Shown here: piece by piece, positions 1 to 64,000 of the stretch
Layout of the letters: the number at the start of each line of letters is the position of its first letter
Position numbering within the stretch: position 1 is the stretch's first letter
NCBI RefSeq assembly: GCF_014202315.1
Contig: NZ_JACHGN010000001.1
Span: forward strand, 85,757-149,756
Origin: Thermocatellispora tengchongensis
GTDB lineage: Bacteria > Actinomycetota > Actinomycetes > Streptosporangiales > Streptosporangiaceae
Direction of reading: 5' to 3'
Length of the DNA: 64,000 nt
Notes under the pieces: generated by a model
Seen by the model: only the letters and a program-made list of their open reading frames with translations
The model's database searches: none
Told to the model about the DNA's origin: nothing
Program-made: the position numbers and the translations under genes

Positions 1-443
1 TTCTTGGCGTGGAACTTCTCGTTCCAGTAGCAGACGCGGGCCTGCACGGTCTCCACGTCGTGCTCCCAGGCGTGGAAGTACTTGTAGCCGTTGGAGCCGC
101 ACTTCTTGGCCCAGTAGGTCTTCTCGTCGCCGTGCTCGTCCTCGAACTTGATCTGGACGTAGCCGCACAGCCACCAGGGCGAGTGCTTGTCGTAGAGCTT
201 GCCCTCGACGTGCACCTTGTCGCCGTGGCTCCACACGCGGCCGTGCGCCTTGGCCCGGGAGTCGTGAGCCCACTTGGAGTAGGACGGGCCCCAGTACTCG
301 TCGTAGTCGTAGCCGGAGGCGGTCGCGGTGGCAGAGGCGGCGGCCGGGGTGGCGGCGTTGGCGGCGGTGGCGGGCAGGGCCAGGGCGAACGCGGTGGCGC
401 TGACGGCGGCGATCCCGAGAAGGGTGCGGGTCGTACGACGCAT
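1..443 (-). CDS. Secreted protein, function unknown (3' end outside window)
   Basis: The reading frame starts at an ATG at 443 with a good ribosome-binding site (AAGGAG, 9 nt upstream) and runs off the left edge after 147 codons without a stop. The first ~30 residues are a classic Sec signal peptide: basic MRRTTRT, a hydrophobic Leu/Ala core and an Ala-x-Ala-type end (ATAANAA). The exported part is rich in Trp, Tyr, His and Lys, contains three Cys in the visible portion (in WLCGY, KKCGS, RVCYW), and has no motif I recognise. The composition suggests a small extracellular beta-rich protein. It is transcribed away from the SARP gene at 867. Known: nothing. Inference: secreted, possibly disulfide-bonded. 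Confidence 0.8.
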   Translation of the reverse strand, partial: MRRTTRTLLGIAAVSATAFALALPATAANAATPAAASATATASGYDYDEYWGPSYSKWAHDSRAKAHGRVWSHGDKVHVEGKLYDKHSPWWLCGYVQIKFEDEHGDEKTYWAKKCGSNGYKYFHAWEHDVETVQARVCYWNEKFHAK

Positions 444-611
444 TTCGGTTTTCTCCTTTTGGTGAGGGCGATCCCCGCTCGGGGGAGGCAGATCCATTGA
501 TAGGCCGCCCCGCCTGCACGCCGCTTACAGCCCGTTTACGCGAACCTGCAATCCGCTGTCTCCGGCCTTGCCGTACGCCGAGCCGGACGACCGGCCTCGC
601 TCGGACACGCG

Positions 612-641
612 CAGGGCCCGCACTGACGAGTGCGGGCCCTG
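612..641. terminator. Perfect 13-bp GC-rich hairpin
   Basis: Arms 612-624 and 629-641 (CAGGGCCCGCACT and its exact complement) flank a GACG loop. There is no U tract. It looks like an actinomycete terminator but lies in a divergent intergenic region, where no terminator is expected. It could end an unseen small transcript or shape a long leader. Confidence 0.5.
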
Positions 642-667
642 AACCAGCCGGTCTTTCGGATATGTGG

Positions 668-706
668 AAGGCATGGCCGCCCCCGTGTCACTCGGGGCCA
701 TGCCTT
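668..706. terminator. Second hairpin, 11-bp outer stem plus inner stem
   Basis: Arms 668-678 (AAGGCATGGCC) and 696-706 (GGCCATGCCTT) are exact complements. An inner CCCCG/CGGGG pairing extends the stem. A short TTTCGTTG follows. It lies 27 nt after the first hairpin, so the two form a tandem terminator-like unit on the + strand, upstream of the SARP promoter region. Confidence 0.5.
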
Positions 707-734
707 TCGTTGTCTCCACGGTCTCCCAGGGCGC

Positions 735-772
735 TCAATACCGGATCAACACCGGATCAACGCTGCGTGAAC
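735..772 (+). promoter_or_regulatory. Probable SARP operator: four direct repeats at 11-bp pitch
   Basis: TCAAT (735), TCAAC (746), TCAAC (757) and TGAAC (768) recur with exactly 11-bp spacing; the two middle units are both preceded by ACCGGA or CCGGA. SARP and AfsR DNA-binding domains are known to bind such heptameric direct repeats at one-helical-turn pitch on one face of DNA. The site is 95 nt before the SARP start codon, so autoregulation is the simplest inference. Confidence 0.65.
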
Positions 773-866
773 CGGCCGCCGACCACACAACCCGTGCCTT
801 CGAGGTAAGCATCGAAGGATCTATGCTTTTGGCCAAGAAACTTCCCATTGGGGTCGGAGTGGCGAA

Positions 867-3800
867 ATGGCTGTTCAGGGCATGGAAGGCGGACTGCGGT
901 TCGCCGTGCTCGGCCCTGTCCAGGCCTGGCGCGACGGCGTGGAGCTCGATCTGGGCACCCCGTTACAGCGATCCATCCTGGCGATGCTGCTGCTGCGTGA
1001 GGGCCGGGCGGTCACTCCCGGCGAGATGATCGACGCGGTGTGGGGGGAGGAGGCGCCGCCGCGGGCGCTGGGCGCGCTGCGTACGTACGTGTCGCGGCTG
1101 CGCACCGTGCTCGAACCCGACCGGTCGCCGCGCAGCCGCCCGGAGCTGCTGACCTCGGTGGGCCGCGGCTACGCGCTGCGACTGCCCGACGGCGCCCTGG
1201 ACCTGACCCTGTTCGAGCGGGACGTCGCCAGGGCGGAGGCCGCGCGCCGGGCCGGCCGGCCGGAGGAGGCCGCCCGGTTCCTGCGCGAGGCGCTGGGCCG
1301 GGGCGGCGGCGAGCCGCTGGCCGGAGCCGTCGGCCCGTACGCCGAGCACCAGCGCAACCGGCTGGCCGAGCGGCGGATGGCCGTGACCGAGGCGCTGGCG
1401 GACGTCGATCTGCTGCTCGGCAGGCACAGCGAGATCCTGCCCGACCTGATCGCGCTGACCGCCGAGCACCCGCTGCGCGAGCGGCTGCGGGCGCAGCTCA
1501 TGCTCGCCTACTACCGGTGCGGGCGGCAGGCCGACGCGCTGGCGGTGTTCGCCGACACCCGGCAGGCGCTGATCGACGAGCTGGGCGTGGACCCGGGCCC
1601 GGAGCTGACCGCGCTGCACCAGCGCATCCTGGCCGCCGATCCCGCGCTCGCGGTCCCCCCGCGCCAGGCCGAGCCCGCGTCCGCGCAGGCCGAGGAGGCG
1701 GGCGAGGCGGAGCAGGACCCGCCGGAGGTCGAGGAGCTGCCGCGCCCGGCCCAGCTTCCCGCCGCGGTGCCCGACTTCACCGGCCGCCGCGAGGTCGTCA
1801 ACCGCCTCCGCACGCTGCTCGCCGGGCCGGGCGGCGCCGAGGGGGTGCCGGTGGCGGCGATCTGCGGCATCGGCGGGGTCGGCAAGACCACGCTGGCCGT
1901 GCACGTGGCCCACGCCGCCGGCGACCTGTACCCCGACGGCCAGCTCTACGCCGACCTGCGCGCGTACGGCGACGAGGCCGCCGACTCCGCGCTGCGCGCC
2001 TTCCTGCGCGCACTGGGCATCCCGGCCGACATCATCCCCGAGGGCCGGGCCGAGCGGGCGGCGCTGTACCGGTCGCTGCTGGCCGAGCGGCGCATGCTGG
2101 TGCTGCTGGACAACGCCCAGAGCACCGAGCAGGTGGCGCCGCTGCTGCCGGGCGCCCCGGGCTGCGCGGCGATCGTGACCAGCCGGAGCAAGCTGGCCGA
2201 CCTGCCCGCGGCCCGCCTGTTCGACCTGGACGTGATGGAGCCGGACGAGGCGCTGGCGCTGTTCTCGGCGGTGGCCGGGCCGGAGCGGGTGGCGGCCGAG
2301 CGGGCGGCGGCGATGGACGTGGTGGCCGCGTGCGGGTTCCTGCCGCTGGCGGTGCGGATCGTGGCGGCGCGGCTCGCGGCCCGGCCCGGCTGGACGGTGG
2401 CCTCACTGGTGCCCCGGCTGGCCGACGAGCGCCGCCGCCTGGACGAGCTGCGGGTCGGCGGGCTGGCGGTGGACGCGACCTTCGCCCTCGGCTACGGCCA
2501 GCTCGACCCGGCCCAGGCGCGGGCGTTCCGGCTGCTGTCGCTGGCCGGCGGGCCGGACGTGTCGCTGGGCGCGGCCGGGGCGATGCTGGACCGCGAGGCG
2601 CACGAGGCCGAGGACCTGCTGGAGTCGCTGGTGGACGCGAGCCTGCTGGAGGCCCCCGCGCCCGGCCGGTACCGCTTCCACGACCTGCTGAAGCTGTTCG
2701 CCCGCCGCGAGGCGGAGGCGTCGGAGCACCCGGACGCCCGCGAGCAGGCGCTGGCCCGGCTGCTCGGCTTCTACCTGGCCTCGGCGGCGCAGGCGCACCG
2801 GCTGGCGTACGAGGGCAGCCAGATCGCCGACCACCTGGCCGTGCGCGGGGCGACCGGGCGCACGTTCGGCGGCGCGGACGAGGCCGTGGAGTGGCTGAGC
2901 GTCGAGGCCGACGCGCTGTTCGCGGTGCTCGGCCAGGCCGTGGCCCGCGCCGGGGCGGCCGGGGAGAGCGGCGCGTCCGGTGCGCTGCTGCCGGCGGCCG
3001 ACCTGCTGGTGGCGATGGAGCCGCTGCTGGAATCGGGCACGCACATGCGCGAGTTCGACCGGCACGCCCGCGACCTGCTGGCCGCCGCGCGCCGGGCGGG
3101 CGACGGCCCCAGCGAGGTGCGCGTGCGGTACGTGCTGGGCCGGGTGCTGTTCGGCGCGAACATGCTCGCCGAGGCCGAGGAGCAGTTCCGCGCCTCGCTC
3201 GACCTGGCCGGCGCGCTGGGCGAGCGGGTCGTCATCGGCGAGACCATGAACGCGATGGCGGTCGTGGCCGGCCGGCAGCGCCGCCACCACGAGGCGCTGG
3301 CCTGGTTCGACGCGGCCACCAAGGTCTACCGCGAGATGAACGCCCCGGCCGGCGAGGCGCTGGTGCTCAGCTACTCCGCCCGCGACCACCTGGGGCTGGG
3401 CCACCCGGAGGACGCCATCGCCGCCGCCGAGCAGGGCCTGGCCATCTTCCTGGACATCGGCAGCGGCGCGGGCATCGCGCGGGCGAGGTACCACCTCGGC
3501 ATCGTGTTGTCGCGGGTCGGCCGGCTGAACGAGGCGGTGCACCACCACGCCGAGTGCCTGGCCTTCTTCCGGGCCAGCAACCAGCGGGTCTGGGAGCAGA
3601 GGGTGTGCACCAGGCTGGCCGAGACGTTCATCGCCGCCGAGCGCTTCCAGGACGCCGTACGCCACGCGGAGCAGGCCCTGACGGTGAGCCGGGAGATCGG
3701 CCATCCCTACGGCGAGGCGCAGTCACTGTTCGTGCTCGGCCGGGCCCTGGCCGGGCTCGGCGGCGCCGCCAGGAGCCGCGAGTGCTTCGACCGGGCCCAC

Positions 3801-3878
3801 GCCCTGTTCGCCCGCATCGGCGCCCCCGAGGCCGACGACCTGCGCGCCCTCCTCGACCGCGACGGGGTCAAGAGCTAA
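867..3878 (+). CDS. AfsR/SARP-family transcriptional regulator (wHTH-BTAD-NB-ARC-TPR)
   Basis: A 1003-aa large SARP, the architecture of AfsR. Residues ~10-90 are an OmpR-like winged helix (LGTPLQRSILAMLLL, then an AVWGEEAPPRA recognition region), and ~97-245 the bacterial activation domain (BTAD). A Pro/Glu-rich linker follows. The STAND/NB-ARC ATPase starts near 300, with P-loop GIGGVGKTT at ~333-341 and the Walker B MLVLLDNA near 415. The C-terminal third is TPR repeats that usually sense ligands or partners. AfsR homologues activate secondary-metabolism or stress genes after binding 11-bp direct repeats. The first ATG at 867 has GGAG 7 nt upstream; an in-frame ATG at 882 is the alternative. 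The gene stands alone, with a matching repeat operator upstream (735-772) and another repeat array 290 nt downstream of its stop. The target genes are not evident here. Confidence 0.93.
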   Translation: MAVQGMEGGLRFAVLGPVQAWRDGVELDLGTPLQRSILAMLLLREGRAVTPGEMIDAVWGEEAPPRALGALRTYVSRLRTVLEPDRSPRSRPELLTSVGRGYALRLPDGALDLTLFERDVARAEAARRAGRPEEAARFLREALGRGGGEPLAGAVGPYAEHQRNRLAERRMAVTEALADVDLLLGRHSEILPDLIALTAEHPLRERLRAQLMLAYYRCGRQADALAVFADTRQALIDELGVDPGPELTALHQRILAADPALAVPPRQAEPASAQAEEAGEAEQDPPEVEELPRPAQLPAAVPDFTGRREVVNRLRTLLAGPGGAEGVPVAAICGIGGVGKTTLAVHVAHAAGDLYPDGQLYADLRAYGDEAADSALRAFLRALGIPADIIPEGRAERAALYRSLLAERRMLVLLDNAQSTEQVAPLLPGAPGCAAIVTSRSKLADLPAARLFDLDVMEPDEALALFSAVAGPERVAAERAAAMDVVAACGFLPLAVRIVAARLAARPGWTVASLVPRLADERRRLDELRVGGLAVDATFALGYGQLDPAQARAFRLLSLAGGPDVSLGAAGAMLDREAHEAEDLLESLVDASLLEAPAPGRYRFHDLLKLFARREAEASEHPDAREQALARLLGFYLASAAQAHRLAYEGSQIADHLAVRGATGRTFGGADEAVEWLSVEADALFAVLGQAVARAGAAGESGASGALLPAADLLVAMEPLLESGTHMREFDRHARDLLAAARRAGDGPSEVRVRYVLGRVLFGANMLAEAEEQFRASLDLAGALGERVVIGETMNAMAVVAGRQRRHHEALAWFDAATKVYREMNAPAGEALVLSYSARDHLGLGHPEDAIAAAEQGLAIFLDIGSGAGIARARYHLGIVLSRVGRLNEAVHHHAECLAFFRASNQRVWEQRVCTRLAETFIAAERFQDAVRHAEQALTVSREIGHPYGEAQSLFVLGRALAGLGGAARSRECFDRAHALFARIGAPEADDLRALLDRDGVKS

Positions 3879-3981
3879 CGGGCCGAGATCCCGGAACAGG
3901 TCGTCGTCCAGCCGCGTCATACGCACGTGGTTGATCACCATTGCGCTCCCGTTCTGACCGTGTGATCCCCGTGCGCCCGTC

Positions 3982-4018
3982 GTATACGGTGCCCGACCCT
4001 TGTATACGGTGCCCGACC
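3982..4018. repeat. Tandem direct repeat of 17 bp at 20-bp period
   Basis: GTATACGGTGCCCGACC occurs at 3982-3998 and again at 4002-4018, separated by 3 nt. GTATAC is itself palindromic. It lies between the convergent SARP and methyltransferase genes. It may be a recent duplication or a two-site operator; no promoter is visible next to it. Confidence 0.6.
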
Positions 4019-4169
4019 GGCCATCTCACCGCCGCGTGGAGCTAGGGGGCCCGGATCACCGGATGCCACACGCGACGGCTAGCCGCCTCACTTCGACGGC
4101 CGGCCGGGCCTGGCACGGACCTCGAACCCCCCGGGTCCCTGCCACGGCACTCAGCTTGGCGCGGCCTGC

Positions 4170-4196
4170 TCAACGTCGGATCAACGCCCGATCAAC
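4170..4196 (+). promoter_or_regulatory. Second SARP-like direct-repeat array (three units, 11-bp pitch)
   Basis: TCAAC occurs at 4170, 4181 and 4192, exactly 11 bp apart, with GGA or CGA before the second and third copies as in the array at 735-772. It lies downstream of both flanking genes, in the 337-nt convergent gap 3879-4215, so no obvious promoter is served. The rest of this gap shows no gene. Confidence 0.5.
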
Positions 4197-4215
4197 ACCG
4201 CGCCGGGCGGGCGGG

Positions 4216-5673
4216 TCAGAGGGTGAAGAAGCCCTCCGCGATCAGGGCGCGGACGGCGGCGGGGGTGGAGGCGCGCAGCTCGGCGGGGTCGCCGCCGGTC
4301 AGCTCGGCGATGGCGTCGAGGAGCGGGGCGAGCGGGAGGGTGCCGTCCACGACGCCGGCGAGCGCCGCCTCGACCGTGCCCACCGCCGCCGTACGCCGCA
4401 GCCCGCGCGTCTGCCGCAGCACGATCCGGGCCGGGTCCTCGGCCCCGGGCGGGCCGGAGCGCTCCTCGGTCACCCCCTCGGCCACGGCCGGGCAGGCGGC
4501 CAGCAGCTCCTCGTCGGTGAGCCGGTGGGCCGCCCCGATGGCGTCCAGCACGCCGGACACGTAGCCGCCGACGGGCAGCTCGACCCGCTGGGTCAGCTCC
4601 TCCACCCGCACCACCGGGTCGAGGGTGCCGGAGTCGCGCAGCGTGATCCAGCCGAAGCCGACGCCGGTGACGTCCATCGCCTCCAGCCGGCCCAGCCAGG
4701 CGTCGTAGCGCTCGGCGTAGCGGGGGGTGCCGTGCTCGGCGGAGTCGCGCAGCCACAGCTCGACGTACTCGGCCGGGTCCTGGACGTCGCGCTGCACCGC
4801 CCAGCCGTCCAGGCCGGTCTCGGCCAGCCAGCCGCCCACGCGGTCGCGCCAGTCCTCGCCCTTGACGTGCAGCCAGTTGGCCAGCAGGTGGGCGTATCCG
4901 CCGGGGGCCAGGTGGCGGGGCGCGAGGCGGACGAGGTGGCGGCAGAAGCCGTCGGCGTCCTCGCCGGACTCGCGGTAGGTGAGCCCGCCGCCGGGGGCGA
5001 TCACGAACGGCGGGTTGGACACGATCAGGTCGAACCGCTCGCCCTCGACCGGCTCGTACATGGCGCCCTGCCGGGCCTCGACCTCGGCGCGCTCGTGCAC
5101 GCCGGACAGCCGCCAGGTCAGCGCGGCCAGCTCCAGGGCGCGCGGGTTGACGTCGGTGGCCACGATCCGCCGGGCGCGGCCGGCGAGGTGCACGACCTGC
5201 ACGCCGCAGCCGGTGCCGAGGTCGAGCGCCCGCTCGGCGGGGGCGCGGGCGGCGAGCTGGGCCAGGTTGGCGGACGCGCCGCCCGCGCCGACGACGTGGT
5301 CGGTGCGCAGCGGCGGGTCGCCGGGGCGCACCTTGCGGTCGGAGACGAGGTAGCCGCCCTCCTCCCAGGGCTGCAGGTGCACCGCGGCGCGTACGGCGGT
5401 GCCGTGCTCGGCCGTGAGCAGCCCCGACTCGACGAGCCCGGCCACGGGGAGCGGCAGCTCGGCCGCCTCGACCGGGACGCCCAGCCACCACAGCCGGATC
5501 AGCGCGGCGAGCGCGTCGCCGTCGCGGGTGGCGCGCAGGGCGGGGACCAGCTCCTCGCGGGCGAGCGCGGAGGCGGCGACGTCGCCGAGGCGTTCGCGCA
5601 CCCCGTCGAGGGTGTAGCCGGATTCGAGCAGGCGGTCGCGGAGGCGGTCCAGCAGAGCTTCGGGCACGTTCAT
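4216..5673 (-). CDS. Class I SAM-dependent methyltransferase with NPPF motif
   Basis: A 485-aa protein. An N-terminal all-alpha domain of ~140 residues precedes a Rossmann methyltransferase: motif I LDLGTGCGV near residue 150, an acidic VATDVNPRA strand, and the NPPF catalytic motif (FDLIVSNPPFVI) near 218. NPPY/NPPF is known from PrmC/HemK (glutamine), RsmC/RlmG and N6-adenine methyltransferases, where it binds the planar amide or amine being methylated. The substrate cannot be told here. The C-terminal ~200 residues are family specific. The start at 5673 is preferred over 5718 or 5682 because GAGG lies 9 nt upstream. The gene is monocistronic. Weakest point: protein versus rRNA substrate. 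Confidence 0.85.
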   Translation of the reverse strand: MNVPEALLDRLRDRLLESGYTLDGVRERLGDVAASALAREELVPALRATRDGDALAALIRLWWLGVPVEAAELPLPVAGLVESGLLTAEHGTAVRAAVHLQPWEEGGYLVSDRKVRPGDPPLRTDHVVGAGGASANLAQLAARAPAERALDLGTGCGVQVVHLAGRARRIVATDVNPRALELAALTWRLSGVHERAEVEARQGAMYEPVEGERFDLIVSNPPFVIAPGGGLTYRESGEDADGFCRHLVRLAPRHLAPGGYAHLLANWLHVKGEDWRDRVGGWLAETGLDGWAVQRDVQDPAEYVELWLRDSAEHGTPRYAERYDAWLGRLEAMDVTGVGFGWITLRDSGTLDPVVRVEELTQRVELPVGGYVSGVLDAIGAAHRLTDEELLAACPAVAEGVTEERSGPPGAEDPARIVLRQTRGLRRTAAVGTVEAALAGVVDGTLPLAPLLDAIAELTGGDPAELRASTPAAVRALIAEGFFTL

Positions 5674-5844
5674 CCCCACCATCCTCGCACCGCCCGGCCC
5701 CGCTGGGCGCGATGCCACGATGTGACGGACGGCACCTTACCGGTTACATAACGACGCAAGTGTTCTGCAAGTGGCGGTTAAGTGGATCGCGATACCTATG
5801 TCGATAGCCGCCACACTGCCGTCCCGACAAGGAGCGGATCCACG

Positions 5845-6156
5845 ATGTTGATCCCCTGCTTGGCCTGCGACTCGCGTTTCCACCCCGACGAGTTCTTCCG
5901 CGCCTGCCACGACTACAACCGCGGGCGCGATCTCGTCGCGTGGACCTGCCCGAGGTGCGGGAACCGGGACGAGCTGCGGGTGCTGCCCGGCGAGCTCGGG
6001 TTCGGCTACCCGAGGCGGGGCCGCTTCGACGTGCACGACCGGCTGCGGGTCCCCGGCCTGCGCCGGCACCGCCAGGACCTGCGCCTTGACATCTCGCTGG
6101 ACCAGAAGGTCTGGCGGGTGCCCACCCGGCTCGGCCACATGGCGGGCGCTCGCTGA
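5845..6156 (+). CDS. Small zinc-ribbon-like protein, unknown function
   Basis: A 103-aa protein. The CxxC pairs at residues 5/8 (IPCLAC) and 35/38 (WTCPRCG) suggest one bound zinc, with a further Cys21. The remainder is basic and ends RLGHMAGAR, without membrane segments. The start at 5845 is chosen because AAGGAG lies 9 nt upstream; an in-frame ATG at 5782 has none. I do not recognise the family. The 3' end runs directly into a GATC-rich tandem repeat shared with the convergent TetR gene. Confidence 0.7.
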   Translation: MLIPCLACDSRFHPDEFFRACHDYNRGRDLVAWTCPRCGNRDELRVLPGELGFGYPRRGRFDVHDRLRVPGLRRHRQDLRLDISLDQKVWRVPTRLGHMAGAR

Positions 6157-6160
6157 GAGC

Positions 6161-6252
6161 CCTCGATCACTCCGAGCCCGATCGATCCGGGCTGATCACG
6201 CGGGGCCGATCAATCCGGGGCTGATCGATCCGAGGCTGATCAATCCGGGGCG
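6161..6252. repeat. Intergenic 14-15 bp tandem repeat (GATCAATCCGGGGCT type)
   Basis: GATC-led units begin at about 6165, 6180, 6194, 6208, 6223 and 6238, with consensus GATCRATCCGGGGCT. They fill the gap between the zinc-ribbon gene and the convergent TetR gene; the last copy supplies the TetR stop codon. Half-sites also form overlapping palindromes (GATCGATC). This could be a minisatellite or a multi-site protein-binding region. Confidence 0.7.
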
Positions 6253-6839
6253 CCCGGCTGGCGCAGGCTCTGCCAGGCGGCCTGGGACAGGCCGGTGATC
6301 TCCTCGGGCGTGGGCTGGTGCGCCCCGCTGAACCACAGGCGGCACATCTCCTGCGCCGGGCCCAGCCAGAGCACGTAGCACATGGTGGGGTGCACGGGCT
6401 GGAGCAACCCGGCCTTCATGTGCGGGCGCCACCAGTCGGACACCTGGCGGAAGAACGCGCGCCGCGACTCGGCGACCTCGGTGCCGCCCGGCTCGGTGCG
6501 GCGCGGCGGCCGCTCACTGATCAGCAGCCTGGCGCGCTCGGGGTGCTCGCCGCACCAGGCCATGTGGAAGGCCACGATCGCCTCGATCCCCGCCCGCGCC
6601 TCCTCGTGGCGGCACAGCTCGGCGAGGAACGCCTCCTGGTACATGTTCAGCGTCTCGGCGTACAGGACGCCGAAGACGTGTTCCTTGCTGGCGAAGTGGT
6701 GGTAGAAACTGCCGACGCTCACGCCGCTCTCGTCGCGCAGGCTGGCCAGCGTGGTGGCCGAGACGCCGTCCTGGCTGAACCGGCGCAAGGCGCCCTCGAT
6801 GATCCGGGTACGGCCGTCGCGTCCTTTGACACTCTTCAC
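6240..6839 (-). CDS. TetR/AcrR-family transcriptional regulator
   Basis: A 199-aa one-component regulator. Residues ~10-57 form the TetR helix-turn-helix (IIEGALRRFSQDGVSATTLA, then SVGSFYHHFASKEH, the conserved recognition helix and following helix). The C-terminal ligand domain is Trp- and Arg-rich and divergent, so the inducer is unknown. The start is the ATG at 6839, with MKSVKG leading straight into the HTH. The next gene upstream is the GNAT gene on the same strand, 70 nt away; a weak TGCTAACA region lies near its start. No obvious target pairing. Confidence 0.88.
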   Translation of the reverse strand: MKSVKGRDGRTRIIEGALRRFSQDGVSATTLASLRDESGVSVGSFYHHFASKEHVFGVLYAETLNMYQEAFLAELCRHEEARAGIEAIVAFHMAWCGEHPERARLLISERPPRRTEPGGTEVAESRRAFFRQVSDWWRPHMKAGLLQPVHPTMCYVLWLGPAQEMCRLWFSGAHQPTPEEITGLSQAAWQSLRQPGAPD

Positions 6840-6910
6840 AGGGTCAATGGTGTGCTAACAGAACCTTGTTCCGCAAATGGCTGCCCGCTGTCAGAGTTCC
6901 ACGTCAGATC

Positions 6911-7474
6911 TTAGCCCACCCTTGGCCCACCATTAGCAAGATCGTTGAGATCGGGCGCGGCCGGAATCCGTACGACGACCTCGACCGTCCCCGAGCACAC
7001 CCGCATGGCCGCTCCGGGCCAGCGGCGCCGGATCATGGCCAGCACCCGCCGGTTCTCCCCCATCACGTCCATCGCCGCCGTACGCGCCCCGCGCGCCGCA
7101 GCCCGGCCGAGCAGCGCGTCCATCAGCCGGGCGCCGCAGCCCATGCCCTGCCACTCGTCGGCGACCACGATCGCGACCTCCACGTCCGCGCCGCCCTCGC
7201 GGGCGTAGCTCATCGCGTGCCCGACGACCTCGCCGGTGCCGGTCGGCACGGCGAGCAGCGCGTCGCGGTTGCCGTCCACGGCGAGCAGGGCGCGCAGCAG
7301 CGTCCGGCTGGGCCGGGAGACCCCCGTGAAGAAGCGCAGCGTCTGGGTGCGCAGCGACAGGCCGGCCAGGAACCGGCGTACGGGCTCCTCGTCGCCGGGG
7401 CGCGCCGGGCGCACCTCGATCGCCTCGAAGGGCACGGTGGGCCCGGGGACCTGGACAACCTGAGTTCGAATCAC
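6911..7474 (-). CDS. GNAT-family N-acetyltransferase
   Basis: A 187-aa protein with the GNAT fold. The acyl-CoA pyrophosphate loop is QGMGCGARL (the Q/RxxGxG/A motif) near residue 119, after the beta-4 strand VEVAIVVADEWQG. The early AIEVRPARPGDEEPVRRF is the usual N-terminal beta1-alpha1 of the family. Acetyl group donor is presumably acetyl-CoA; the acceptor is unknown. The GTG at 7474 is favoured over a TTG at 7522 because the latter would put codons across the operator. It is divergent from the HxlR gene at 7561, and three GACTCAG half-sites lie between the starts, one touching this start codon, so HxlR control is likely. Confidence 0.82.
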   Translation of the reverse strand: MIRTQVVQVPGPTVPFEAIEVRPARPGDEEPVRRFLAGLSLRTQTLRFFTGVSRPSRTLLRALLAVDGNRDALLAVPTGTGEVVGHAMSYAREGGADVEVAIVVADEWQGMGCGARLMDALLGRAAARGARTAAMDVMGENRRVLAMIRRRWPGAAMRVCSGTVEVVVRIPAAPDLNDLANGGPRVG

Positions 7475-7475
7475 G

Positions 7476-7519
7476 GACTCAGCCTGGCGTGGCAACCTGA
7501 GTCTGTCAAGTAGACTCAG
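7476..7519. promoter_or_regulatory. HxlR operator region with three GACTCAG half-sites
   Basis: GACTCAG at 7476-7482, CTGAGTCT at 7497-7504 and AGACTCAG at 7512-7519. The last two form an 8-bp inverted repeat with a 7-nt spacer, and the first two form another inverted pair. HxlR proteins are dimers binding such inverted repeats. The region sits just upstream of the HxlR -35 box and over the GNAT start. Confidence 0.7.
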
Positions 7520-7525
7520 CAAATA

Positions 7526-7554
7526 TTGGAAGGAGCGGGGCGACGACCTACTAT
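7526..7554 (+). promoter_or_regulatory. Promoter of the HxlR gene (leaderless transcript)
   Basis: -35 TTGGAA (7526-7531), 17-nt spacer, -10 TACTAT (7549-7554). The ATG at 7561 follows after 6 nt, so transcription should start at or next to the initiation codon. Confidence 0.7.
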
Positions 7555-7560
7555 GCGGGC

Positions 7561-8052
7561 ATGACCATGCCCTTCCGAGTGGACAACTGCTCGATCGAGG
7601 CCACGCTGGGCATCGTCGGAGAGAAGTGGACGTTCCTCGTGCTGCGCGAGGCGTTCAACGGAGTACGCCGGTTCGCCGACCTCCAGGCCGGCACGGGCGC
7701 GCCCCGCCAGGTGCTCAGCGCCCGCCTAGCCCGCCTCGTCGAGGAGGGGCTGCTGCGCAAGGTCCCCTACCGCGAGCCCGGCCAGCGCCAGCGCGACGAG
7801 TACCGCCTGACGCAGAAAGGGCTCGACCTTTACCCGATCATGGTCGCCCTGATGCACTGGGGCGACCGCTACCTCGCCGGCGACGACGGCCCGCCGGTGC
7901 TGCTCACCCACCGCGACTGCGGCGCGCCCGTCGAGCTGCACATGCGCTGCGCCGAGGGCCACGAGGTCGCCTCGGCGCGCGAGATCACCCCCAGGCCGGG
8001 CCCCGGGTTCCGCCCCGCCCGCCACCCCGCCCGCGCCGCCGCCGACGGCTAG
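7561..8052 (+). CDS. HxlR-family winged-helix transcriptional regulator
   Basis: A 163-aa protein of the MarR-like HxlR family. The family signature is clear: CSIEATLGIVGEKWTFLVLR, then the recognition-helix segment RQVLSARLARLVEEGLL and wing residues before YRLTQKGLDL. Cys10 is at the position often used as a redox or electrophile sensor in HxlR/YodB proteins. The C-terminal ~50 residues hold THRDCG and MRCAEGH, extra Cys/His residues that might bind metal, and a Pro/Arg-rich tail. The start at 7561 follows a leaderless promoter. It probably represses itself and the divergent GNAT gene through the GACTCAG repeats. Confidence 0.9.
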   Translation: MTMPFRVDNCSIEATLGIVGEKWTFLVLREAFNGVRRFADLQAGTGAPRQVLSARLARLVEEGLLRKVPYREPGQRQRDEYRLTQKGLDLYPIMVALMHWGDRYLAGDDGPPVLLTHRDCGAPVELHMRCAEGHEVASAREITPRPGPGFRPARHPARAAADG

Positions 8053-8114
8053 CGGCCCCGGCGCCGGTCAGGGCCGCGGTCGGGACCGGTCCCCCGGATG
8101 CCTACCCTGAAGTC

Positions 8115-8933
8115 GTGTACAGGTTCCTCCTGACTCCGCGCTGGCTGGCGTTCCACGTGGTGGTGCTGCTGGTCATCCCGGCCTTCGTCTTCCTCGGCCA
8201 GTGGCAGTTCGGCCGGTTCGAGGAGCGCTCGGCCGCGAGCCACCAGATCACCGCCAACCTGGAGGCCGCCCCGGTCGCCCTCGGCACGCTGGTGCCGCCC
8301 GGCGGGAGCGTGCGCGAGGCCGACAAGTACCGCCGCGTCACCGTCTCCGGCACCTACGACCCCGGGCACGAGCTGGTGGTGCGGCGCCGGCCGCAGGAGG
8401 GCAGGCTGGGCTTCCTGGTGCTGACCCCGCTGGTCACCGGGCAGGGCCAGGCCGTGCTGGTGAACCGGGGCTGGGTGCCCGCCGGCGCCACCGCCGACGC
8501 CATGCCCGAGGTCCCCGCGCCGCCGGCCGGGCAGGTGACCGTGACCGGGCGGCTGCGGCTGAGCGAGAGCGAGGAGTCCTCCGGGATCAGGAACCGCTCC
8601 GGGCTGCCCGCCGGGCAGGTCCTGCTCATCGACGCCAGGGCGATCGGCGGCGGCCTGCCGTACCGGATCATCGACGGGTACGTCGAGGCGATCGAGCAGA
8701 ACCCGAAGCCGGCCACGGCCCCCGAGCCGGTGCCCGAGCCCGACGTGGGCGCCGGCGGCGGGCTCAACCTGGCCTACGGCGTGCAGTGGTGGCTGTTCAT
8801 CGGCGTGGCGGTCGGCGGGTGGTTCTTCCTGATCCGGCGCGAGGCCGCCGACCGCAGGGCCGCCGCGGCGCGCGACGGGCAGGAGTCGCAGTCCGTAACC
8901 TCCGCGGAACAGGCCCAGAACGTGGGAACCTGA
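8115..8933 (+). CDS. SURF1-family protein (cytochrome oxidase assembly)
   Basis: A 272-aa inner-membrane protein with the SURF1 plan: one TM helix near the N-terminus (WLAFHVVVLLVIPAFVFLGQ, followed by WQFGRFEER), a large extracytoplasmic domain, and a second TM helix near residues 220-238 (VQWWLFIGVAVGGWFFLIRR). The conserved SURF1 elements YRRVTVSGTYDP, VLTPLV and VLVNRGWVP are present. SURF1 proteins help insert haem a into subunit I of aa3-type cytochrome oxidase. The GTG start at 8115 follows a TACCCT -10 box (8103-8108) after 6 nt, so the mRNA is probably leaderless. The glycolipid-binding gene starts 5 nt after the stop and is likely cotranscribed. Confidence in the family is high; the haem role is from family knowledge. 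Confidence 0.9.
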   Translation: MYRFLLTPRWLAFHVVVLLVIPAFVFLGQWQFGRFEERSAASHQITANLEAAPVALGTLVPPGGSVREADKYRRVTVSGTYDPGHELVVRRRPQEGRLGFLVLTPLVTGQGQAVLVNRGWVPAGATADAMPEVPAPPAGQVTVTGRLRLSESEESSGIRNRSGLPAGQVLLIDARAIGGGLPYRIIDGYVEAIEQNPKPATAPEPVPEPDVGAGGGLNLAYGVQWWLFIGVAVGGWFFLIRREAADRRAAAARDGQESQSVTSAEQAQNVGT

Positions 8934-8938
8934 CAGGT

Positions 8939-9520
8939 ATGCGATCGCTGGTGTGGGTGAAGGACGCCGGGGCCGAGTACGCCGAGGTCGATCTGTCGGG
9001 CGGGCTGGCCGCGACCGGGGTGGCGGTCGGCGCCGACCCGGTGCCGTACCGGCTGGAGTACTCCCTGCGCACCGCGGCGGGCGACCACGTCACCGAGGCC
9101 CTCACCGTGCGCTCCTCGGGCGCGGGCTGGTGGCGCGTGCTCGACCTGCGGCGGGGCCCCGACGGCAAATGGGTCTGCGAGGCCGACCAGGAGGGCGCGC
9201 TCGGCGGGCCGCCGCCCGGCGGCGACACCGGGGCGCTGAACGACGCGCTCGACTGCGACCTCGGCCTGTCGCCGCTGACCAACACCATGCCGGTGCTGCG
9301 GCACGACCTGCTCACCACGCCCGGCAGCGTGGAGTTCGTGATGGCCTGGGTGCGCGTGCCCCATCTGTCGGTGATCCGGCACGAGCAGCGCTACACCCAC
9401 ATCTCCCCCGGCGTGGTGCGCTACGAGAGCGACGGGTTTCGCTCCGAGCTGGTCTTCGACCGCGACGGCCTGGTCACCGACTACCCCGGGCTGGCCCGCC
9501 TGGCCACTACAGGGGGATGA
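8939..9520 (+). CDS. Putative glycolipid-binding domain protein (DUF1089 type)
   Basis: A 193-aa soluble protein with the pattern of the putative glycolipid-binding family: YRLEYSLRT, a WWRVLDL strand, DCDLGLSPLTNTMPVLR, and the C-terminal YTHISPGVVRYESDGF. Homologous structures are beta-barrels resembling lipid-binding proteins, with no enzymatic activity shown. There is no signal peptide. The ATG at 8939 is 5 nt after the SURF1 stop, so translational coupling is likely. The 3' end overlaps the convergent membrane-protein gene by 14 nt. Confidence 0.85.
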   Translation: MRSLVWVKDAGAEYAEVDLSGGLAATGVAVGADPVPYRLEYSLRTAAGDHVTEALTVRSSGAGWWRVLDLRRGPDGKWVCEADQEGALGGPPPGGDTGALNDALDCDLGLSPLTNTMPVLRHDLLTTPGSVEFVMAWVRVPHLSVIRHEQRYTHISPGVVRYESDGFRSELVFDRDGLVTDYPGLARLATTGG

Positions 9521-10220
9521 ACACCAGCAGGAACGTCAGCGCGATGGCCAGGATCAGCGCCTGCCAGCCGTCCAGCGGGCGCCGCTCGGGCAGCACCTCG
9601 TGCGGGCGGCGCCAGATCGGATAGGGCTCAAGCAGCACGTACGCCACCGCTCCCCCGCGCAGGAACAGCCAGAACCAGCCCCAGCGGGTCGCGTAGCGGC
9701 GCTGGGGCAGCCCCAGCATGAGCAGGAAGGCGATGGCCAGGGCCACCGGCCCGAGGGGCGCGAGCGGCCCCCACAGCCGTTGCAGCTCCACGTACGCCCA
9801 CAGGCTGCCCATCGCGCCCAGCCGGTCGGTGACCGTCACCGGCCGCCCGCCGATCCGCGCCGCCGCGTCGATCTTGTCGAGGTACTCCCGGCGCACCGAC
9901 TCAAGCCGCTCCTCGTCCAGGCGGGTCGTCACCGGGTCCCACACCTCGGGCTTGATGTAGCCGAACGCCCGGTACCACGACAGCGGGCCCTCCGACCAGG
10001 TCAGCTCCCCGTACCCGGGCCAGGCGCGGTCCATCACGATCGTGCTCACCCGGCCGGCGCGCAGGTCGGCGTACAGGTCGTCCAGGGTGCGCGGCGTGGG
10101 GTCGCCGTTCACGTTGACCGCGAAGGTGCCCAGACTCAACAGCACCAGCAGGACGATCCGGGTGTAGAGCAGCACCCGGTCCCCGATCCCCCGGGCCCCG
10201 ACCACGGAATCCACGATCAC
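9507..10220 (-). CDS. Integral membrane protein, unknown function
   Basis: A 237-aa protein with one TM helix near the N-terminus (LLYTRIVLLVLLSLGTFAV), an ~100-residue loop starting VNGDPTPRTLDDLYADLRAG that looks extracytoplasmic, and three C-terminal TM helices (VALAIAFLLMLGL, WFWLFLRGGAVAYVLL, ALILAIALTFLLVFIPL). The loop contains WYRAFGYIKPEVWDP but no catalytic motif. Starts are uncertain: TTG 10226, GTG 10220 (used here) and GTG 10214 are all in frame and none has a strong ribosome-binding site. It is divergent from the phosphatase at 10273 and overlaps the DUF1089 gene at its 3' end. Confidence 0.75.
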   Translation of the reverse strand: MIVDSVVGARGIGDRVLLYTRIVLLVLLSLGTFAVNVNGDPTPRTLDDLYADLRAGRVSTIVMDRAWPGYGELTWSEGPLSWYRAFGYIKPEVWDPVTTRLDEERLESVRREYLDKIDAAARIGGRPVTVTDRLGAMGSLWAYVELQRLWGPLAPLGPVALAIAFLLMLGLPQRRYATRWGWFWLFLRGGAVAYVLLEPYPIWRRPHEVLPERRPLDGWQALILAIALTFLLVFIPL

Positions 10221-10272
10221 CGACAATCAAGCCCCAATCCGGAAATGGCCACTGCTGGATAGGTTAGGGCGC

Positions 10273-11079
10273 GTGATCCGTCATATCGAATTCGACCGGC
10301 TGCACAATTTCCGGGACGTGGGCGGGTACGTCACCGCGGACGGGCGGCGGGTCCGCTGGCGCAGGCTGTACCGGTCGGACTCCCTGGGCGCGCTGACCGG
10401 CGCCGACGCCGAGCGCTTCCTGCGGCTCGGCATCCGCACCGTCATCGACCTGCGCCATCCCGACGAGGCCGAGGCCCAGGGCCGCGTCCCCGGCCGCGAC
10501 GGCTACCGCTACCACAACCTGTCGGTGGAGCAGCAGCCGTGGGACCGGGCGGCGTACGACCCGCGGGCGGGGCTGGGCCGGTTCTTCGCCGACCACTACC
10601 GGCGGGTCGCCGAGATGGGCACCGCCGAGCTGGCGGACGCGCTGCGGCTGATCGCCGACGCCGACAACGCGCCGGTCGTGGTGCACTGCGCGGCCGGCAA
10701 GGACCGTACGGGCGTGGTGACCGCGCTCGTGCTCGCGCTGCTCGGCGTGCCACACGAGGACGTGATCGCCGACTACGCGCTCACCGACCTCGCCGCGGAG
10801 AAGTTCGCCCGCGACTGGCTGGCGCGGCACCCCGGAGAGGAGATCCCGTGGGCCGGTTTCGGTCGTGCCCCCGCCGAAGCGATGCGATTGTTCCTGACCG
10901 AATTGTGCGCGGCCCATGGTTCTGTGCGATCGTACTGTCGCAATGCGTTAGGAATAGGCGATGACCTGGTCGAACGCCTCCGCGACCACCTTTTGGAAGA
11001 CCTCGGCGACGGCGATCGAGACCGTTCTTTGGAGCGTTCCTCACCACACGCGGCGACAGACGGCAGACTGGGTGAATGA
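10273..11079 (+). CDS. Tyrosine-protein phosphatase family (Y_phosphatase3)
   Basis: A 268-aa protein with the Cx5R phosphatase loop HCAAGKDRTG: nucleophile Cys139 and Arg145. The N-terminal NFRDVGG and LYRSDSL motifs are diagnostic of the family that includes MptpB and LipA. Known members act on phosphotyrosine, sometimes on phosphoserine/threonine or phosphoinositides. The K and D inside the loop (GKDRTG) are the phosphoinositide-compatible form. There is no signal peptide, so it is cytoplasmic. The GTG at 10273 follows -10 TAGGTT (10260-10265) after exactly 7 nt, again leaderless. The tail (residues ~245-268) is charged and poorly conserved. Confidence 0.9.
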   Translation: MIRHIEFDRLHNFRDVGGYVTADGRRVRWRRLYRSDSLGALTGADAERFLRLGIRTVIDLRHPDEAEAQGRVPGRDGYRYHNLSVEQQPWDRAAYDPRAGLGRFFADHYRRVAEMGTAELADALRLIADADNAPVVVHCAAGKDRTGVVTALVLALLGVPHEDVIADYALTDLAAEKFARDWLARHPGEEIPWAGFGRAPAEAMRLFLTELCAAHGSVRSYCRNALGIGDDLVERLRDHLLEDLGDGDRDRSLERSSPHAATDGRLGE

Positions 11080-11143
11080 ACGGATACCAACCGGAGACCT
11101 CCCAGCTTGTTCTGTGTGATGCCTGCGTCATACGGTTTCTCAT

Positions 11144-12340
11144 GTGACTACGCCGCTGCTTCCCGATCCAGAGCCGAGGCGGCGCGACTACGTGATCATC
11201 TCCGTGGACGATCACCTCATCGAGCCCCCTGACATGTTCGAGGACAGGCTGCCCGAGAAGTACGCCGATCTCGCCCCGAAGGTCGTCGAGACCGACGCCG
11301 GGCACCAGGTCTGGCGATACGGCGGCGCCACCTACCCCTGCGCCGGGCTCGACGTCGGCGCGGGGCTGCCGCGCGAGCAGTGGACGCTCGATCCGGTGCG
11401 CTTCGAGCAGATGCGTCCGGGCTGTCACGACATCGAGGCACGCGTCGCCGACATGGACCGCGCCGGCATCTGGGCCGCGCTGTGCTTCCCCGGCATGCTC
11501 GCCGGCCAGGCCGGCATGGTGTTCTCCCGCACCCGCGACCAGGACCTCGGTCTCGCCGTGCTGCGCGCGTGGAACGACTGGCACGTGGAGGTCTGGGCCG
11601 GCACCTACCCGGAGCGGATCATCGCGCTGCAGCTCCCCTGGCTCAACGACCCCGAGGTCGCCGCCAAGGAGATCCGCGACAACGCCGCCCGCGGCTTCAA
11701 GGCCGTGGCCTTCCCCGAGTTCCCCACCCGCATGCGGCTGCCGTCGATCCACACCGGCCACTGGGACCCGCTGTTCGCCGCCTGCGAGGAGACCGGCACC
11801 GTCGTGGCCCTGCACACCGGCGGCTCCTCCTGGACCCCGGTGCCCTCGCCCGACACCCCGATCGAGGCCATCACCACGGTCATGCCGGCCAGCGCCATGT
11901 ACGCCTGCGCCGACTGGCTGTGGTCGGGCGTGCCGCTGCGCTTCCCCAACCTGCGCATCCTGATCGTCGAGGGCGGCGTGGGCTGGCTGCCGATGCTCGC
12001 CGAGCGCGCCGACTACGCCCTGGACCACCCCGTCGCCGGCGAGGCCAACTGGGAGGGCGGGCTCAAGCCGAGCGAGGTGCTGCGCCGCAACTTCTTCTTC
12101 GGCACCCTGAACGACCACGCGTTGTCGGGGGTGCGCCTCGCGGTGGGGCTCGACCACGTGCTGCTGGAGAGCGGCTACCCCCACTCCGACTCCACCTGGC
12201 CCGACACCCAGCGCACGGTGGCGCGCAACCTCGGCGCCCTGCCCCCGGCCGACATCGCCAGGGTCGCCTACGGCAACGCCGCCCGCCTGTTCGGCCACCC
12301 GCTGCCGTCGCGGGCCTGGCTGCGCATGGAGGAGATCTAG
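11144..12340 (+). CDS. Amidohydrolase family (amidohydrolase_2, ACMSD-like)
   Basis: A 398-aa TIM-barrel metal hydrolase or decarboxylase. The N-terminal metal motif is VDDHLIEPPDMF (Asp-x-His form), the strand-5 region holds VALHTGGSS, and the C-terminal LESGYPHSDSTWPDT is typical of the actinobacterial branch whose better known relatives include aminocarboxymuconate-semialdehyde decarboxylase. The final RVAYGNAARLFG is the conserved closing helix of these enzymes. Substrate unknown. The GTG start at 11144 follows TACGGT (11131-11136) with 7 nt between, so leaderless. The stop overlaps that of the convergent DUF1232 gene by 3 nt. Confidence 0.88.
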   Translation: MTTPLLPDPEPRRRDYVIISVDDHLIEPPDMFEDRLPEKYADLAPKVVETDAGHQVWRYGGATYPCAGLDVGAGLPREQWTLDPVRFEQMRPGCHDIEARVADMDRAGIWAALCFPGMLAGQAGMVFSRTRDQDLGLAVLRAWNDWHVEVWAGTYPERIIALQLPWLNDPEVAAKEIRDNAARGFKAVAFPEFPTRMRLPSIHTGHWDPLFAACEETGTVVALHTGGSSWTPVPSPDTPIEAITTVMPASAMYACADWLWSGVPLRFPNLRILIVEGGVGWLPMLAERADYALDHPVAGEANWEGGLKPSEVLRRNFFFGTLNDHALSGVRLAVGLDHVLLESGYPHSDSTWPDTQRTVARNLGALPPADIARVAYGNAARLFGHPLPSRAWLRMEEI

Positions 12341-12699
12341 CGGCCTTCGGGCCCGCCCTCGGCAGGGACCTCAAGCGGCCGGTGCCTCCGCTCCCAGTCG
12401 ACGTACCGGCCGCTCTCGCCCAGCAGCGAGGTCATCAGCCACAGGAACACGCCGAAGTCGTCGGCCACGCCCACCAGCAGCAGGAACTCCGGGATCACAT
12501 CGACCGGCGAGAGGATGTAGACGACGCCCAGCCCCATCATGGCGAGCTTGCTCTTGCCCATGTGGGGGTAGGTGCCGCGCATCACCCCGCCGATCATCCT
12601 GGGCACCGCCCGCAGCCGGGCCCCCAGGCCCGGCGACCCCGTGCGGCTCACCTCCTGGTACGCGCGCCACGCCGCAGCGGCCCGCCCCGCCTTCGCCAT
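12337..12699 (-). CDS. DUF1232 (YkvA-like) membrane protein
   Basis: A 120-aa protein with the DUF1232 signature YILSPVDVIPE inside a TM hairpin, followed by VGVADDFGVFLWLM. YkvA family members are small membrane proteins of unknown role, often linked to envelope stress. The ATG at 12699 has GGAGG 8 nt upstream; the GTG 9 nt further up sits too close to it. It lies head to tail 82 nt after the LLM oxidoreductase gene and may be its distal partner. Confidence 0.88.
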   Translation of the reverse strand: MAKAGRAAAAWRAYQEVSRTGSPGLGARLRAVPRMIGGVMRGTYPHMGKSKLAMMGLGVVYILSPVDVIPEFLLLVGVADDFGVFLWLMTSLLGESGRYVDWERRHRPLEVPAEGGPEGR

Positions 12700-12781
12700 C
12701 ACAGGCACCTCCCGCCGTCCCCCAGGGCCTACCCCCAGGCCCGTCCTGCTAACGCCTGACGGGCCCGGCCCGGTTCCTCGA

Positions 12782-13750
12782 TCACGCCTCGCCGGGCGCG
12801 AGATCCCGCACGGCCTGGGCGATCGGCACCTCCCCGCCCGGAATGGGCGCGAGCACCGGGGTGGTCAGCCCGTTGGCGACGTACTCGCGGACCCTGGCCC
12901 GGCACGTGGCCGCGTCGCCGTGCACCACCAGGTCGTCCACGACCTCGTCCGGGATCGCCTTCAGCGCCCCCTGCCGGTCGCCCGCGGCCCACGCCTCCTG
13001 CATGGGCCGCAGCGCCTCGCCACGCCCCAGCCACTCGTGGAAGGCCGCGTAGACGGGCACGGTGAGGTAGCTCGCGAGCATCCACCGGGCGCGCTCGCGC
13101 ACCTTGTCCACGTCCTCGCTCACGCACACGAACAGCCGCGCGATCAGCTCGGTCTCGGCCCCGACCTCGGCGCGCACCTTGCGCACGTCCTGCGGTGACA
13201 GCCAGTTCGTGATCGCCCCGTCGGCCTCGGCGGCGGCCAGGCGCAACATCCGGGGCCGCAGCGCCGCCAGCACGATCTTCGGCGGGATCTCCGGCGCCCG
13301 CTCCAGCTTGAACCCCTTCACCTGGAAGGTCTCGTACGCCTCGCTCACCTTCTCCCCGGCCAGCGCCTTGCGCAGGAACCGCAGCGTGTCGCGCGTACGG
13401 GCGTAGGGCTTGACGAACTCGCCCGCGTTCCACCGCTCCACGATCGCCGGCGAGGACGCCCCGATCCCGAGCACGAACCGCCCCGGGGCCAGATCGGCCA
13501 GGGTCGCCGCCGACATCGCGAGCAGCCCCGGCCCGCGGGTGGACACCGGCACGATCGCGGTCCCGAGCCGCACCTGCGGGGCCCACTGCGCGGCCAGCGC
13601 CAGCGGCACGAACCCGTCCACCCCGCTGACCTCGGCGCTCCACACATCGGTGTACCCGAGGCCGGGCAGCTCCTCGACCAACTCCCTGGAGCCGGCGAGC
13701 GAGCGGTCGTAGAACGGAATCGTCATTCCCCAGCGAGCACCCGCGGCCAT
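12782..13750 (-). CDS. F420-type LLM-class oxidoreductase
   Basis: A 322-aa luciferase-like (bacterial luciferase fold) TIM-barrel protein: TIPFYDRSLAGSRELVEELPG at the start, then TAIVPVSTRGPGLLAMSAATLADLAPGRF and LGIGASSP, the strand that contacts the flavin or deazaflavin. The group is known for coenzyme F420-dependent dehydrogenases and reductases. Residues near the C-terminus (CRARVREYVANGLTTPVLAPI) match the last helix and strand of that group. The ATG at 13750 is chosen with GGAGG 5 nt before it. A perfect palindrome (13764-13778) lies 13 nt upstream of the start codon and suggests repression by a dimeric regulator. A second LLM enzyme is at 27710. Confidence 0.9.
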   Translation of the reverse strand: MAAGARWGMTIPFYDRSLAGSRELVEELPGLGYTDVWSAEVSGVDGFVPLALAAQWAPQVRLGTAIVPVSTRGPGLLAMSAATLADLAPGRFVLGIGASSPAIVERWNAGEFVKPYARTRDTLRFLRKALAGEKVSEAYETFQVKGFKLERAPEIPPKIVLAALRPRMLRLAAAEADGAITNWLSPQDVRKVRAEVGAETELIARLFVCVSEDVDKVRERARWMLASYLTVPVYAAFHEWLGRGEALRPMQEAWAAGDRQGALKAIPDEVVDDLVVHGDAATCRARVREYVANGLTTPVLAPIPGGEVPIAQAVRDLAPGEA

Positions 13751-13763
13751 CCGACCCTCCATC

Positions 13764-13778
13764 CAGAATGTCATTCTG
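13764..13778. promoter_or_regulatory. 15-bp palindrome upstream of LLM oxidoreductase
   Basis: CAGAATGTCATTCTG: 7-bp arms around a single T. It lies 13 nt before the ATG at 13750 and is a likely operator. The cognate regulator is not adjacent. Confidence 0.6.
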
Positions 13779-13903
13779 TCGTAGCTTGCCCCCATTGGGG
13801 TGGGCCACGTCAATAGGCCACCGTACCAACCGGACGGTACGGGGATTCAAGCACGCGTTGATCCATAGGCAAGCCCCGGCCCGACGTGCTAGAACTAGGA
13901 AAC

Positions 13904-14425
13904 GTGAGCGCAAAGCGACGGGCCCGTCACCGTAAGCGACGCCCCACCCTCCTGTCCCGCCTGCTCACCCGCCGCCTGTCACGGCGGGGCCGGGTGATCG
14001 CCGTCCTGGCCCTGACCACCGGCCTGGCCATCACCCCGGCCCTCATCGCCCTGCTGCCCCCCGCCGCCGACGCCGCCGGCCCCCGCCCACCCGCCCCCCC
14101 ACCACCCCCCGCCGTCCCCATCCCACCGCCACCCCCCACTCCCCCCGCACCCCCACCCCCGCCGGCACCCCCCAAATTCCCCAAACCCCCACAAAAGGCC
14201 CGCCCCCCACTCCCCCAGGCCCCCTCCACCCCGAACCGCCCCCGCCCCCGCCCAACCCCCACCCCGACCCCGACCCCCACCCCCGCAGCCTGGATCCCAC
14301 CCCACCGCCCACCCAGCACCCTCGACCGCTTCGCCAACCGCCGCGGCCCCACCGACCGCACGACCGTGATCGTCCTGTTCACCACGGTCCTGGCCACCAC
14401 AACCCTGACCCGCCGCCTCCGCTGA
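13904..14425 (+). CDS. Proline-rich exported or membrane-anchored protein
   Basis: A 173-aa protein. A very basic head (RRARHRKRRP, RRLSRRGR) precedes a signal-like hydrophobic segment (VIAVLALTTGLAITPALIALL) and Ala-x-Ala cleavage region. Residues ~55-135 are nearly pure proline with a (PT)n stretch, and a C-terminal hydrophobic TVIVLFTTVLATTTL plus RRLR looks like a second TM anchor. A surface or cell-wall-spanning protein is plausible, but the family is not recognised. The GTG at 13904 has AGGA 5 nt upstream. The coding strand over 14080-14300 is extremely C-rich. Confidence 0.65.
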   Translation: MSAKRRARHRKRRPTLLSRLLTRRLSRRGRVIAVLALTTGLAITPALIALLPPAADAAGPRPPAPPPPPAVPIPPPPPTPPAPPPPPAPPKFPKPPQKARPPLPQAPSTPNRPRPRPTPTPTPTPTPAAWIPPHRPPSTLDRFANRRGPTDRTTVIVLFTTVLATTTLTRRLR

Positions 14426-14429
14426 GCCC

Positions 14430-14860
14430 TCGCCACAACGGCGGCCTGACCAGGGGCCCATCCATCCGGCCGCCTTGCAGGTCTCGCCGCGCGGGCAACC
14501 GGTTGCCGGACTTGAGGCCGCCGCTCCGGACCAGGTTTCGGCCGCCGAGACCGCGGAGCTTGGCGTGCACCGAGCTGGCCGCCTTCTGCGACTGCGGCCT
14601 TCTTGCGCGCCTTGTACGGCAGGAGCACCCGATGACCTGCGCCGACGCATCCCCTGTCCGTAGCCGGCGGATGATGCCCAGATGCGCCCGAGGTCGAATC
14701 CGGCGGCGATCTCGGCGAAGGTCTCCCCTTTGTGCAGGTAGGCCAGGACAACGACGGCGGCGCGGCACGGTAGAACCGCATGCAAGCCCCTGGTTGTACC
14801 GGTTGATCTCGGTCGACAACCCTCCTTACCAAGGGCTTGGATCTGTAGTGGGCCTGCGAC
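14430..14860 (-). pseudogene. Decayed IS5-like transposase remnant (HTH region)
   Basis: On the minus strand, around 14690-14800, a frame reads AAVVVLAYLHKGETFAEIAAGF. This matches the HTH segment of IS5-group DDE transposases common in actinomycetes (pattern ALLVLAHLRxGDTYxxLAAGF). Immediately after, the expected GIGxxTAWRYV is lost to frame change and the rest of the ORF has no DDE motifs. No terminal inverted repeats were seen. The stretch 14426-14988 otherwise holds no gene. It lies between two exported-protein genes, consistent with an accessory hotspot. Confidence 0.5.
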
Positions 14861-14988
14861 CTGCGATGTCACGGTGAAAAGGTTCGCTGAACGGCGACAA
14901 CCTGGACGCCCAGCAGTGCATACCGCCGACATACCGGGTTTTGGTTCGATTGTCGCGCAGGATTCCCAACCCTCGGGACGGAGACCAC

Positions 14989-15312
14989 ATGCGGAAGCTT
15001 GCCGCAACGCTCGCCATCGCAGCGGGCACGTTTGTTCTGGTCAACCCCAGCCCTGCTCAGGCCCTGCCCTCCGGCTGCGTAAAGGGAATCGGTTACGCTT
15101 CCACGACGGGTCACGCGACCGATTACGGCTATGCACGTTGCGAGAAGGGCACCGGGCACGTCAGGGTAATGGTGTATTGCACCAACAATCCGGCCTCCGG
15201 TGGCGCGGCCAACTACTACGGGCCCTGGGTCGGCGTACCTTACACGTCTACGAAATTCTGCCCCAGCACTCGACCCTACGCCATATCCACACTCATCGTA
15301 AAAGGTAACTGA
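14989..15312 (+). CDS. Small secreted Cys-containing protein, unknown
   Basis: A 107-aa preprotein. The signal peptide is MRKLAATLAIAAGTFVLVN, ending with PAQA. The mature ~85 residues hold four Cys (in SGCVKG, ARCEKG, VYCTNN, KFCPST), compatible with two disulfides, and many Tyr, Gly and Thr residues. No enzyme motif. The ATG at 14989 has GGAG ~8 nt upstream. A good Rho-independent terminator follows the stop at 15349-15377, so it is monocistronic. Codon use is less GC-rich at third positions (GGA, GTA, TCT) than neighbours, a hint of horizontal acquisition. Confidence 0.8.
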   Translation: MRKLAATLAIAAGTFVLVNPSPAQALPSGCVKGIGYASTTGHATDYGYARCEKGTGHVRVMVYCTNNPASGGAANYYGPWVGVPYTSTKFCPSTRPYAISTLIVKGN

Positions 15313-15348
15313 AGACTTCTCCGGTTCCCCTTTCCCGGACAAGAAAAT

Positions 15349-15377
15349 GCCTCACCTCTACGGAGGTGGGGCCTTTT
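15349..15377 (+). terminator. Rho-independent terminator of the small secreted protein gene
   Basis: Stem GCCTCACCTC (15349-15358) with GAGGTGGGGC (15363-15372), one G-T wobble, TACG loop, then CCTTTTG. One of the few canonical U-tract terminators in the window. Confidence 0.8.
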
Positions 15378-16003
15378 GTCGTTTGACTTGTGGTGTCCGC
15401 CCCACCGATGCCGATGAGCTGCCGCCCGCGCAGGCCCGTGCCCGCCTGGAGCAGCGCCGCCGCCTCGGCCTGTGCGCACACCGCCCGGCGCCGCCCCGGC
15501 TCGGCGACGTCCGCCCTGCCGAGGTGCGGATGCTGCGCATCCCCTGCCACCTCCCCAGCGCGGCCACCCCCTGGGGCCGCACGGGTCGCGCCCGCCGGAC
15601 CACTCGGCCCCCGTGGGTGGCCGGGCCGGCGCGCCCCACCCCATCCGGGTGGCGGCATGACGACCACCGCTACCGGGAGTACCTCACGCGCTGCCTGACC
15701 CTCATCCGCGAAGCCCAGGACATCCCGGACCCGGCGCCGGACCCGGCCCAGGGCGCGGCTTACCACCTGCTGCTCGTGCAGACCGACTGCGCGAGCACCT
15801 GGACGTGCAGGCCCAGCGCGAGCGCGCGTGTGAGAGGGGGCGGGGTGGCTCGATGGGTTGACGCTCTGATCGGCATGGGTGGCCCGCCGGAACGCGTCGC
15901 TGCGCCGCATCGGCCGCCCCCGCCCGCCGCGGGGCCCGAGCTTGACCCGGAGGCCGGGGTCGGGCCGGACGCCGGGGTGGAGCCGGACCGCGAGGACGCA
16001 TAG
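15378..16003 (+). pseudogene. Decayed, frame-shifted coding remnant
   Basis: From ~15655 one + frame shows strict G/C third positions and encodes DDHRYREYLTRCLTLIREAQ and then HLLLVQTD. At ~15785 the coding pattern moves by one frame (LREHLDVQAQRERACERGRG, ending SMG and a stop at ~15861). This suggests a single-base deletion within an originally ~60-70 codon segment. The flanks (15378-15650 and 15862-16003) show no convincing gene. The family is unknown; such Arg-rich small proteins occur in integrative elements. Function cannot be assigned. Confidence 0.35.
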
Positions 16004-16141
16004 GGCCGATGCGGCTGCCAGGAGCTCGGGGCGGGCGCCACGTGGGCCGGCGATGAGGTGAGCGACGGGTGGGGCGATTGGGCGCCGGCGCCGGACGAAG
16101 CCCGACATGGAAAGAGCGCCCGAGCGTGGCGAGGGCCTTTG

Positions 16142-16918
16142 TCAGCTGCGGGGTGGCGGTGGGGGGAACTGGGCGTCGATGCGGTCGTACTGGGACTGGG
16201 CGGCCTGGAAGGCGGTGGGTTCGACGGCGGGCAGGCCGCTGTAGGGGTGGCTCATCAGTTGGATGAACAGCAGGCCGGCTACCACGATGGCGACGCGGAC
16301 CACGTCGCTGAGGACCGAGGCGGCGGTGGGGCGTACGCCGAGGATCCAGGGCAGGGCGATGACGATCACGCCCGAGATCAGCATGGTGATCATGAAGATG
16401 GGTTCCAGGCGGCTGGCGGCGTCGTCGGCGCGGATGCCGCGGGCGTGGCTGACCTCGGCGGCGTGGGCCAGGGCGTCCTGGCGGAGGTCCTTTTCGGCGT
16501 CGGTCGCGGGCTTGAGCCGCAGCAGGTCGGCCCGCATCTGCTCCAGGGTGAGGTCGGGGGTCTCGGAGAGCCGGTCGCGGGCCATCATCGGCCAGTCGAG
16601 CTTGATGGACTGGTCGGTGTAGAGGCGGACCTTCTCCTGGATGGGCTCGGCGCCCTTGATCGGCGCGACGCTCCAGTACAGCTCGGTCAGGCTCTCGGCC
16701 TCGGCCGCCGCGTCGGCGTTGGCCGCGGTGACGGCGTCGCGGCACAGCACCGCGGCGTACGCGAGGACGAGCAGGTAGACCGCGAGCGCCAGGTTGGCGG
16801 CGAAGTCGAGGGCGACGGAGCCGCGCTCCTCATCGACCCTTCCCTTGCGCCGCAGCACGGTGAGCGCGATCACCATCGCGCCGAACGCCGCCACCGCGAG
16901 CACGGTCAACCAGCCCAT
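16142..16918 (-). CDS. DUF4239 (bestrophin-like) membrane protein
   Basis: A 258-aa protein with two N-terminal TM helices (WLTVLAVAAFGAMVIALTVL; LALAVYLLVLAYAAVL), a long cytoplasmic helical region with YWSVAPIKGAEPIQ and DLTLEQMRADLL, and two C-terminal TM helices (IFMITMLISGVIVIALPWIL; VAIVVAGLLFIQLM). This is the layout of actinobacterial DUF4239 proteins, sometimes called bestrophin-like. The C-terminal tail is Pro-rich. The ATG at 16918 has GGAGG 7 nt upstream and is preferred over 16942. It follows the TetR gene on the same strand in reverse order (TetR start at 17694), with 80 nt between. Confidence 0.82.
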   Translation of the reverse strand: MGWLTVLAVAAFGAMVIALTVLRRKGRVDEERGSVALDFAANLALAVYLLVLAYAAVLCRDAVTAANADAAAEAESLTELYWSVAPIKGAEPIQEKVRLYTDQSIKLDWPMMARDRLSETPDLTLEQMRADLLRLKPATDAEKDLRQDALAHAAEVSHARGIRADDAASRLEPIFMITMLISGVIVIALPWILGVRPTAASVLSDVVRVAIVVAGLLFIQLMSHPYSGLPAVEPTAFQAAQSQYDRIDAQFPPPPPRS

Positions 16919-16998
16919 GAGCACCCTCCGAGACATGCACACTCATCGCAGTGATACAAGCACGAAGAGTAATGGAAGTTCCCGCGTTATCCCATGGT

Positions 16999-17694
16999 TC
17001 AGGCGCGCAACTCGTGCACCGCGGCGAGGAAGTCTCTGGTGATCCCCCGCAAGCCCGGCAGATGGGACAGGCCGACCAGGCGGCCGACGAGCGGGACCGT
17101 GAGCTCGATCATCCGGTACGTCCGGGCGCACCCCGGCGAGGTGTCGTGCACCCAGTAGAGCACCACGCCCATGGACATCAGCCACAGCAGTTCGGGCAGT
17201 TCCGCGCGCAGCTCGGGGTCCATCCGGTCGGCCGAGCCCTCGACGACCTCGCGGTAGATGGCGATCGAGGACTCGCGCGCCGGGGTGGACTCGGCGCTGA
17301 ACGGGCTGAGCGGGTTGCTCGGCTCGGCCGCGTGCTTGAAGAACTTCACCGCGAACTCGTGGTACGGCTCGGAGACCCGCACCCACTCCCGCAGCACGCC
17401 GCTCAGCCGGGCCTCGAAGCCCCGCTCGCGGTCCAGCAGGGCGCGGCAGGCGGCCTCGTGCTCGCGCTGCGCGCGGTCGTAGTACGCCTGGATCAGCGCC
17501 TCTTTGGAGGAGAAGTAGTAGTAGGCGTTGCCCACGGACACCCCGGCCTCGGCCGCGATGGCCCGCATCGTGGTCGCCTCGTAGCCGCGCTCGCGGAAAA
17601 GTCTCAGCGCGGTCTCCACGATCAGTTCTCGGGTCGCCTCCGAGCCCCGGCCCCGCCGCGTCGGTTCCGCCACGTTCGTCACTGTACGACTCAC
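16999..17694 (-). CDS. TetR-family transcriptional regulator
   Basis: A 231-aa protein with a TetR HTH at residues ~20-67 (IVETALRLFRERGYEATTMR, then GVSVGNAYYYFSSKEALIQAYY) and a TetR C-terminal domain with WLMSMGVVLYWVHDTSPG. The GTG at 17694 is inside AGGGGGGTGAG, so ribosome-binding and start almost overlap; the GTG at 17682 is a fallback. Divergent from the M15-like gene at 17828 and upstream of the DUF4239 gene on the same strand; either may be its target. Confidence 0.88.
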   Translation of the reverse strand: MSRTVTNVAEPTRRGRGSEATRELIVETALRLFRERGYEATTMRAIAAEAGVSVGNAYYYFSSKEALIQAYYDRAQREHEAACRALLDRERGFEARLSGVLREWVRVSEPYHEFAVKFFKHAAEPSNPLSPFSAESTPARESSIAIYREVVEGSADRMDPELRAELPELLWLMSMGVVLYWVHDTSPGCARTYRMIELTVPLVGRLVGLSHLPGLRGITRDFLAAVHELRA

Positions 17695-17827
17695 CCCCCT
17701 GTTAGGTCATGAACCCTGACCGTGATCACCACCACACCGCAAAGAGTGTGGACGAAGAGGGATCACCTGCGCGGAATCGTGGGATTGATCCTCTCGGCGG
17801 AAGGGCAATCCGCGAAAAGGGATCAAC

Positions 17828-18961
17828 ATGGGGACCAGTCCATGTAAACGGGGGCCCGTACGGCTCACGGCCTTTGTACTGCTCGCCGTACAGACGTCCA
17901 TCGTCGCGGTGGCCTCGGCGGCCACCGCGGGCGCCGAGAGCCGCGCCACGTCCGCCGGCGCGGCCTCCGTCGCCGCGGGCGCCAAGGCGCCCGCTCAGGC
18001 GCGCAAGCAGACCACCCGGCCGGTACGCGCGGCGCGCGTGCCCCGGACGGCTCGGCTGCGGGTGGCGAACCCGCTGCCCGAGGGGGGCGAGGCGGGCACA
18101 CCGCAGAGGGACGTGAACGTACGGGACTACCGCATCGAACGGCTGCACCGGGTCTTCGAGGACCGGGCGCCGGACATCGCGCCGTTCGACTCCGGGCTGC
18201 CGGGCGCCGAACTGCCGGGCGCCGAGCTGCCGGACACCGAGCTGCTGAACACGGCGCCATCGGATACCGGGATGGCGGTGCTCGCCGGGATCGCGGCGTT
18301 GGGGAAGGCGACCGAGACCGTCCGGCGGCCCGTCGGTGAGGGCGTTGAGAACGTTGAGAACGTTGAGAACCTGGAGGGCGTTGAGGGCGTCTCGAACGTC
18401 GGGGGCGTTCACGCGCGGCGGGTGCAGGCGCATCGGGAGAGCCGCACCTGGCGGCACCGGGCGTTCCGGCCCGTCGTGCGGGAGGCTCGGGAGAGGGTGC
18501 TGACGTACGCCCCGGCCGCGAAGCGGGTGGCCGCGGACAGGCTGACCCGCGCCAGGGCGCAGGCGGCGGTGCGGATGGGGCACCGGCAGGCGGTCGGGCG
18601 GCTGCTGCGGGCCGGGCTGAAGTGGAAGTCCTCGGGCGGCTGCTCCGACCGGCACGTGCACACCTGCACCTCGCTGGACTCGGTGCGTACCGGCACAGTG
18701 GACAAGGTGATCGCGCTCAAGCGTGCCAGCCGGTGCCCGATAATGATCACCGGTGGCACCGAGACCGGGCACGCGCCGGGCACGTACAGCCACGCCAACG
18801 GCTACAAGCTGGACATCACGGCCAACCGCTGTGTGACGCGCTACATCACCCGCACCTTCGAGCCGCACGGCACGCGCGGCGACGGCGCAGCGCTCTACAA
18901 GTCCCCCGGAGGGGACATATACGCCCACGAGTCGGACCACTGGGACATCCAGTTCATGTGA
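17828..18961 (+). CDS. Secreted M15-like zinc peptidase domain protein with repeat region
   Basis: A 377-aa exported protein. The signal segment is RLTAFVLLAVQTSIVAVASAA. Residues ~120-185 hold short in-frame repeats (LPGAE x3, then ENV x3 from GTTGAGAAC units). The C-terminal ~120 residues resemble M15/hedgehog-type hydrolases: a SHANGYKLDI segment gives H322-x6-D329 and HESDHWDI gives H371, the usual His/Asp/His zinc ligands. Four Cys (in GGCSDRHVHTC, SRCP, NRCV) may form disulfides. M15 enzymes cleave peptidoglycan stems. The ATG has AAGGGA 6 nt upstream. It is divergent from the TetR gene. The catalytic assignment is inference; I could not find a clear general base beyond Glu369. Confidence 0.75.
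   Translation: MGTSPCKRGPVRLTAFVLLAVQTSIVAVASAATAGAESRATSAGAASVAAGAKAPAQARKQTTRPVRAARVPRTARLRVANPLPEGGEAGTPQRDVNVRDYRIERLHRVFEDRAPDIAPFDSGLPGAELPGAELPDTELLNTAPSDTGMAVLAGIAALGKATETVRRPVGEGVENVENVENLEGVEGVSNVGGVHARRVQAHRESRTWRHRAFRPVVREARERVLTYAPAAKRVAADRLTRARAQAAVRMGHRQAVGRLLRAGLKWKSSGGCSDRHVHTCTSLDSVRTGTVDKVIALKRASRCPIMITGGTETGHAPGTYSHANGYKLDITANRCVTRYITRTFEPHGTRGDGAALYKSPGGDIYAHESDHWDIQFM
18197..18370 (+). repeat. In-frame minisatellites in the M15-like gene
   Basis: Two arrays: a 15-bp unit CTGCCGGGCGCCGAR at 18197-18241 (3 copies, LPGAE) and a 9-bp unit GTTGAGAAC at 18344-18370 (3 perfect copies, VEN). Both keep the frame and lie in the linker between the signal peptide and the catalytic-like domain. 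Confidence 0.8.
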
Positions 18962-19010
18962 GCACGAGCCGACGGCCACGCCGGCCCGTGCCCACCGCTG
19001 CGTGAACCGG

Positions 19011-20069
19011 CTAGGCGGACAGCTCCGCGGCCACGAGCTCGGCGATCTCGGCGGTGTTGAGCGCCGCGCCCTTGCGCAGGTTGTCACCGCACACGAACAG
19101 GTCGAGCGTGTCGGGGAAGTCGAGCGCCTGCCTGATGCGGCCGACATAGGTCGGGTCGGTGCCCACGACGTCGGCCGGAGTCGGGAAGACCCCGGCGGCC
19201 GGGTCGTCGAGCACGACCACGGTGGGGGCGGCGTCGAGGATCGCCCGCGCGCCCTCGACCGTGACCGGCTTGGAGAAGGTGGCGTGGACGGCCAGCGAGT
19301 GGGTGGTGACCACCGGCACGCGTACGCACGTCGCCGACACCTTCAGGTCGGGGATGCCGAGGATCTTGCGCGACTCGTTGCGTACCTTGAGCTCCTCGGA
19401 CGCCCAGCCGTCCTCCTTGAGCGAGCCCGCCCAGGGCACGACGTTGAACGCGATCGGCGCCGGGAACGGCGAGTCGGCCAGGTCGGGCACGGCCTTGCGC
19501 ACGTCGCCCGCCACGGTGCCGATCGCACGGTCGCCCGCCAGCGCCGCGACCTCGTCGTACAGCCGCTCGGGGCCGGCCACGCCCGCGCCCGAGACCGCCT
19601 GGTAGGAGGCCACGACCAGGGCCTTCAGCCCGTACTCGCGGTGCAGCGCGCCCATCGCGGCCATCATCGACAGCGTCGTGCAGTTGGGGTTGCTGATGAT
19701 GCCCTTGGGCCGCACCCGGGCGGCCTCGGGGTTGCACTCGGGGACGACCAGCGGAACGTCGGGGTCCATGCGGAACGCGCCGGAGTTGTCCACGGCGACC
19801 GCGCCGCGGGCGGCGGCGATGGGCGCCCATTCGGCGGACACCTCGTCGGGCACGTCGAACATGGCGACGTCCACGCCGTCGAACGCCTCGGGCGACAGCG
19901 CCTGGACCACGACGTCCTCGCCGCGGACCCGGAGCACCTTGCCGGCCGAGCGCGGCGAGGCGATGAGCCGGATCTCGCCCCAGACGTCGGGGCGGTTGGA
20001 CAGGATGTCGAGCATGACGGTGCCGACGGCACCGGTCGCGCCGACGACGGCGAGAGTGGGCTTGCTCAT
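19011..20069 (-). CDS. asd: Aspartate-semialdehyde dehydrogenase
   Basis: A 352-aa enzyme converting beta-aspartyl phosphate to aspartate semialdehyde with NADPH, the second step to lysine, threonine, methionine and diaminopimelate. The N-terminal Rossmann motif is VVGATGAVG. The active-site Cys lies in SNPNCTTL, with SYQAVSGAG following and the conserved [13 protein letters not shown] stretch that contributes the acid/base His. The ATG at 20069 overlaps the lysC stop (ATGA), so the two are translationally coupled. Cytoplasmic tetramer in known members. Confidence 0.97.
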
Positions 20070-21376
20070 CGTCCGGTACCTCCGTAGACCACGGCCTCGA
20101 CCTGGTCGGAGTCGAGGTCGAATGCGTGATGGGCGGCGCTGACGGCCGCGTCGACCTCGTCCTGGCCGACGATGACCGAGATCCGGATCTCCGAGGTGGA
20201 GATCATCTCGATGTTGACGCCCGCGTCGGCGAGCGCCGAGAAGAAGGTGGCGGTGACGCCGGGGTGGGAGCGCATGCCCGCGCCGATCAGCGAGACCTTG
20301 CCGATCTGGTCGTCGAACAGCAGCGACTCGAAGCCGATCTGGTCCTGGATGCGCTTGAGCGCGGTCAGCGCGGCCGGGCCGTCGGTCATCGGCAGCGTGA
20401 AGGAGATGTCGGTACGGCCGGTGGCCGCGGCCGAGACGTTCTGCACGATCATGTCGATGTTGATCTCGGCGGCGGCCAGCGTCTTGAATATCGCGGCAGC
20501 CTCCCCGACCTTGTCGGGCACCCCGACAACGGTGATCTTGGCCTCGCTCCGGTCGTGTGCCACGCCGGAGATGATCGGCTGCTCCATCTCGCTTCCTTCG
20601 CTGTCACTGGTGGTGGGCTTCGCCCCGGCGGCCCACGCGGGCGGCTCGGCGGCGACCCACGTGCCCACCCGCTGGCTGAACGAACTCCTGACGTGGATCG
20701 GCAGCGCGAACCTGCGCGCGTACTCCACACACCGCAGGTGCAGGACCTTGGCCCCGCACGCGGCCATCTCCAGCATCTCCTCGTAGGAGATGTGCGGGAT
20801 CTGCCGGGCCGCGGGCACGATGCGCGGATCGGCGGTGAAGATCCCGTCCACGTCGGTGTAGATCTCGCACACGTCGGCCTGGAGCGCGGCGGCGAGCGCG
20901 ACCGCCGTGGTGTCGGACCCGCCCCGGCCGAGCGTGGTGATGTCCTTCTTGTCCTGGGAGACGCCCTGGAACCCGGCCACGATCGCGATCTGGCCGTTCT
21001 CGATCGCCTCCGTGATCCGCCCCGGCGTCACGTCGATGATGCGCGCCTTGCCGTGGGTGGAGTCGGTGATGACCCCGGCCTGCGAGCCGGTGAACGAGCG
21101 CGCCTCGTGGCCGAGGTTCGCGATCGCCATCGCGAGCAGCGCCATCGAGATGCGCTCGCCCGCGGTCAGCAGCATGTCGAGCTCGCGCCCCGGCGGGAGG
21201 GGCGAGACCTGCTGAGCCAGGTCGAGCAGCTCGTCGGTGGTGTCGCCCATCGCCGAGACGACCACGACGACGTCGTTGCCGGCTTTTTTCGTCGCGACGA
21301 TCCGCTGGGCGACCCGCTTGATGCTGGACGCGTCGGCGACGGACGAACCACCGTACTTTTGAACAACGAGCGCCAC
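20066..21376 (-). CDS. lysC: Aspartokinase (alpha subunit, with internal beta start)
   Basis: A 436-aa aspartate kinase, the first enzyme of the aspartate family pathway. Kinase motif [11 protein letters not shown] at the start, substrate-binding [13 protein letters not shown] and [12 protein letters not shown], then two ACT domains ([34 protein letters not shown]) that bind lysine and threonine for feedback control in known actinobacterial enzymes. The GTG at 21376 is chosen because the sequence then begins [10 protein letters not shown] as in homologues and GGAGA lies upstream. An internal ATG at 20587 with its own AAGGAA should give the beta subunit. A -10 candidate TAAACT lies at 21415-21420. 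Confidence 0.97.
20587..20598 (-). promoter_or_regulatory. Internal ribosome-binding site and start for aspartokinase beta subunit
   Basis: On the minus strand AAGGAA (20593-20598) is 5 nt before an in-frame ATG at 20587, giving a 173-aa product starting [17 protein letters not shown]: exactly the two ACT domains. Overlapping alpha/beta subunits of aspartokinase are established in Corynebacterium and Bacillus. Confidence 0.75.
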
Positions 21377-21479
21377 GAGATGTCTCCGAAGCAATGAATG
21401 GCTGTGGAGCTCACAGTTTACGTGGTGGTCCGCCGAAGCCCTCCGGGGATATTCACCATGTGGACGATCATGACCCGAG

Positions 21480-22010
21480 CTACACCGACGTGCGCTCGTC
21501 CACGACGTCCAGCCGGGTGTGCGCCACCAGGGCCTGCAGCGCGCGCATCGCGGCGCCCGCGTGGTTGCCCCAGGTGTTGAAGTAGGAGTACTGCCACCAC
21601 CACAGCGCCTCCAGCGGCCGGCCCGCCTTGTGGTGCCGCAGCCCGTGCACCAGGTCGGCGGCCACCGCCGCGAGGTCGTCGGAGAGCCGGTAGGCCGTGA
21701 CCGAGGTGTCCTTGTACGGGTCGAAGACCTCGGCGTACACGTCCACCGGGCCCAGGCGCTCGGCGAGGGCGGTGCGGATCTCGTCCAGGTCGGGGTCCTC
21801 GCTCATCGGCGGCTCCCAGTTCCCGGGCAGGATCACGTCCTGGCTCGCGCCGAGCTGCGCGCCCGCCAGGCTCATCTGGGCGACCTCCATCAGCAGCAGC
21901 GGGAGCATGGCGTCGCCGCCCTCGCCCCGCGCCAGCCGCGTCAGGCCGTCCAGGAAGTTCTGCGCGTGCCCCGCCACCATGTCGGCGAGATTGCCCCACT
22001 CGTCAGACAT
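21480..22010 (-). CDS. DUF5063 domain protein
   Basis: A 176-aa protein typical of the actinobacterial recR-lysC interval. It has a helical N-terminus ([20 protein letters not shown]), the conserved [24 protein letters not shown] and the Trp-rich [17 protein letters not shown] near the end. No known function. The ATG at 22010 has GGAGG 7 nt upstream and overlaps the recR stop by 8 nt, so it is translated with recR. Conservation of position suggests a link to DNA repair or replication, but this is only context. Confidence 0.88.
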
Positions 22011-22602
22011 CCAGCAACCTCCGTCCTTCGAACGCGCGGCCCAGCGTGACCTCGTCGGCGTATTCGAGGTCGCCTCCGACGGGGAGGCCGCTGGCAAGTC
22101 GTGTCACCTTCAGCCCCATCGGCTTGACCAGGCGGGCGAGGTAGGTCGCGGTCGCCTCGCCCTCCAGGTTGGGATCGGTGGCGATGATCAGCTCGGTGAC
22201 CCGGCCGTCGGCCAGGCGCGTCATCAGCTCGCGGATGCGCAGGTCGTCGGGGCCGATGCCGTCGATCGGGCTGATCGCGCCGCCGAGGACGTGGTAGCGC
22301 CCGCGGAACTCACGGGTCTTCTCGATCGCGACGACGTCCTTGGACTCCTCCACCACGCAGATCACGTGGTCGTCGCGGCGGGCGTCGCGGCAGATGCGGC
22401 ACTCCTCCTCGGCCGCCACATTGCCGCAGACCCGGCAGAACCGGACCTTCTCCTTGACCTCCAGCAGCGCGTGCGCCAGCCGTTTCACGTCGGCGGGATC
22501 GGCGGCGAGCAGATGGAACGCGATCCGCTGCGCGCTCTTGGGCCCGACGCCCGGCAGCATGCCGAGCTCGTCGATCAGGTTCTGGACGACGCCTTCGTAC
22601 AT
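22003..22602 (-). CDS. recR: Recombination mediator protein RecR
   Basis: A 199-aa RecR: the N-terminal helix-hairpin-helix [20 protein letters not shown], the four-Cys zinc finger (CRVCGN with CRICRD), the Toprim domain ([27 protein letters not shown]) and the C-terminal [25 protein letters not shown]. With RecF and RecO it loads RecA on SSB-coated gaps. The ATG at 22602 is two nt after the ybaB stop codon, an operon typical of bacteria. Confidence 0.98.
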
Positions 22603-22604
22603 CG

Positions 22605-22952
22605 CTAGAACCCTGGCAGTTGTCCGAGGCCGCCCCCGAGCCCCTGCGCGAGCGGGCCGAGTTTCTCCTGCTGCAGCTCGGACGCGGCGCGCACCGCGTC
22701 GCGTACGGCCGCGATGACCAAATCGGCGATCGTCTCGACCGTCTCCTGCGCGTCGCCGGGATCGACGACCTCGGGGCTGATCTTCAGCTCCTGCAGCTCG
22801 CCCGCACCGTTGACGGTGGCGACGACGAGCCCCCCGCCCGCCGAGCCTTCGACCTGCGCCTCGTTCAGCTCCTGCTGGGCGCTCACGAGCTGCTGCTGCA
22901 TGAGCTGCGCCTGCTCCAGAAGCTGTTGCAGGTTGACATCCCCTGGGTTCAC
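22605..22952 (-). CDS. YbaB/EbfC nucleoid-associated protein
   Basis: A 115-aa DNA-binding homodimer of the YbaB/EbfC family: N-terminal coiled helix [20 protein letters not shown], the [20 protein letters not shown] beta hairpin and the helix with [15 protein letters not shown]. The tail is Gly-rich ([10 protein letters not shown]). The GTG at 22952 has GAGGAG 9 nt upstream. Normally follows dnaX; here a regulator gene on the other strand separates them. Confidence 0.95.
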
Positions 22953-23336
22953 CGTCGTGCGCTCCTCGTGGCTTTCGCATGCCGCTTTCGCATGCCTGAC
23001 GTCCGTCGCAATGAGCCTACGGGGTTCCAGCGCACCAGCGCACTGCCGAGCCCATGTGTTCCGCGCACGCGGACAGGGCCGTAACCGGGTGCGGCACGGC
23101 CGAAACTGCGGGCGGCCGGGTCCCGGCCCCCCTCCAGACGTCCGGGACCCGGCCTGCACTCTCGCCGAGCGGCCGCACTGCGGCGAGGTGTGGTGAGGAA
23201 CCTAGCGAGCAACAGGTTGCATACACGTTGCGATCGATTGATCACCGTACGCATACACCGGGATTGGCCGAATCGGTTGCGGGGAACGCCCGTAACCCCG
23301 ATGCTCGCGAAGTGACGTGATTACTGGGGGTGTCGC
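22953..23336. other. Divergent intergenic region with a strong hairpin
   Basis: 384 nt between ybaB and the GAF regulator. A perfect 13-bp inverted repeat, GGCCGGGTCCCGG at 23114-23126 and its complement at 23142-23154, has a 15-nt loop. Near 23217-23265 the octamer GCATACAC occurs twice, next to GATCGATTGATC. No gene is seen. Confidence 0.6.
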
Positions 23337-24821
23337 ATGGGTGACAGCAGACACCTGAGGACCGTTCCGGTGGACCCGGTGGACGAACTGGACGACTACG
23401 CCGTCCGGCTGCGCAGATGGCACGAATCGGCGGTCACCGGGGGCGAGGTCGAGGACGGCGCGCCGCGGCGGCTCATCTCGGCCTCCTGGCGGCGCTCGCT
23501 GGACGCCGGCATCGATCCCGAGATCCGTTCGGCGCCGCTGGCGTACGAGCAGTCCGACATGCGCGACATCCGGCTGGCGCACCCGCTCAACCCGCTGCTC
23601 CCGCTGCTCGCCCAGACCCTGCTGCCGCTGGCCGACCAGACCGGGCACGTCATGGTCGTCACCGACGCGCAGGGCAGGGTGCTGTGGCGCGAGGGCGACC
23701 ACGCGACCATGCGGCGCGCCGACGGGATCGGGCTGACCGACGGGTTCGACTGGGGCGAGAACGCGGTCGGCACCAACGGCATCGGCACCGCCCTGGCCGC
23801 GCGCCGCTCGGTGCACGTCTTCTCCTCCGAGCATCTGGTACGCGTGCTGCACCCCTGGTCCTGCTCCGCCTCCCCGATCATCGACCCCGACACCTCCGAG
23901 GTGCTGGGCTGCGTGGACATCAGCGGCACCTTCGAGCGGCTGCACCCCTCCACGGTCGCCCTGGTCGACACCACCGCCCGCCTGGCCGAGAGCCACCTGG
24001 CGCTGCGGGCGCGCGAGCGCGACGACCGGCTCCGGGCCCGATACGAGAGCCACGTGCGCACCACGTCGGGCCAGCCGCACGCCCTGGTGACCAGGAGCGG
24101 CCGGATCATCGCCGGCGACCCGGCCCGCAGGTACGGCTCGCGCATCCGCGTCCCGGCCTCCGGCGGCCGGGTCTCCTTACCCGGCGGCCTCACCGGCGTG
24201 CTCGAACCCTTCGGCGACGGGTGGCTGCTGCGCCCCGTCAAGCACGACGCCCCCTCCGCGCTGACCCTCGTCCTGCTCGGCACCGACCACCCGTACGCCC
24301 GGCTCGACGGCGCCATCGTCCAGCTCTCGCTGCGCCACGCCGAGATCCTGGCCCTGCTGGCGCTCAACCCCCGCGGCATGACCGCCGAGCAGCTCTCCTT
24401 CCACCTGTACGGCGACGACGGCAACCCGGTCACCATCCGGGCCGAGATCCACCGCCTGCGCGCTCAGCTCGGCGCGGCGGTGGCGGCCAAGCCGTACCGG
24501 CTGGCGTGCCCGGTCGAGGCCGACTTCCTGGAGGTCAAACGGCTGCTCGCGGTACGCGACCCGGCCCCGCTCGCCCGCGCCTACCCCGGCCCGCTGCTGC
24601 CCCGCTCCGAGGCCCCCGCCATCCGCCGCGAGCGCGAGGAGCTGGAGGGCCAGGTACGCGCCCGCATCCTGCTCAGCGGCTCCCCCGAGGACCTGTGGAT
24701 CTACGCCCAGACCGACCAGGGCCGCCACGACCCCCAGGTGCTGGAACGCGTCGCCACCCTGCTCCCGCCCGGCGACCACCGCGCCATCACCGCCCGCCTG
24801 CGCCTGACCGCCCCGGAGTAG
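23337..24821 (+). CDS. GAF-domain transcriptional regulator with C-terminal wHTH (AcoR-like sensor part)
   Basis: A 494-aa protein. The N-terminal half resembles the sensor part of AcoR-type regulators: ASWRRSLDAGIDP, a GAF domain with TDAQGRVLWREGD, GFDWGENAVGTNGIGTALA (very conserved) and HPWSCSASPIIDPDTSEVLG, then LVDTTARLAESHL. The central AAA+ domain of AcoR is absent. Instead the C-terminus has a helix-turn-helix region (LRHAEILALLALNPRGMTAE, then VTIRAEIHRLRAQLG). Such proteins in actinobacteria regulate alcohol or aldehyde metabolism; the target here is unknown. It sits inverted inside the dnaX-ybaB-recR series. Start ATG 23337 with a GGGGGTG ribosome-binding region. Confidence 0.85.
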   Translation: MGDSRHLRTVPVDPVDELDDYAVRLRRWHESAVTGGEVEDGAPRRLISASWRRSLDAGIDPEIRSAPLAYEQSDMRDIRLAHPLNPLLPLLAQTLLPLADQTGHVMVVTDAQGRVLWREGDHATMRRADGIGLTDGFDWGENAVGTNGIGTALAARRSVHVFSSEHLVRVLHPWSCSASPIIDPDTSEVLGCVDISGTFERLHPSTVALVDTTARLAESHLALRARERDDRLRARYESHVRTTSGQPHALVTRSGRIIAGDPARRYGSRIRVPASGGRVSLPGGLTGVLEPFGDGWLLRPVKHDAPSALTLVLLGTDHPYARLDGAIVQLSLRHAEILALLALNPRGMTAEQLSFHLYGDDGNPVTIRAEIHRLRAQLGAAVAAKPYRLACPVEADFLEVKRLLAVRDPAPLARAYPGPLLPRSEAPAIRREREELEGQVRARILLSGSPEDLWIYAQTDQGRHDPQVLERVATLLPPGDHRAITARLRLTAPE

Positions 24822-24961
24822 GACGACGGGTTCTCCACAGCCACTGTGGCACGTTCCCGGCGCCCCGTGATCCGCCCGTTCCGGCACCCTGCGTTCCGGC
24901 CGTTCCCGGCCACTCTGTGATGGCCGTTCCCGGCCTCTCCGCGATCCGGCGCCGAGCAGGG

Positions 24962-27259
24962 CTAGCTGTGGTCGATCTCGCCGATGATCTGGCCGCCCAG
25001 CTCACGCTGGATCAGCGCCATGCCGGTCAGCTCGTCCACGTCGGCGTCGGCGTCGTTGAGCGGATCGACCTCGTCCACCACGCCCGCCGACGGTGTGCGG
25101 GCGGGCACCGCGTCCGGCCAGGCGGCGGCCCCGGTGCCGTTCCCGCCGGCCGAGCCCCGCGCCGCCCCGCGCGCCTGCGAGGCCGCGGCGGCCGACCGCG
25201 CCGCGGCCAGACCGGCACTGGGCGCGCTCATCGGCGGTGCCCCCGGGTCGTCGTGTGGCGGCGCTTCGGGCCAGGACTCGTCGGTGGCCACCGGGCCGGC
25301 GGACGCCTGTGGCCCCTGTCCGCGCGCCCCCTCGGCCGCGGCTCCGTTGCCGCCCGGACGCGGCGCGCTCTCGGCCGCGCCCCCCGTACGCGGTGCGGCC
25401 GGCTGCGGTCGCGACGCTCCCCCACCGGCCGGGCCGCCCTGGGGCCCGCCCGGACGCGCCGGAGCGCCACCGCCCGGCCCGCCCTGCGGCCCGCCGCCGG
25501 GCGGGCCGGACCCCACGACCGCCTCGACCCGCCACTGCCCGCCCAGCACGTCGCCGAGCGCCGCGGCCACCACGGCGTCCTTGCCGCCGCCCACGAAGTT
25601 CCGCATCGCGCCCACCTGGGCGAACCCGAGCGTGACGACGTTGCCCTCGACGCCCACGACCTGGGCGTTGGTGTTGACGTTGGCCCAGACCACGATGCTG
25701 CGCTGCTTGAGCGCCCCCAGCACCGCCGGCCACGCCTGCTGGAGCCCCCCGGCCCCGCCGCCGCCTTGCGGCGCGGGCGCGCTCTGGGGAGCGGCCTGCG
25801 GCGCGGGCGTGCTCGGCGGCGTGGCCGCGCCCTGACCGGGCCGCACCGGGGCCGGCCAGTCGTCATCGGCCGCCGAGGCCCGCGCGGGCGCCGCCGGAGT
25901 GGACGCGGCAGCAGGAGCGGAAGCCGCCGGAGTGGGCGCGGCGACAGGAGCGGCGGGCGCGGCGGGCGCGGCTGCGACAGGCGCCGCCGGAGCCGCAGCG
26001 GGAGCAGCCGGACCCGCGGCAGGAGCGGACGCACCGGCCGGGGCGCCGACGAGCGGAACCGCACCCCCACCCGCGAACCCGGCACCACCACCGGCCCCGC
26101 CGGCCCCGCCGCGCTCCAGGCGCTCGATCCGGGCCAGGAGCGCCGCCTCGCCCTGGGCGGCGCCGGGCAGCAGCACGCGGGCGCACATCAGCTCAAGCAG
26201 CAGGCGCGGCGAGGTGGCGCCGCGCATCTCGGTCAGCCCGGCGTTGAACACCTCGGCGGCGCGGGTCAGCTCGGCGGGCCCCATGGACGCGGCCTGGGCC
26301 TGGAGCCGCTCCAGCTCGTCGGCGGGCCGGTCGAGCAGGCCGCTGGCCGCGGCCTCGGGGACGTTGGCCAGGATCACCAGGTCGCGGAAGCGTTCGAGCA
26401 GGTCCATGGCGAACCGGCGCGGGTCGTGGCCGCCCTCGATCACCCGGTTGACCGCCTGGAACACCTGCGCGCCGTCACGGGCGGCGAAGGCGTTGATCAC
26501 CTCGTCGAGCAGGTCGCCGTCGGTGTAGCCGAGCAGCGAGACGGCGCGGGCGTAGGTGATGCCCGACTCGTCGGCCCCGGCGAGGAGCTGGTCCAGGATC
26601 GACAGCGAGTCGCGCGCCGAGCCCGCGCCCGCGCGTACGACGAGGGGCAGCGCGGCCGGCTCGAACGGGACGTTCTCGGAGTTCAGGATCTCTTCGAGCA
26701 GTGCGCGCAGCGTGGCCGGCGGCATCAGCCGGAACGGGTAGTGGTGCGTGCGCGACTTGATCGTGCCGATGACCTTCTCGGGCTCGGTGGTCGCGAAGAC
26801 GAACTTCAGGTGCGGCGGGGGCTCCTCGACGAGCTTGAGCAGCGCGTTGAACCCCTCGCGGGTCACCATGTGCGCCTCGTCGATGATGTAGATCTTGTAG
26901 CGCGCCGACACCGGGGCGAAGAAGGCCCGCTCGCGCAGGTCGCGCGCGTCGTCCACGCCGCCGTGGGAGGCGGCGTCGATCTCGATCACGTCGAGGTGTC
27001 CCGGCCCGGTGGCGGCCAGCGCCACGCACGACTCGCACTCGCCGCAGGGGTCGGGGGTGGGGCCCTTCTCGCAGTTGAGCGACCGGGCGAGGATGCGCGC
27101 GCTGGACGTCTTGCCGCATCCGCGCGGCCCGCTGAACAGGTAGGCGTGGTTGATCCGGCCCGACCGCAGCGCCTGCCGCAGCGGCTCGGTCACGTGCTCC
27201 TGGCCCTTGACCTCAGCGAACGTCCCGGGCCGGTACTTGCGGTACAGCGCGAGGCTCAT
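24962..27259 (-). CDS. dnaX: DNA polymerase III subunits gamma and tau
   Basis: A 765-aa clamp-loader ATPase: Walker A SGPRGCGKTSSA, zinc module with CGECESC, Walker B IYIIDEAHMV, sensor 1 FATTEPEKV and sensor 2 GSARDSLS. Residues ~375-540 are a Pro/Ala/Gly linker, followed by a domain with VLGALKQRSIVVW that corresponds to the C-terminal tau domain, and another low-complexity linker before the acidic end. The ATG at 27259 has GGAGG 10 nt upstream. The SRP RNA gene lies directly upstream. No obvious slippery site for gamma was found. Confidence 0.97.
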   Translation of the reverse strand: MSLALYRKYRPGTFAEVKGQEHVTEPLRQALRSGRINHAYLFSGPRGCGKTSSARILARSLNCEKGPTPDPCGECESCVALAATGPGHLDVIEIDAASHGGVDDARDLRERAFFAPVSARYKIYIIDEAHMVTREGFNALLKLVEEPPPHLKFVFATTEPEKVIGTIKSRTHHYPFRLMPPATLRALLEEILNSENVPFEPAALPLVVRAGAGSARDSLSILDQLLAGADESGITYARAVSLLGYTDGDLLDEVINAFAARDGAQVFQAVNRVIEGGHDPRRFAMDLLERFRDLVILANVPEAAASGLLDRPADELERLQAQAASMGPAELTRAAEVFNAGLTEMRGATSPRLLLELMCARVLLPGAAQGEAALLARIERLERGGAGGAGGGAGFAGGGAVPLVGAPAGASAPAAGPAAPAAAPAAPVAAAPAAPAAPVAAPTPAASAPAAASTPAAPARASAADDDWPAPVRPGQGAATPPSTPAPQAAPQSAPAPQGGGGAGGLQQAWPAVLGALKQRSIVVWANVNTNAQVVGVEGNVVTLGFAQVGAMRNFVGGGKDAVVAAALGDVLGGQWRVEAVVGSGPPGGGPQGGPGGGAPARPGGPQGGPAGGGASRPQPAAPRTGGAAESAPRPGGNGAAAEGARGQGPQASAGPVATDESWPEAPPHDDPGAPPMSAPSAGLAAARSAAAASQARGAARGSAGGNGTGAAAWPDAVPARTPSAGVVDEVDPLNDADADVDELTGMALIQRELGGQIIGEIDHS

Positions 27260-27278
27260 TGGGGGTCCCCTCCAGCTA

Positions 27279-27372
27279 AGAGACCCCCCGCACACCCGCC
27301 AGAGCCCGCTTATCCTTGCTGCCTTCCGGCCCTGGGGAGGTTCACAGGATGACGCCGCGCGAGGGGTCCAAC
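27279..27372 (-). ncRNA. ffs: Signal recognition particle RNA, small bacterial type (4.5S)
   Basis: On the minus strand the diagnostic SRP core GGGCCGGAAGGCAGCAAGG is present: GGAA tetraloop and the symmetric internal loop that binds Ffh. The opposite strand of the core is GTGAACCTCCCC. The 5' segment GGACCCCTCGCGC pairs with 3' GTGTGCGGGGGGTCTC. About 94 nt; ends are estimated from pairing, so +/- 5 nt. It lies 20 nt upstream of dnaX, as in other actinobacteria. Confidence 0.93.
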
Positions 27373-27499
27373 GGACAGTCTAGCCCCGCCTCGGAGTGCT
27401 CGGGGCAGCTCGACCCGATCGGTTCGCCGTCCCGACGCGTCGGCTCGCCGGTGAAAATGGCGGTCATGCCGACCCTGGAAGTCAGGTAAGCTTGCCGAC

Positions 27500-27585
27500 G
27501 GAGGATTCGCCTAGTTGGCCTAGGGCGCACGCTTGGAAAGCGTGTTGGGGGCAACCCCTCGCGAGTTCGAATCTCGCATCCTCCG
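27500..27585 (+). tRNA. tRNA-Ser(GGA)
   Basis: 86-nt class II tRNA. Acceptor GGAGGAT pairs with ATCCTCC (27578-27584), discriminator G at 27585. The anticodon loop CTTGGAAAG reads GGA (serine UCC/UCU). A long variable arm and the TTCGAATC T-loop are present. The CCA end is not encoded. Confidence 0.97.
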
Positions 27586-27591
27586 CTTGAC

Positions 27592-27630
27592 CGGAAGGCC
27601 CGGACCATCACACATGGTCCGGGCCTTCCG
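27592..27630 (+). terminator. Perfect 17-bp hairpin after tRNA-Ser
   Basis: Arms 27592-27608 (CGGAAGGCCCGGACCAT) and 27614-27630 are exact complements around CACAC, followed by ACGTTTCC. It lies 6 nt after the tRNA and is its likely terminator. Confidence 0.85.
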
Positions 27631-27633
27631 ACG

Positions 27634-27686
27634 TTTCCGGGCCGCCACGGGTTTCGGGCCACCACGGGTTTCGGGCCATCCCGTGG
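27634..27686 (+). repeat. 17-18 bp tandem repeat (TTTCGGGCCACCACGGG), three copies
   Basis: Copies at 27634-27651, 27652-27668 and 27669-27686 directly after the tRNA terminator. Slightly diverged; non-coding. Confidence 0.65.
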
Positions 27687-27709
27687 TCTCCGCGCGGCGG
27701 CGTGCCCGG

Positions 27710-28609
27710 CTACGCCCGTGCCGCCAACTCCGACAGGAAGGCGAGCAGGCGGGTGCGGTCGCCCCAGGGGCTGAGGACGAGGTCGGTGGCGCCGGCGTCG
27801 GCGTAGTCGCGGATGGCCTGCTCCAGTGCGCGCTCGTCGCCGGCGAGGACGGTCTGTTCCACGCCGGTGAGGCCCTGGCGGTCCAGGGTGGCGCGGTAGG
27901 CGGGCAGGTCCGAGGCGGCGGAGTAGCGGGCGGCGATGTCGCGGCGTACGGCGCCAGGGTCGGGGGTCAGGGCGGCGACGGCCGCGGCGACGACGCGCGG
28001 GGCGGGGCGGCCGGCCTTCTCGGCGGCGCGGGTGATCTCGGGGACGACGTGCTCGCCGAGCGAGCGGGCGGTGATCCACGTCGTGACGGTGCCGTCGGAC
28101 AGCTCGCCGGCGACGCGCAGCATCACCGGGCCGAGCGCCGAGACGAGCACCTGGGGCGGGGTGGCGCCCGGGACGGTCACGGCGCCTGCCGCGGTGATGG
28201 TCTCGCCCCGGTACTCGACCTGTTCCCCGCGCAGGAGCGGGACGAGGGCGGACAGGTACTCGCGCGTGTGCCGGGCCGGGCGGTCGTAGGAGTGGCCGAA
28301 GACGCCCTCGATGATCGGCGGATGGCTGGGGCCGATGCCGAGGGTGAACCGGCCGCCGACCGCCGCCTGGGCGGTGAGGGCCTGGCCCGCCAGCGCGATC
28401 GGGTGGCGGGGGTAGGTCTGCGTGATCGCGGTGCCCAGCTCGATGCCGGGTACCTGCTGCCCGGCCAGGGCGGCCAGGGTGACGGCGTCCCAGGACAGGA
28501 GCTGGCCGAACCACACGCTGTGCAGCCCGGCGTCGGCGGCCTGGCGTATCTCGGCGACGATCTCGCCGAGAGTCCGGCCGTCGGTCAGGACGTTCCACCC
28601 GATCCGCAT
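27710..28609 (-). CDS. F420-type LLM-class oxidoreductase
   Basis: A 299-aa luciferase-like protein: VWFGQLLSWDAVTLAALAGQ, GTAITQTYPRHPIALAGQAL and FTLGIGPSHPPIIEGVFGHS are family hallmarks (cofactor-binding strands, non-prolyl cis bulge region). The C-terminal GATDLVLSPWGD is the last barrel strand. Likely F420H2-dependent; the substrate is unknown. It is shorter than and diverged from the other LLM enzyme (12782). Divergent from a TetR gene with a perfect palindromic operator between them. Confidence 0.9.
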   Translation of the reverse strand: MRIGWNVLTDGRTLGEIVAEIRQAADAGLHSVWFGQLLSWDAVTLAALAGQQVPGIELGTAITQTYPRHPIALAGQALTAQAAVGGRFTLGIGPSHPPIIEGVFGHSYDRPARHTREYLSALVPLLRGEQVEYRGETITAAGAVTVPGATPPQVLVSALGPVMLRVAGELSDGTVTTWITARSLGEHVVPEITRAAEKAGRPAPRVVAAAVAALTPDPGAVRRDIAARYSAASDLPAYRATLDRQGLTGVEQTVLAGDERALEQAIRDYADAGATDLVLSPWGDRTRLLAFLSELAARA

Positions 28610-28630
28610 GCTGCCTCCACGATCTAAGGT

Positions 28631-28649
28631 GAACCGGACGTTCCGGTTC
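28631..28649. promoter_or_regulatory. TetR-type operator, 19-bp palindrome
   Basis: GAACCGGA (28631-28638), 3-nt spacer CGT, TCCGGTTC (28642-28649). Perfect 8-bp arms, in the middle of the 89-nt gap between the divergent LLM and TetR genes. Confidence 0.78.
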
Positions 28650-28698
28650 CACTTCGCGTCAGCGTACAGTGGGGCGAGCCGAGCGGAGAGGGGGTGTC

Positions 28699-29274
28699 GT
28701 GCGGGCCGACGCGCGGCGGAACCGGGCGCGCATCGTCGCGACCGCGATCGGCCTGTTCACCGAGCGCGGGGCCGGGGTGGGCATGGACGAGATCGCGCGG
28801 GCGTCCGGGCTCGGGGTGGGCACGCTCTACCGGCACTTCCCCGACAAGCGGGCGCTGCTGGTCGGGATCGCCTGCGACTCGCTGCGCGAGCTGCTGGCCT
28901 GCGCGCAGGACGCGGAGGCGCGGCCGATCCCGGCGTGGGCGATGCTGGACCTCCTGGTACGCCGGTGCGTGGAGCTGCCGCTGGCCCTGACCAAGTCCCT
29001 GGACGGCGAGCACGATCCGGAGCTGGAGGAGTTGCAGCGCCGCGCCGACGAGGCCATCCAGCAGATCGTCCAGCGGGCGCAGCAGGAGGGCTCGCTACGC
29101 CTCGACATACCGGCGCGCGAGGTCGTGGGGCTGCTGAACGTGGCCGTGTGCCGGCCGGGGGCGCGGGCCGAGGACCACCTCGTCACGGTGATCCTGGACG
29201 GCCTGCGGGCCGCGCCCGGTCAGGCGCGCGGCGGCTCGCCGGTCAGCGCGGCCGTCGCACCGAGCGAGATGTAG
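28699..29274 (+). CDS. TetR-family transcriptional regulator
   Basis: A 191-aa protein: VRADARRNRARIVATAIGLF, then GVGMDEIARASGLGVGTLYRHFPDKRALL gives a standard TetR HTH. The C-terminal domain (LDLLVRRCVELPLALTKSL and VVGLLNVAVCRPGARAEDHLV) is of the TetR_C-like group common next to oxidoreductases. The GTG at 28699 is preferred. It likely represses itself and the divergent LLM gene through the 28631-28649 palindrome. Its 3' end overlaps the convergent LysE gene by 55 nt. Confidence 0.88.
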   Translation: MRADARRNRARIVATAIGLFTERGAGVGMDEIARASGLGVGTLYRHFPDKRALLVGIACDSLRELLACAQDAEARPIPAWAMLDLLVRRCVELPLALTKSLDGEHDPELEELQRRADEAIQQIVQRAQQEGSLRLDIPAREVVGLLNVAVCRPGARAEDHLVTVILDGLRAAPGQARGGSPVSAAVAPSEM

Positions 29275-29867
29275 ACCACGCCACTGCCCACGTCGAGGCG
29301 GCGCCGGGCGCGGGCCGAGCGGCGCAGCCGGGTGGCGAAGAACGCGGCGAGCACGGCGTACCCGCTGTCGCTGGCCACGCCGAGCGCGATCCAGATCAGG
29401 CCGAGCAGCATGATCTGCGGCGCGACCGGCCCGGCGTGCGGGTCCACGAACTGCGGCAGGAACGCCATGAAGAAGATCGCGGTCTTCGGGTTGAGCACGT
29501 TGACCAGGGCGCCCTCCCAGAACAGGCGGGCGTTGGAGGCCCCGGCGACCTGGGCCGGCGCCTCCTCGGCGCCGTCGCCGGCGCGCGCGAGCAGTTTGCG
29601 TACGCCGAGCCAGATCAGGTAGGCCGCGCCGAGCAGCTTCACCACCGTGAACGCGGTCGCCGAGGCGGCGAGCAGCGCGCTGATCCCCAGCGCCGCCGCG
29701 GCCACGTGCACCACCGAGCCGGCGTGGATGCCGAGCACCGAGGTCAGCCCCGCCGTACGCCCCTGCGCGACCGACCGCGTGACGATGTACAGCACGGCCG
29801 GGCCCGGCACGAGGAGCAGCGCGAGCGTGGCCCCGCAGAAGATCACGATGGCTGACATGTCCGGCAT
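29220..29867 (-). CDS. LysE/RhtB-family amino-acid exporter
   Basis: A 215-aa inner-membrane protein with six predicted TM helices. Family marks: LLLVPGPAVLYIVTRSVAQGRTAGL, LGAAYLIWLGVRKL and ALVNVLNPKTAIFFMAFLPQF. RhtB/LysE members export amino acids such as homoserine, threonine or lysine. The ATG at 29867 is chosen because TACCCT (29874-29879) lies 6 nt upstream, a leaderless promoter. Confidence 0.92.
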   Translation of the reverse strand: MPDMSAIVIFCGATLALLLVPGPAVLYIVTRSVAQGRTAGLTSVLGIHAGSVVHVAAAALGISALLAASATAFTVVKLLGAAYLIWLGVRKLLARAGDGAEEAPAQVAGASNARLFWEGALVNVLNPKTAIFFMAFLPQFVDPHAGPVAPQIMLLGLIWIALGVASDSGYAVLAAFFATRLRRSARARRRLDVGSGVVYISLGATAALTGEPPRA

Positions 29868-29976
29868 ATGCGCAGGGTAGGCCGCGCCGCCCCGCGGACG
29901 CACCTGGTTTACCCCCGGGGTTCATCCCGTGCCCGCGCATGTCCCGCGCATGTCCCGCGCCTGCCGGGGAAGTCGC

Positions 29977-30852
29977 ATGCCCATGGACTTCAGGGACGAC
30001 GCCCGGCTCGACACCTCCCAGGTCGAGGACGTCGGCGGCCGGGGCGGCGGGTTCCCCGGCGGCGGGCTGGCCATCGGAGGCGGAATCACCGGGATCATCG
30101 CGTTGATCGCGGCACTGCTGTTCGGCGTCAACCCGGGCGACATCCTCGGCGGCGGCGAGCCGGCCGGGCTGGCGCCCACCTCCGACCTGAGCGGGCAGTG
30201 CCGTACCGGCGAGGACGCCGACCAGTCCGAGCGGTGCCGCGTGGTCGGCGTGGTGAACAGCGTCCAGGCGTACTGGGAGGAGACCCTGGGGGAGGGGGCG
30301 TACACGCCCGCCAAGACCATCCTGTTCACCGGCGCGGTCAACACGGCCTGCGGCGCCGCCGACTCCTCCGTCGGCCCCTTCTACTGCCCCGCCGACCAGC
30401 GGGTCTACCTGGACCTGAGCTTCTTCGACACCCTCCAGCGGCAGTTCGGCGCGGAGGGCGGGCCGTTCGCCCAGGCGTACGTGATCGCGCACGAGTACGG
30501 CCACCACGTGCAGAACCTGCTCGGCACCACCGGCCGCGTCGGCGGCGACCGCCAGGGCGCGACCAGCGCCTCGGTACGCCTGGAGCTGCAGGCCGACTGC
30601 TACGCCGGCGTCTGGGCCGACAATGCCGTCAAGACGGGTTTCTACGACCGGGAGTTCACCGCCACCGATATCGAACAGGCCCTGAACGCCGCCGCCGCCG
30701 TAGGCGATGATCGAATCCAGCGGCGCACGCGCGGCGAGATCGATCCCGACGGATTCACCCACGGCACGTCCGAGCAGCGGGTCAAGTGGTTCAAGAACGG
30801 CTATCAAAGCGGAGATCCGCGCGCCTGCGACACGTTTTCCGGTGATCTGTGA
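29977..30852 (+). CDS. YpfJ-type neutral zinc metallopeptidase
   Basis: A 291-aa protein of the putative neutral zinc metallopeptidase family. A Gly-rich head and one TM helix (GLAIGGGITGIIALIAALLF) anchor it, and the catalytic domain has the zincin motif AHEYGHH (H172, E173, H176), with the downstream LELQADCYAG supplying the third Glu ligand. The C-terminal FKNGYQSGDPRACDTF is the conserved end of the family. Four Cys in the catalytic domain suggest an extracytoplasmic, disulfide-bonded enzyme. Substrate unknown. ATG 29977 with GGGGAAG upstream. Confidence 0.93.
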   Translation: MPMDFRDDARLDTSQVEDVGGRGGGFPGGGLAIGGGITGIIALIAALLFGVNPGDILGGGEPAGLAPTSDLSGQCRTGEDADQSERCRVVGVVNSVQAYWEETLGEGAYTPAKTILFTGAVNTACGAADSSVGPFYCPADQRVYLDLSFFDTLQRQFGAEGGPFAQAYVIAHEYGHHVQNLLGTTGRVGGDRQGATSASVRLELQADCYAGVWADNAVKTGFYDREFTATDIEQALNAAAAVGDDRIQRRTRGEIDPDGFTHGTSEQRVKWFKNGYQSGDPRACDTFSGDL

Positions 30853-30932
30853 GGAGGCGTCCGCAGGGGGTGTGACCTGCGGCACGGCGTCGGGGAAAGC
30901 GGGAACCGGATTTCTCTCATAAACTGCATAGG

Positions 30933-31232
30933 GTGATCTTCAAGATGGTCGGCGACGGACGCCCTTATCCCGAACACGGTCTCTCCCATCGAGAGTGGGC
31001 CCAGATCCCCCCGCGGCAGGTCCGGCTCGACTCTTTGATCACCACGAAAGCCGTGCTCGACCTGCACTCGCTGCTCGCCAAGGACTCCACGTTCTACGGC
31101 GATCTCTTCCCGCACGTCGTGCAGTGGCAGGGCGAGTACTACCTGGAGGACGGCCTCCATCGCGCCCTGCGCGCCGCGCTCCACCAGCGATCGGTCCTGC
31201 ACGCCCGAATCCTGGAGCTCCCCGCCGAGTGA
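30933..31232 (+). CDS. Conserved actinobacterial small protein (often labelled VapB-like)
   Basis: A 99-aa protein beginning VIFKMVGDGRPYPEHGL, with WAQIPPRQVRLDSLITTK, DSTFYGDLFPHVVQW and YYLEDGLHRALRAA. Highly conserved as a single gene across actinomycetes; sometimes annotated as a VapB antitoxin, but there is no toxin gene beside it. The GTG at 30933 follows TAAACT (30920-30925) after exactly 7 nt, so leaderless. The 3' hairpin at 31248-31279 is shared with the convergent tRNA-Ser. Confidence 0.85.
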   Translation: MIFKMVGDGRPYPEHGLSHREWAQIPPRQVRLDSLITTKAVLDLHSLLAKDSTFYGDLFPHVVQWQGEYYLEDGLHRALRAALHQRSVLHARILELPAE

Positions 31233-31247
31233 CGGGCCCCGAACGCG

Positions 31248-31279
31248 CCGAAGCCCGTTCCACGGGGAACGGGCTTCGG
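31248..31279. terminator. Bidirectional 14-bp terminator hairpin
   Basis: CCGAAGCCCGTTCC (31248-31261) and its exact complement (31266-31279) flank an ACGG loop, between the convergent small gene and tRNA-Ser(CGA). Confidence 0.85.
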
Positions 31280-31289
31280 TGAGGTGTGG

Positions 31290-31376
31290 CGGTGGAGGTG
31301 GGATTTGAACCCACGGATAGGTTGCCCCATCACACGCTTTCGAGGCGTGCGCCCTCGGCCACTAGGCGACTCCACC
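31290..31376 (-). tRNA. tRNA-Ser(CGA)
   Basis: 87-nt class II tRNA on the minus strand. Acceptor GGTGGAG pairs with CTCCACC, discriminator G. The anticodon loop CCTCGAAAG reads CGA (serine UCG). Long variable arm GTGATGGGGCAACCTATC, T-loop TTCAAATC. No encoded CCA. Confidence 0.97.
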
Positions 31377-31478
31377 GCCGAGCAGCCTACCGGATGTCGA
31401 GGAGCAAGCGTTACTCGATTAGTACCGGCGTGGCCGGGACCCGCGTGGCTGGGACTCTCGTGGCTGGGACCGGCGTAG

Positions 31479-32096
31479 CTAGGACCGGCGTGGCCTGCGG
31501 GCGGCGAAGAAGTCGCGCAGGGCCTCGGCGCACTCGGCGGCGAGGACGCCGTGCAGGACTTCCGGGCGGTGGTTGAGGCGGCGGTCGCGTACGACGTCCC
31601 AGAGGGAGCCCACGGCGCCGGCCTTGGCATCGGCGGCGCCGTAGACGACGCGGGCCACCCGGGCCTGCACGGCCGCGCCGGCGCACATCGTGCAGGGCTC
31701 CAGGGTGACCACGAGGGTGCAGCCGCTCAGGCGCCACTCGCCCCGGCGGGCGGCGGCGGCGCGCAGGGCGAGGATCTCGGCGTGGGCGGTGGGGTCGGCG
31801 GTCGCCTCGCGGTCGTTGCCCGCCTCGGCCAGGACCTCGCCGCCGGGGCCGAGGACCACGGCGCCCACGGGGACCTCGCCGCGGGCCGCGGCGAGGCCGG
31901 CCTGGGCCAGGGCCAGGCGCATGGGACGCTCGAAGTCCTCACGCTCGAAGTCCTCACGCCCGGAGTCGTCACGCCCGGAGCCCTCACGCCCGGAGCCCTC
32001 ACGCCCGGAGCCCTCGCTCCCGGAGCCCTCGCTCCCGGAGCGCTCACGCTCGAAGTCGTCGCGCCCGGAGTTCCCGGAGTCGTCGGTGTGCGGCAC
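31479..32096 (-). CDS. tadA: tRNA(adenine-34) deaminase with repetitive N-terminal extension
   Basis: A 205-aa enzyme that makes inosine-34 in tRNA-Arg(ACG). Zinc and catalytic motifs are HAE (H105, E107) and PCTMC (C135, C138), inside the standard cytidine-deaminase fold (LALAQAGLAAARGEVPVGAV onward). The usual protein starts near Met59; here 58 residues of Glu/Gly/Ser/Arg repeats precede it, encoded by a 15-bp minisatellite. The GTG at 32096 is 7 nt after the stop of the preceding gene, favouring the long form; Met59 is the alternative start. Downstream of two tRNA adenosine deaminase-associated protein genes. Confidence 0.95.
   Translation of the reverse strand: MPHTDDSGNSGRDDFERERSGSEGSGSEGSGREGSGREGSGRDDSGREDFEREDFERPMRLALAQAGLAAARGEVPVGAVVLGPGGEVLAEAGNDREATADPTAHAEILALRAAAARRGEWRLSGCTLVVTLEPCTMCAGAAVQARVARVVYGAADAKAGAVGSLWDVVRDRRLNHRPEVLHGVLAAECAEALRDFFAARRPRRS
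31931..32065 (-). repeat. 15-bp minisatellite in the 5' end of tadA, nine copies
   Basis: Nine contiguous 15-bp units on the + strand of the type CGGAGCCCTCACGCC (31931-32065) plus a partial tenth. The coded pentapeptides are GSGRE, GSGSE and DFERE-like. Several units are identical, which suggests recent expansion. Length a multiple of 3, frame kept. Confidence 0.9.
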
Positions 32097-32103
32097 CCGG
32101 CTG

Positions 32104-32595
32104 TCAGTGGAGGCGGTCGAGTTCGTCGGCGAAGTCGAGGCGCTCGGCGATCACCGACAGCGTGTCGGCGGGCAGGACGCCCTCCTCCATGCTGAGCTCA
32201 AGCAGCTCCTCGGAGGTGACGCCGAGGTCGCTGAGCAGCTCGAAGTCGCCCGCGGGACGCACGCCGAGGTCGGCGCTCTCCTTGTCGGGGGCGACCCCGG
32301 CCAGTTCGGTGAACAGGGCGCCCAGGGGGTCGCTGACCCCGGCCTGGGCGTCGGACAGGAAGACGCGCGGCTCCTCGTCGCCCTCGTAGCGCACGATGGC
32401 GAACCACTCGTCCTCGACCTCGACGCAGAGCAGGACCAGCTCGTCGCCGGTCAGCCCCAGGCTTTCCTGCACGGCGTCGCCCAGGTCGTCCACGATCTCC
32501 GCGTCGTCGAGATCGACCTCGGCGCCGTTCCAGCCCTGCTCGGTTCGGACGAAGGCGGCGGAGAACACACTGTTGCCAGACGGTCTGGAGGGCAT
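32104..32595 (-). CDS. tRNA adenosine deaminase-associated protein
   Basis: A 163-aa acidic protein of the actinobacterial family named for its place beside tadA. Marks: FSAAFVRTEQGWNGAEVDL, DELVLLCVEVEDEWFAIVRYEGDEEPRVFLSDA, and the acidic C-terminus DFELLSDLGVTSEELLELSMEEG. No catalytic motif. May assist TadA or another deaminase; function is not established. The downstream tadA begins 7 nt after its stop, and the paralogue lies 16 nt upstream. Confidence 0.9.
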   Translation of the reverse strand: MPSRPSGNSVFSAAFVRTEQGWNGAEVDLDDAEIVDDLGDAVQESLGLTGDELVLLCVEVEDEWFAIVRYEGDEEPRVFLSDAQAGVSDPLGALFTELAGVAPDKESADLGVRPAGDFELLSDLGVTSEELLELSMEEGVLPADTLSVIAERLDFADELDRLH

Positions 32596-32611
32596 GGGCT
32601 AGCTCCCGGAA

Positions 32612-33121
32612 TCAGCCGAACACCGAGTCGAGGGCGCGTTCGAACGGCTCGGAGAACCCCAGCCGCGCGGCGATGCTGGAGAGCACCTCGTCCGGAAGCA
32701 GCTCGAAGTCGCCCGAGAGCGCGCCGAGCTCCATCTCGTCCAGGCCGAGGTCGGCGAAGATCGACAGATCTCCGGCGGGAAGCGCGATCTCCTCGTCCTG
32801 GAGGATCGCTTCGAGCTCCTCCTCGTCAGGCACCGGCACGTCGAGGTATTCCAGCGCCTGCCGTGCCAGCGGCCAGTCCCACGACGCGGCGATGTCGGAC
32901 AGGAACAGGCTCACCCGCTCACCAAACACCCGTAACGCCACGAAGAACTCATCCCCCACCGCGACCAGGCCAATCGTGCCGCTGATGCTCGGTTGCTGGC
33001 GTAGCGCCTGGATGAGCCCGTGGAGATCGGAGGTCAGCGCCACGGGCAGCATCGAGGCTTCCCAGTGGTCGTCCTCCCGATAGACCACGATGGCGAAGTC
33101 AAGCGCGTCTTCGTCTGTCAT
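32612..33121 (-). CDS. tRNA adenosine deaminase-associated protein, second paralogue
   Basis: A 169-aa paralogue of the preceding gene: [42 protein letters not shown] and the shared end [20 protein letters not shown]. The two share the layout but differ in most positions. The start MTDEDALDF at 33121 is chosen; GGTGGGG lies upstream. Heads the three-gene tadA operon and is divergent from upp. Confidence 0.87.
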
Positions 33122-33270
33122 CGTCACCCCACCGACGTGGTCACTTACGGAATCCAATGCTCCCAGACGCGCCGCTCGGGCGTACGCCCCTCCAGCCAAA
33201 TTGTGATCAAATTCGCCTGGTGGGAACCGCCCGTTCCCCCTTCTGGCCGCACAAGATACCGTTGTCGGCC

Positions 33271-33909
33271 ATGGAGACACTGGTCGTCGACCACCCGCTC
33301 GTGGCGCACAAGCTCACCGTGCTGCGCGACGTGCAGACCGACTCGCCGACGTTCCGTCGGCTCGCCGACGAACTGGTGACCCTGCTCGCCTACGAGGCGA
33401 CCCGCGACGTGCGGGTGACCGACGTGACGGTCGACACGCCGCTCTCGCCGGCCCACGGCGTACGCCTCGCACGCCCGGCGCCGCTCGTGGTGCCGATCCT
33501 GCGCGCCGGGCTGGGCATGCTCGACGGCATGACCCGGCTGCTGCCCACGGCCGAGGTCGGCTTCCTGGGCATGATCCGCGACGAGGGCACGCTCACCGCG
33601 CAGACCTACGCCACCCGCCTGCCGGAGGACCTGTCGGGCCGGCAGTGCTACGTGCTGGACCCGATGCTGGCCACGGGGGGCACTCTGGCCGCGGCGATCC
33701 GGCTGCTGTTCGACCGCGGCGCCCAGGACGTGACCGCGATCTGCCTGCTGGCCGCGCCGGAGGGGCTGGCCTACCTGGACGGGGAGTTCCGGGGCTCGGG
33801 CAAGCCGGTGCGCGTCGTGACCGCGGCCCTGGACGAGCGGCTGAACGACAACGGCTACATCGTGCCGGGGCTGGGCGACGCCGGCGACCGGTTGTACGGA
33901 GTCGTCTGA
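33271..33909 (+). CDS. upp: Uracil phosphoribosyltransferase
   Basis: A 212-aa salvage enzyme joining uracil and PRPP to UMP. PRPP loop [11 protein letters not shown], the flexible arm region [14 protein letters not shown] and the C-terminal uracil loop [15 protein letters not shown] are intact. The ATG at 33271 is 8 nt after a TACCGT -10 candidate (33257-33262). Standalone and divergent from the tadA operon. Confidence 0.97.
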
Positions 33910-34024
33910 AGTCGTCTGATACCGATCCTGTTACGCACTGTTGCTTGGCGGGTACAGAGAGTTATGAAAGTATCTCTTCTGTGTCCGTCCGGAGCACCAT
34001 GAGCAAGCAGATCGGGGTGCGGGC

Positions 34025-34240
34025 ATGACCGACGCCGACCACGACCCGTACGCCGACGTCGCGGCGGCGCTGTGCGAGGAGTTCGCCGGGGTGCATCCCC
34101 CGGCGACCGTGACGCGCTGCGTCGAGGCGGCCCACTACGGCGCCCTTGAGGTGACCGGGTGCGCGCATCGGGGGCTGGTGGAGCGGATCGCCCGCAAGCA
34201 CCTTGAGGTCCTGGCCCTGGTCGCGTCCGAACCCGGCTGA
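34025..34240 (+). CDS. Small three-helix-bundle dimerisation-domain protein
   Basis: A 71-aa all-helical protein resembling the three-helix bundle dimerisation domain seen at the N-terminus of actinobacterial arsenate-reductase-like phosphatases: ALCEEFAGVHPPATVTRCVE, then HRGLVERIARKHLEVLALV. Here it stands alone. A 9-residue ORF (MSKQIGVRA, 33999-34028) ends in ATGA over this start and could couple translation. A good terminator follows at 34255-34280. Confidence 0.75.
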   Translation: MTDADHDPYADVAAALCEEFAGVHPPATVTRCVEAAHYGALEVTGCAHRGLVERIARKHLEVLALVASEPG

Positions 34241-34254
34241 GCGGCGGTGACGTC

Positions 34255-34280
34255 ACAGTCTCGGCGAGGTCCGAGACTGT
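34255..34280 (+). terminator. 10-bp terminator hairpin
   Basis: ACAGTCTCGG (34255-34264) with CCGAGACTGT (34271-34280), loop CGAGGT, 14 nt after the small three-helix gene. Confidence 0.75.
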
Positions 34281-34364
34281 CGTGCTCTGACACGCTTTAC
34301 CCCCGCTTTGGCGTGGGTAATGTAGACGGCGGGTGCAGTGGGTGGTTGGTCAATGGAGGCGACA

Positions 34365-34523
34365 GTGCAGGTCAAGAAGGTCCTAGGGTATTCGGGAGCC
34401 GGTTTCGTGGCGTTCCTGCTCTTCAACCGGCCAGGTGACGCGGCCACAGCGGTCAAGGGCGCTGTGGAGACGATGTACAACGCGGCCGATTCGCTGGCTC
34501 GGTTCGTGGCGCATCTGTCATGA
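34365..34523 (+). CDS. Small membrane-associated protein
   Basis: A 52-aa protein with one hydrophobic helix (VLGYSGAGFVAFLLFN) and an amphipathic tail with AVKGAVETMYNAADSLARFV. Short proteins of this form precede PH-domain membrane proteins in many actinomycetes. The GTG at 34365 has GGAGG 5 nt upstream; the ATG at 34353 has none. Its stop overlaps the next start (ATGA). Confidence 0.75.
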   Translation: MQVKKVLGYSGAGFVAFLLFNRPGDAATAVKGAVETMYNAADSLARFVAHLS

Positions 34524-35050
34524 GACTTGTGACCCACGGAGACTCTGCTCCGTCGTCGGTCAACCGCTACCTGCTCCCCCACGAACACCAAGTCATCATG
34601 GTGCGGCGTCACCCCGCCGTGCTGCTCCGGCCCGTCGGCGAGGTCTTCGGCGGGCTGATCATCGCCGGGCTGCTGAGTAAGTGGCTCGGTGACAACCAAC
34701 AGGGCCAGGCGCTCGTCATCGTATGGTGGGCCTGGCTTCTGTTGTTGATCCGCTTTGTATGGAAAGTGGCGGAGTGGTCGGTCGACTACTTCGTCGTGAC
34801 GTCCAAACGCATGTTGCTCACCACCGGGTTGATCACGCGCAAGGTCGCGATGATGCCGCTCGGCAAGGTGACCGACATGAGCTTCCAGCGTTCGCTGCTC
34901 GGCCGGATGCTGGGATACGGGGAGTTCATCCTGGAGTCGGCCGGTCAGGATCAGGCCCTCTCCCGGGTGAACTACATCCCCTACCCGGAGACGCTCTATC
35001 TGGAGGTCTGCCAGATGCTCTTCCCGGGCGCCGATCCTTCAGATGATTAG
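34520..35050 (+). CDS. PH-domain (bPH2/YdbT-like) membrane protein
   Basis: A 176-aa protein with two adjacent TM helices (PVGEVFGGLIIAGLLSKWL; ALVIVWWAWLLLLIRFVWKV) followed by a bacterial PH domain: DYFVVTSKRMLLTTGLITRKV, MPLGKVTDMSFQRSLLGRML and YGEFILESAGQDQALSRV. The function of bPH2 proteins is unknown; they are envelope-linked. Coupled to the small gene upstream by ATGA; a terminator at 35070-35094 ends the operon. Confidence 0.92.
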   Translation: MRLVTHGDSAPSSVNRYLLPHEHQVIMVRRHPAVLLRPVGEVFGGLIIAGLLSKWLGDNQQGQALVIVWWAWLLLLIRFVWKVAEWSVDYFVVTSKRMLLTTGLITRKVAMMPLGKVTDMSFQRSLLGRMLGYGEFILESAGQDQALSRVNYIPYPETLYLEVCQMLFPGADPSDD

Positions 35051-35069
35051 TGCCTGATTGTCGGTATCA

Positions 35070-35094
35070 CGGGGGCGAACCGGGTTCGCCCCCG
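35070..35094 (+). terminator. 11-bp GC-rich terminator hairpin
   Basis: CGGGGGCGAAC (35070-35080) pairs with GTTCGCCCCCG (35084-35094) around a 3-nt loop, 19 nt after the PH-domain gene. Confidence 0.75.
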
Positions 35095-35183
35095 CACGAT
35101 TCCGCAGCGTGGGGTTACCCGATTCCGTCCGTTTATGCAATCATGACGACAACATTGACCATTACCCCGCCCTGAGAGATCAG

Positions 35184-36566
35184 ATGCCGAGTCAGGGATC
35201 CATTGGCGACCGCGTCCGCGGACTGCGGTTGAGCAGGCGGATGTCCCAGGCCCAGTTGGCCGGACCCGACCTTTCAGACAGTTACGTCTCCCTCATCGAG
35301 TCGGGGAAGCGGACGCCGACCCCCGTGGTCGCGCGACTGCTGGCCGAGCGCCTCGGGTGCACCACCGAGTTCCTGTTGCACGGCATCGAGCCGCGTCAGC
35401 GCATCGACACCGAACTCGGGCTGCGTCACGCGGAGCTCGAACTCCACCACGGTGACCCGGCGGCGGCAGCCGACCGGTTCAGCGAGATCATCAAGGCCGC
35501 GGGCGAGGAGAACGCCCTGCTCGCGGCGCACGCGCGGCTCGGCCGGGCCCGCGCGCTCGAAAGCCAGGGCAAGCTGGGCCCGGCGGTGGAGGCGTATGAG
35601 CGCCTGCGCCGCGAGGCCGCGGCCCACCCCGAGCGGCTGGCCGACCTGCCGCTGACCGTGGCCCTGGCGCGCTGCTACCAGCGGGCCGGCGACACCCTTC
35701 GCGCACGTGACCTGGGGGGGCACGCGCTGCGTCAGGTGGCCAGGCTCGCGCTCACCCACGGCGAGATCGCCGTGGACCTGGCGTCCGCGCTGGTCGAGAC
35801 CGGCTCGGCGCCGGCCCAGGGCCAGGGGCAGTCCAACGGCGGCATGTCGTACGTCCGCCAGGTGCTGCTCGACAACGGCGTGCCGGCCGCGGTGGACCGC
35901 GAGGCCGAGGTCCACGCGTTGTGGAAGGCGAGCGTCACCGCGGCGCAGGGGGAGGACTCCGCGTTGGCCGTACGCCTTGCCGACGACGCGATCGCGACCG
36001 GCCGGCCGGCCCGGATGGCGGTGCGCCTGGCCAGGATCGCGATGGAGTGGTCGCGGTTGACGGCCTCCGCGTCGTCGCCCACCGACGTGCAGCTCGACGA
36101 GGCCCGCGGCTACGCGAGCGCGGCGGCGCAGGTGTTCTCGGCGTTCGCCGGCACCGCCGCCGAGCACGCGATGAGCCTGGTCGTGCTGGCCCAGGTGCAG
36201 CTCCGCAGCGGCGATCCCGACGAGGCCGCCCGTCTGGCGGGTTCGGCGCTGGACGTGATGGCCGGCTCCCCCGGCGTCACCGCGGCCAACGCCCACCTCG
36301 TGCTGGCCCAGGTGGCGCTGACCGGCGAGGGCAACGGCACCGCCGTGGCGAGCCTGCGCAGCGCGCGCGGCATCCTGGAGGCCGCGACCAGCGCCGCGGA
36401 GCCCAACCGGCAGGTGGCGCGTTCCTGGCGCGAGCTGGGCGACCTGTACGGCCGGGTCGGTGCGAAGGAGGACCAGACGGCGGCGTACCGTAGGGCGCTG
36501 GAGTCGGTCGGCGTACGCTCGGCGCTGGTCGGCGCGGTGACGACGGATTCCGAACTGGTGCGATAG
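35184..36566 (+). CDS. XRE-family helix-turn-helix regulator with TPR-like C-terminus
   Basis: A 460-aa protein. Residues ~8-65 are an XRE HTH (IGDRVRGLRLSRRMSQAQLAG, then SYVSLIESGKRTPTPVVARLLAERLG). The remaining ~390 residues are helical pairs (ELELHHGDPAAAADRFSEII, LGRARALESQGKLGPAVEAYERL, LARCYQRAGDTLRARDLG) reading as TPRs, as in quorum-type or antibiotic-production activators. No ligand motif. The ATG at 35184 has GAGAG upstream. Monocistronic; 158 nt before the FadR-type gene. Confidence 0.88.
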   Translation: MPSQGSIGDRVRGLRLSRRMSQAQLAGPDLSDSYVSLIESGKRTPTPVVARLLAERLGCTTEFLLHGIEPRQRIDTELGLRHAELELHHGDPAAAADRFSEIIKAAGEENALLAAHARLGRARALESQGKLGPAVEAYERLRREAAAHPERLADLPLTVALARCYQRAGDTLRARDLGGHALRQVARLALTHGEIAVDLASALVETGSAPAQGQGQSNGGMSYVRQVLLDNGVPAAVDREAEVHALWKASVTAAQGEDSALAVRLADDAIATGRPARMAVRLARIAMEWSRLTASASSPTDVQLDEARGYASAAAQVFSAFAGTAAEHAMSLVVLAQVQLRSGDPDEAARLAGSALDVMAGSPGVTAANAHLVLAQVALTGEGNGTAVASLRSARGILEAATSAAEPNRQVARSWRELGDLYGRVGAKEDQTAAYRRALESVGVRSALVGAVTTDSELVR

Positions 36567-36675
36567 CCCTGCGCTCCGAACGGATCGGCCCTCCGCCGAA
36601 GCGGACGTGCCGAATGCGGGCTAACGGGACCCCTCCTCCGGATTTGTGATTCCGCGTCTGGAATAATTAGGGTCT

Positions 36676-36704
36676 ACCAGTCATTGACTCGTAGGATGAT
36701 TGGT
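36676..36704. promoter_or_regulatory. Imperfect inverted repeat upstream of the FadR-type gene
   Basis: ACCAGTCAT (36676-36684) with ATGATTGGT (36696-36704), one mismatch, 11-nt spacer that includes TTGACT. It ends 20 nt before the GTG at 36725. Probably an autoregulatory site. Confidence 0.5.
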
Positions 36705-36724
36705 TTCCCCGGAGGAGGCGGACT

Positions 36725-37399
36725 GTGAGTCTGCGCACGGCTCAGCGGGCTTCCCTCGTTGACCAGGTCATCGATCAGCTCAAGGAGCAGATCACGTCGG
36801 GATCGTGGCAGTTGCACGCCAAGATCCCGACGGAGACGGTCCTCGCCGAGCAGCTCGGTGTCGGGCGTAACACGGTCCGCGAGGCGGTACGCGCGCTCAC
36901 GCACGCCGGCCTGCTCGACTGCCGTCAGGGCGACGGCACCTACGTCAGGGCCACCAGCGAGCTGTCCGGAGCCATGCTGCGCAGGCTCCGGCAGGCGGAG
37001 CAGCTTGAGATCCTGGAGGTGCGGCGCGCGCTGGAGGTGGAGGCGGCCCGCCTGGCCGCGACCCGGCGCACCGACGCCGACGTGAAGCTGATCGAGGAGG
37101 CGCTGGCCGAGCGCGAGCGGGCCTGGAAGGCCGGCGAGCCCACCGCCTTCGTCGAGGCCGACCTCAACTTCCACATGGCCGTGGTGGAGGCCACCCACAA
37201 CCGGGTGCTGCTCGACCTCTACCAGGACTTCTCGGCCGCGCTGCGGGCCAGCATCACCGCCGCCGGCACCGAGCTGAACAGCACCTACATCCCGCACGAC
37301 GCGATCTACCGGGCCATCGCGGCCGGTGACGTGGCCGCCGCCGAGCGCGCCGGCCACGCCTGCATGGAGCACATCCTGATCGCGCTGACCGAGGACTGA
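36725..37399 (+). CDS. GntR-family (FadR subfamily) transcriptional regulator
   Basis: A 224-aa protein: winged helix VIDQLKEQITSGSWQLHAKI, PTETVLAEQLGVGRNTVREAVRAL and AGLLDCRQGDGTYVRA, then an FCD ligand domain (VRRALEVEAARLAA, EADLNFHMAVVEATHNRVLL, HDAIYRAIAAGD, HACMEHI). The His and Asp residues of these FCD motifs often bind a metal and an organic acid. The GTG start has GGAGGAGG 7 nt upstream. Target unknown: the flanking genes are an XRE regulator and a sliding clamp. Confidence 0.93.
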   Translation: MSLRTAQRASLVDQVIDQLKEQITSGSWQLHAKIPTETVLAEQLGVGRNTVREAVRALTHAGLLDCRQGDGTYVRATSELSGAMLRRLRQAEQLEILEVRRALEVEAARLAATRRTDADVKLIEEALAERERAWKAGEPTAFVEADLNFHMAVVEATHNRVLLDLYQDFSAALRASITAAGTELNSTYIPHDAIYRAIAAGDVAAAERAGHACMEHILIALTED

Positions 37400-37411
37400 T
37401 CCGGCCGGGGT

Positions 37412-38521
37412 TCAGCCCAGCCGCAGCGACATCACCAGGTAGCGGAATTCGGGCTGGGCGTCGCCCGGGACGGTGGTGATCAGGGCGGGCCGCGTCGGCG
37501 ACTCCATGTTGATCCGCACCAGGTCGGTGTCGATGCCCGACAGGCCGTCGAGCAGAAACTGCGACTGGAACGCGATCTGGATGTCCTCGCCGGTCAGCTC
37601 GGCCTCCACGACCTCGGCGCCACGGCCGACCTCGCCGCCGCCGGCCTGGATGAGCACCTGCCCGGGGGTGAACGACAGCCGGATCGGCGTGTTGCGCTCG
37701 CCGACCAGACCGACCCGCTTGATCGCCTCGACGAACGGGGCGGTGCGCACGTCGGCCCGGATAGACCAGGAGTCGGTCAGCCGGGAGCGGTAGTCGATGA
37801 ACTGCTCGTCGAGCAGGCGCACCGTCGTGCTGCGCCCCAGGCTCTCGAACCCGGCCACGCCGCCGCCGAGCCCCAGCACGACCTCGCCGCCGCGCAGCGC
37901 GCGGGCCACCTCGACCATGACCCGGGCGGGCACCATCGCGTGCTCGGCCAGGTCGGGACGCTCGGGCCGCCAGGCGAAGTCGCGGGCCGCGATGCGGTAG
38001 CGGTCGGTGGCCGCCATCGCGACGTGCTCGCCCTCCATGTCGATGCGGATGGCGGTCAGCATCGGCAGGGTCTCGTCGCGGCTGGCCGCGGGCGCCACCT
38101 GGCCGACCGCCGCCGCGAACAGCTCGCCGCCGACCGCGCCGACCCGCTGGGGGAAGCGCGGCAGGGTCGGGAAGTCCTCGACCGGCATGGTCAGCAGCGC
38201 GAACTCGGCGCTGCCGCAGGTGAGCAGCGCCTCGGTGGACGTGGTGGTGATCTCGACCGGGGCGTCGGGCAGGCTCCGGGTGATCTCGGCGAGCACCCGG
38301 CCGGGGATCAGCACCTTGCCCGGCTCCTCGATGCCGGCCTCGGCGGAGGCGCGGGCGGAGACCTCGTAGTCGAAGGCGGAGACCGTCAGCTCCTCGCCGG
38401 CGGCCTCAAGCAGCAACCCGGAGAGCACCGGCACGACCGGCCGGGCGGGCAGTACCCGCGCCGTCCATGCCACGGTGTCGGCGAGGGCATCTCGGTTGAC
38501 CCGGAACTTCACCTGATCCAT
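37412..38521 (-). CDS. DNA polymerase III beta-clamp-like protein (DnaN family)
   Basis: A 369-aa protein with three clamp domains: MDQVKFRVNRDALADTVAW, LPARPVVPVLSGLLLEAAG, DETLPMLTAIRIDMEGEHVAMAATDRYRIA and GDAQPEFRYLVMSLRLG. Length and motifs match DnaN, but it is not next to dnaA or recF. So it is probably a second clamp, as found in some actinomycetes, rather than the main one; this cannot be proved here. The C-terminus differs from the usual YLLMPVR. The ATG at 38521 gives the normal N-terminus. Confidence 0.85.
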   Translation of the reverse strand: MDQVKFRVNRDALADTVAWTARVLPARPVVPVLSGLLLEAAGEELTVSAFDYEVSARASAEAGIEEPGKVLIPGRVLAEITRSLPDAPVEITTTSTEALLTCGSAEFALLTMPVEDFPTLPRFPQRVGAVGGELFAAAVGQVAPAASRDETLPMLTAIRIDMEGEHVAMAATDRYRIAARDFAWRPERPDLAEHAMVPARVMVEVARALRGGEVVLGLGGGVAGFESLGRSTTVRLLDEQFIDYRSRLTDSWSIRADVRTAPFVEAIKRVGLVGERNTPIRLSFTPGQVLIQAGGGEVGRGAEVVEAELTGEDIQIAFQSQFLLDGLSGIDTDLVRINMESPTRPALITTVPGDAQPEFRYLVMSLRLG

Positions 38522-38606
38522 CCCCTTCGTCGCCAGGGCCCTTGCAGCACCTTTTCGCACGGTAGCGGGTGCCCCCGACAGAACGCCGCCCTGCTCGCGC
38601 GATCGC

Positions 38607-39254
38607 TCAGGTGGCGTTCAGATAGGCCAGGACGGCCAGGACCCTTCGGTTGTCGTCGTCGGAGGGCGCCAGGTCCAGTTTGGCGAAGATGCTGGCGGTG
38701 TGCTTGCCCACGGCGCTGTCGCTGAGGAACAGCCGCTGCGAGATGGCCGCGTTGGACCGGCCCTCGGCCATCAGCTCCAGCACCTCGCGCTCGCGCGGGG
38801 TGAGCCGGGCCAGCGGCTGGTTGCGGGCGTTGCTGGCCAGCAGCTTGGCGATCACCTCGGGGTCCATGGCCGTGCCGCCGCCCGCGACCCGCCGCAGGGC
38901 GTCCACGAACTGCTCGGAGTTGAACACCCGGTCCTTGAGCAGGTAGCCGACCGCGCCGGAGCCGTCGGCGAGCAGTTCGCGGGCGTAGAGCTGCTCGACG
39001 TGCTGCGAGAGCACCAGCACCGGCAGGCCGGGCACCCGCCTGCGCGCCTCCAGCGCCGCCTGCAGCCCCTCGTCGGTGAAGGTGGGCGGCAGCCGCACGT
39101 CCACGACCGCGACGTCGGGACGCTCCTCGACCAGGGCCTTCAGCAGCTCCGGCCCGCTCTCGACCGCGGCGGCGATGTCGAAGCCGTGCGCGCGGAGCAG
39201 GTGGACCAGCCCTTCGCGCAGCAGGTACAGGTCTTCGGCGATGACGACTCTCAC
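38607..39254 (-). CDS. NarL/FixJ-type response regulator
   Basis: A 215-aa regulator. Receiver: VRVVIAEDLYLLREGLVHLL with acidic pair E7/D8, phospho-acceptor D52 in VAVVDVRLPP, and Lys in GYLLKDR. C-terminal LuxR-type HTH LTPREREVLELMAEGRSNAA, then ISQRLFLSDSAVGKHTASIF. The GTG at 39254 lies 8 nt after the preceding kinase stop, with AGGGG close. Together with the two kinases it forms one operon and is probably phosphorylated by one or both; the divergent ABC exporter at 42477 is the likely target, as in DesK/DesR-like systems. Confidence 0.93.
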   Translation of the reverse strand: MRVVIAEDLYLLREGLVHLLRAHGFDIAAAVESGPELLKALVEERPDVAVVDVRLPPTFTDEGLQAALEARRRVPGLPVLVLSQHVEQLYARELLADGSGAVGYLLKDRVFNSEQFVDALRRVAGGGTAMDPEVIAKLLASNARNQPLARLTPREREVLELMAEGRSNAAISQRLFLSDSAVGKHTASIFAKLDLAPSDDDNRRVLAVLAYLNAT

Positions 39255-39262
39255 GTGACCCC

Positions 39263-40750
39263 TCAAGCCCTCCGTACGGACCCGACGATACCCCCGGCGA
39301 GCAGGAGCGCGCCGCCCGCGGCCACCGCGGTCGTGACGGCGGCGGGCCAGGACGGCACCGCCAGCGCCGGGACCAGCCAGTACGCGGCCACCGGCAGCAG
39401 CAGGGGGAGCACGACGAGCAGGCAGGCCCCGGCCAGGGCCGTCACCCTGCGCAGGTTCCAGGACGGCGACGGCGCGGCGGCCCGCTCGGGCGCCTCGGGC
39501 TCCGGGTCGTGCTCGGGCGCCAGGGCCTCCGGGACGCTCAGCGTGGCGACCGTGGGCTCGCCGGGCGGGCTGTCCAGGGTGAACGTGCCGTCGAGGGCGG
39601 TGAGCCGGCGTTCGATGCCGCGCAGCCCGCTGCCGCGCGCCGGGTCGGCGCCGCCCGAGCCGTCGTCGCGCACCACCACGGTCAGCTCGCGGCGGCGTAC
39701 GGTCATGTCGATGGCGGCCGAGGTCGCGCCGCCGTGCCGGGCCGCGTTGGTGAGCAGCTCGCTGACCGCGAAGTAGACCGCCGCCTCCACGGCCTCGCCG
39801 CAGCGCTCGCCGGGCGCGTCGATGGTCACGGTCACGTCCAGGGCGCTGTCCACGGCGAGCGCGCGCAGCGCGTCGGCGAGCCCGCGTTCGGCCAGCACCG
39901 GGGGCCTGATGCCGCGGACCAGCCTGCGCAGCTCGGCCAGCGCCGTCGCCGACGCCTCCTGCGCCTTGCCGATCAGCGCGATGGCCGCCGCGGGGTCGGT
40001 GTCGAGCAGGCGTTCCGCCGCGCCCAGGGTCATGCCCACCGCGACCAGCCGGGCCTGCGCGCCGTCGTGCAGGTCGCGCTCGATCCGGCGGAGCTGGGCC
40101 GCCTGGGCGTCCACCTCCTGGGAGCGCGACTCGGCGAGGTCGCGGACCCGCCCGGCCAGCCGCGCCCGCTGCGTGGGCGCGAGCAGGGCGCGGTTCCACA
40201 GCCCGGCGGCCCTGAGGGTCCACGGCCCCAGCGCGGCGCCCGCGACCGCGAGCGCCACCCCGGCGAGCGACCCGGACGCGACCGCCGACGCCGCGCCGTA
40301 CAGGAGCATGGCGGCCGGGATGGCGGCGGCCGGGGCCGCGCCCAGCGGGAATCCGATGCCCCAGAGGAGGTCGCGCCAGGTGGCCGGGTCCTTCAGCAGC
40401 CAGTCCAGCCGCTGCGTGTACGCCGGGATCGTGGGCTTCTTGTACAGCCGGTTATCGGCGCGGTACCAGCCGTCGGGCTGGCGTACGGGCGGCGCCGGCC
40501 TGGGCCGGTACGGCTCGTCGATGTCCACCCCGGTCACGGCCAGGGTGATCCGGCGCCCGAGCCGGGCCTGCCACCGGCTCAGCCGGACCGCGGGCGGGAA
40601 AGGGAAGACCAGCCCGATCACCGACAGCAGCATCAGCAGCGTGACGACCGCCGTGACCGGCAGCAGCGCGAGCCCGAACGCGGCCAGGACCAGCCCGCCC
40701 GCCATCCCGGCGGCCGAGCGCCGCGCGAACAGGGCGACCCGCGACTCCAT
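39263..40750 (-). CDS. Sensor histidine kinase (HisKA_3/DesK type), active form
   Basis: A 495-aa kinase. Two N-terminal TM helices, a cytoplasmic loop (DEPYRPRPAPPVRQPDGWYR), two more TM helices, then the dimerisation helix with RIERDLHDGAQARLVAVG (phospho-acceptor His228). ATP-lid boxes are intact: N box SELLTNAARHGG (Asn335), D/G box RDDGSGGADPARGSGLRGIERRL. Three or so TM helices follow at the C-terminus, unusual for this class. The ATG at 40750 directly follows the second kinase stop. Shares 50% or so visual identity in the core with its neighbour. Confidence 0.93.
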   Translation of the reverse strand: MESRVALFARRSAAGMAGGLVLAAFGLALLPVTAVVTLLMLLSVIGLVFPFPPAVRLSRWQARLGRRITLAVTGVDIDEPYRPRPAPPVRQPDGWYRADNRLYKKPTIPAYTQRLDWLLKDPATWRDLLWGIGFPLGAAPAAAIPAAMLLYGAASAVASGSLAGVALAVAGAALGPWTLRAAGLWNRALLAPTQRARLAGRVRDLAESRSQEVDAQAAQLRRIERDLHDGAQARLVAVGMTLGAAERLLDTDPAAAIALIGKAQEASATALAELRRLVRGIRPPVLAERGLADALRALAVDSALDVTVTIDAPGERCGEAVEAAVYFAVSELLTNAARHGGATSAAIDMTVRRRELTVVVRDDGSGGADPARGSGLRGIERRLTALDGTFTLDSPPGEPTVATLSVPEALAPEHDPEPEAPERAAAPSPSWNLRRVTALAGACLLVVLPLLLPVAAYWLVPALAVPSWPAAVTTAVAAGGALLLAGGIVGSVRRA

Positions 40751-42325
40751 TCAGCACCCCCGCCCGCTCCAGGACCGGCCCGAGCCGTCGTCGCCCGACC
40801 CCGGGCCGCCGTGGGCGATCGGCAGCACGATCGCCGCGCCGAGCATGAACAGGCCCACCGCGATCATGGTCAGGATCGTCGGCCACTGGTACGGCTCCGG
40901 CACGTGCAGCCCGAGGAACCACGCCGGCTTCTCCTCCGCATCGATGATCTTGATGATGGCCGCGACCAGCCCCTGCGGGAACAGCGGCAGCCAGCCCACC
41001 GAGTGACCGGCCGCCACCACGCTCAGCTTCCACAGCGGCATGCGCGGCCCGGTGTCGGCGATCGATCCGGCCAGCGCGTGCGGCAGCTCGATCGTGGCCG
41101 TGCTGGGCCCGTGGGCCGTCGCGGTCACCGCGAGCACCCCGTCGAAGACCGCCAGCCGCCGTTCGATCCCCGCGACCAGGCTCTCGGCCGCGTCGTAGGC
41201 CCGGTCGCCGTCGTCGGTGACGGTCAGGCGCAGCTTGGCGCCCTCGTTACTGATGTCGATCAGCACCCGTTCCACACCCGGCCGCGTGGCGAGGTGCGTC
41301 AGCAGCTCGCTGACCGCGAAGTAGGCCGCGGACTCGAACGGCGCCCCGGCGCGTACCTCCAGGTCGGCCTCGACCTGGACGTCGAGCGGGCTGTCCAGGG
41401 CGAGCGCGCGCACGGCGTCGCCCAGCCCGCGCTCGGCCAGCACCGGCGGGTGGATGCCGCGCACCACGCGCCGCAGCTCGGCCAGCGCGACCGCCGACTC
41501 CTCGCGGGCGCCGGAGAGCAGCTTCCTGGCCGCGGCCGGGTCGGTGGCGGCCAGCTCCTTGGCCGCGCTCAGGGTCATGCCCATCGCCACCAGCCGGGCC
41601 TGGGCGCCGTCGTGCAGGTCGCGCTCGATCCGGCGCAGCTCGGCCGCCTGGAAGTACGCCGCGTCGGTACGGGCGCGCGTGATGCGGCGCATCGTACCGG
41701 TGAGCTGGGACCTGCGGGTGGGCGCGAGCAGCACCCGCGACCACAGGGAGTGGGCGCGCAGCAGCGAGGGCAGCGCGGCGAGGACGGCGCCCGCGACCAT
41801 GAGGCCGAGCAGGGCGGTGACCGCGGCGGCGAGCGGCGCGGGCCCCCATGGCCACCGCCAGTACCAGGGCGCGGCCAGCGCCCCGAGAAGGACCAGCAGC
41901 GGCACCGCGCCGAGCGCCGCCGCGACGAACGGATCGGCGAACCTCCAGACGAGGTCGCGCCAGGTGGCCGGGTCGCTGAACACCCACCTCCACCGGTCGT
42001 TCCACGCGGGCACCCGCGGCGACTTGTACAGGGTGCGGTCATGGCGGTACAGGCCGTCGGGCCCCGGCACCGGTGGCGGCGGCGGGGGCAGGTACGGCTC
42101 GTCGATCCGGACCCCCGACCACGCGTACGCCCGCCGCCGGGCCGCCCGCGCGTTCCATCGGGTGACCCGCGCCAGCCCCGGGAACAGGAAGAAGAGCCCG
42201 AGCCCGAACGACACGATCAGGAAGACCACGCTCACGGCCGCCTGCGCCGCCCCGGCGACCGCCAGCCAGGACAGCATCGCCGCGCGGCCCACCGCGACGG
42301 TGTACCTGCGAGCGTACCGGCGCAT
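40751..42325 (-). CDS. Sensor histidine kinase paralogue with degenerate ATPase domain
   Basis: A 524-aa paralogue of the next kinase with the same order: TM pair, DEPYLPPPPPPVPGPDGLYR loop, TM pair, H box RIERDLHDGAQARLVAMG (His238 kept), and C-terminal TMs. The ATP-binding site has lost key residues: the N-box Asn is His344 (SELLTHLATRPG), the G1 box reads DDGDRAYDAAE with no second Gly, and the G2 box GSGLRG is SLVAG. A catalytically dead kinase that can still be phosphorylated in trans is the likely reading. First gene of the kinase-kinase-regulator operon. Confidence 0.9.
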   Translation of the reverse strand: MRRYARRYTVAVGRAAMLSWLAVAGAAQAAVSVVFLIVSFGLGLFFLFPGLARVTRWNARAARRRAYAWSGVRIDEPYLPPPPPPVPGPDGLYRHDRTLYKSPRVPAWNDRWRWVFSDPATWRDLVWRFADPFVAAALGAVPLLVLLGALAAPWYWRWPWGPAPLAAAVTALLGLMVAGAVLAALPSLLRAHSLWSRVLLAPTRRSQLTGTMRRITRARTDAAYFQAAELRRIERDLHDGAQARLVAMGMTLSAAKELAATDPAAARKLLSGAREESAVALAELRRVVRGIHPPVLAERGLGDAVRALALDSPLDVQVEADLEVRAGAPFESAAYFAVSELLTHLATRPGVERVLIDISNEGAKLRLTVTDDGDRAYDAAESLVAGIERRLAVFDGVLAVTATAHGPSTATIELPHALAGSIADTGPRMPLWKLSVVAAGHSVGWLPLFPQGLVAAIIKIIDAEEKPAWFLGLHVPEPYQWPTILTMIAVGLFMLGAAIVLPIAHGGPGSGDDGSGRSWSGRGC

Positions 42326-42476
42326 CCGCCCCTCCTTCCGTCCCTCACCCAGTCTCGGCGATGGACGGGTTCACGGGGAGTGGGTCCAGGCGCCCGGCGG
42401 GGGTGTACCTAGCCCCACCCCATGGCGGCGTCCAGCCCGATTCCGCCCGGCGCGCGCCGTTCCTAGCGTCGATGCC

Positions 42477-43385
42477 ATGACAGTCATCGAAGTGAACCAC
42501 CTGCGCAAGCTGTACCACGGCCGGGCGGTCGTGGACGACGTGTCCCTCACGGTGGAGGAGGGCGAGATCTTCGGCGTGCTCGGTCCCAACGGGGCCGGCA
42601 AGACCACGACGGTGGAGTGCATAGCGGGCCTGCGCGCCCGCGACTCCGGCTCGGTCTCGGTGCTCGGCCTGGACCCGAGCGCCGACCGCGACGAGCTGCG
42701 CTCGGTGGTCGGGGTGCAACTGCAGAGCGCGGTCCTGCCGGAGAAGATCAAGGTCTGGGAGGCCATGGACCTGTACGCCTCCTTCTACGAGCGCCCCGCC
42801 GACTGGGAGACGCTGCTGGACCGGGTCGGGCTCGCCGGCAAGCGGGACGAGCGGTTCGGCAAGCTGTCCGGCGGCCAGAAGCAGCGCCTGTCGATCGCGC
42901 TCGCGCTGGTCGGCAACCCCAGGATCGCCATCCTGGACGAGCTGACCACGGGCCTGGACCCGCAGGCCCGCCGCGACACGTGGGAGCTGATCGGGCGCGT
43001 CCGCGACGAGGGCGTGACGATCGTGCTGGTCACGCACTTCATGGAAGAGGCCGAGCGGCTGTGCGACCGGCTGGCCCTGATCGACTCGGGCCGGGTCGTC
43101 GCGATCGACAGCCCCGCCGGCCTGGTGGCGCGGGTGGAGCGGGACCAGACCATCCGGTTCCGCCCCTCGGGCCCGCTGGACGACGCGGTGCTCAAGGCGC
43201 TGCCCGAGGTGAGCGACGTCACCAAATCGGGCGGCACGCTGCTGGTCTCGGGCACCGGCAACCTGATCCTCGCGGTGAGCGCCGCCCTGGCCGAGCACGG
43301 CGTCAGCCCGCTGGACCTGCGGGTGGAGGGCGCCACGCTGGACGACGCCTTCCTCGCCCTGACCGGCAAGACCATCGCCCCCTGA
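42477..43385 (+). CDS. ABC transporter ATPase (ABC-2 type exporter)
   Basis: A 302-aa ATPase: Walker A GPNGAGKTTT, Q-loop GVQLQSAVLPEKIKV, signature LSGGQKQRLSIALAL, Walker B IAILDELTTGLDPQ and switch His in LVTHFMEEAERL. The extended C-terminus (RVERDQTIRFRPSGPL to LEDDAFLALTGK-like) is the DrrA/CcmA multidrug or lipid exporter type. The ATG at 42477 follows TAGCGT (42464-42469) after 7 nt, leaderless. Forms an operon with the permease and is divergent from the two-component genes. Confidence 0.95.
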   Translation: MTVIEVNHLRKLYHGRAVVDDVSLTVEEGEIFGVLGPNGAGKTTTVECIAGLRARDSGSVSVLGLDPSADRDELRSVVGVQLQSAVLPEKIKVWEAMDLYASFYERPADWETLLDRVGLAGKRDERFGKLSGGQKQRLSIALALVGNPRIAILDELTTGLDPQARRDTWELIGRVRDEGVTIVLVTHFMEEAERLCDRLALIDSGRVVAIDSPAGLVARVERDQTIRFRPSGPLDDAVLKALPEVSDVTKSGGTLLVSGTGNLILAVSAALAEHGVSPLDLRVEGATLDDAFLALTGKTIAP

Positions 43386-43408
43386 CCCCCCGAGCGGAGA
43401 CGAGACCC

Positions 43409-44143
43409 ATGTCCAAGATCCTCACCGTCGAGGCCAAGCTGTTCCTGCGTGAGCCCGCCGCGCTGCTGTTCGCCCTGCTGCTCCCGCTCGTGCTGCTGCT
43501 CGGCCTGGGCAGCCTTCCCCGCTTCCAGGAGGCGGTGCCCGAGCTGGGCGGGCAGCGGATCATCGACACGCACTTCCCGTCCATGATGATGCTGCTCGGG
43601 CTGATCACGCTGGCGTTCACCGTCATGCCGGCAACGCTGGCGACGTACCGGGAGAGCGGGGTGCTGCGCCGCATGTCCACCACCCCGGTGCGGGCCGGGC
43701 GGCTCCTCACCGCACAACTGCTGATCAACGTCGTGGTCGCGGTGCTGGCCTCGACGATCCTGACCGTGCTCGGGTGGGCGGTGCTGGACATCGGCCTGCC
43801 GCGCGAGCCGCTGGGGTTCGCGGTGTCATTCGTGCTCGGCGGCGCCTCCCTGTTCGCGCTCGGGCTGCTGATCGCCTCGATCTCGCCCACGGCCAAGGCG
43901 GCGCCGGGCATCGGCACCGTGCTCATGTTCCCCCTGATGTTCATCAGCGGGATGTGGGTGCCCCGCGAGAGCATGCCCGAAGTGCTGCGCCAGATCGGCG
44001 ACTTCCTGCCCGTGGCACCCTTCGGCCAGGCCCTGCGCGACACCTGGGCCGGGCACGCGCCCAACCCCCGGGACCTCGTGGTGATGGCGGCCACCGTGCT
44101 CATCGCCGGTGGGGCCGCCGCCCGGTTGTTCCGCTGGGAATAA
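43409..44143 (+). CDS. ABC-2 type permease
   Basis: A 244-aa protein with six TM helices, starting ILTVEAKLFLREPAALLFALLLPLVLLL, with FTVMPATLATYRESGVLRRMSTTPV (the conserved amphipathic EF-like region) and FPLMFISGMWVPRESMPEVLRQIGDFLPVAPF. Partner of the ATPase 23 nt upstream; the pair likely exports a lipid, antibiotic or peptide. ATG 43409 with GCGGAG upstream. Confidence 0.95.
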   Translation: MSKILTVEAKLFLREPAALLFALLLPLVLLLGLGSLPRFQEAVPELGGQRIIDTHFPSMMMLLGLITLAFTVMPATLATYRESGVLRRMSTTPVRAGRLLTAQLLINVVVAVLASTILTVLGWAVLDIGLPREPLGFAVSFVLGGASLFALGLLIASISPTAKAAPGIGTVLMFPLMFISGMWVPRESMPEVLRQIGDFLPVAPFGQALRDTWAGHAPNPRDLVVMAATVLIAGGAAARLFRWE

Positions 44144-44147
44144 ATTT

Positions 44148-44177
44148 TTGACCACTCGTTCTCGTATGAGGTAGGGT
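44148..44177 (+). promoter_or_regulatory. Promoter of the TetR-MFS-SDR operon
   Basis: -35 TTGACC (44148-44153), 18-nt spacer, -10 TAGGGT (44172-44177), then 7 nt CGATGCC and the ATG at 44185. The same 7-nt spacer CGATGCC precedes the ABC gene at 42477. A leaderless transcript is expected. Confidence 0.72.
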
Positions 44178-44184
44178 CGATGCC

Positions 44185-44760
44185 ATGGCGAGGACGAAGG
44201 AGTTCGATCCCGAGGCCGCCCTGAGGGCGGCCTTGGAGCTGTTCTGGGAGCGCGGTTACGAGGCGACCTCGATGGCCGACCTGGTCGAACACCTCGGCAT
44301 CGCGCGGGCCAGCCTGTATTCCACCTTCGGCGGCAAGCACGAGCTGTACATGAAGGCGCTGTACGCCTACACCGAGGCGCGCGACGTCGATCCGATCGCG
44401 ATGCTGGCCCAGCCGGGGCCCACGCTGCCGGCCGTGCGCGCGCTGATCGAGCTGTACACCGAGGAGTCGGTGAACGAGCCGCGCGGATGCATGATCGTGA
44501 ACGCGGCGGCCGAGATGCTGCCCGGCGACCGCACCGTGGCCAGGTTCGTCGAGGCCAACTGGGCGGCGCTGGAGGCCGCCCTGACCACGGCGTTCATCCG
44601 GGCCCGCGCCCAGGGCGAGCTGCCCGAGGGGCGCGACCCGCAGGCGCTGGCCCGATTCGTCCTCGTCTTCCTCCAGGGACTGAAGGTCATGGCCAAGGGC
44701 TCCCCCGACCCGGCCAGGCTGAGGCAGGCCGCCGCCCAGGCGCTGTCCATGCTCTCCTGA
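44185..44760 (+). CDS. TetR-family transcriptional regulator
   Basis: A 191-aa protein: MARTKEFDPEAALRAALELFWERGYEATSMADL, LGIARASLYSTFGGKHELYMKAL, and the CMIVNAAAEM segment typical of the YxaF/LmrA-like branch that controls MFS pumps and oxidoreductases. ATG 44185 is the first codon of the probable leaderless mRNA. Head of a likely operon with the MFS exporter (30 nt after its stop) and SDR. Confidence 0.92.
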   Translation: MARTKEFDPEAALRAALELFWERGYEATSMADLVEHLGIARASLYSTFGGKHELYMKALYAYTEARDVDPIAMLAQPGPTLPAVRALIELYTEESVNEPRGCMIVNAAAEMLPGDRTVARFVEANWAALEAALTTAFIRARAQGELPEGRDPQALARFVLVFLQGLKVMAKGSPDPARLRQAAAQALSMLS

Positions 44761-44790
44761 TCCGACCGCCGCCACCAAGGGGGCTTACGC

Positions 44791-46164
44791 ATGCTCGAAT
44801 TCAAGACCGATCATTCTAGTAGTAAAGCGTTCGCCCTCCTGGGGGCGGTCCAGATCGCGCTCATCGGCGGCATCACCCTGATCGCGGTGCCGCTGCCCGC
44901 CATCCAGCGCGACTTCGGCCTCACCCAGGCCGAGCTGGCCCTGGTCTCGGCGGCCTACGGGCTGCCGTTCGCCGGACTGCTGCTCCTCGGCGGCAGGCTG
45001 GCCGACCGGCTCGGCCCGCGCCGGGTCTTCCTCGCCGGGGTCGCGCTGTTCGGCCTGGCCTCCGTCGCAGGCGGGCTCGCCCCCGGGTACGGCGTCCTGC
45101 TCACGGCCAGGTTCGCCCAGGGCGCGGGCGCGGCGCTGACCGCACCCGCCGCGGTCGCCCTGGTCACCCTGCTCCACCCCGACCCCGTGGCCCGCGGGCG
45201 CGCGTTCGCCCTGTGGGGCACGCTCTCGGTGACCGGGGCCACCACGGGCAGCCTGGCCGGCGGCCTGATCGCCTCCGCGACCTCCACCTGGCGCTGGACC
45301 TTCGCCGTCCCGGTCGCGGCCGCCCTGGCCGCCCTGCTGCGCCACCGCGTCCTGCCCGCGGCCAGGGAGAGGCCGCCCGCCGGAAGCCTGGACGCGCTCG
45401 GCGCCGCCCTGGCCACCGCCGGGCTGGTCGCACTCAGCTACGGCCTGCTCGACGGCGTCTCACCCCTCGCCACCGGGGCGGGCGTCGCGCTCCTGGCCGC
45501 CTTCCTCCTGGTCGAGGGCAGGATCGCGGCCGACCCCCTGCTGCCCCTGCCGTTCCTGCTGAACCCGCGCCGCCTGTCCGCCCTGGCCGCGATCATGGTC
45601 ACCGCGGCGGCCAGCGCCACCAGCGCGTTCCTGCTCAACCTCTGGCTGCAGCAGGTACGCGGCCTGTCCCCCGCCGTCACCAGCCTCATCCTCGCGCCCA
45701 CCGTGCTCATCGTCGCCATGGGCCCGGTCTCGGCCCGCCTGATCGCCCGGTACGGCCCCCGCGCCGTCACCACCGTGGGTCTCGCGCTCGGCGCGGTGTC
45801 GATGCTGCTCCTCAGCCGCCTGGACGACCAGGCCGCCGTGCTCTGCGGCCTGGCCCTGTTCTCCTTCGGCGGCGGGATGGCCTTCTCCGGCGCCACCGTC
45901 AGCGCGCTGACCGGCGCCCCGCCCGGACGCGCCGGGGTGGCCGGCGGCCTGGCCAACACCGCCATGGAGATCGGCCCCACGGCCGGCCTGGCCGGGCTGG
46001 TCGCGGTGGCGGCGGCGCGTACCGCCTCGCTCGGCCACCTCGGCCCGGCGCGGGCGACCCTGGGCGGCTACACGCTGGCACTGGTCGTCATGGCCGCCGT
46101 CATGATCCTCACCGCGCTCCTGTTCCTGATCACCAGCAGAGAATCCAGAAAGGACCGATCATGA
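44791..46164 (+). CDS. MFS transporter (DHA2-like drug exporter)
   Basis: A 457-aa membrane protein with 12-14 TM helices. Family marks: GLPFAGLLLLGGRLADRLGPRRVFLAG (motif A), RFAQGAGAALTAPAAVALV (motif C-like) and SVTGATTGSLAGGLI. Proton-coupled efflux of drugs or secondary metabolites is the family role. The first 12 residues are less hydrophobic. ATG 44791 has no strong ribosome-binding site beyond GGGGGC. Coupled to the SDR by ATGA. Confidence 0.92.
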   Translation: MLEFKTDHSSSKAFALLGAVQIALIGGITLIAVPLPAIQRDFGLTQAELALVSAAYGLPFAGLLLLGGRLADRLGPRRVFLAGVALFGLASVAGGLAPGYGVLLTARFAQGAGAALTAPAAVALVTLLHPDPVARGRAFALWGTLSVTGATTGSLAGGLIASATSTWRWTFAVPVAAALAALLRHRVLPAARERPPAGSLDALGAALATAGLVALSYGLLDGVSPLATGAGVALLAAFLLVEGRIAADPLLPLPFLLNPRRLSALAAIMVTAAASATSAFLLNLWLQQVRGLSPAVTSLILAPTVLIVAMGPVSARLIARYGPRAVTTVGLALGAVSMLLLSRLDDQAAVLCGLALFSFGGGMAFSGATVSALTGAPPGRAGVAGGLANTAMEIGPTAGLAGLVAVAAARTASLGHLGPARATLGGYTLALVVMAAVMILTALLFLITSRESRKDRS

Positions 46165-46919
46165 CCCGATTCACCGGCAAGACCGTGCTGATCAGCGGAG
46201 CGAGCGCCGGGATCGGCCGGGCGCTCGCGCTCGGCTTCGCCGCCGAGGGCGCCACCGTGATCGCCGCCGCCCGCGGCGAGGACGCGCTGAAGGAGACCGT
46301 GCGGCTGATCGAGGCCGAGGGCGGCCGGGCCGAGGCCCGCACCGTGGACGTCGCCGACTCCGCGAGCGTGGCCGCCCTGATCTCCGGCATCGTGGCCGCC
46401 CACGGCCGGCTGGACATCGCGGTCAACAACGCGGGCGTGCTGACGCTGGGCCGGGTCGAGGAGCTGCCAGAGGCGGAGTGGGAGCGCATGTTCCGGATCA
46501 ACACCACCGGCGTCTTCCACGCGATGAAGCACCAGATCGCCGCCATGCGGGCCGGCGGCCGGGGCGGGGTGATCATCAACATGAGCTCCAGCGTCGGCGA
46601 GCACATCCGCGTACCGGGCATGGCCGCGTACGGCGCGTCGAAGGCCGCCGTCACCGCGCTCAGCCGCACGGCGGCGCTGGAGTGCATCGGCGACGGGATC
46701 AGGATCAACTCGGTCAGCCCCGGCCCGCACGACACCACCATGTCGATGCGCCCCGGCGAGACCGAGGCCGACCGGGCCGAGCGGATGAGGACCCAGCTCC
46801 CCATCGGCCGCGTCGGCACCCTGGACGAGATCACCGGCTCGGTCCTGTGGCTGGCCTCCCCGGCCGCCGGCTTCGCCGTGGGCCTGGACCTGGTCCTGGA
46901 CGGCGGCGGCTCGCTCTAG
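46161..46919 (+). CDS. Short-chain dehydrogenase/reductase
   Basis: A 252-aa classical SDR: cofactor motif SGASAGIGRALA, NNAG in AVNNAGVL, the catalytic Ser in INMSSSVG, YGASKAAVTAL (Tyr/Lys pair) and the C-terminal SVLWLASPAAGFAVGLDLVLDGGG. Arg near the cofactor motif (AARGED) suggests NADP preference; this is inference. ATG 46161 has AAAGGA 8 nt upstream and overlaps the MFS stop (ATGA). Ends 4 nt into the convergent sseB gene. Confidence 0.95.
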   Translation: MTRFTGKTVLISGASAGIGRALALGFAAEGATVIAAARGEDALKETVRLIEAEGGRAEARTVDVADSASVAALISGIVAAHGRLDIAVNNAGVLTLGRVEELPEAEWERMFRINTTGVFHAMKHQIAAMRAGGRGGVIINMSSSVGEHIRVPGMAAYGASKAAVTALSRTAALECIGDGIRINSVSPGPHDTTMSMRPGETEADRAERMRTQLPIGRVGTLDEITGSVLWLASPAAGFAVGLDLVLDGGGSL

Positions 46920-47644
46920 GCGCGCTGCTCGCGCACGTAGAACGGGGGGATGCCGGCCAGCAGGTGCTCCTCCCCCGGCGGCTTGATCCACACCTCCAGC
47001 TCCCGCCCGTCGGGCAGCCGGTGGGTGAGCGTGCCCCCGAACGCGGCGTCCACGCTCGCCACGTCCTCCGCCACCAGCATGATGATGAGCTGCCGCGGGC
47101 CCGGCGGGAAGTACACCCACCCGTAGTGCGCCGCGTGCACGCCGGGGATCGTGTCCAGCCGCTTCACCAGCACGGACATGGCCCCCGGCGGCAGCGGCGG
47201 CGCCTCCCCGGTGTGGATCACCGTCACCGAGTCGTCGGCCGCTTCGAGCAGCCGGTCCACGACCCCCGGCGGGAAGACCTTGCCGTAGGGCCAGTTCGGG
47301 TTCAGCACCAGCCGCTGCCCCGAGGTCATCGCGAACAGCGCCCGCGGTTCGACCTCCAGCACCCGGTAGCGCCGCGCGATCCCCGGATTCTCCGCGTACG
47401 TCTCGGCGATCCGCTCCTCGGAGGTGAAGAACGGGATCGTGTCCCCCTCCTCGGTGCCGAACATCAACACGTCCAGCACCTCGTCCCGCGCACGCCACCA
47501 CCCACGCCACCACCCGGGCCGCCGTACCAGGATCAGCACCTTCCCCCTGATCAGCAGCTTGAAGAACGCCAGCAGCGCCGCATCATCCCCCGCCCGCACA
47601 GCCCGCAACGCATCCTCAACCTGCCGTGGGGTCGGCCCGTCCAT
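46916..47644 (-). CDS. SseB-family protein
   Basis: A 242-aa protein with the SseB N-terminal part (DVLMFGTEEGDTIPFFTSEERI, ALFAMTSGQRLVLNPNWPYGKVFPPGVVDRLL) and the C-terminal half (PPLPPGAMSVLVKRLDTIPG, HYGWVYFPPGPRQLIIMLV). SseB is known as a serine-sensitivity enhancer of unclear mechanism. A Trp/Arg-rich insertion RRPGWWRGWWRARDE is unusual. The ATG at 47644 has AAGGGGGG directly before it. Confidence 0.87.
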   Translation of the reverse strand: MDGPTPRQVEDALRAVRAGDDAALLAFFKLLIRGKVLILVRRPGWWRGWWRARDEVLDVLMFGTEEGDTIPFFTSEERIAETYAENPGIARRYRVLEVEPRALFAMTSGQRLVLNPNWPYGKVFPPGVVDRLLEAADDSVTVIHTGEAPPLPPGAMSVLVKRLDTIPGVHAAHYGWVYFPPGPRQLIIMLVAEDVASVDAAFGGTLTHRLPDGRELEVWIKPPGEEHLLAGIPPFYVREQRA

Positions 47645-48087
47645 CCCCCCTTGATATCCGACCACTCCCCCTCGGCCTACCCCCACCCCCTATCTCGGGT
47701 CATGATCCCCAGCCCCAGCCGGGCCCGTGCCATCCACGGGCGCGGCCCGAGCGCACCGAGGGCCGCGTCTCTCCACGAGCAGAGCCGGGCGGAGACCAGG
47801 GGTCGTCACCCCGGCCCAACAGCCGCCCCATCGGCGGTCGGTGGCGCCGGGCTCGGGCGTCGGTGGTGTCTGGCCGAGAAGCGGCGGGAGCGCAGCAACC
47901 GCCCCCGCGGGCCGGACACGCGACCCGGGCGGCCTGCCCATCGACCCGCTTCCGGCGCGCGACGGCGGTGGCGACCTGTACGGCGCGGTACGGCGCGGGC
48001 GAACCCCGCGCGCGCCGGCGATGGGGCGGAGTGGGCACGGCACCGGCCGGAGACCGGGAGGGCGCCCGCAAGCATCCAGGGCCCCCG
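47645..48087. other. Intergenic stretch without a credible gene
   Basis: 443 nt between sseB and the 41-bp repeat array. Several long frames are open, but none shows consistent third-position bias, start context or a recognisable product. Short inverted repeats of GCGGCGC and GGGCCCGTG type foreshadow the array. Confidence 0.6.
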
Positions 48088-48326
48088 AACCGAACCCGTG
48101 CGGTGCACGGGCCCCGAGCACCAGCCCAAACCGGGCCCGCGCTGCGCACAGGCCCGGAGCACCAGCTCAAACCGGGCCCGTGCCGGGCACGGGCCCCGAG
48201 CACCAGCCCAATCCGGGCCCGTGCTGCGCACAGGCCCGGAGCACCAGCTCAAACCGGGCCCGTGCCGGGCACGGGCCCAGAGCACCAGCCCAAAGCCGGC
48301 CCGTGCCGGGCACGGGCCCCGAGCAC
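48088..48326. repeat. 41-bp tandem repeat array with palindromic cores
   Basis: GAGCAC recurs at 48116, 48157, 48198, 48239, 48280 and 48321, exactly 41 bp apart: five full units plus partial units at both ends. Units 1 and 3 share the core GCTGCGCACAGG, units 2, 4 and 5 GTGCCGGGCACGG, giving an 82-bp higher-order period. Each unit contains a GGGCCCGTGCC / GGCACGGGCCC hairpin or a variant of it. It lies at the 3' end of the threonine dehydratase gene. Confidence 0.9.
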
Positions 48327-49309
48327 TAGTCCGAGCGCCGGGGGTGCGGGGCGCGGGTCAAGGACGCGGCCAGGGTTTCCGGGGTGATGTTGCGGCCGGA
48401 GACGATCGCCACGTGGGTGCCCTCGCCCTGCACCTTGCCGGTGAGCAGGGCCGCGACGGCTGCCGCGCCCGCGCCCTCGGCGACGTAGCCCCGGGCGGTG
48501 GCGAGGTGGGCCAGGGCGGCGTGGATCTCGTGTTCCTCGACGGTGACGAGGCTGTGGACGTGGCGGGCGATCAGATCGACCGTGACCGAGCCGGGTTCGA
48601 TGTTGCCGGCCAGGCCGTCGGCGATGGTGGGGCCGACCTCCACCGGGACCTGGTGGCCGGCCGCGACGGCGGCCGAGACGGCGGTGGAGGCCGCGGCTTC
48701 CACGCCGACGACGCGGACGTCCGGACGGCCGGCGGCCCACAGTCCGAGGCCCGAGGCGAGGCCGCCGCCGCCGATCGGGCAGACGACGGTGACGGGCCCG
48801 CGCGAGCCGGCGAGCTGGGCGTCCAGTTCGCGGCCGATCGTGGCCTGGCCGGCGATCACGTGCGGGTCGTTGTACGCCGACAGGTAGTGCGCCCCCGCCT
48901 CGGCCAGTTCCTGGGCGTGCCGCTCGGCCTCGTCGTACGTCGCGCCGGTGACGACCAGGTCCACCCCGAGGCGGCGCAGCCGGTCCACCTTGGCCGGGGA
49001 GGCCGTCTCGGGCACCACCACGGTGGCGGGGCGGCCCAGGATGCGGCCGGCGTGGGCGATGCCCAGGGCGTGGTTGCCCGCCGAGGCGGTGACCACGCGC
49101 ACCCCGGCGGGCACCCGCGACAGCGCGCTCAACGCGCCCCGGATCTTGAACGCGCCGGTGGGCTGCAGGCTCTCCAGCTTCAGCGCCGGCTCGGCGGGGG
49201 TGCCCTCGCCCGGGTCGAGCGGGCTGGGGGCCAGGTGGGCGCGGACGACCCGCCAGGCGGCCTCCAGGTCGTCCGGAGTGGGGGCGGCGACGGGGCGGTG
49301 GGCGGTCAT
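48326..49309 (-). CDS. Threonine/serine dehydratase (PLP fold type II)
   Basis: A 327-aa enzyme: PLP Lys in GAFKIRGALSAL, SAGNHALGIAHAG, PLP-phosphate loop PIGGGGLASGL, and the C-terminal VAEGAGAAAVAALL and VAIVSGRNI. The fold deaminates threonine or serine to the 2-oxo acid. There is no ACT regulatory domain, so this is the catabolic or serine-racemase-like type rather than biosynthetic IlvA. The ATG at 49309 overlaps the SMP-30 stop (ATGA). The stop codon borders the 41-bp repeats. Confidence 0.93.
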   Translation of the reverse strand: MTAHRPVAAPTPDDLEAAWRVVRAHLAPSPLDPGEGTPAEPALKLESLQPTGAFKIRGALSALSRVPAGVRVVTASAGNHALGIAHAGRILGRPATVVVPETASPAKVDRLRRLGVDLVVTGATYDEAERHAQELAEAGAHYLSAYNDPHVIAGQATIGRELDAQLAGSRGPVTVVCPIGGGGLASGLGLWAAGRPDVRVVGVEAAASTAVSAAVAAGHQVPVEVGPTIADGLAGNIEPGSVTVDLIARHVHSLVTVEEHEIHAALAHLATARGYVAEGAGAAAVAALLTGKVQGEGTHVAIVSGRNITPETLAASLTRAPHPRRSD

Positions 49310-50181
49310 CGGGGACCGGTCACCGTCAGGAACAGGGAGTAGATCGAGCTGGTGGCGGTCACGAACAGGCGGTTGCGCTTGGGGCCGCCGAAGGTCAGGT
49401 TGGACACGGTCTCGGGGATCAGGATCTTGCCGATGAGGGTGCCGTCGGGGTCGTAGCAGTGCACGCCGTCGCCGGCGGCGGCCCAGATCCGGCCCGCGCC
49501 GTCCAGGCGGAGGCCGTCGAAGCCCCCGGACGTGCAGCGGGCGAACTCGCCGTCGTCCTGCAGCGTGCCCTCCTCGGTGACCTTGAGCCTGCGGATGAGG
49601 GCGACCCCGCTGTCGGCGATGTACAGGTGCCGCTCGTCCAGGGAGAACGCCAGCCCGTTGGGGCGGTCGAAGTCGTCGGCGACCCGGCGTACCTCGCCGG
49701 TGACCGGGTCGGCGCGGTAGACGTGGCAGCCGCCGATCTCGCTGTCGGCGCGGTGGCCCTCGTAGTCGCTGTCGATCCCGTACGACGGGTCGGTGAACCA
49801 GATCGAGCCGTCGGACTTCTCCACCACGTCGTTGGGGCTGTTGAGCCGCTTGCCCTGCCATCGGTCGGCGATGACGGTGATCGACCCGTCGTGCTCGGTG
49901 CGGGTGACGCGGCGGTTGCCGTGCTCGCAGGAGATCAGCCGGCCCTGGCGGTCCACGGTGTTGCCGTTGGTGTAGCCGGCCGGGCTGCGGAAGACGCCGA
50001 CCTGGCCGGTGGTCTCGTCCCAGCGCAGCATGCGGTCGTTCGGGATGTCGCTCCACACCAGGTAGCGGTGCGCGGGGAAGTACGCGGGCCCCTCGGCCCA
50101 CCGGCACCCCTCGTACAGCTTCTCGACCCGCCGGTCGCCGCGGCACGCGCGGAACCGCTCATCCAGCGTCTCGAACACCAT
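49306..50181 (-). CDS. SMP-30/gluconolactonase-family beta-propeller
   Basis: A 291-aa six-bladed propeller: VEKLYEGCRWAEGPAYFPAH (metal Glu near 30), NSPNDVVEKSDGSIWFTDPSYG (Asn/Asp metal ligands), FDRPNGLAFSLDERHLYIADS and DGLRLDGAGRIWAAAGDGVH. Known members hydrolyse sugar lactones with Ca or Zn. ATG 50181. Cotranslated with the dehydratase, an unusual pair that may serve degradation of a sugar acid or hydroxy amino acid. Confidence 0.93.
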   Translation of the reverse strand: MVFETLDERFRACRGDRRVEKLYEGCRWAEGPAYFPAHRYLVWSDIPNDRMLRWDETTGQVGVFRSPAGYTNGNTVDRQGRLISCEHGNRRVTRTEHDGSITVIADRWQGKRLNSPNDVVEKSDGSIWFTDPSYGIDSDYEGHRADSEIGGCHVYRADPVTGEVRRVADDFDRPNGLAFSLDERHLYIADSGVALIRRLKVTEEGTLQDDGEFARCTSGGFDGLRLDGAGRIWAAAGDGVHCYDPDGTLIGKILIPETVSNLTFGGPKRNRLFVTATSSIYSLFLTVTGPR

Positions 50182-50224
50182 GTGCAGCCTCCCGATCTCG
50201 TGCTCCTCGCGAGATCATCCCGGA

Positions 50225-50653
50225 CTACCCGGCGGCGGCGCGACCCGCCGGGGAGTTCTCGCGCGTGTCGTAGGCCGCGCGGGCCGCGTGCACCTCCTCT
50301 ATGTTCCGCTCGGCCCAGCGCTTCATGGTGCCCATGATCTCCTGGAGCCCGCGGCCGAGCGTGGTCAGCTCGTAGTCCACCCGCACCGGGACCCTGGGCG
50401 TGACCGTGCGGCTCACCAGGCCGTCGCGCTCCAGGGTGCGCAGGCTCTGGGTGAGCATCTTCTGGCTCACCCCGGCGATGATCCGGGACAGCTCGCTGTA
50501 GCGCTTGGGCCCGTCGGACAGGGCCGCCAGGATCAGCGTCACCCACTTGTCGCTGATCGTGTCGAGCAGTTGCCTGGCCGGGCAGCAGGCCAGGAAGGCG
50601 TCATATGCGGCCTTCGCCGCTTCCCTGCGCTGGGCGGCGGTCTGGGTGGCCAT
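50225..50653 (-). CDS. HxlR-family winged-helix regulator
   Basis: A 142-aa regulator: AYDAFLACCPARQLLDTISDKW (family Cys residues at the N-terminus), VTLILAALSDGPKRYSELSR, QKMLTQSLRTLERDGLVSRTV and VDYELTTLGRGL. Two adjacent Cys (CC) are at the place used for thiol switching in HxlR/YodB/HypR proteins. ATG 50653 has GAGGAG 8 nt upstream. It is divergent from the oxidoreductase with a clear operator in between; it may respond to quinones or aldehydes. Confidence 0.93.
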   Translation of the reverse strand: MATQTAAQRREAAKAAYDAFLACCPARQLLDTISDKWVTLILAALSDGPKRYSELSRIIAGVSQKMLTQSLRTLERDGLVSRTVTPRVPVRVDYELTTLGRGLQEIMGTMKRWAERNIEEVHAARAAYDTRENSPAGRAAAG

Positions 50654-50676
50654 CGCGTCACGCTCCTCGGCGTACG

Positions 50677-50698
50677 GTACGCACCTCAAGGTACGTAC
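50677..50698. promoter_or_regulatory. HxlR operator, 22-bp inverted repeat
   Basis: GTACGCACCT (50677-50686), CA, AGGTACGTAC (50689-50698): 9 of 10 positions complementary. Located 24 nt from the HxlR start and 68 nt from the oxidoreductase start. Confidence 0.75.
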
Positions 50699-50765
50699 TT
50701 CCCCGCAGAGAGTAACACTCCTTACGGTCATAGCCGTTCGGCAACCGACGAAGGAGACGGAACAC

Positions 50766-51710
50766 ATGCGTGCTGTGGTGGTTCGCGAGTACGGCGGCCC
50801 GGAGGCCCTGCGGATCGTGGAGACCCCGCTGCCCGAGCCGGGGCCCGGCCAGGTGCGGATCAAGGTCGAGGCGGCGGCGGTGAACATCGTGGACGTCGCG
50901 ACCCGCATCGGCATGATGACCTCGGCCGGGCTGGTGGCCGCGCGGCCGGAACACGGCCTGGGCTGGGACGTCGCCGGCACGGTGGACGCCTCGCAGGTGC
51001 CGGGGTTCGCCCCGGGCGACCGGGTGGCGGCGCTGTCGGACCGGCTGGACCGATCGACGGCGGCGTACGCGGAGTACATCGTGCTCGACGCCGGCGCCGT
51101 GGCCCACATCCCCGGCTCGCTCGGCTTCGCCGAGGCGGCCACGATCCCGCTGAACGGGCTCACCGCGCTGCAGGGGCTGGACCTCCTCGCCGGGTTCGGC
51201 CTGGCCCCCGGTGACACGCTGCTGGTCACCGGCGCCGCAGGGGCGGTCGGCGGCTACGCGGTGGAGCTGGCCGCGCTGCGCGGCCTGCGCGTGGTCGCGG
51301 TGGCCGGTCCCGACGACGAGAAGCAGGTACGCGCGTTCGGCGCCGAGCACTTCGTCCCGCGCCAGGAGGAGCTGGGCGAGGCCGTGCGCGCGGTCGTGCC
51401 CGGCGGCGTGGACGGCGCCCTGGACGCGGCGGCGATCGGCGTACGGGCACTGGACGCGGTGCGCAACGGGGGATCGCTGGCCGCCGTGCTCGACCACGCC
51501 GCCCCGCCCGCGCTGCGCGGCACCCGCGTCGCCAAGGTGTGGGTCCGCGCCGACGGCCGGCAGCTCGCCGAGCTGATCCGCCTGGTCGAGCAGGGCAGGC
51601 TCACCACCCGCGTCGCCGGCACCCTGCCCCTGGCGCGCGCCGGCGAGGCGCAGGAACGGCTCGCGGCGGGCGGCGTACGCGGCCGGCTGGTGCTCCTGCC
51701 CCAGGTGTAG
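50766..51710 (+). CDS. NADP-dependent quinone oxidoreductase-like (MDR family)
   Basis: A 314-aa medium-chain dehydrogenase/reductase without zinc ligands: AVVVREYGGPEALRIVETPL, the GDRVAALSD and NGLTALQGLDLL segments, and the nucleotide motif LVTGAAGAVGGYAVELA. Such enzymes reduce quinones or enones with NADPH. The AAGGAG 9 nt before ATG 50766 fits. Probably induced by electrophiles via the divergent HxlR. Confidence 0.92.
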   Translation: MRAVVVREYGGPEALRIVETPLPEPGPGQVRIKVEAAAVNIVDVATRIGMMTSAGLVAARPEHGLGWDVAGTVDASQVPGFAPGDRVAALSDRLDRSTAAYAEYIVLDAGAVAHIPGSLGFAEAATIPLNGLTALQGLDLLAGFGLAPGDTLLVTGAAGAVGGYAVELAALRGLRVVAVAGPDDEKQVRAFGAEHFVPRQEELGEAVRAVVPGGVDGALDAAAIGVRALDAVRNGGSLAAVLDHAAPPALRGTRVAKVWVRADGRQLAELIRLVEQGRLTTRVAGTLPLARAGEAQERLAAGGVRGRLVLLPQV

Positions 51711-51784
51711 CCGCGCGCCGCCGCCCGCTCGTCGAGGACGGCGCGGTGGTCACGCGCATCCGCGCCGGTGCGTGACCCCGGCCT

Positions 51785-52828
51785 TCACCCCACCGGCACC
51801 CCGCAGGCGCGGCGGAACCCGGCGTAGATCCCGTTGAGCCCCATCGCCTCGCGCATGTCGTGCACGGTCTGCCGGACCACGGCCCGCGTGCGCTCGGTGC
51901 CCTCCACGATCAACCGCTCCACGAAGCCGTCGCGCGCCTCGTACTCGGCCCGCCGCTCCCGCATCGGCTCCAGGAACGCGTTGATCGCCGCGGCCAGCTT
52001 GGTCTTCACCTCGACGTCGCCGACCCGGCCGGCGCGGTAGCGCTCCTTGAGATCGGCCACCTCGGCCCGGTCGGCGTTGAACGCGTCGTGGTAGACGAAC
52101 ACCGGGTTGCCCTCGACCCGGCCAGGGATGTCGGCCCTGACCCGGTTCGGGTCGGTGTACATCGCCATGACCTTCCGGCGCACCTCCTCCGCGGAGTCCG
52201 ACAGGTAGATGACGTTCCCGATGCTCTTGCTCATCTTGGCCTGGCCGTCCGTGCCGACCAGCGTGGGCACCTCACCCGGCACCAGCTCGGGCACCGGGAA
52301 CGTCTCGCCGTACAGGGCGTTGAACCGGCGCGCGATCTCCCGCGCCACCTCGACGTGCGCCGCGTTGTCCTTGCCGACCGGCACCGCGTGCGCCTTCACG
52401 CACAGGATGTCCGCGGCCTGGAGCACCGGGTAGCCGAGCAGGCCGTACGGCATCTCCTCCTTGCCCGCGTCGCGCGCCATGTCCTTCAGGCTCGGGATGC
52501 GCTGCAACCGCGGCACCGTCACCAGGTTCTGCAGCAGCGTGTTGATCTCCGCGACCTCGGGGATCGCCGACTGGAGGTAGAACACCGACAGCTCCGGGTC
52601 CAGCCCCGCGGCCAGCCCGTCCAGCACCATCTCGCGGGCGCGCGCTCCCGCCGCCGCGATCTCCTCGCGGCTGTTCTTCGTGGTCAGCATGTGCAGGTCG
52701 GCGATGATGAAATAGCTCTCGTACGCCCGCTGCAACGCGCGCCGGTTCACGATGCTGCCCACGTAGTGGCCGAGGTGAAGCCGCCCGGTCGGCCGGTCGC
52801 CGGTCAGCATCCGCTGCTTGGTCGTCAT
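51785..52828 (-). CDS. trpS: Tryptophanyl-tRNA synthetase under attenuation control
   Basis: A 347-aa class Ic synthetase: TGDRPTGRLHLGHYVGSI (HIGH-like), AADILCVKAHAVPVGKDNAAH, KMSKS loop GQAKMSKSIGNVIYLSD and the C-terminal YAGFRRACG. Joins Trp to tRNA-Trp. The leader upstream encodes a Trp-rich peptide and competing hairpins, so expression should rise when charged tRNA-Trp is low. A Trp-inducible, indolmycin-resistant second TrpRS with ribosome-mediated attenuation is known in Streptomyces coelicolor; this could be the equivalent, with another trpS elsewhere. ATG 52828 with GGGAGACC upstream. Confidence 0.97.
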   Translation of the reverse strand: MTTKQRMLTGDRPTGRLHLGHYVGSIVNRRALQRAYESYFIIADLHMLTTKNSREEIAAAGARAREMVLDGLAAGLDPELSVFYLQSAIPEVAEINTLLQNLVTVPRLQRIPSLKDMARDAGKEEMPYGLLGYPVLQAADILCVKAHAVPVGKDNAAHVEVAREIARRFNALYGETFPVPELVPGEVPTLVGTDGQAKMSKSIGNVIYLSDSAEEVRRKVMAMYTDPNRVRADIPGRVEGNPVFVYHDAFNADRAEVADLKERYRAGRVGDVEVKTKLAAAINAFLEPMRERRAEYEARDGFVERLIVEGTERTRAVVRQTVHDMREAMGLNGIYAGFRRACGVPVG

Positions 52829-52998
52829 CAGGTCTCCCGTGTGTGGGGGCCACCCCGCGGACAGGACCCGGCGACGACGAACGGGCCGTCCGAAGGGACG
52901 GCCCGCGGTTCATGCGCGTCTCGGCGACCGTCCTAGGACGGCCACCACCAGTTCTGCGAACGCAGACGCGACGCGCGGCAGGTCATGAATCCACTGTA
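52829..52998 (-). promoter_or_regulatory. trpS leader with ribosome-mediated attenuator
   Basis: On the minus strand: -10 TACAGT (52993-52998), leader peptide ORF 52986-52933, then four segments: 1 CCGTCC (52941-52936, right after the Trp codons), 2 GGACGG (52933-52928), 3 CGGGCCGTCC (52905-52896), 4 GGACGGCCCG (52891-52882). 1:2 and 3:4 (terminator, CTTC loop, followed by TTCGTCGTC) exclude 2:3 (antiterminator). A ribosome stalled at the Trp codons would mask 1 and free 2 to pair with 3. Confidence 0.88.
52933..52986 (-). CDS. trpS leader peptide with three consecutive Trp codons
   Basis: 17-residue ORF MTCRASRLRSQNWWWPS. The three TGG codons are followed by CCG, TCC and TAG. The first base of its ATG is in the stop codon of the desaturase gene (ATGA), and a TACAGT box 6 nt upstream would also allow a leaderless start. 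Sensor of tryptophanyl-tRNA supply. Confidence 0.88.
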   Translation of the reverse strand: MTCRASRLRSQNWWWPS

Positions 52999-54041
52999 CC
53001 CGAGCGCAGCGGCGCGCCGATCTCGTGCATGTGCCGCAGCGCCCGCGCGTACGACTCGATCAGCCCGCACTCCTGGTAGTCCACCCCGATCTCCGCGCAG
53101 TATGCCCGCACGATCGGCCGCGCCCGGCGCAGGTTCGGCGCCGGCATGCTCGGGAACAGGTGGTGCTCGATCTGGTGGTTCAGCCCGCCGAGCGCGATGT
53201 CCATCGCGAGCCCGCCGGTGACGTTCCTGGAGGTGAGCACCTGGCGGCGCAGGAAGTCCAGCCGGTCGTCGCCGGTGAGCATCGGCATGCCCTTGTGGTT
53301 GGGCGCGAACGTGCAGCCCAGGTAGACGCCGAACACCGCCTGGTTCACCGCCACGAACGCCAGCGCCATCCCGAACGGCATCGCGCTGAACACGGCCACC
53401 AGGAACAGCACGACGTGCCCGGCCAGCAGCGCCCCCTCGATCCCGCGCCGGCGATACCCCGGCCGCGCCAGCGCGCGGAAGCTGCTCACGTGCAGGTTCA
53501 CCCCTTCCAGGGTGAGCAGCGGGAAGAACAGGTACGCCTGCCACCGCCCGATGAAGCGCGACACCCCGCGGCTGCGCTCCGCCTGGCCCCGCGACCACAC
53601 CAGGACCTCCGGGCTCACGTCCGGGTCGCGCTCCTCGTGGTTGGGGTTGGCGTGGTGCCGGGTGTGCTTGTCGGTCCACCAGCCGTACGCCATGCCGATC
53701 AGCAGGTTGCCCACCAGCAGCCCGGCGATCTCGGTGGGGCGGCGGGTGCGGAACACCTGACGGTGCGCGAGGTCGTGCGCCACCAGGGCGACCTGGGCGA
53801 ACACCACCGCGAGGAACGCCGCGACCGCGAGCTGCGCCCACGAGTCGCCGACCAGGAACACCGCGGCCCAGCCCCCGGCGTACAGGGCCCCGACGACGGC
53901 GAACCTCACGGCGTAGTACCCCGGCCGGCGATCCATCAGCCCGGCCTGGGCGATCCGCCGCGACAACCGCGCGAAATCGCTGCCCCTCGTTCCGGTCGCA
54001 TCTGGTCGGTCGGGCGGGTCGAGCGTGACAGTGCTGGACAC
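52983..54041 (-). CDS. Membrane fatty acid desaturase
   Basis: A 352-aa di-iron membrane desaturase: three His boxes HDLAHRQ, HTRHHANPN and HQIEHHLFP, with four TM helices. The last box with Gln (QIEHH) is the front-end or acyl-CoA type. Acts on acyl chains with O2 and an electron donor. The GTG at 54041 has GAGGAG 4 nt upstream; the GTG at 54053 is an alternative. A 36-bp region with 8-bp inverted arms (54061-54096) lies upstream. Its stop overlaps the trpS leader ATG. Confidence 0.93.
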   Translation of the reverse strand: MSSTVTLDPPDRPDATGTRGSDFARLSRRIAQAGLMDRRPGYYAVRFAVVGALYAGGWAAVFLVGDSWAQLAVAAFLAVVFAQVALVAHDLAHRQVFRTRRPTEIAGLLVGNLLIGMAYGWWTDKHTRHHANPNHEERDPDVSPEVLVWSRGQAERSRGVSRFIGRWQAYLFFPLLTLEGVNLHVSSFRALARPGYRRRGIEGALLAGHVVLFLVAVFSAMPFGMALAFVAVNQAVFGVYLGCTFAPNHKGMPMLTGDDRLDFLRRQVLTSRNVTGGLAMDIALGGLNHQIEHHLFPSMPAPNLRRARPIVRAYCAEIGVDYQECGLIESYARALRHMHEIGAPLRSGTVDS

Positions 54042-54060
54042 GGGTCTCCTCACGTCGATG

Positions 54061-54096
54061 CGACACTTCCGCCCGAAGGGGCGATCTCAAGTGTCG
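54061..54096. promoter_or_regulatory. Inverted repeat upstream of the desaturase gene
   Basis: CGACACTT (54061-54068) and AAGTGTCG (54089-54096), perfect arms with a 20-nt loop that itself holds a CCGCCCGAAGGGGCG hairpin. Candidate operator or leader hairpin 20 nt before the start. Confidence 0.5.
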
Positions 54097-54154
54097 GGAG
54101 GATCGCACCTCCCGCGGAATCCCGCCATCACCCGGGCTCATGGTAGGGCCAGCC

Positions 54155-55006
54155 CTACCATGCACCCCCATCGACGGCCGCGACCAGCTCATCCAGCGAC
54201 CGGATCACCGTGATCCCGTCATCACCGACACCGTGCCCCCCAGTATGCCCATCGGGACGCCCGTCGCCGTGCCCATCGCCGCGCCTCTCGCCGTGCCCGT
54301 CGCCCTGCCTCTCGCCGTGCCCATCGCCCTGCCTCTCGCTGTGCCCGTCGCCGTGCCTCTCGCCGTGCCCGTCGCGGACCAGCCAGTACGCCCGCAGCCC
54401 GGCGTCGCGCGCCCCGAGCGCGTCCACGTCGTACCGGTCGCCGACATAGGCCACCTCGTACGCCTCCAGCCCCAGCGCCGCGCACCCCGCCAGGAAGATG
54501 CTCGGATCGGGCTTGGCCACGCCATGCTCGCCCGAGCAGACCAGCGCGTCGCCGAAGTGACCGAGCAGCCCCACGGCCCGCAGCTTCCTGCACTGGTGCG
54601 GCAGCGAGGAGTTCGACACCACCCCCAGCCGCACCCGGCCCGCGAGCGCCTCCAGGGCGGGCAGCGCGTCCGGGAACACCCCGTACGCCGCCTCGACCTC
54701 CTCCCGGACCTCCCGGTACCCCGCGAACCACGCCGCGGCCTGCTCCGGCGACGTCGCCCGCCCCGCATGGGCCAGGAACCGCCGGGCGCGCGCCACCTGC
54801 TGCCCCGCGAAGGTCAGCTCCCCGGCCAGGAACCGGGGGTACTCCTCCTCCATGATCCGGTGCCAGAGCGCCACCGCGTCGTCCGGCGTGCCGAACGCCT
54901 CCAGCATTCCCTCGGCCGCGAGGTACCGCAGCAGCCCGGCCCGCTCGCACGCCGAATAGGCGAACAGCGTGTCATCGACGTCGAACAGCACCCCGCGCAC
55001 CGTCAT
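54155..55006 (-). CDS. HAD-superfamily hydrolase with His-rich repeat insertion
   Basis: A 283-aa HAD phosphatase. Motif I DVDDTLF (Asp9, Asp11), helical cap, motif II VVSNSS, Lys in GVAKPDPSIF and acidic motif YVGDRYDVDALGARDAG. Between AYWLVRD and ITVIRSLDELVA, at residues ~212-260, a repetitive His/Gly/Asp/Glu/Arg insertion is encoded by a 24-bp array. The catalytic core is intact, so the enzyme may be active with an added metal-binding tail. ATG 55006 is 2 nt after the frameshifted gene's stop. Confidence 0.92.
   Translation of the reverse strand: MTVRGVLFDVDDTLFAYSACERAGLLRYLAAEGMLEAFGTPDDAVALWHRIMEEEYPRFLAGELTFAGQQVARARRFLAHAGRATSPEQAAAWFAGYREVREEVEAAYGVFPDALPALEALAGRVRLGVVSNSSLPHQCRKLRAVGLLGHFGDALVCSGEHGVAKPDPSIFLAGCAALGLEAYEVAYVGDRYDVDALGARDAGLRAYWLVRDGHGERHGDGHSERQGDGHGERQGDGHGERRGDGHGDGRPDGHTGGHGVGDDGITVIRSLDELVAAVDGGAW
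54230..54373 (-). repeat. 24-bp in-frame repeat inside the HAD gene
   Basis: Approximately five to six 24-bp units encode GDGHGERQ-like octapeptides (HGERHGDG, HSERQGDG, HGERQGDG, HGERRGDG, HGDGRPDG). On the + strand they appear as CTCGCCGTGCCC-type half-units. The number of units is likely variable between strains. Confidence 0.85.
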
Positions 55007-55008
55007 CG

Positions 55009-55333
55009 CTATCCCGAACCCCGCTGTGAGATGATCAACACCTGGCCGGAGGACTCGGCGCCCCTGCCGCCGCGCCCCTCCTCCTCCCGGTCCGCCACCG
55101 GGAACCCGGCGGTCCCGCCCGCCCCGGCCGTGCGGCGGGCGAGCGCGTCCACGTCGTCCGCCTGCTCAAGCGTAATCGAGGCCCCGCGGCCGGCGGCAGG
55201 CGCGCCCGCCCGCCCCGTCCTCGCCCCCGCCCTCCAGCACCCGCACGTAGCACTCGATGGCCCACGCACCCGATCCACGTACTCGTTGGCCCGCGCCGCC
55301 CGACCGATCCAGGACGAACCGGTGGTTCGCCAT
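55009..55333 (-). pseudogene. Probable frame-shifted small gene upstream of the HAD gene
   Basis: From an ATG at 55333 the minus strand starts MANHRF, but coding-like sequence alternates between frames: AARANEYVDRVRG (frame B), then ECYVRVLEGGGED (frame A), then ASITLEQADDVDALARRTAG to QVLIISQRGSG (frame B, stop 55009). Third positions are G/C-rich in each piece. Two shifts in G-runs would explain it. The stop is 2 nt before the HAD start, an operon-like spacing. It may be a pseudogene or a sequencing error. The family is unknown. Confidence 0.4.
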
Positions 55334-55338
55334 CGGTC

Positions 55339-55351
55339 GTATCGTCGATAC
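55339..55351. promoter_or_regulatory. 13-bp palindromic operator GTATCGTCGATAC
   Basis: Perfect 6-bp arms around T, between the divergent TetR gene (start 55367) and the frameshifted gene (ATG 55333). Likely bound by the TetR protein. Confidence 0.65.
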
Positions 55352-55366
55352 ATGCCTGGAGGAACC

Positions 55367-56128
55367 ATGGATGACGTCACTCCTGCCGCCGTGCCGGAGG
55401 CCGCGGCCGACAAGCGGGAGCTCATCCGCCGGCGCGTGATCGAGGCCGCCGCCGACCTGCTCGCGCGCGAAGGCCGCGACGCGGTCACCACCCGCGCGGT
55501 CGCGGCGGCGGCCGGGGTCCAGCCGCCGGCGATCTACCGCCACTTCGCCGACATGGACGGGCTGCTCGACGCGGTGGCCGAGCACGGATACGCCAGGTTC
55601 CTCGCGGCCAAACACGCCGCCCCCGCCGCCGACGACCCGATCGAGGACCTGCGTGCGGGCTGGGACCTCGCCGTCGAGTTCGGCCTGTCCAACCCCGAGC
55701 TGTACGCGCTGATGTACGGCGAGCCCCGACGCGGCACCACGTCGGCCGCGTTCCAGGCCGGCATGCGGATCCTCGTGGAACGCATCCACCGCCTCGCGGC
55801 CGGCGGCCGGCTGCGCGTGGACGAACGCCTCGCGGCCAACCTCATCCACGCGACGGCGCGCGGCGCCGTGCTCACCTGGCTGTCACTGCCCGAAGACCAG
55901 CGCGACCCGGCCCTGCTGACCGCCATGCGGGAGTCGATGGTCACCGCCGTCACCAACGACAAGCCCGCCGTGCAGGGGTCCGGCCTCCCGGCCGCCGCCC
56001 GCGCCCTGCGTGCCGTACTGCCCGAGCAGACGACGCTGAGCAGCGCCGAGCAGCACCTCCTCGGCGAATGGCTCGGCCGCCTGGCCGGCAGCGACCGGCA
56101 TGACGCCACCGCACGCCCGCCCGAGTGA
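55367..56128 (+). CDS. TetR-family transcriptional regulator
   Basis: A 253-aa protein. HTH residues ~17-65: RRRVIEAAADLLAREGRDAV, TTRAVAAAAGVQPPAIYRHFADMDGLLDAVAEHG. The C-terminal half has YALMYGEPRRGTTSAAFQAGMRIL and MRESMVTAVTND; the GYxRFxxxK-type pattern is a large TetR group in actinomycetes. ATG 55367 has GGAGG 4 nt upstream. The tail after residue 235 is low-complexity. Probable autoregulator through 55339-55351. Confidence 0.88.
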   Translation: MDDVTPAAVPEAAADKRELIRRRVIEAAADLLAREGRDAVTTRAVAAAAGVQPPAIYRHFADMDGLLDAVAEHGYARFLAAKHAAPAADDPIEDLRAGWDLAVEFGLSNPELYALMYGEPRRGTTSAAFQAGMRILVERIHRLAAGGRLRVDERLAANLIHATARGAVLTWLSLPEDQRDPALLTAMRESMVTAVTNDKPAVQGSGLPAAARALRAVLPEQTTLSSAEQHLLGEWLGRLAGSDRHDATARPPE

Positions 56129-56202
56129 CACCACCGCACGCCCGCCCAAGTGACACCATCACGCGCCCGCCCGAGTGACCGGCCGAGCCCGCACAACCCC
56201 CG

Positions 56203-58617
56203 TCAGTGCGCGGCCATGTCCACGAACCGGCTGTAGTGCCCCTGGAACGCCACGGTCACCGTCGCCGTGGGCCCGTTACGGTGCTTGGCCACGATCAGGT
56301 CGGCCTCCCCGGCCCGCGGTGACTCCCGCTCGTACGCGTCCTCCCGATGCAGCAGGATCACCATGTCCGCGTCCTGCTCAATAGATCCGGATTCGCGAAG
56401 GTCGCTCACTTGGGGGCGTTTGTCGGTTCGCTGTTCCGGGCCGCGGTTGAGCTGGGAGATCGCGATCACCGGGACCTCCAGCTCCTTGGCCAGCAGCTTC
56501 AGCGCACGGGAGATCTCCGAGACCTCCTGCTGGCGGCTCTCGGTCTTCTTCGGCGAGCTCATGAGCTGGAGGTAGTCCACGATCACGAAGCGCAGGTCGT
56601 GGCGCTGCTTGAGTCGTCGGCACTTGGCCCGGATCTCCATCATCGACATGTTGGGCGAGTCGTCGATGTACAGCGGCGCCTCGGCGACCTCGCTCATCCG
56701 CCGGGCGAGGCGAGTCCAGTCGTCGTCGTTCATCATCCCCGAGCGCATGGTGTGCAACGGCACCCGCGCCTCGGCCGACAACAACCGCATGGTGATCTCG
56801 TTGCGGGACATCTCCAGCGAGAAGATGACCGTGGTCATCCCATGCTTGATCGCCGCGGACCTGGCGAAGTCCAGCCCCAGCGTGCTGTTGTGCGTCGGAA
56901 TCCAGGTCGGACCGGCGAGGTAGAGGTGGTGTTCGTTGTCCACCTCGACGCACCGGACGGGCACCGACTCGACCGGACGGATGTCGGTGATGTAGCGATA
57001 GCGCGCCGCCGGATGCGCGCCGGTGTTCTGCCGCGCGGCCTTCCTGGGCAGCCGGAACACCTTGTCGGCGGGGGTGAAGGTGATCGCGTAGCCGATGGGG
57101 CCCGCCTGCGTACGACCCTCGGCCCGATCGGTGGTCATCGTGGCCTGGTAGCCCAGGCTGAGGATCAACTCCCAGGCGTCGTGCGCGAGCCGCTCGCCGG
57201 TCACCGCGAGCCGTACGGTGCCGCTCGGGTCGATGTGGCCGACGCCGGTGTCGAGCAGACCGGCCAGGAGCGCCCGCCGCTGCCGCTCCGACGCGCGCAG
57301 GTACGCGAGCGGGATGTGCTTGTCACCGAGCACCCCCATACGGCGCAGAACCGCCTCAACACCCCCCTGATCATCGCGGCATCCCCCGCAGAGGGGGTCG
57401 GGCTCGGGGAAGTCGAGCCGGTAGAGGATGTCGCCCTGGCGTACGGCCCGCAGGCCCTCCTGCTCGATCTCGCTGACGATCTCAGGATCGGCGGTGGTGA
57501 AGCGGGCCTCGTCGCTGTGGCCCTCGCCCAGCCACACACCCAGCGTGTACGGCGGCAGCGGCAGCTCGCGTTCCTCCACCGCGAGGGGCGCGGCGACCGG
57601 GACGCCGTGGTCGAGCCGCCGATCCTCCGTTCGGCAGCGGAGTGTCGCGGCGATCTCGGCCGTGGTCTTGACGGAGGCGAATGTCGCCTGGTCCCGCCCC
57701 AAGGCAACCCGCTGGGCGGGCCCGCGGAAATCGCCGGTCTCGGTGAGCCACTGGTGCTCGGCGTCGGCCGCGATCACCGTGCCGTCGCTGAACTCGACCT
57801 CGTAACAGGGCCGGCCGACCATGACGCCGGTCGCCGCCACGACCCGGGTCGGCTTACCGTCGGCGCCGATGAGGTGGTCGCCCACCTGCACCTCGCCCAT
57901 CGTCGTCCACCCGTCGGGCGTGGGCAGGGGCGTGTCGAGCGCGAGGGCCTTGCCGATGGCCGGACGCGCCGCGACGACGATCATCTGGCCGGGGTGGAGG
58001 CCGTTGGTGAGGGCGTCGAGATCCTGGAAGCCGGTGGGGACTCCGACCATCTGACCGGCGCGGCTGCCGATGGCCTCGATCTCGTCCAGGGCGCCGGGCA
58101 TGATCTCGGACAGAGGAAGGTAGTCCTCGGACGTGCGGCGCTCGGTGACCTTGTAGATCTCGGCCTGGGCGCGGTCCACGAGGTCGTCGACCTCTTCGTT
58201 CTGGCCGCCGTAGCCGTAGGAGACGATGCGGGTGCCGGCCTCGATGAGGCGGCGCAGGACGGCCTGCTCACGCACGATCTTCGCGTAGTAGCCGGCGTTG
58301 GCCGCGGTCGGGACGACGGCGGTCAGGGTGTGCACGTACGCGCCACCGCCGACCCGCGCGACCTGGCCGCGCTTCTGCAACTCGTCCATGACCGTGACGG
58401 CGTCGGCGGGCTCGCCCCGGCCGTAGAGGTCGGTGATGATGTCGTAGATGATCTGGTGGGCGGGACGGTAGAAGTCGTCGGACCTGAGCACCTCGACGAC
58501 GTCCGCGATGGCGTCCTTGGACAGCAGCATGCCCCCGAGGACGGACTGCTCGGCCTCGATGTTGTTCGGGGGTGTCCGCTCGAACCCCGCTCCGAAGACC
58601 GGCGCCTCTTCGTCCAC
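56203..58617 (-). CDS. dnaB: Replicative DNA helicase DnaB with an intein
   Basis: An 804-aa precursor. N-extein residues 1-223 (PPNNIEAEQSVLGGMLLSKD, helicase N domain, linker, AARPAIGK), intein 224-577, C-extein 578-804 (STLGLDFARSAAIKHG, MRSGMMNDDDW, VIVDYLQLMSSP Walker B, QQEVSEISRALKLLAKELEV, RESGSIEQDADMVILLHR). After splicing a normal 450-aa helicase results. The intein interrupts Walker A between GK and ST. The GTG at 58617 is the start. Drives replication fork unwinding. Upstream lies a cluster of DnaA boxes. Confidence 0.97.
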   Translation of the reverse strand: MDEEAPVFGAGFERTPPNNIEAEQSVLGGMLLSKDAIADVVEVLRSDDFYRPAHQIIYDIITDLYGRGEPADAVTVMDELQKRGQVARVGGGAYVHTLTAVVPTAANAGYYAKIVREQAVLRRLIEAGTRIVSYGYGGQNEEVDDLVDRAQAEIYKVTERRTSEDYLPLSEIMPGALDEIEAIGSRAGQMVGVPTGFQDLDALTNGLHPGQMIVVAARPAIGKALALDTPLPTPDGWTTMGEVQVGDHLIGADGKPTRVVAATGVMVGRPCYEVEFSDGTVIAADAEHQWLTETGDFRGPAQRVALGRDQATFASVKTTAEIAATLRCRTEDRRLDHGVPVAAPLAVEERELPLPPYTLGVWLGEGHSDEARFTTADPEIVSEIEQEGLRAVRQGDILYRLDFPEPDPLCGGCRDDQGGVEAVLRRMGVLGDKHIPLAYLRASERQRRALLAGLLDTGVGHIDPSGTVRLAVTGERLAHDAWELILSLGYQATMTTDRAEGRTQAGPIGYAITFTPADKVFRLPRKAARQNTGAHPAARYRYITDIRPVESVPVRCVEVDNEHHLYLAGPTWIPTHNSTLGLDFARSAAIKHGMTTVIFSLEMSRNEITMRLLSAEARVPLHTMRSGMMNDDDWTRLARRMSEVAEAPLYIDDSPNMSMMEIRAKCRRLKQRHDLRFVIVDYLQLMSSPKKTESRQQEVSEISRALKLLAKELEVPVIAISQLNRGPEQRTDKRPQVSDLRESGSIEQDADMVILLHREDAYERESPRAGEADLIVAKHRNGPTATVTVAFQGHYSRFVDMAAH
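56887..57948 (-). other. Class 3 intein in DnaB, with degenerate homing endonuclease
   Basis: 354 residues from A1 (ALALDTPLPTPDGW) to N354 (TWIPTHN), followed by Ser+1. The first residue is Ala rather than Cys or Ser, so the classic start step is impossible. The class 3 triad is present: W67 in AEHQWLTE (block B), C333 in VRCVEVD (block F), T352 in PTHN (block G). A two-motif DOD endonuclease domain lies at ~130-300: LGVWLGEG keeps an acidic residue (E142), but LAGLLDTGVG has Gly235 where the catalytic Asp belongs. Confidence 0.93.
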
Positions 58618-58710
58618 CGCTCACCCCCTCGATCCGGTGGCCGTCCCACCCCCACTTCTAGACGACCGGACAGACAGTTTCGCGCCGTCCGACCGACTCG
58701 GCAACGCGGC

Positions 58711-58853
58711 CTGTGGACAGACCTGTGGGCAACGTGTGTGTTACTGGCCCGAAGGTGTGAACGGCCTGGGGACAAGCGCTGTGGATAACATCTCCACAGG
58801 GGGACGATCATGGCGTCTACCTGCACGAACAGTTTCCACCGGCTGTGGACGAA
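58711..58853. promoter_or_regulatory. Cluster of DnaA-box-like sites upstream of dnaB
   Basis: Boxes in the TGTGGACAA/TTATCCACA consensus: 58712-58720 (TGTGGACAG), 58724-58732 (TGTGGGCAA), 58780-58788 (TGTGGATAA, perfect), 58790-58798 (ATCTCCACA, weak) and 58844-58852 (TGTGGACGA). They lie between the dnaB start and an AT-rich stretch. Possible DnaA control of dnaB or a DnaA-titration site. Confidence 0.6.
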
Positions 58854-58882
58854 AGAAAGTCGGGGCAACACGCCGGGCCCGA

Positions 58883-58920
58883 TGAAGATGATCTCTAGGT
58901 AATAGGCAAAATAAAGAGAT
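58883..58920. other. AT-rich patch beside the DnaA boxes
   Basis: A 38-nt stretch around TCTAGGTAATAGGCAAAATA with 6-bp inverted arms (ATCTCT 58891-58896, AGAGAT 58915-58920). Unusually AT-rich for this genome; it could be an unwinding element or a promoter region. Confidence 0.45.
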
Positions 58921-59683
58921 GTCCCTTACGCCGGACCAGCCCCACCCCCTCGCTCCACCGGCCCGCCCAGAGCCCGCCCCCTGCCGAGTCCGGCGCCATG
59001 CCCGCCCCCTGGGCAGGCAGGACAGGAGACGGCGCCCCGAGGCGCCCCCGCCGCTTCGAAGCGTTCCCACCGAGCGACCTACCGAGCGACCTACGCCTCA
59101 CGACGCTCCGGCCAAGGGAGACACGCCCTGGCCCGCTCCCACCGGCGACCCCGCGCTCGTGGACGGTCGTCCCGCTGCGGAACGCACCCTTGTGGACAGT
59201 CGCCCGGCCGAGGAACGCACGCCTGTGGACGATCGCCCGGTTGAGGAACGCCCGGCTCGAAGCCGCCTGCTCGACCCCACTCCGCCTCACGGGCGCACGC
59301 CGCACAGTGCTCTCGTGGGCGAACTCCACGAGCTCCACGGAGGCCGCGCACGCGGCAACCGCCCCACAGCAAGCGCTCCGGATGATCGGCACGCGGCTCG
59401 GAGCCACTTCATGGAGGGCGGCACAGCCAAGGGGCGTCCACGGCGAAGCCGCCCTGTGGAAAACAGCCCGGCCCAGGAGCGCTCGTCTCGCGGCACCCCG
59501 AGCACCGCCCCTCCCGCCGAGGACCACACGATGCGAGACCACCTTGCCGAAGGCCGCCGGGCCGAACCGCGGCCGCGCTGCGGCGCCCCGGGGAGCACCC
59601 CTCCCCCCGAGGACCACACGACGCGAACCCGCCCTGCCGAAGGGCGGCTGCCATGCGGCCCTGTGCGGGGTGAGGGGGCGTGA
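58919..59683 (+). CDS. Repetitive low-complexity ORF of doubtful coding status
   Basis: A 254-codon frame starting MSLTPDQPHPLAPP and overlapping the MATE start (GTGA). It is Pro/Arg/Glu-rich, with internal repeats: three 33-bp units from 59159 (VDGRPAAERTL, VDSRPAEERTP, VDDRPVEERPA), a PTER doublet near 59080 and a ~78-bp duplication near the 3' end with EDHTMR/EDHTTR. Third-position G/C bias is weaker than in real genes. No signal or domain. The units contain TTGTGGACAG, a DnaA-box-like word. I rate it a decayed or noncoding repeat region as likely as a gene. Confidence 0.35.
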   Translation: MSLTPDQPHPLAPPARPEPAPCRVRRHARPLGRQDRRRRPEAPPPLRSVPTERPTERPTPHDAPAKGDTPWPAPTGDPALVDGRPAAERTLVDSRPAEERTPVDDRPVEERPARSRLLDPTPPHGRTPHSALVGELHELHGGRARGNRPTASAPDDRHAARSHFMEGGTAKGRPRRSRPVENSPAQERSSRGTPSTAPPAEDHTMRDHLAEGRRAEPRPRCGAPGSTPPPEDHTTRTRPAEGRLPCGPVRGEGA

Positions 59684-60993
59684 AGGGGGTTCGGGGGCGG
59701 GGGGTGGATCGGGAGATTCTGCGGTTGGCGGTGCCGGCGTTCGGGGCGTTGGTGGCGGAACCGCTGTTCCTGCTTGTCGACTACGCGATCGTGGGGCGGA
59801 TCGGGACGTCGGCGGTGGGGGCCCTGGGGGTGGCGGGGGCCGCGTTGGGGACGCTGGTGAATCTGTGTGTGTTCCTGGCCTATGGGACCACGGCGGCGGT
59901 GGCGCGGCAGGTGGGGGCCGGGAATCCGCGGCAGGGGATCAGGATGGGGGTGGACGGGCTGTGGCTGGCGGTGGCGATCGGGGTCGGGATCGTGGTGGTG
60001 GGGTGGCCGCTGGCGCCGGTCGTCGTGGAGGTGTTCGGGGCGTCTCCGGGGCTGGCGGCGCAGGCCGTCACCTATCTGCGGATCAGCCTGTTCGGGGTGC
60101 CCGCGCTGCTGGTCGTGCTGGCGGGCACGGGGGTGCTGCGCGGGTTGCAGGACACCGTGACGCCGCTGGTGGTGTCGGTAGGGTCGTTCGCGCTCAACGC
60201 GGTGCTCAACGCGTGGTTCGTGCTCGGGCTGGGGTTCGGGATCGCGGGGTCGGCGTGGGGCACGGTGCTGGCGCAGGGGCTGGGGGCCGCCGTGTACGTC
60301 GTGGTGGTGGTCCGGGGCGCCCGCCGGTACGGTGCGCCGTTGCGGCCCGACCTGGCCGGGATCAGGGCCGCGGGGACGGCGGGGTTCGCCCTCCTCGTAC
60401 GCACGGCGTGCCTGCGCGTCGTGCTGGTGGTCGCCTCGGTGGCCGCGACCCGCATGGGCGACGCCCAGATCGCCGCGCACGCCATCGCGTTCCAGATCTG
60501 GACCCTGATGGCCTTCGCCCTGGACGCCATCGCCATCGCCGGGCAGGCGATCACCGGGCGCGCACTGGGCGCCGGCGACGTCGCCGCGACCCGGGCCGCC
60601 ACCGCGCGCATGGTGGTCTGGGGGGTGGGGTCGGGGGTGGTGCTCGGCGTGGCGACGGCCGTCGCGCGGCCGTGGGTGCCCGCGCTGTTCGACGCGGAGC
60701 CGCGGGTGGCCGTGGAGCTGGCCGCGGTGCTGTGGATCGTGGCGCTGCTACAACCGATCGCGGGCGTGGTGTTCGTGCTGGACGGGGTGCTCATCGGCGC
60801 CGGGGACCGGCGCTACCTGGCCTGGGCGGGGGTGTGGACGACGCTGGCCTTCCTGCCCGCGGCCGGGCTGGTGGTGTACGCGGGCGGCGGGCTGGTCGCG
60901 CTGTGGCTGGCGATCGGGGTGTGGATGGCGGCCCGGCTGGTCACGCTGGGCGGACGCGCGTACGGAGACTCCTGGCTGGTCACCGGCGGATGA
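59680..60993 (+). CDS. MATE-family efflux transporter (DinF-like)
   Basis: A 437-aa protein with 12 TM helices: EILRLAVPAFGALVAEPLFLLVDYAIVGRIG, LNLCVFLAYGTTAAVARQVGAGN, GVLRGLQDTVTPLVVSVG and the second half from AHAIAFQIWTLMAFALDAIAIAGQ. Na+ or H+ antiport of cationic drugs is the family role. GTG 59680 or GTG 59704 are possible starts. The gene next to dnaB is often a MATE transporter in streptomycetes. Confidence 0.93.
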   Translation: MKGVRGRGVDREILRLAVPAFGALVAEPLFLLVDYAIVGRIGTSAVGALGVAGAALGTLVNLCVFLAYGTTAAVARQVGAGNPRQGIRMGVDGLWLAVAIGVGIVVVGWPLAPVVVEVFGASPGLAAQAVTYLRISLFGVPALLVVLAGTGVLRGLQDTVTPLVVSVGSFALNAVLNAWFVLGLGFGIAGSAWGTVLAQGLGAAVYVVVVVRGARRYGAPLRPDLAGIRAAGTAGFALLVRTACLRVVLVVASVAATRMGDAQIAAHAIAFQIWTLMAFALDAIAIAGQAITGRALGAGDVAATRAATARMVVWGVGSGVVLGVATAVARPWVPALFDAEPRVAVELAAVLWIVALLQPIAGVVFVLDGVLIGAGDRRYLAWAGVWTTLAFLPAAGLVVYAGGGLVALWLAIGVWMAARLVTLGGRAYGDSWLVTGG

Positions 60994-61188
60994 CCCGTGG
61001 CCGCGTCATCGGCGCGTGATTGCGCGGTGCCGATGTTTTGACCAGCACGTAACCGGTGTGCCCCTTGTTCTTACCGAATCGTTTGGGAGAGGGTTGAGCA
61101 TCCGGCCCGCGGGGCAGGCCGCCCTGGAATCCGCCAACCACTCCGGTCACGAATGGTCTCACCGTTGTCCCCCGAGCGTTCTCCGTCG
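60994..61188 (+). other. Leader region of the APC permease, no element recognised
   Basis: 195 nt between the MATE stop and the APC start. TTGACC at 61038 could be a -35 but lacks a matching -10. Searched by eye for c-di-AMP, glycine and guanidine riboswitch cores; none fits. Confidence 0.5.
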
Positions 61189-62691
61189 ATGCGGCGCAGG
61201 CTGCCGATGGCGGAGGCCGCGGTCCTGCGCACCTCGGCCCGGCACGCGTTGCCGCAGGTCTACCGCAGCGCCGATCTCATCGTGCTGGGCCTGGGCGTGA
61301 TGATCGGCGCAGGGATCTTCCGGATCGCCGGCGAGCAGGCGGCCGGGGTCGCGGGGCCCGGCGTGATCCTGTCCTTCATGATCGCCGGGATCGCCATGCT
61401 GCTCGCGGCGATGTGCTACGCCGAGCTGGCCTCGACCATGCCGATCTCCGGCAGCGCGTACAGCTTCACGTACGTGATCTTCGGCGAGGTGTGGGCGTGG
61501 ATCATCGGCTGCGCGCTGATCCTGGAGATGCAGCTCGCCGCGGCCGTGGTCTCGCGCGCCTGGTCCCTGTACGCCGCCCGCACGCTCGCCGACCTCGGCG
61601 TGCGGGTGCCCGAGCCGCTGGACGGGATGATCGGCCAGGACGGCGGCTTCGACCTGTTCACGCTGTTCATCATCGTGCTGCTCACGCTGATCGTGGCGGT
61701 GGGCGCCCGGGTCGGGCTGCGCGCGCTGTGGGTGATCGTGGCGGCCAAGCTGCTGGCCATCGGGGCGGTCATCGTGGTGGGCGTGCTGTACTTCGACGGG
61801 GCGAACATCGAGGGCCGCATCCCCGCTCCCGCCGGCCCCGCCCCGCCGGGCACGGACGCGCTGCACACGACCGTGCTGGGGCTGGCGTTCGGCGAGACGC
61901 ACACCTTCGGCTGGTTCGGCATCTTCGCCGCGACCCCGGCCATCGCCTTCGCCTACATCGGCTGGGACATCATCGCCACCGCCGCCGAGGAGACCGGCGA
62001 CGCGCCGCGTACGGTGCCCAGGGGGATGATCCGCAGCCTGATGCTGGCCACGGTGCTGTACATCGCCGTGGCCGTGGTCATGGTGGGCATGATCCCCTAC
62101 ACCCTGATGGACCCCGACACGCCGCTCGCCTCGGCGTTCCGGCAGGTCGGGGTGGGGTTCATGGCGCACGTCATCAACGTGGGCGCGGTGCTCGGCCTGA
62201 CCACGGTGGTGCTGGTCCTGCTGGTCGGGCAGACCAGGGTGCTGTTCTCCATGGCGCGCGACGGCCTGCTGCCGCGCGGGCTGGCCACGCTGAGCCGCTT
62301 CCGCAGCCCGTCGCGGGCCACGCTGGTGATCGGGCTGGTCGCACTGGTGCTGGCCGAGACCGTGCCGGTGCTCACGCTGCAGCAGCTCGTGGTGATGGGC
62401 ACGCTGTTCGCCTTCCTGTTCGTCGCCGCCGGTGTGATCGTGATGCGGCAGAGCATGCCGGACCTGTCACGCGGGTTCCGGGTGCCGCTCTCGCCGGTGG
62501 TGCCGATGCTGTCGCTGGCGGCCACGCTGTGGCTGATGCTGAACCTCCAGGTCATCACCTGGATCTACTTCGCGGTGTGGATGGCGGCGGGCTTCGTGGC
62601 GTACCTGCTGTACGGCCGCAGGTTCAGCGTGCTCGCGCCCGGCGCGCCCCCGCGGCCCTCGGGCGAGCGGGGACGCCACCGGCGCGGCTAG
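61189..62691 (+). CDS. APC-family amino acid permease
   Basis: A 500-aa protein with 12 TM helices: LIVLGLGVMIGAGIFRIAGEQAAGVAGPGVILSF, LAAMCYAELASTMPISGSAYSFTYVIFGEVWAWIIGCAL and AFAYIGWDIIATAAEETGDAPRTVPRG. Resembles the cationic amino-acid permease branch (YfnA-like). The ATG at 61189 is chosen with in-frame ATG 61153 as an alternative. Its stop overlaps that of the convergent ABC ATPase by 4 nt (CTAG). Confidence 0.92.
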   Translation: MRRRLPMAEAAVLRTSARHALPQVYRSADLIVLGLGVMIGAGIFRIAGEQAAGVAGPGVILSFMIAGIAMLLAAMCYAELASTMPISGSAYSFTYVIFGEVWAWIIGCALILEMQLAAAVVSRAWSLYAARTLADLGVRVPEPLDGMIGQDGGFDLFTLFIIVLLTLIVAVGARVGLRALWVIVAAKLLAIGAVIVVGVLYFDGANIEGRIPAPAGPAPPGTDALHTTVLGLAFGETHTFGWFGIFAATPAIAFAYIGWDIIATAAEETGDAPRTVPRGMIRSLMLATVLYIAVAVVMVGMIPYTLMDPDTPLASAFRQVGVGFMAHVINVGAVLGLTTVVLVLLVGQTRVLFSMARDGLLPRGLATLSRFRSPSRATLVIGLVALVLAETVPVLTLQQLVVMGTLFAFLFVAAGVIVMRQSMPDLSRGFRVPLSPVVPMLSLAATLWLMLNLQVITWIYFAVWMAAGFVAYLLYGRRFSVLAPGAPPRPSGERGRHRRG

Positions 62692-63431
62692 AGCCTGCGG
62701 GAGGCGATGACCGTGCTCAGGAACGCCCGAGTACGCTCGTGCCGCGGCTCGGTGAAGATCTGCTCCGGCGTGCCCCGCTCGCGCAGCACGCCCTCGTCCA
62801 GGAAGCACACCGTGTCGGCGATCTCGCGGGCGAAGCCCATCTCGTGCGTGGCCAGGATCATGGTCATGCCGCCCTCGCGCAGCTCCCTGATCACGCCCAG
62901 CACCTCGGCGACCAGCGCGGGGTCGAGCGCCGAGGTGACCTCGTCCAGCAGCATGAGCCGGGGCCGGGTGGCCAGCGCCCGGATGATGGCCACGCGCTGC
63001 TGCTGGCCGCCGGAGAGCCGGTCGGGGTAGGCGCCCGCCTTGTCGGCCAGGCCGAAACGGGTCAGCAGCTCGCGGGCCTCCTCCTCGGCCCGGCCCCGGG
63101 GGACGCCGTGCGCCTTGACCGGGGCCAGGCAGATGTTGTCCAGCACGGTCATGTGCGGGAACAGGTTGTAGGACTGGAACACCATGCCGATGCGCTTGCG
63201 GACGGCGTCGGCGTCGGCCCGCGGGGAGGTGATCTCCTCCTCGTCGAGGAAGATGGCGCCGTCGTCCACGGTCTCCAGCAGGTTCACGCAGCGCAGCAGG
63301 GTGGACTTGCCCGAGCCGGACGCCCCGATCAGGCACACCACCTCGTGCGGCGCCACGGCCAGATCGACGCCGCGCAGCACGCTGTGGCCGTGGTAGTCCT
63401 TCCACAGGTTCTCGATCCGCAGCAGGGTCAT
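62688..63431 (-). CDS. Amino acid ABC transporter ATPase (GlnQ/HisP type)
   Basis: A 247-aa ATPase: Walker A GASGSGKSTLLRCVNLL, Q-loop MVFQSYNLFPHMTVLDN, signature RLSGGQQQRVAIIRALA, Walker B PRLMLLDEVTSALDP and His switch ATHEMGFAREI. The NLFPHMT/LRCVN pair is typical of polar amino-acid uptake ATPases. Its ATG at 63431 overlaps the permease stop (ATGA). Confidence 0.96.
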   Translation of the reverse strand: MTLLRIENLWKDYHGHSVLRGVDLAVAPHEVVCLIGASGSGKSTLLRCVNLLETVDDGAIFLDEEEITSPRADADAVRKRIGMVFQSYNLFPHMTVLDNICLAPVKAHGVPRGRAEEEARELLTRFGLADKAGAYPDRLSGGQQQRVAIIRALATRPRLMLLDEVTSALDPALVAEVLGVIRELREGGMTMILATHEMGFAREIADTVCFLDEGVLRERGTPEQIFTEPRHERTRAFLSTVIASRRL

Positions 63432-64000
63432 GCGCCGCGCCTCCTCGCCGTACGGGCCGCCAGGTAGTCGGTGAACCGGGCCATGGGGATCGTGAGCAGG
63501 ACGAACAGCAGCGCGGCGGCGAGGTAGGGGGTGTAGTTGAACTTCGAGCTGGCGTAGATCTGGGCCTGGCGCAGCGCCTCGATGACCCCGATGGTGGACA
63601 CCAGCGCGGTGTCCTTCTGCAGCGAGACGAAGTCGTTGAGCAGGGGCGGCACCACGTTGCGCACCGCCTGCGGCAGCACGACGTACCGCATGGCCTGGGT
63701 GTGGGACAGGCCGAGGGAGCGGGCGGCGGCGCGCTGACCGGGGTGCACGGTCGCGATGCCGGCGCGGAACACCTCGGCGACGTAGGCGGTGTAGGACAGC
63801 GTCAGCGCGATGACGCCGAGCGTGACCTCGTCGTCGGGGACGCCCTGTAGCCGCAGCGCGGGCAGCCCGAAGCCGACCAGCAGGATCACCAGCAGCGTGG
63901 GCACGCCGCGGAACACGTCCACGTACATCACCGCCAGCGCGCGCAGCGGGAAGAACACCGGCGCGCGCAGCTCGCGGACCAGCGCGATCAGCAGGCCCGC
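63428..64000 (-). CDS. Amino acid ABC transporter permease (5' end outside window)
   Basis: 191 codons remain, with the start outside the window. The EAA loop is HPGQRAAARSLGLSHTQAMRYVVLPQA and the typical DVFRGVPTLLVILLVGF, LLNDFVSLQKDTALVSTIGV segments are present. HisM/GlnP family; with the ATPase and a binding protein beyond the window it forms a polar amino-acid importer. The frame before residue 15 (GLLIALVRELRAPVF) shows the protein continues past 64000. Confidence 0.95.
   Translation of the reverse strand, partial: AGLLIALVRELRAPVFFPLRALAVMYVDVFRGVPTLLVILLVGFGLPALRLQGVPDDEVTLGVIALTLSYTAYVAEVFRAGIATVHPGQRAAARSLGLSHTQAMRYVVLPQAVRNVVPPLLNDFVSLQKDTALVSTIGVIEALRQAQIYASSKFNYTPYLAAALLFVLLTIPMARFTDYLAARTARRRGA

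Follow-up and report, generated by a model that had tools for sequence, protein, structure and literature searches.

The four pentamers that precede a SARP-type regulatory gene of Thermocatellispora tengchongensis at a pitch of 11 bp raise the question of which transcript they serve and which protein binds them. The original prediction took the regulator to be of the AfsR type and the repeats to be a SARP operator through which it controls itself. We analysed the whole stretch of 64,000 nucleotides around the gene (the window), the complete genome and the orthologous loci of related actinomycetes. The gene matches Streptomyces AfsR (8k60, 8jke) over residues 6-999 with an E value of 6.7e-245, that is, in full length over about 1000 aa and with the domain order of AfsR, as expected of a large SARP. 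Its residues T73/R77 align with T88/R92, the DNA-contact residues of AfsR (PMC10936776), which are thus conserved. Judged by its sequence, the gene is a full-length AfsR orthologue, more than a plain SARP, and the assignment to the AfsR type was confirmed. The pentamers were found as described, on the plus strand as TCAAT at 735, TCAAC at 746, TCAAC at 757 and TGAAC at 768. The features of the locus are listed in Table 1.

Table 1. Position and strand of the features assigned or predicted at the afsR locus of T. tengchongensis (coordinates of the window)
Feature	Position	Strand	Remarks
Predicted UP RNA	612..711	-	hairpin 668-706 (5', G-rich bulge) followed by palindromic hairpin 612-641; start and end inferred
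UP -10-like hexamer GACCGT	718..723	-	11 bp after last repeat
UP array (putative afs boxes)	735..772	-	minus-strand reading GTTCA / GTTGATC / GTTGATC / ATTGA, 11-bp pitch
Predicted afsR -10, TATGCT	822..827	+	most orthologues have TATCAT; start codon about 45 nt downstream
afsR orthologue	867..3878	+	Trans_reg_C + BTAD + NB-ARC + TPR, 1003 aa
Putative microprotein ORF, 72 aa, MVINHVRMTRLDDDLF...	3723..3941	-	ATG 3941; family start position GTG 3938
DN RNA, predicted structured, about 138 nt	4011..4148	-	conserved; G6 loop in hairpin 1, internal C5 in the long hairpin that follows
DN -10-like hexamer CAAGCT	4153..4158	-
DN array (putative afs boxes)	4170..4196	-	GTTGATC / GTTGATC / GTTGA, 11-bp pitch
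Methyltransferase-like gene (DUF7059 + MTS)	4216..5718	-	stop just before DN box

Two arrays flanking afsR

The upstream (UP) array is accompanied by a downstream (DN) array, TCAACGTCGGATCAACGCCCGATCAAC, which was absent from the original prediction; it is situated beyond afsR, on its 3' side, and directly after the stop of the convergent methyltransferase-like gene. With up to two mismatches, the three-repeat pattern had four matches in the 64-kb window against 0.32 expected from shuffles, three of the four overlapping one another inside the UP array. The genome-wide search that had been proposed for the repeats located the exact three-repeat pattern in five places, belonging to four arrays, in the 11.65-Mb genome, and two of these arrays flank afsR. 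A tighter pattern, TCAAYRNCNRATCAAY, gave four exact matches in the genome, every one in the UP or the DN array.

Both arrays recur in relatives. The orthologue set comprised 80 loci with a best-segment identity of 68-80%, nearly all of them from Streptosporangiaceae genomes; one locus with too little upstream DNA was excluded from the scoring of UP arrays, and three loci with no methyltransferase match from that of DN arrays. The score exceeded the 99th percentile of shuffled sequence in 67/79 UP regions (opposite strand 0/79) and in 71/77 DN regions at the methyltransferase end (opposite strand 0/77), figures which are descriptive since the consensus used was composed after viewing the sequences. 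Seven Herbidospora loci were among the 12/79 that failed at UP, and all seven passed at DN, where 6/77 failed. In genome G012 the downstream array is located about 3 kb from afsR, yet it still stands beside the methyltransferase stop.

Direction of the boxes and their probable binding protein

On the minus strand, a hexamer of the form xAnnnT follows GTTGA by 11 bp. At exactly the offset known from the afsS promoter it was present in 64/67 UP and 70/72 DN sites (counting the window and excluding sites whose flank was too short; the two misregistered downstream sites were dropped from one follow-on analysis), and at other offsets from -4 to +4 in at most 3/67 and 4/72 sites, respectively. When the DN arrays were aligned on the first repeat, 97% of 71 sites had A at -17 and an equal share had T at -13, which on the minus strand make up this hexamer. 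The afsS promoter carries a 22-bp box of two 11-bp repeats at -40 to -19 and the -10 hexamer CACTGT (PMC10936776), which is weak, as both -10-like hexamers of our locus are. The spacing rule of afs boxes (repeats ending 6 bp before the -10; boxes at -40 to -19, -10 at -12 to -7) was found to hold on the minus strand only. Similarly, the canonical SARP geometry, with the 3' repeat 8 bp from the -10, was exact on the minus strand and absent towards afsR. Of the SARP operator geometry originally proposed, the repeats one helical turn apart were therefore retained, whereas the 8-bp spacing belongs to the strand opposite to that of afsR, and an operator directed at afsR was not borne out, the register fitting transcription away from the gene. 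We rejected the idea that the DN array is a promoter on the plus strand leading into the methyltransferase gene, as no conserved -10 was found downstream of the repeats.

The minus-strand repeat consensus is CGTTGATCSGN. When it was compared with the AfsR box CGTT(T/C)ATCGNN, as given in a review (PMC10972967), every specified base fitted except position 5, which is G here; the last G appears as C or G. The pattern of box plus hexamer was present at two places of the 11.6-Mb genome, 718-750 and 4153-4185, and is directed away from afsR at both. Written as GTTNATCNNNNRTTNA-N12-ANNNT, it detected exactly these two sites, the UP and DN arrays (control 0), and in 20 genomes it gave 22 matches in 16 genomes, with none for the reversed-pattern control and none (0/20) when the spacing was one base longer. 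By coordinates, 18 of the 22 matches are at the afsR locus or its detached unit, two in G057 (one at its afsS promoter, the other ahead of a phosphate-transporter-like gene) and two, AT-rich, in G073. The pattern GTTNATCNNNNGTTNA-N12-ANNNT also fits the promoter of a small afsS-like ORF downstream of the G057 AfsR homologue (52% identity), where GTTCATCG and GTTTATCG precede CACTGT. Relative to the hexamer, our repeats occupy the same bases as these afsS-type repeats. Since both sequence and geometry match the afsS promoter, we assign the UP and DN arrays as afs boxes of the AfsR orthologue facing away from its own gene.

The alternative that the UP array acts on the plus strand as the operator for AfsR control of afsR appears rather unlikely. 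Such control is favoured by the place of the array, 132 bp upstream of the start of afsR, and by its conservation in that place. It is also favoured by the spacing to the afsR -10, which was found in 66 sites: in 41 of them 54 or 55 bp separate it from the third repeat, and in the window the distance is longer by one turn (65 bp). The afsR -10 itself is strongly conserved across orthologues, usually 45 nt ahead of the start codon. However, a distance of 54 or 55 bp in most sites and of at least 136 bp in 6/66 means that the canonical 8-bp SARP rule is missed towards afsR, and the same array with its -10-like neighbour recurs downstream of afsR, where it is unable to drive the gene. AfsR may act on its own gene from the UP site, since the site is in the afsR upstream region. 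A -10 of afsR placed 8 bp after the repeats was rejected, none being conserved there by eye, and a scan of positions 450-900 for sigma-70 promoters and terminators returned nothing.

PhoP as the binding protein is very unlikely, although several features would suit it. PHO boxes of Streptomyces are 11-nt direct repeats as well and overlap AfsR sites (PMC6988585), G at repeat position 5 favours PhoP according to section 8 of that review, and the second pattern match in G057 (locus L229, about 1501-1533) precedes a gene named by eye as phosphate-transporter-like, which fits the AfsR/PhoP overlap. The reading of the arrays as PHO boxes is kept alive by this overlap together with the G at position 5. 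Nevertheless, the PHO core is GTTCACC (PMC6988585) as against GTTGATC here, the T. tengchongensis genome holds no further exact site, unlike a Pho regulon, and array and RNA follow AfsR in their distribution: 12/18 genomes with an afsR orthologue, and 0/25 without one, had the array at the 3' end of the methyltransferase gene.

More repeats with an 11-bp pitch (GTAAACGGGCT GTAAGCGGCGT GCAGGCGGGGC) were observed before TATCAAT at 440-560 on the minus strand, in the leader of a gene for a small secreted protein (3-497, minus strand) which has no Pfam match and adjoins afsR in only some relatives. They are perhaps the operator of another SARP.

Predicted RNAs and microprotein

The DN hexamer is followed on the same strand by a conserved structured RNA (DN RNA). 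In an alignment of 44 of the 70 downstream RNAs (53 were non-redundant, nine of which were omitted for brevity), two-sided changes were found in 19 of the 35 predicted pairs, in 122 cells; none of 500 shuffles scored as high, and slid controls gave 3 to 11 pairs. The minus-strand reading contains 160 G-U cells against 26 A-C cells, which would be G-U on the plus strand, so the RNA is assigned to the minus strand in agreement with the promoter direction. The G6 loop and the C5 segment can pair in 214/220 cells; because these columns barely vary, the possible pseudoknot was rejected as covariation evidence. A search of window positions 450-4300 against Rfam 15 with E up to 5 gave a single hit, a miRNA model with 18.8 bits inside afsR, which is not credible, and a tRNA or known Rfam RNA in the region was rejected, none being credible.

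A covariance model detected the DN RNA in 19/61 genomes of the family, in one copy each. These 19 are also the genomes whose afsR orthologue reaches about 72% identity or more, G005 being counted among them with three pieces of 73-75% identity that fall below the orthologue cut. In a class-wide sample the RNA was found in 9/246 genomes, all Streptosporangiaceae. Genome G074 passes the orthologue cut through a 50% partial match to AfsR, lacks the RNA and was not counted as having an orthologue. Its own afs-box arrays (L145, about 1500-1530; L191, about 1450-1485) adjoin NB-ARC/TPR genes, again just past a stop codon.

Downstream of the DN RNA and on its strand lies a small ORF whose opening, (V/L/M)-INHV[W/R]MTRLDD, is conserved in 76/81 loci, with the start codons TTG (43), GTG (30) and ATG (3). 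The entropy by codon position (0.28/0.07/0.86 bits) indicates conservation at the codon level with freedom of the third position. The ORF was recognized by its motif in 17 of the 19 loci with the RNA, and in G005 additionally by a profile. In 394 genomes of the class, 18 matches to the microprotein were obtained, 16 of them in Streptosporangiaceae and the other two weak (E 0.008 and 0.010). Four microproteins were assigned to no family by Pfam and NCBIfam. At 3974-4013, after the DN RNA and ahead of the start of the microprotein, a 20-bp sequence ending in GTATACGGTGCC is repeated in tandem with 85% identity.

In G012, the box, the RNA and an ATG-started ORF of 61 aa are found together about 3 kb from afsR, and the three therefore appear to form a unit independent of afsR. 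That the DN region serves solely as a bidirectional terminator for two convergent genes, with the microprotein arising by accident opposite the afsR 3' end, is highly improbable: convergent stops do flank the region in most loci, and in most genomes the ORF runs antisense to the afsR 3' end in its own 3' part, but the conserved loops, the two-sided covariation, the occurrence in one copy and only alongside AfsR, and N-terminal microprotein codons that have third-position freedom outside afsR all argue against it, and the detached unit of G012 disfavours an antisense artefact.

For the UP box the predicted transcript is a G-rich hairpin RNA. A run of G followed by C[G/T] in a predicted hairpin occurs within 78 nt downstream in 64/65 sites that have the hexamer. 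This hairpin has 104 G-U against 32 A-C cells, a weaker strand bias than that of the DN RNA, and its outer pairs are ragged. The palindromic hairpin at 612-641 could terminate a UP RNA of about 100 nt. In some relatives the second UP hairpin has its T-run on the other strand, so it may be the terminator of another gene. The seven Herbidospora loci without a UP box keep the DN unit, which suggests that the UP RNA is dispensable in evolution.

Proposed AfsR output outside Streptomyces

We consider it probable that AfsR activates two divergent transcripts, UP and DN, as the non-Streptomyces counterpart of AfsR-afsS. AfsR would bind the UP and DN afs boxes, each in front of a weak minus-strand -10; because both stand at the AfsR/afsS geometry, the bound protein would recruit RNA polymerase for transcription running away from afsR. 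A short hairpin RNA would be formed from the UP box, and from the DN box a structured leader RNA of about 140 nt followed by the same-strand microprotein M-INHV[W/R]MTRLDD[E/D]L..., which would hold the place of Streptomyces afsS. The leader RNA could control translation of the microprotein. This scheme is supported by sequence evidence, namely the repeats and their register, conservation, covariation in the RNA, conservation of the microprotein at the codon level and co-occurrence with AfsR; from this evidence we infer AfsR binding, activation, transcript ends, translation and any effect on afsR. The wider proposal, that outside Streptomyces AfsR uses an undescribed output module in which one of two divergent afs-box promoters yields a G-rich hairpin RNA and the other a structured leader of a new class, in which G6 and C5 may form a pseudoknot and which controls translation of a new microprotein family that functionally replaces AfsS, has in our estimate an even chance of being correct.

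The system resembles AfsR-afsS of Streptomyces in the AfsR orthologue, the direct repeats GTTNATCG, the identical -10 register and a small target gene beside afsR. It differs in having two boxes beside afsR, both directed away from it, a target that is convergent with afsR instead of co-directional, a structured leader RNA ahead of this target, and G at repeat position 5. Similarity of the microprotein to AfsS was not found in a BLASTP comparison with the AfsS-like ORF of L022, the single such ORF compared (11.9 bits, E 1.1). The nearest described RNA, judged by its description, is the asfR motif (PMC11109978), which likewise is a structured RNA by prediction and adjoins a gene; the name of this gene is spelled asfR there, with an afsR paper given as reference. 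As described in that source, it is restricted to Streptomyces, lies upstream of asfR and forms a three-stem junction, whereas the DN RNA lies downstream of afsR on the opposite strand, has two main stems and belongs to Streptosporangiaceae.

A literature search which covered subscription titles in part gave no report of AfsR operators, an RNA or a microprotein at the afsR locus in Streptosporangiaceae, and within the same scope neither the action of AfsR in other actinomycetes nor a replacement of AfsS there was found. In Streptomyces, AfsR acts as a master switch of antibiotic production, and the Streptosporangiaceae include genera known for antibiotics, such as Nonomuraea, Planobispora and Microbispora. 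The output of AfsR in this family may be small and local enough for testing, consisting of two promoters, two RNAs and one microprotein. The locus also provides a candidate structured RNA and might give access to silent gene clusters.

Follow-up and report, generated by a model that had tools for sequence, protein, structure and literature searches.

The auxiliary tryptophanyl-tRNA synthetase (TrpRS) gene trpS in the 64,000-nucleotide stretch of Thermocatellispora tengchongensis DNA analyzed here (the window) is preceded by what we take, with high confidence, to be a ribosome-mediated transcriptional attenuator, and low levels of charged tRNA-Trp very probably turn the gene on. The gene lies on the minus strand at 51785-52828, with its ATG at 52828 and a Shine-Dalgarno-like GGGAG at 52838-52834, and its product matches TIGR00233 at 288 bits (cut-off 176.75). 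A search for a second trpS, which the earlier note had suggested, was successful, as the 11.65-Mb genome holds two trpS genes; the housekeeping copy, on contig C9, is 33% identical to the window copy and has neither a WW leader upstream nor a match to the leader models described below.

Leader ORF, Putative Promoter and Competing Hairpins

A 17-residue leader ORF with three Trp codons had been reported upstream of trpS, and it is present on the minus strand at that place. The ORF, MTCRASRLRSQNWWWPS, spans 17 codons from ATG to TAG (52986-52933, with the TAG at 52935-52933) and ends in Trp-Trp-Trp-Pro-Ser, with the three consecutive Trp codons, the putative stall site, at 52950-52942. It is the only ORF of ≤25 codons containing Trp-Trp-Trp in the 64 kb, where a first-order Markov simulation predicts 0.1, and none of the short WWW ORFs simulated in this way had a TANNNT box 6-7 nt upstream. 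Here such a box, the -10-like promoter hexamer TACAGT (52998-52993, minus strand), forms the first bases of the interval originally noted and stands 6 nt before the leader ATG, which implies a transcript predicted to be leaderless, with its 5' end at or near that ATG. The ATG overlaps the TGA stop codon of an upstream fatty-acid-desaturase-like gene (52983-54053, minus strand; weak desaturase/hydroxylase matches below cut-off), so the promoter would fall inside the 3' end of that gene, and the desaturase promoter is a further possible source of trpS transcripts. Translation of the leader through coupling to the desaturase stop codon was considered and rejected, as the ATG/TGA overlap is absent in the related locus L085 and there is no desaturase in L084. 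Also on the minus strand of the window are a HAD-like hydrolase ORF (54155-55006), which toward its C-terminus carries a Gly-His-Gly-Glu-Arg-type repeat in tandem (GHGERQGDGHGERQGDGHGERRGDGHGDG), and a DnaB-like replicative helicase ORF (56203-58617) with an apparent intein, the insert following ARPAIGKA... and ending HLYLAGPTWIPTHN.

The four alternating CCGTCC/GGACGG segments that had been described as able to pair 1:2, 2:3 or 3:4 are all found on the minus strand, at 52941-52936 (segment 1, CCGTCC), 52933-52928 (segment 2, GGACGG), 52901-52896 (segment 3, CCGTCC) and 52891-52886 (segment 4, GGACGG). Since the hexamer GGRCGG is not enriched by itself in the window (310 found vs. 342 expected), the weight of the observation rests on the arrangement and its conservation; the 170-nt region folds with a z-score of -2.44 relative to dinucleotide shuffles. 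Hairpin 1:2, a 10-bp protector supported by folding and covariation (52946-52923, minus strand), overlaps the last Trp codons and the leader stop codon. The Trp codons had been placed directly before segment 1, and this detail needs correction: codons 2 and 3 are inside the 5' arm of the hairpin (52946-52937, pairing with 52932-52923). An additional element missed in the earlier note is an outer helix that closes the protector domain (52976-52970 with 52920-52914, minus strand), its 5' strand in the leader coding region, and the whole domain (outer helix plus 1:2) is predicted at -38.2 kcal/mol. Compensatory changes in the outer helix, read by hand and independent of the model-fitted alignment introduced below, include CGCGCGTC/GACGCGCG vs. 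CGCACATC/GATGTGCG in L087, and also CGCGTGTC/GATACGCG. Alignment and folding further place a small hairpin (52966-52953, minus strand) in the genome-specific extra part of the leader ORF, which has 17 codons here compared with 11 in the shortest relatives.

With a ribosome on Trp codon 1 masking segment 1 and segment 4 still unmade, the candidate antiterminator 2:3 (52933-52926 with 52903-52896, minus strand) is predicted at -16.1 kcal/mol, and the candidate terminator 3:4, an 11-bp GC-rich stem (52906-52881, minus strand) with the tail UCGUCGUCGC, at -23.6 kcal/mol. The predicted energies fit the proposed scheme of mutually exclusive folds, 1:2 plus 3:4 or else 2:3, in all six leaders known for this trpS type. 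There is no U-tract after 3:4, a T-tract terminator scan does not report this hairpin, and Rfam has no family in the region at gathering cut-offs.

Conservation and Covariation Among Relatives

The window TrpRS type (≥72% identity) occurs in 11 of 299 genomes of the same family. Six carry the leader, namely the window's own genome, two others (G009 and G012) and three corresponding to Spongiactinospora, the closest named relatives and members of the family Streptosporangiaceae. The homologues of MTCRASRLRSQNWWWPS read MNRVSSLNWWWPS, MIRTPCRNWWWPS, MIRASNWWWPS, MIRASSWWWPS and MIRTSSWWWPS. In all six loci a TANNNT -10 box stands 6-7 nt ahead of the leader start codon, and the WWWPS ending with its three invariant Trp codons is retained, as are the hairpins; five of the six have the desaturase-like neighbor, which is absent in L084. 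Absence of the leader or its Trp codons from close homologues had been named as evidence against an attenuator; both are kept in all five leader-bearing relatives, with strong covariation. In the remaining five genomes no leader was found; one of these (G071) contributes a fragment without the 5' end, and in the four for which upstream DNA was inspected, trpS follows the end of an aminotransferase-like gene. In named genomes, including those of Micromonospora, Kutzneria, Chloroflexi and Spirochaetes, 77 further loci of the window enzyme type were examined, and none shows a WW leader with a -10 box. The leaderless window-type genes behind an aminotransferase-like gene end, seen in some Streptosporangiaceae and Micromonosporaceae (L089-L091, L008-L011), possibly belong to a biosynthetic cluster with self-resistance.

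We trained a covariance model (R1) on the leaders of three relatives of the window trpS, because MAFFT, given all six leaders, aligns the 3:4 loop and L084 wrongly. R1 matches the window at 62.2 bits (E 2.1e-14), and over the 11.65-Mb genome the window is its single match (E 6.3e-13). In 92 loci it returns 75 matches. The leaders it recovers include most of those of another auxiliary trpS class in the family and also those of Streptomyces TrpRS1-type genes. Across these 75 aligned matches, two-sided changes are found in 26 of 27 pairs (205 cells vs. 63.6 in shuffles) and 90.9% of cells are paired, compared with 31-53% when the structure is slid, figures that lean toward the modeled structure because the alignment is fitted to R1 and a few rows are opposite-strand palindrome matches. 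Covariation backs the predicted protector 1:2 and terminator 3:4, the latter being the most conserved helix, with 99.4% of cells paired. The 2:3 pairing is present in 88% of cells and shows no covariation beyond shuffles across the 75 leaders because its columns hardly vary; its conservation is compatible with an antiterminator and does not amount to proof of one. A weak model match on the plus strand of the window (44141-44245) is the start of a TetR-like gene (44185-44760), apparently leaderless with its ATG 7 nt downstream of a -10-like box, and was taken as chance.

Tryptophan Leaders in Other Genes and Genomes

Another auxiliary TrpRS, ~40% identical to the window type, is held by ~132 of the 299 family genomes (counted from the table). 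Among 79 fetched loci of this class, 70 have a TANNNT box with a WW leader and five more have a single-W leader, the box being spaced as in the window type in all 75.

A second model (R2), trained on Streptosporangiaceae leaders with those of Streptomyces kept out of the training set, was used to survey 121 family genomes and recovered leaders also before trpD (confirmed by TIGR01245), trpE and further trpS types, indicating that the attenuator design is common to the Trp genes of this family. Before trpD (L304, L305, L308, L309, L311, L314), leaderless WW leaders (MITRLNGWWPAC, MITRLNGWWPVS, MIAYSLQWWPAS and similar) are followed by hairpins. The further trpS types (L307, L313, L316, L306) have leaders of their own, such as MKLRSPGLWRAALRRTR, with a single Trp, and VRMICCFLSWWRP, so still more TrpRS lineages have such leaders. 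In the window's own genome, a predicted attenuator with the leaderless leader MRNQPTLQWWRRF (contig C8 of G000; L191, 2001-2123) precedes an anthranilate synthase gene, trpE (TrpE-clade3 fusion), and no Trp leader was found upstream of trpD. A degenerate promoter plus UGGUGG pattern, which was abandoned with 38 matches in this genome vs. 38 in a reversed control, is too short to include the window leader yet led to that of trpE. Family trpE leaders score 22-26 bits with R2 and ≤17.7 bits with R1, and three loci from Streptomyces-like genomes carry MTTRTCTQLWWAA-type leaders, at 49-50 bits with R2, which are close to the Streptomyces lividans leader MMTRTCTQLWRAA.

The Auxiliary TrpRS and Its Inhibitor-Site Residues

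In the TrpRS tree the window type forms one clade (support 100), inside which the six leader-bearing copies are one group (support 99), and the other sampled members (Micromonospora, Kutzneria, Chloroflexi) are without the leader. An orthologous relationship to S. coelicolor TrpRS1 is not upheld, since the window enzyme belongs to another clade (support 100) and the three rows assigned to the TrpRS1 type from their leaders branch separately.

We examined the indolmycin-binding residues of sensitive enzymes (Gln9, His43, Asp132 and Gln147, numbered on a Bacillus stearothermophilus reference sequence). The window TrpRS has Arg in place of Gln9 and Asn in place of Gln147, with His43 and Asp132 kept; TrpRS1-type rows have Lys in place of Gln9 and keep His43, housekeeping copies keep Gln9, and the ~40% identical auxiliary class has Gln in place of His43. 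A change of His43 to Asn confers resistance in B. stearothermophilus TrpRS (PMC4899734), and auxiliary TrpRS enzymes serve indolmycin resistance in S. coelicolor and S. griseus (PMC6804068, PMC9437257). With two of these residues replaced and His43 kept, the window TrpRS may plausibly resist indolmycin.

Possible Origin of the Auxiliary Enzyme

The window TrpRS was probably acquired horizontally, and the sequences are most simply explained by a leaderless-lineage TrpRS that may have come under a resident-type attenuator. None of the 11 genomes with the window type also has the other auxiliary class, compared with the ~132 of 299 that hold the latter overall, a co-occurrence result that is suggestive only because the lineages are not independent; taken with the leaderless state of the other clade members, this separation from the usual attenuated enzyme suggests a foreign enzyme under a resident attenuator. 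More broadly, the attenuator may be a portable module, with one design common to at least three distantly related TrpRS lineages, and in one Streptosporangiaceae lineage the acquired TrpRS may have displaced the usual auxiliary enzyme, assuming the role of auxiliary trpS along with a resident-type attenuator; taken jointly, we consider these propositions evenly poised between right and wrong.

A different account, concerning origin and not mechanism, is that the attenuator on the window trpS arose by convergence, independently of those of the other auxiliary classes. Any Trp attenuator needs UGG runs and competing GC hairpins, as the R2 scores of the family trpE leaders illustrate, and a leader phylogeny that might have shown donor and recipient was set aside because its 110 columns give a tree that does not resolve, which leaves room for separate origins. 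Leaders of the window type, however, resemble those of the other class in the same family (mean identity 62%) as closely as the latter resemble each other (60%), and more closely than orthologous leaders from other families do (50%), the alignment behind these values having been made to a model whose training set was the window type, and the trpE leaders score clearly lower with R1; we regard convergence as a serious but rather doubtful explanation. Common neighbors do not demonstrate replacement in place either, as none of the sampled loci of the other trpS class has the desaturase beside it. If displacement by an acquired enzyme did occur, the RNA switch was retained while the enzyme beneath it was replaced, and selection would act on inducible spare TrpRS capacity and not on one particular enzyme.

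Proposed Mechanism

The elements observed, the conservation and covariation they show, and the presence of a second trpS lead us to infer a transcription start site, stalling, termination and induction as follows. Transcription would begin at or beside the leader ATG and produce a leaderless mRNA. With ample Trp-tRNA, the ribosome would reach the UAG and cover segment 2, allowing 3:4 to form and ending transcription before trpS; when Trp-tRNA is scarce, because of starvation or because the housekeeping TrpRS is inhibited, it would stall on UGG-UGG-UGG and mask segment 1, segment 2 would then pair with segment 3, and trpS would be transcribed. With no ribosome, the protector domain would form and 3:4 would terminate. 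Induction of a spare TrpRS in response to declining Trp-tRNA is the most likely function, and inhibition of the housekeeping enzyme would be one such occasion.

The lack of a U-tract, a feature shared with S. lividans trpL2, which is described as having no uridine-enriched sequence (PMC8079986), could mean that what stalling governs is termination by Rho or the accessibility of the trpS ribosome-binding site, instead of intrinsic termination at 3:4, but we judge this improbable, as the trpS Shine-Dalgarno sequence is ~40 nt past the hairpin and outside its stem, 3:4 is the helix kept most strictly, and T-rich tails are present in several relatives of the other class (e.g., GGCCTTTTTCTCTTC in L100). 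The idea that the hairpin is only a constitutive terminator of the desaturase transcript and the Trp-rich ORF a product of chance, although in keeping with the overlap of leader ATG and desaturase stop and with the ordinariness of GC-rich hairpins between genes, can be dismissed almost entirely, given that WWWPS and the -10 spacing are kept in six loci with different flanks, that 70 of the 79 loci of another trpS class show the same combination of peptide and hairpins, and that the simulation yields no short WWW ORF with a -10 box.

Comparison With Known Systems

Attenuation of trpS was already known in Streptomyces, as the earlier note had stated for a second trpS of S. coelicolor, and the literature agrees: Seliverstov et al. 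(2005; PMC1262725) predict attenuation of trp operons and of a second trpS in Streptomyces, with a candidate classical attenuator before S. avermitilis trpS2, and a paper by Vecchione and Sello (2010, J Bacteriol 192:3565, cited in PMC4787780) names ribosome-mediated attenuation of an auxiliary trpS in its title. The S. lividans leader trpL2, MMTRTCTQLWRAA, is upstream of trpS and transcribed leaderless (PMC8079986). The S. coelicolor/S. lividans TrpRS1 and trpL2 system shares with the window a leaderless leader with Trp codons, two hairpins, a poor U-tract and an auxiliary trpS, whereas the enzymes belong to different clades with 32-35% identity, and the leader has three Trp codons in the window, one in S. 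lividans and two in the sampled Streptomyces-like genomes. The ~40% identical auxiliary class (e.g., L105, MTCMCRGWWPS) has the same -10 spacing, a WWPS ending, the hairpins and a match to R1, but differs in its TrpRS clade, its usual two Trp codons and its Gln in place of His43. The trpE attenuator of the same genome, MRNQPTLQWWRRF, likewise combines a leaderless Trp leader with competing hairpins, although it scores 22 bits with R2, has no R1 match and controls anthranilate synthase. Collectively, trpS attenuation, described in a few Streptomyces, extends over a large soil-actinobacterial family, with a covariance model recovering leaders of three enzyme types, and the leader can serve as a sequence marker of TrpRS genes that are inducible and possibly inhibitor resistant. 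The window holds a further case of known trpS attenuation, found here in a different family and with a TrpRS of a different lineage, and its unexpected part is the enzyme and not the type of switch.
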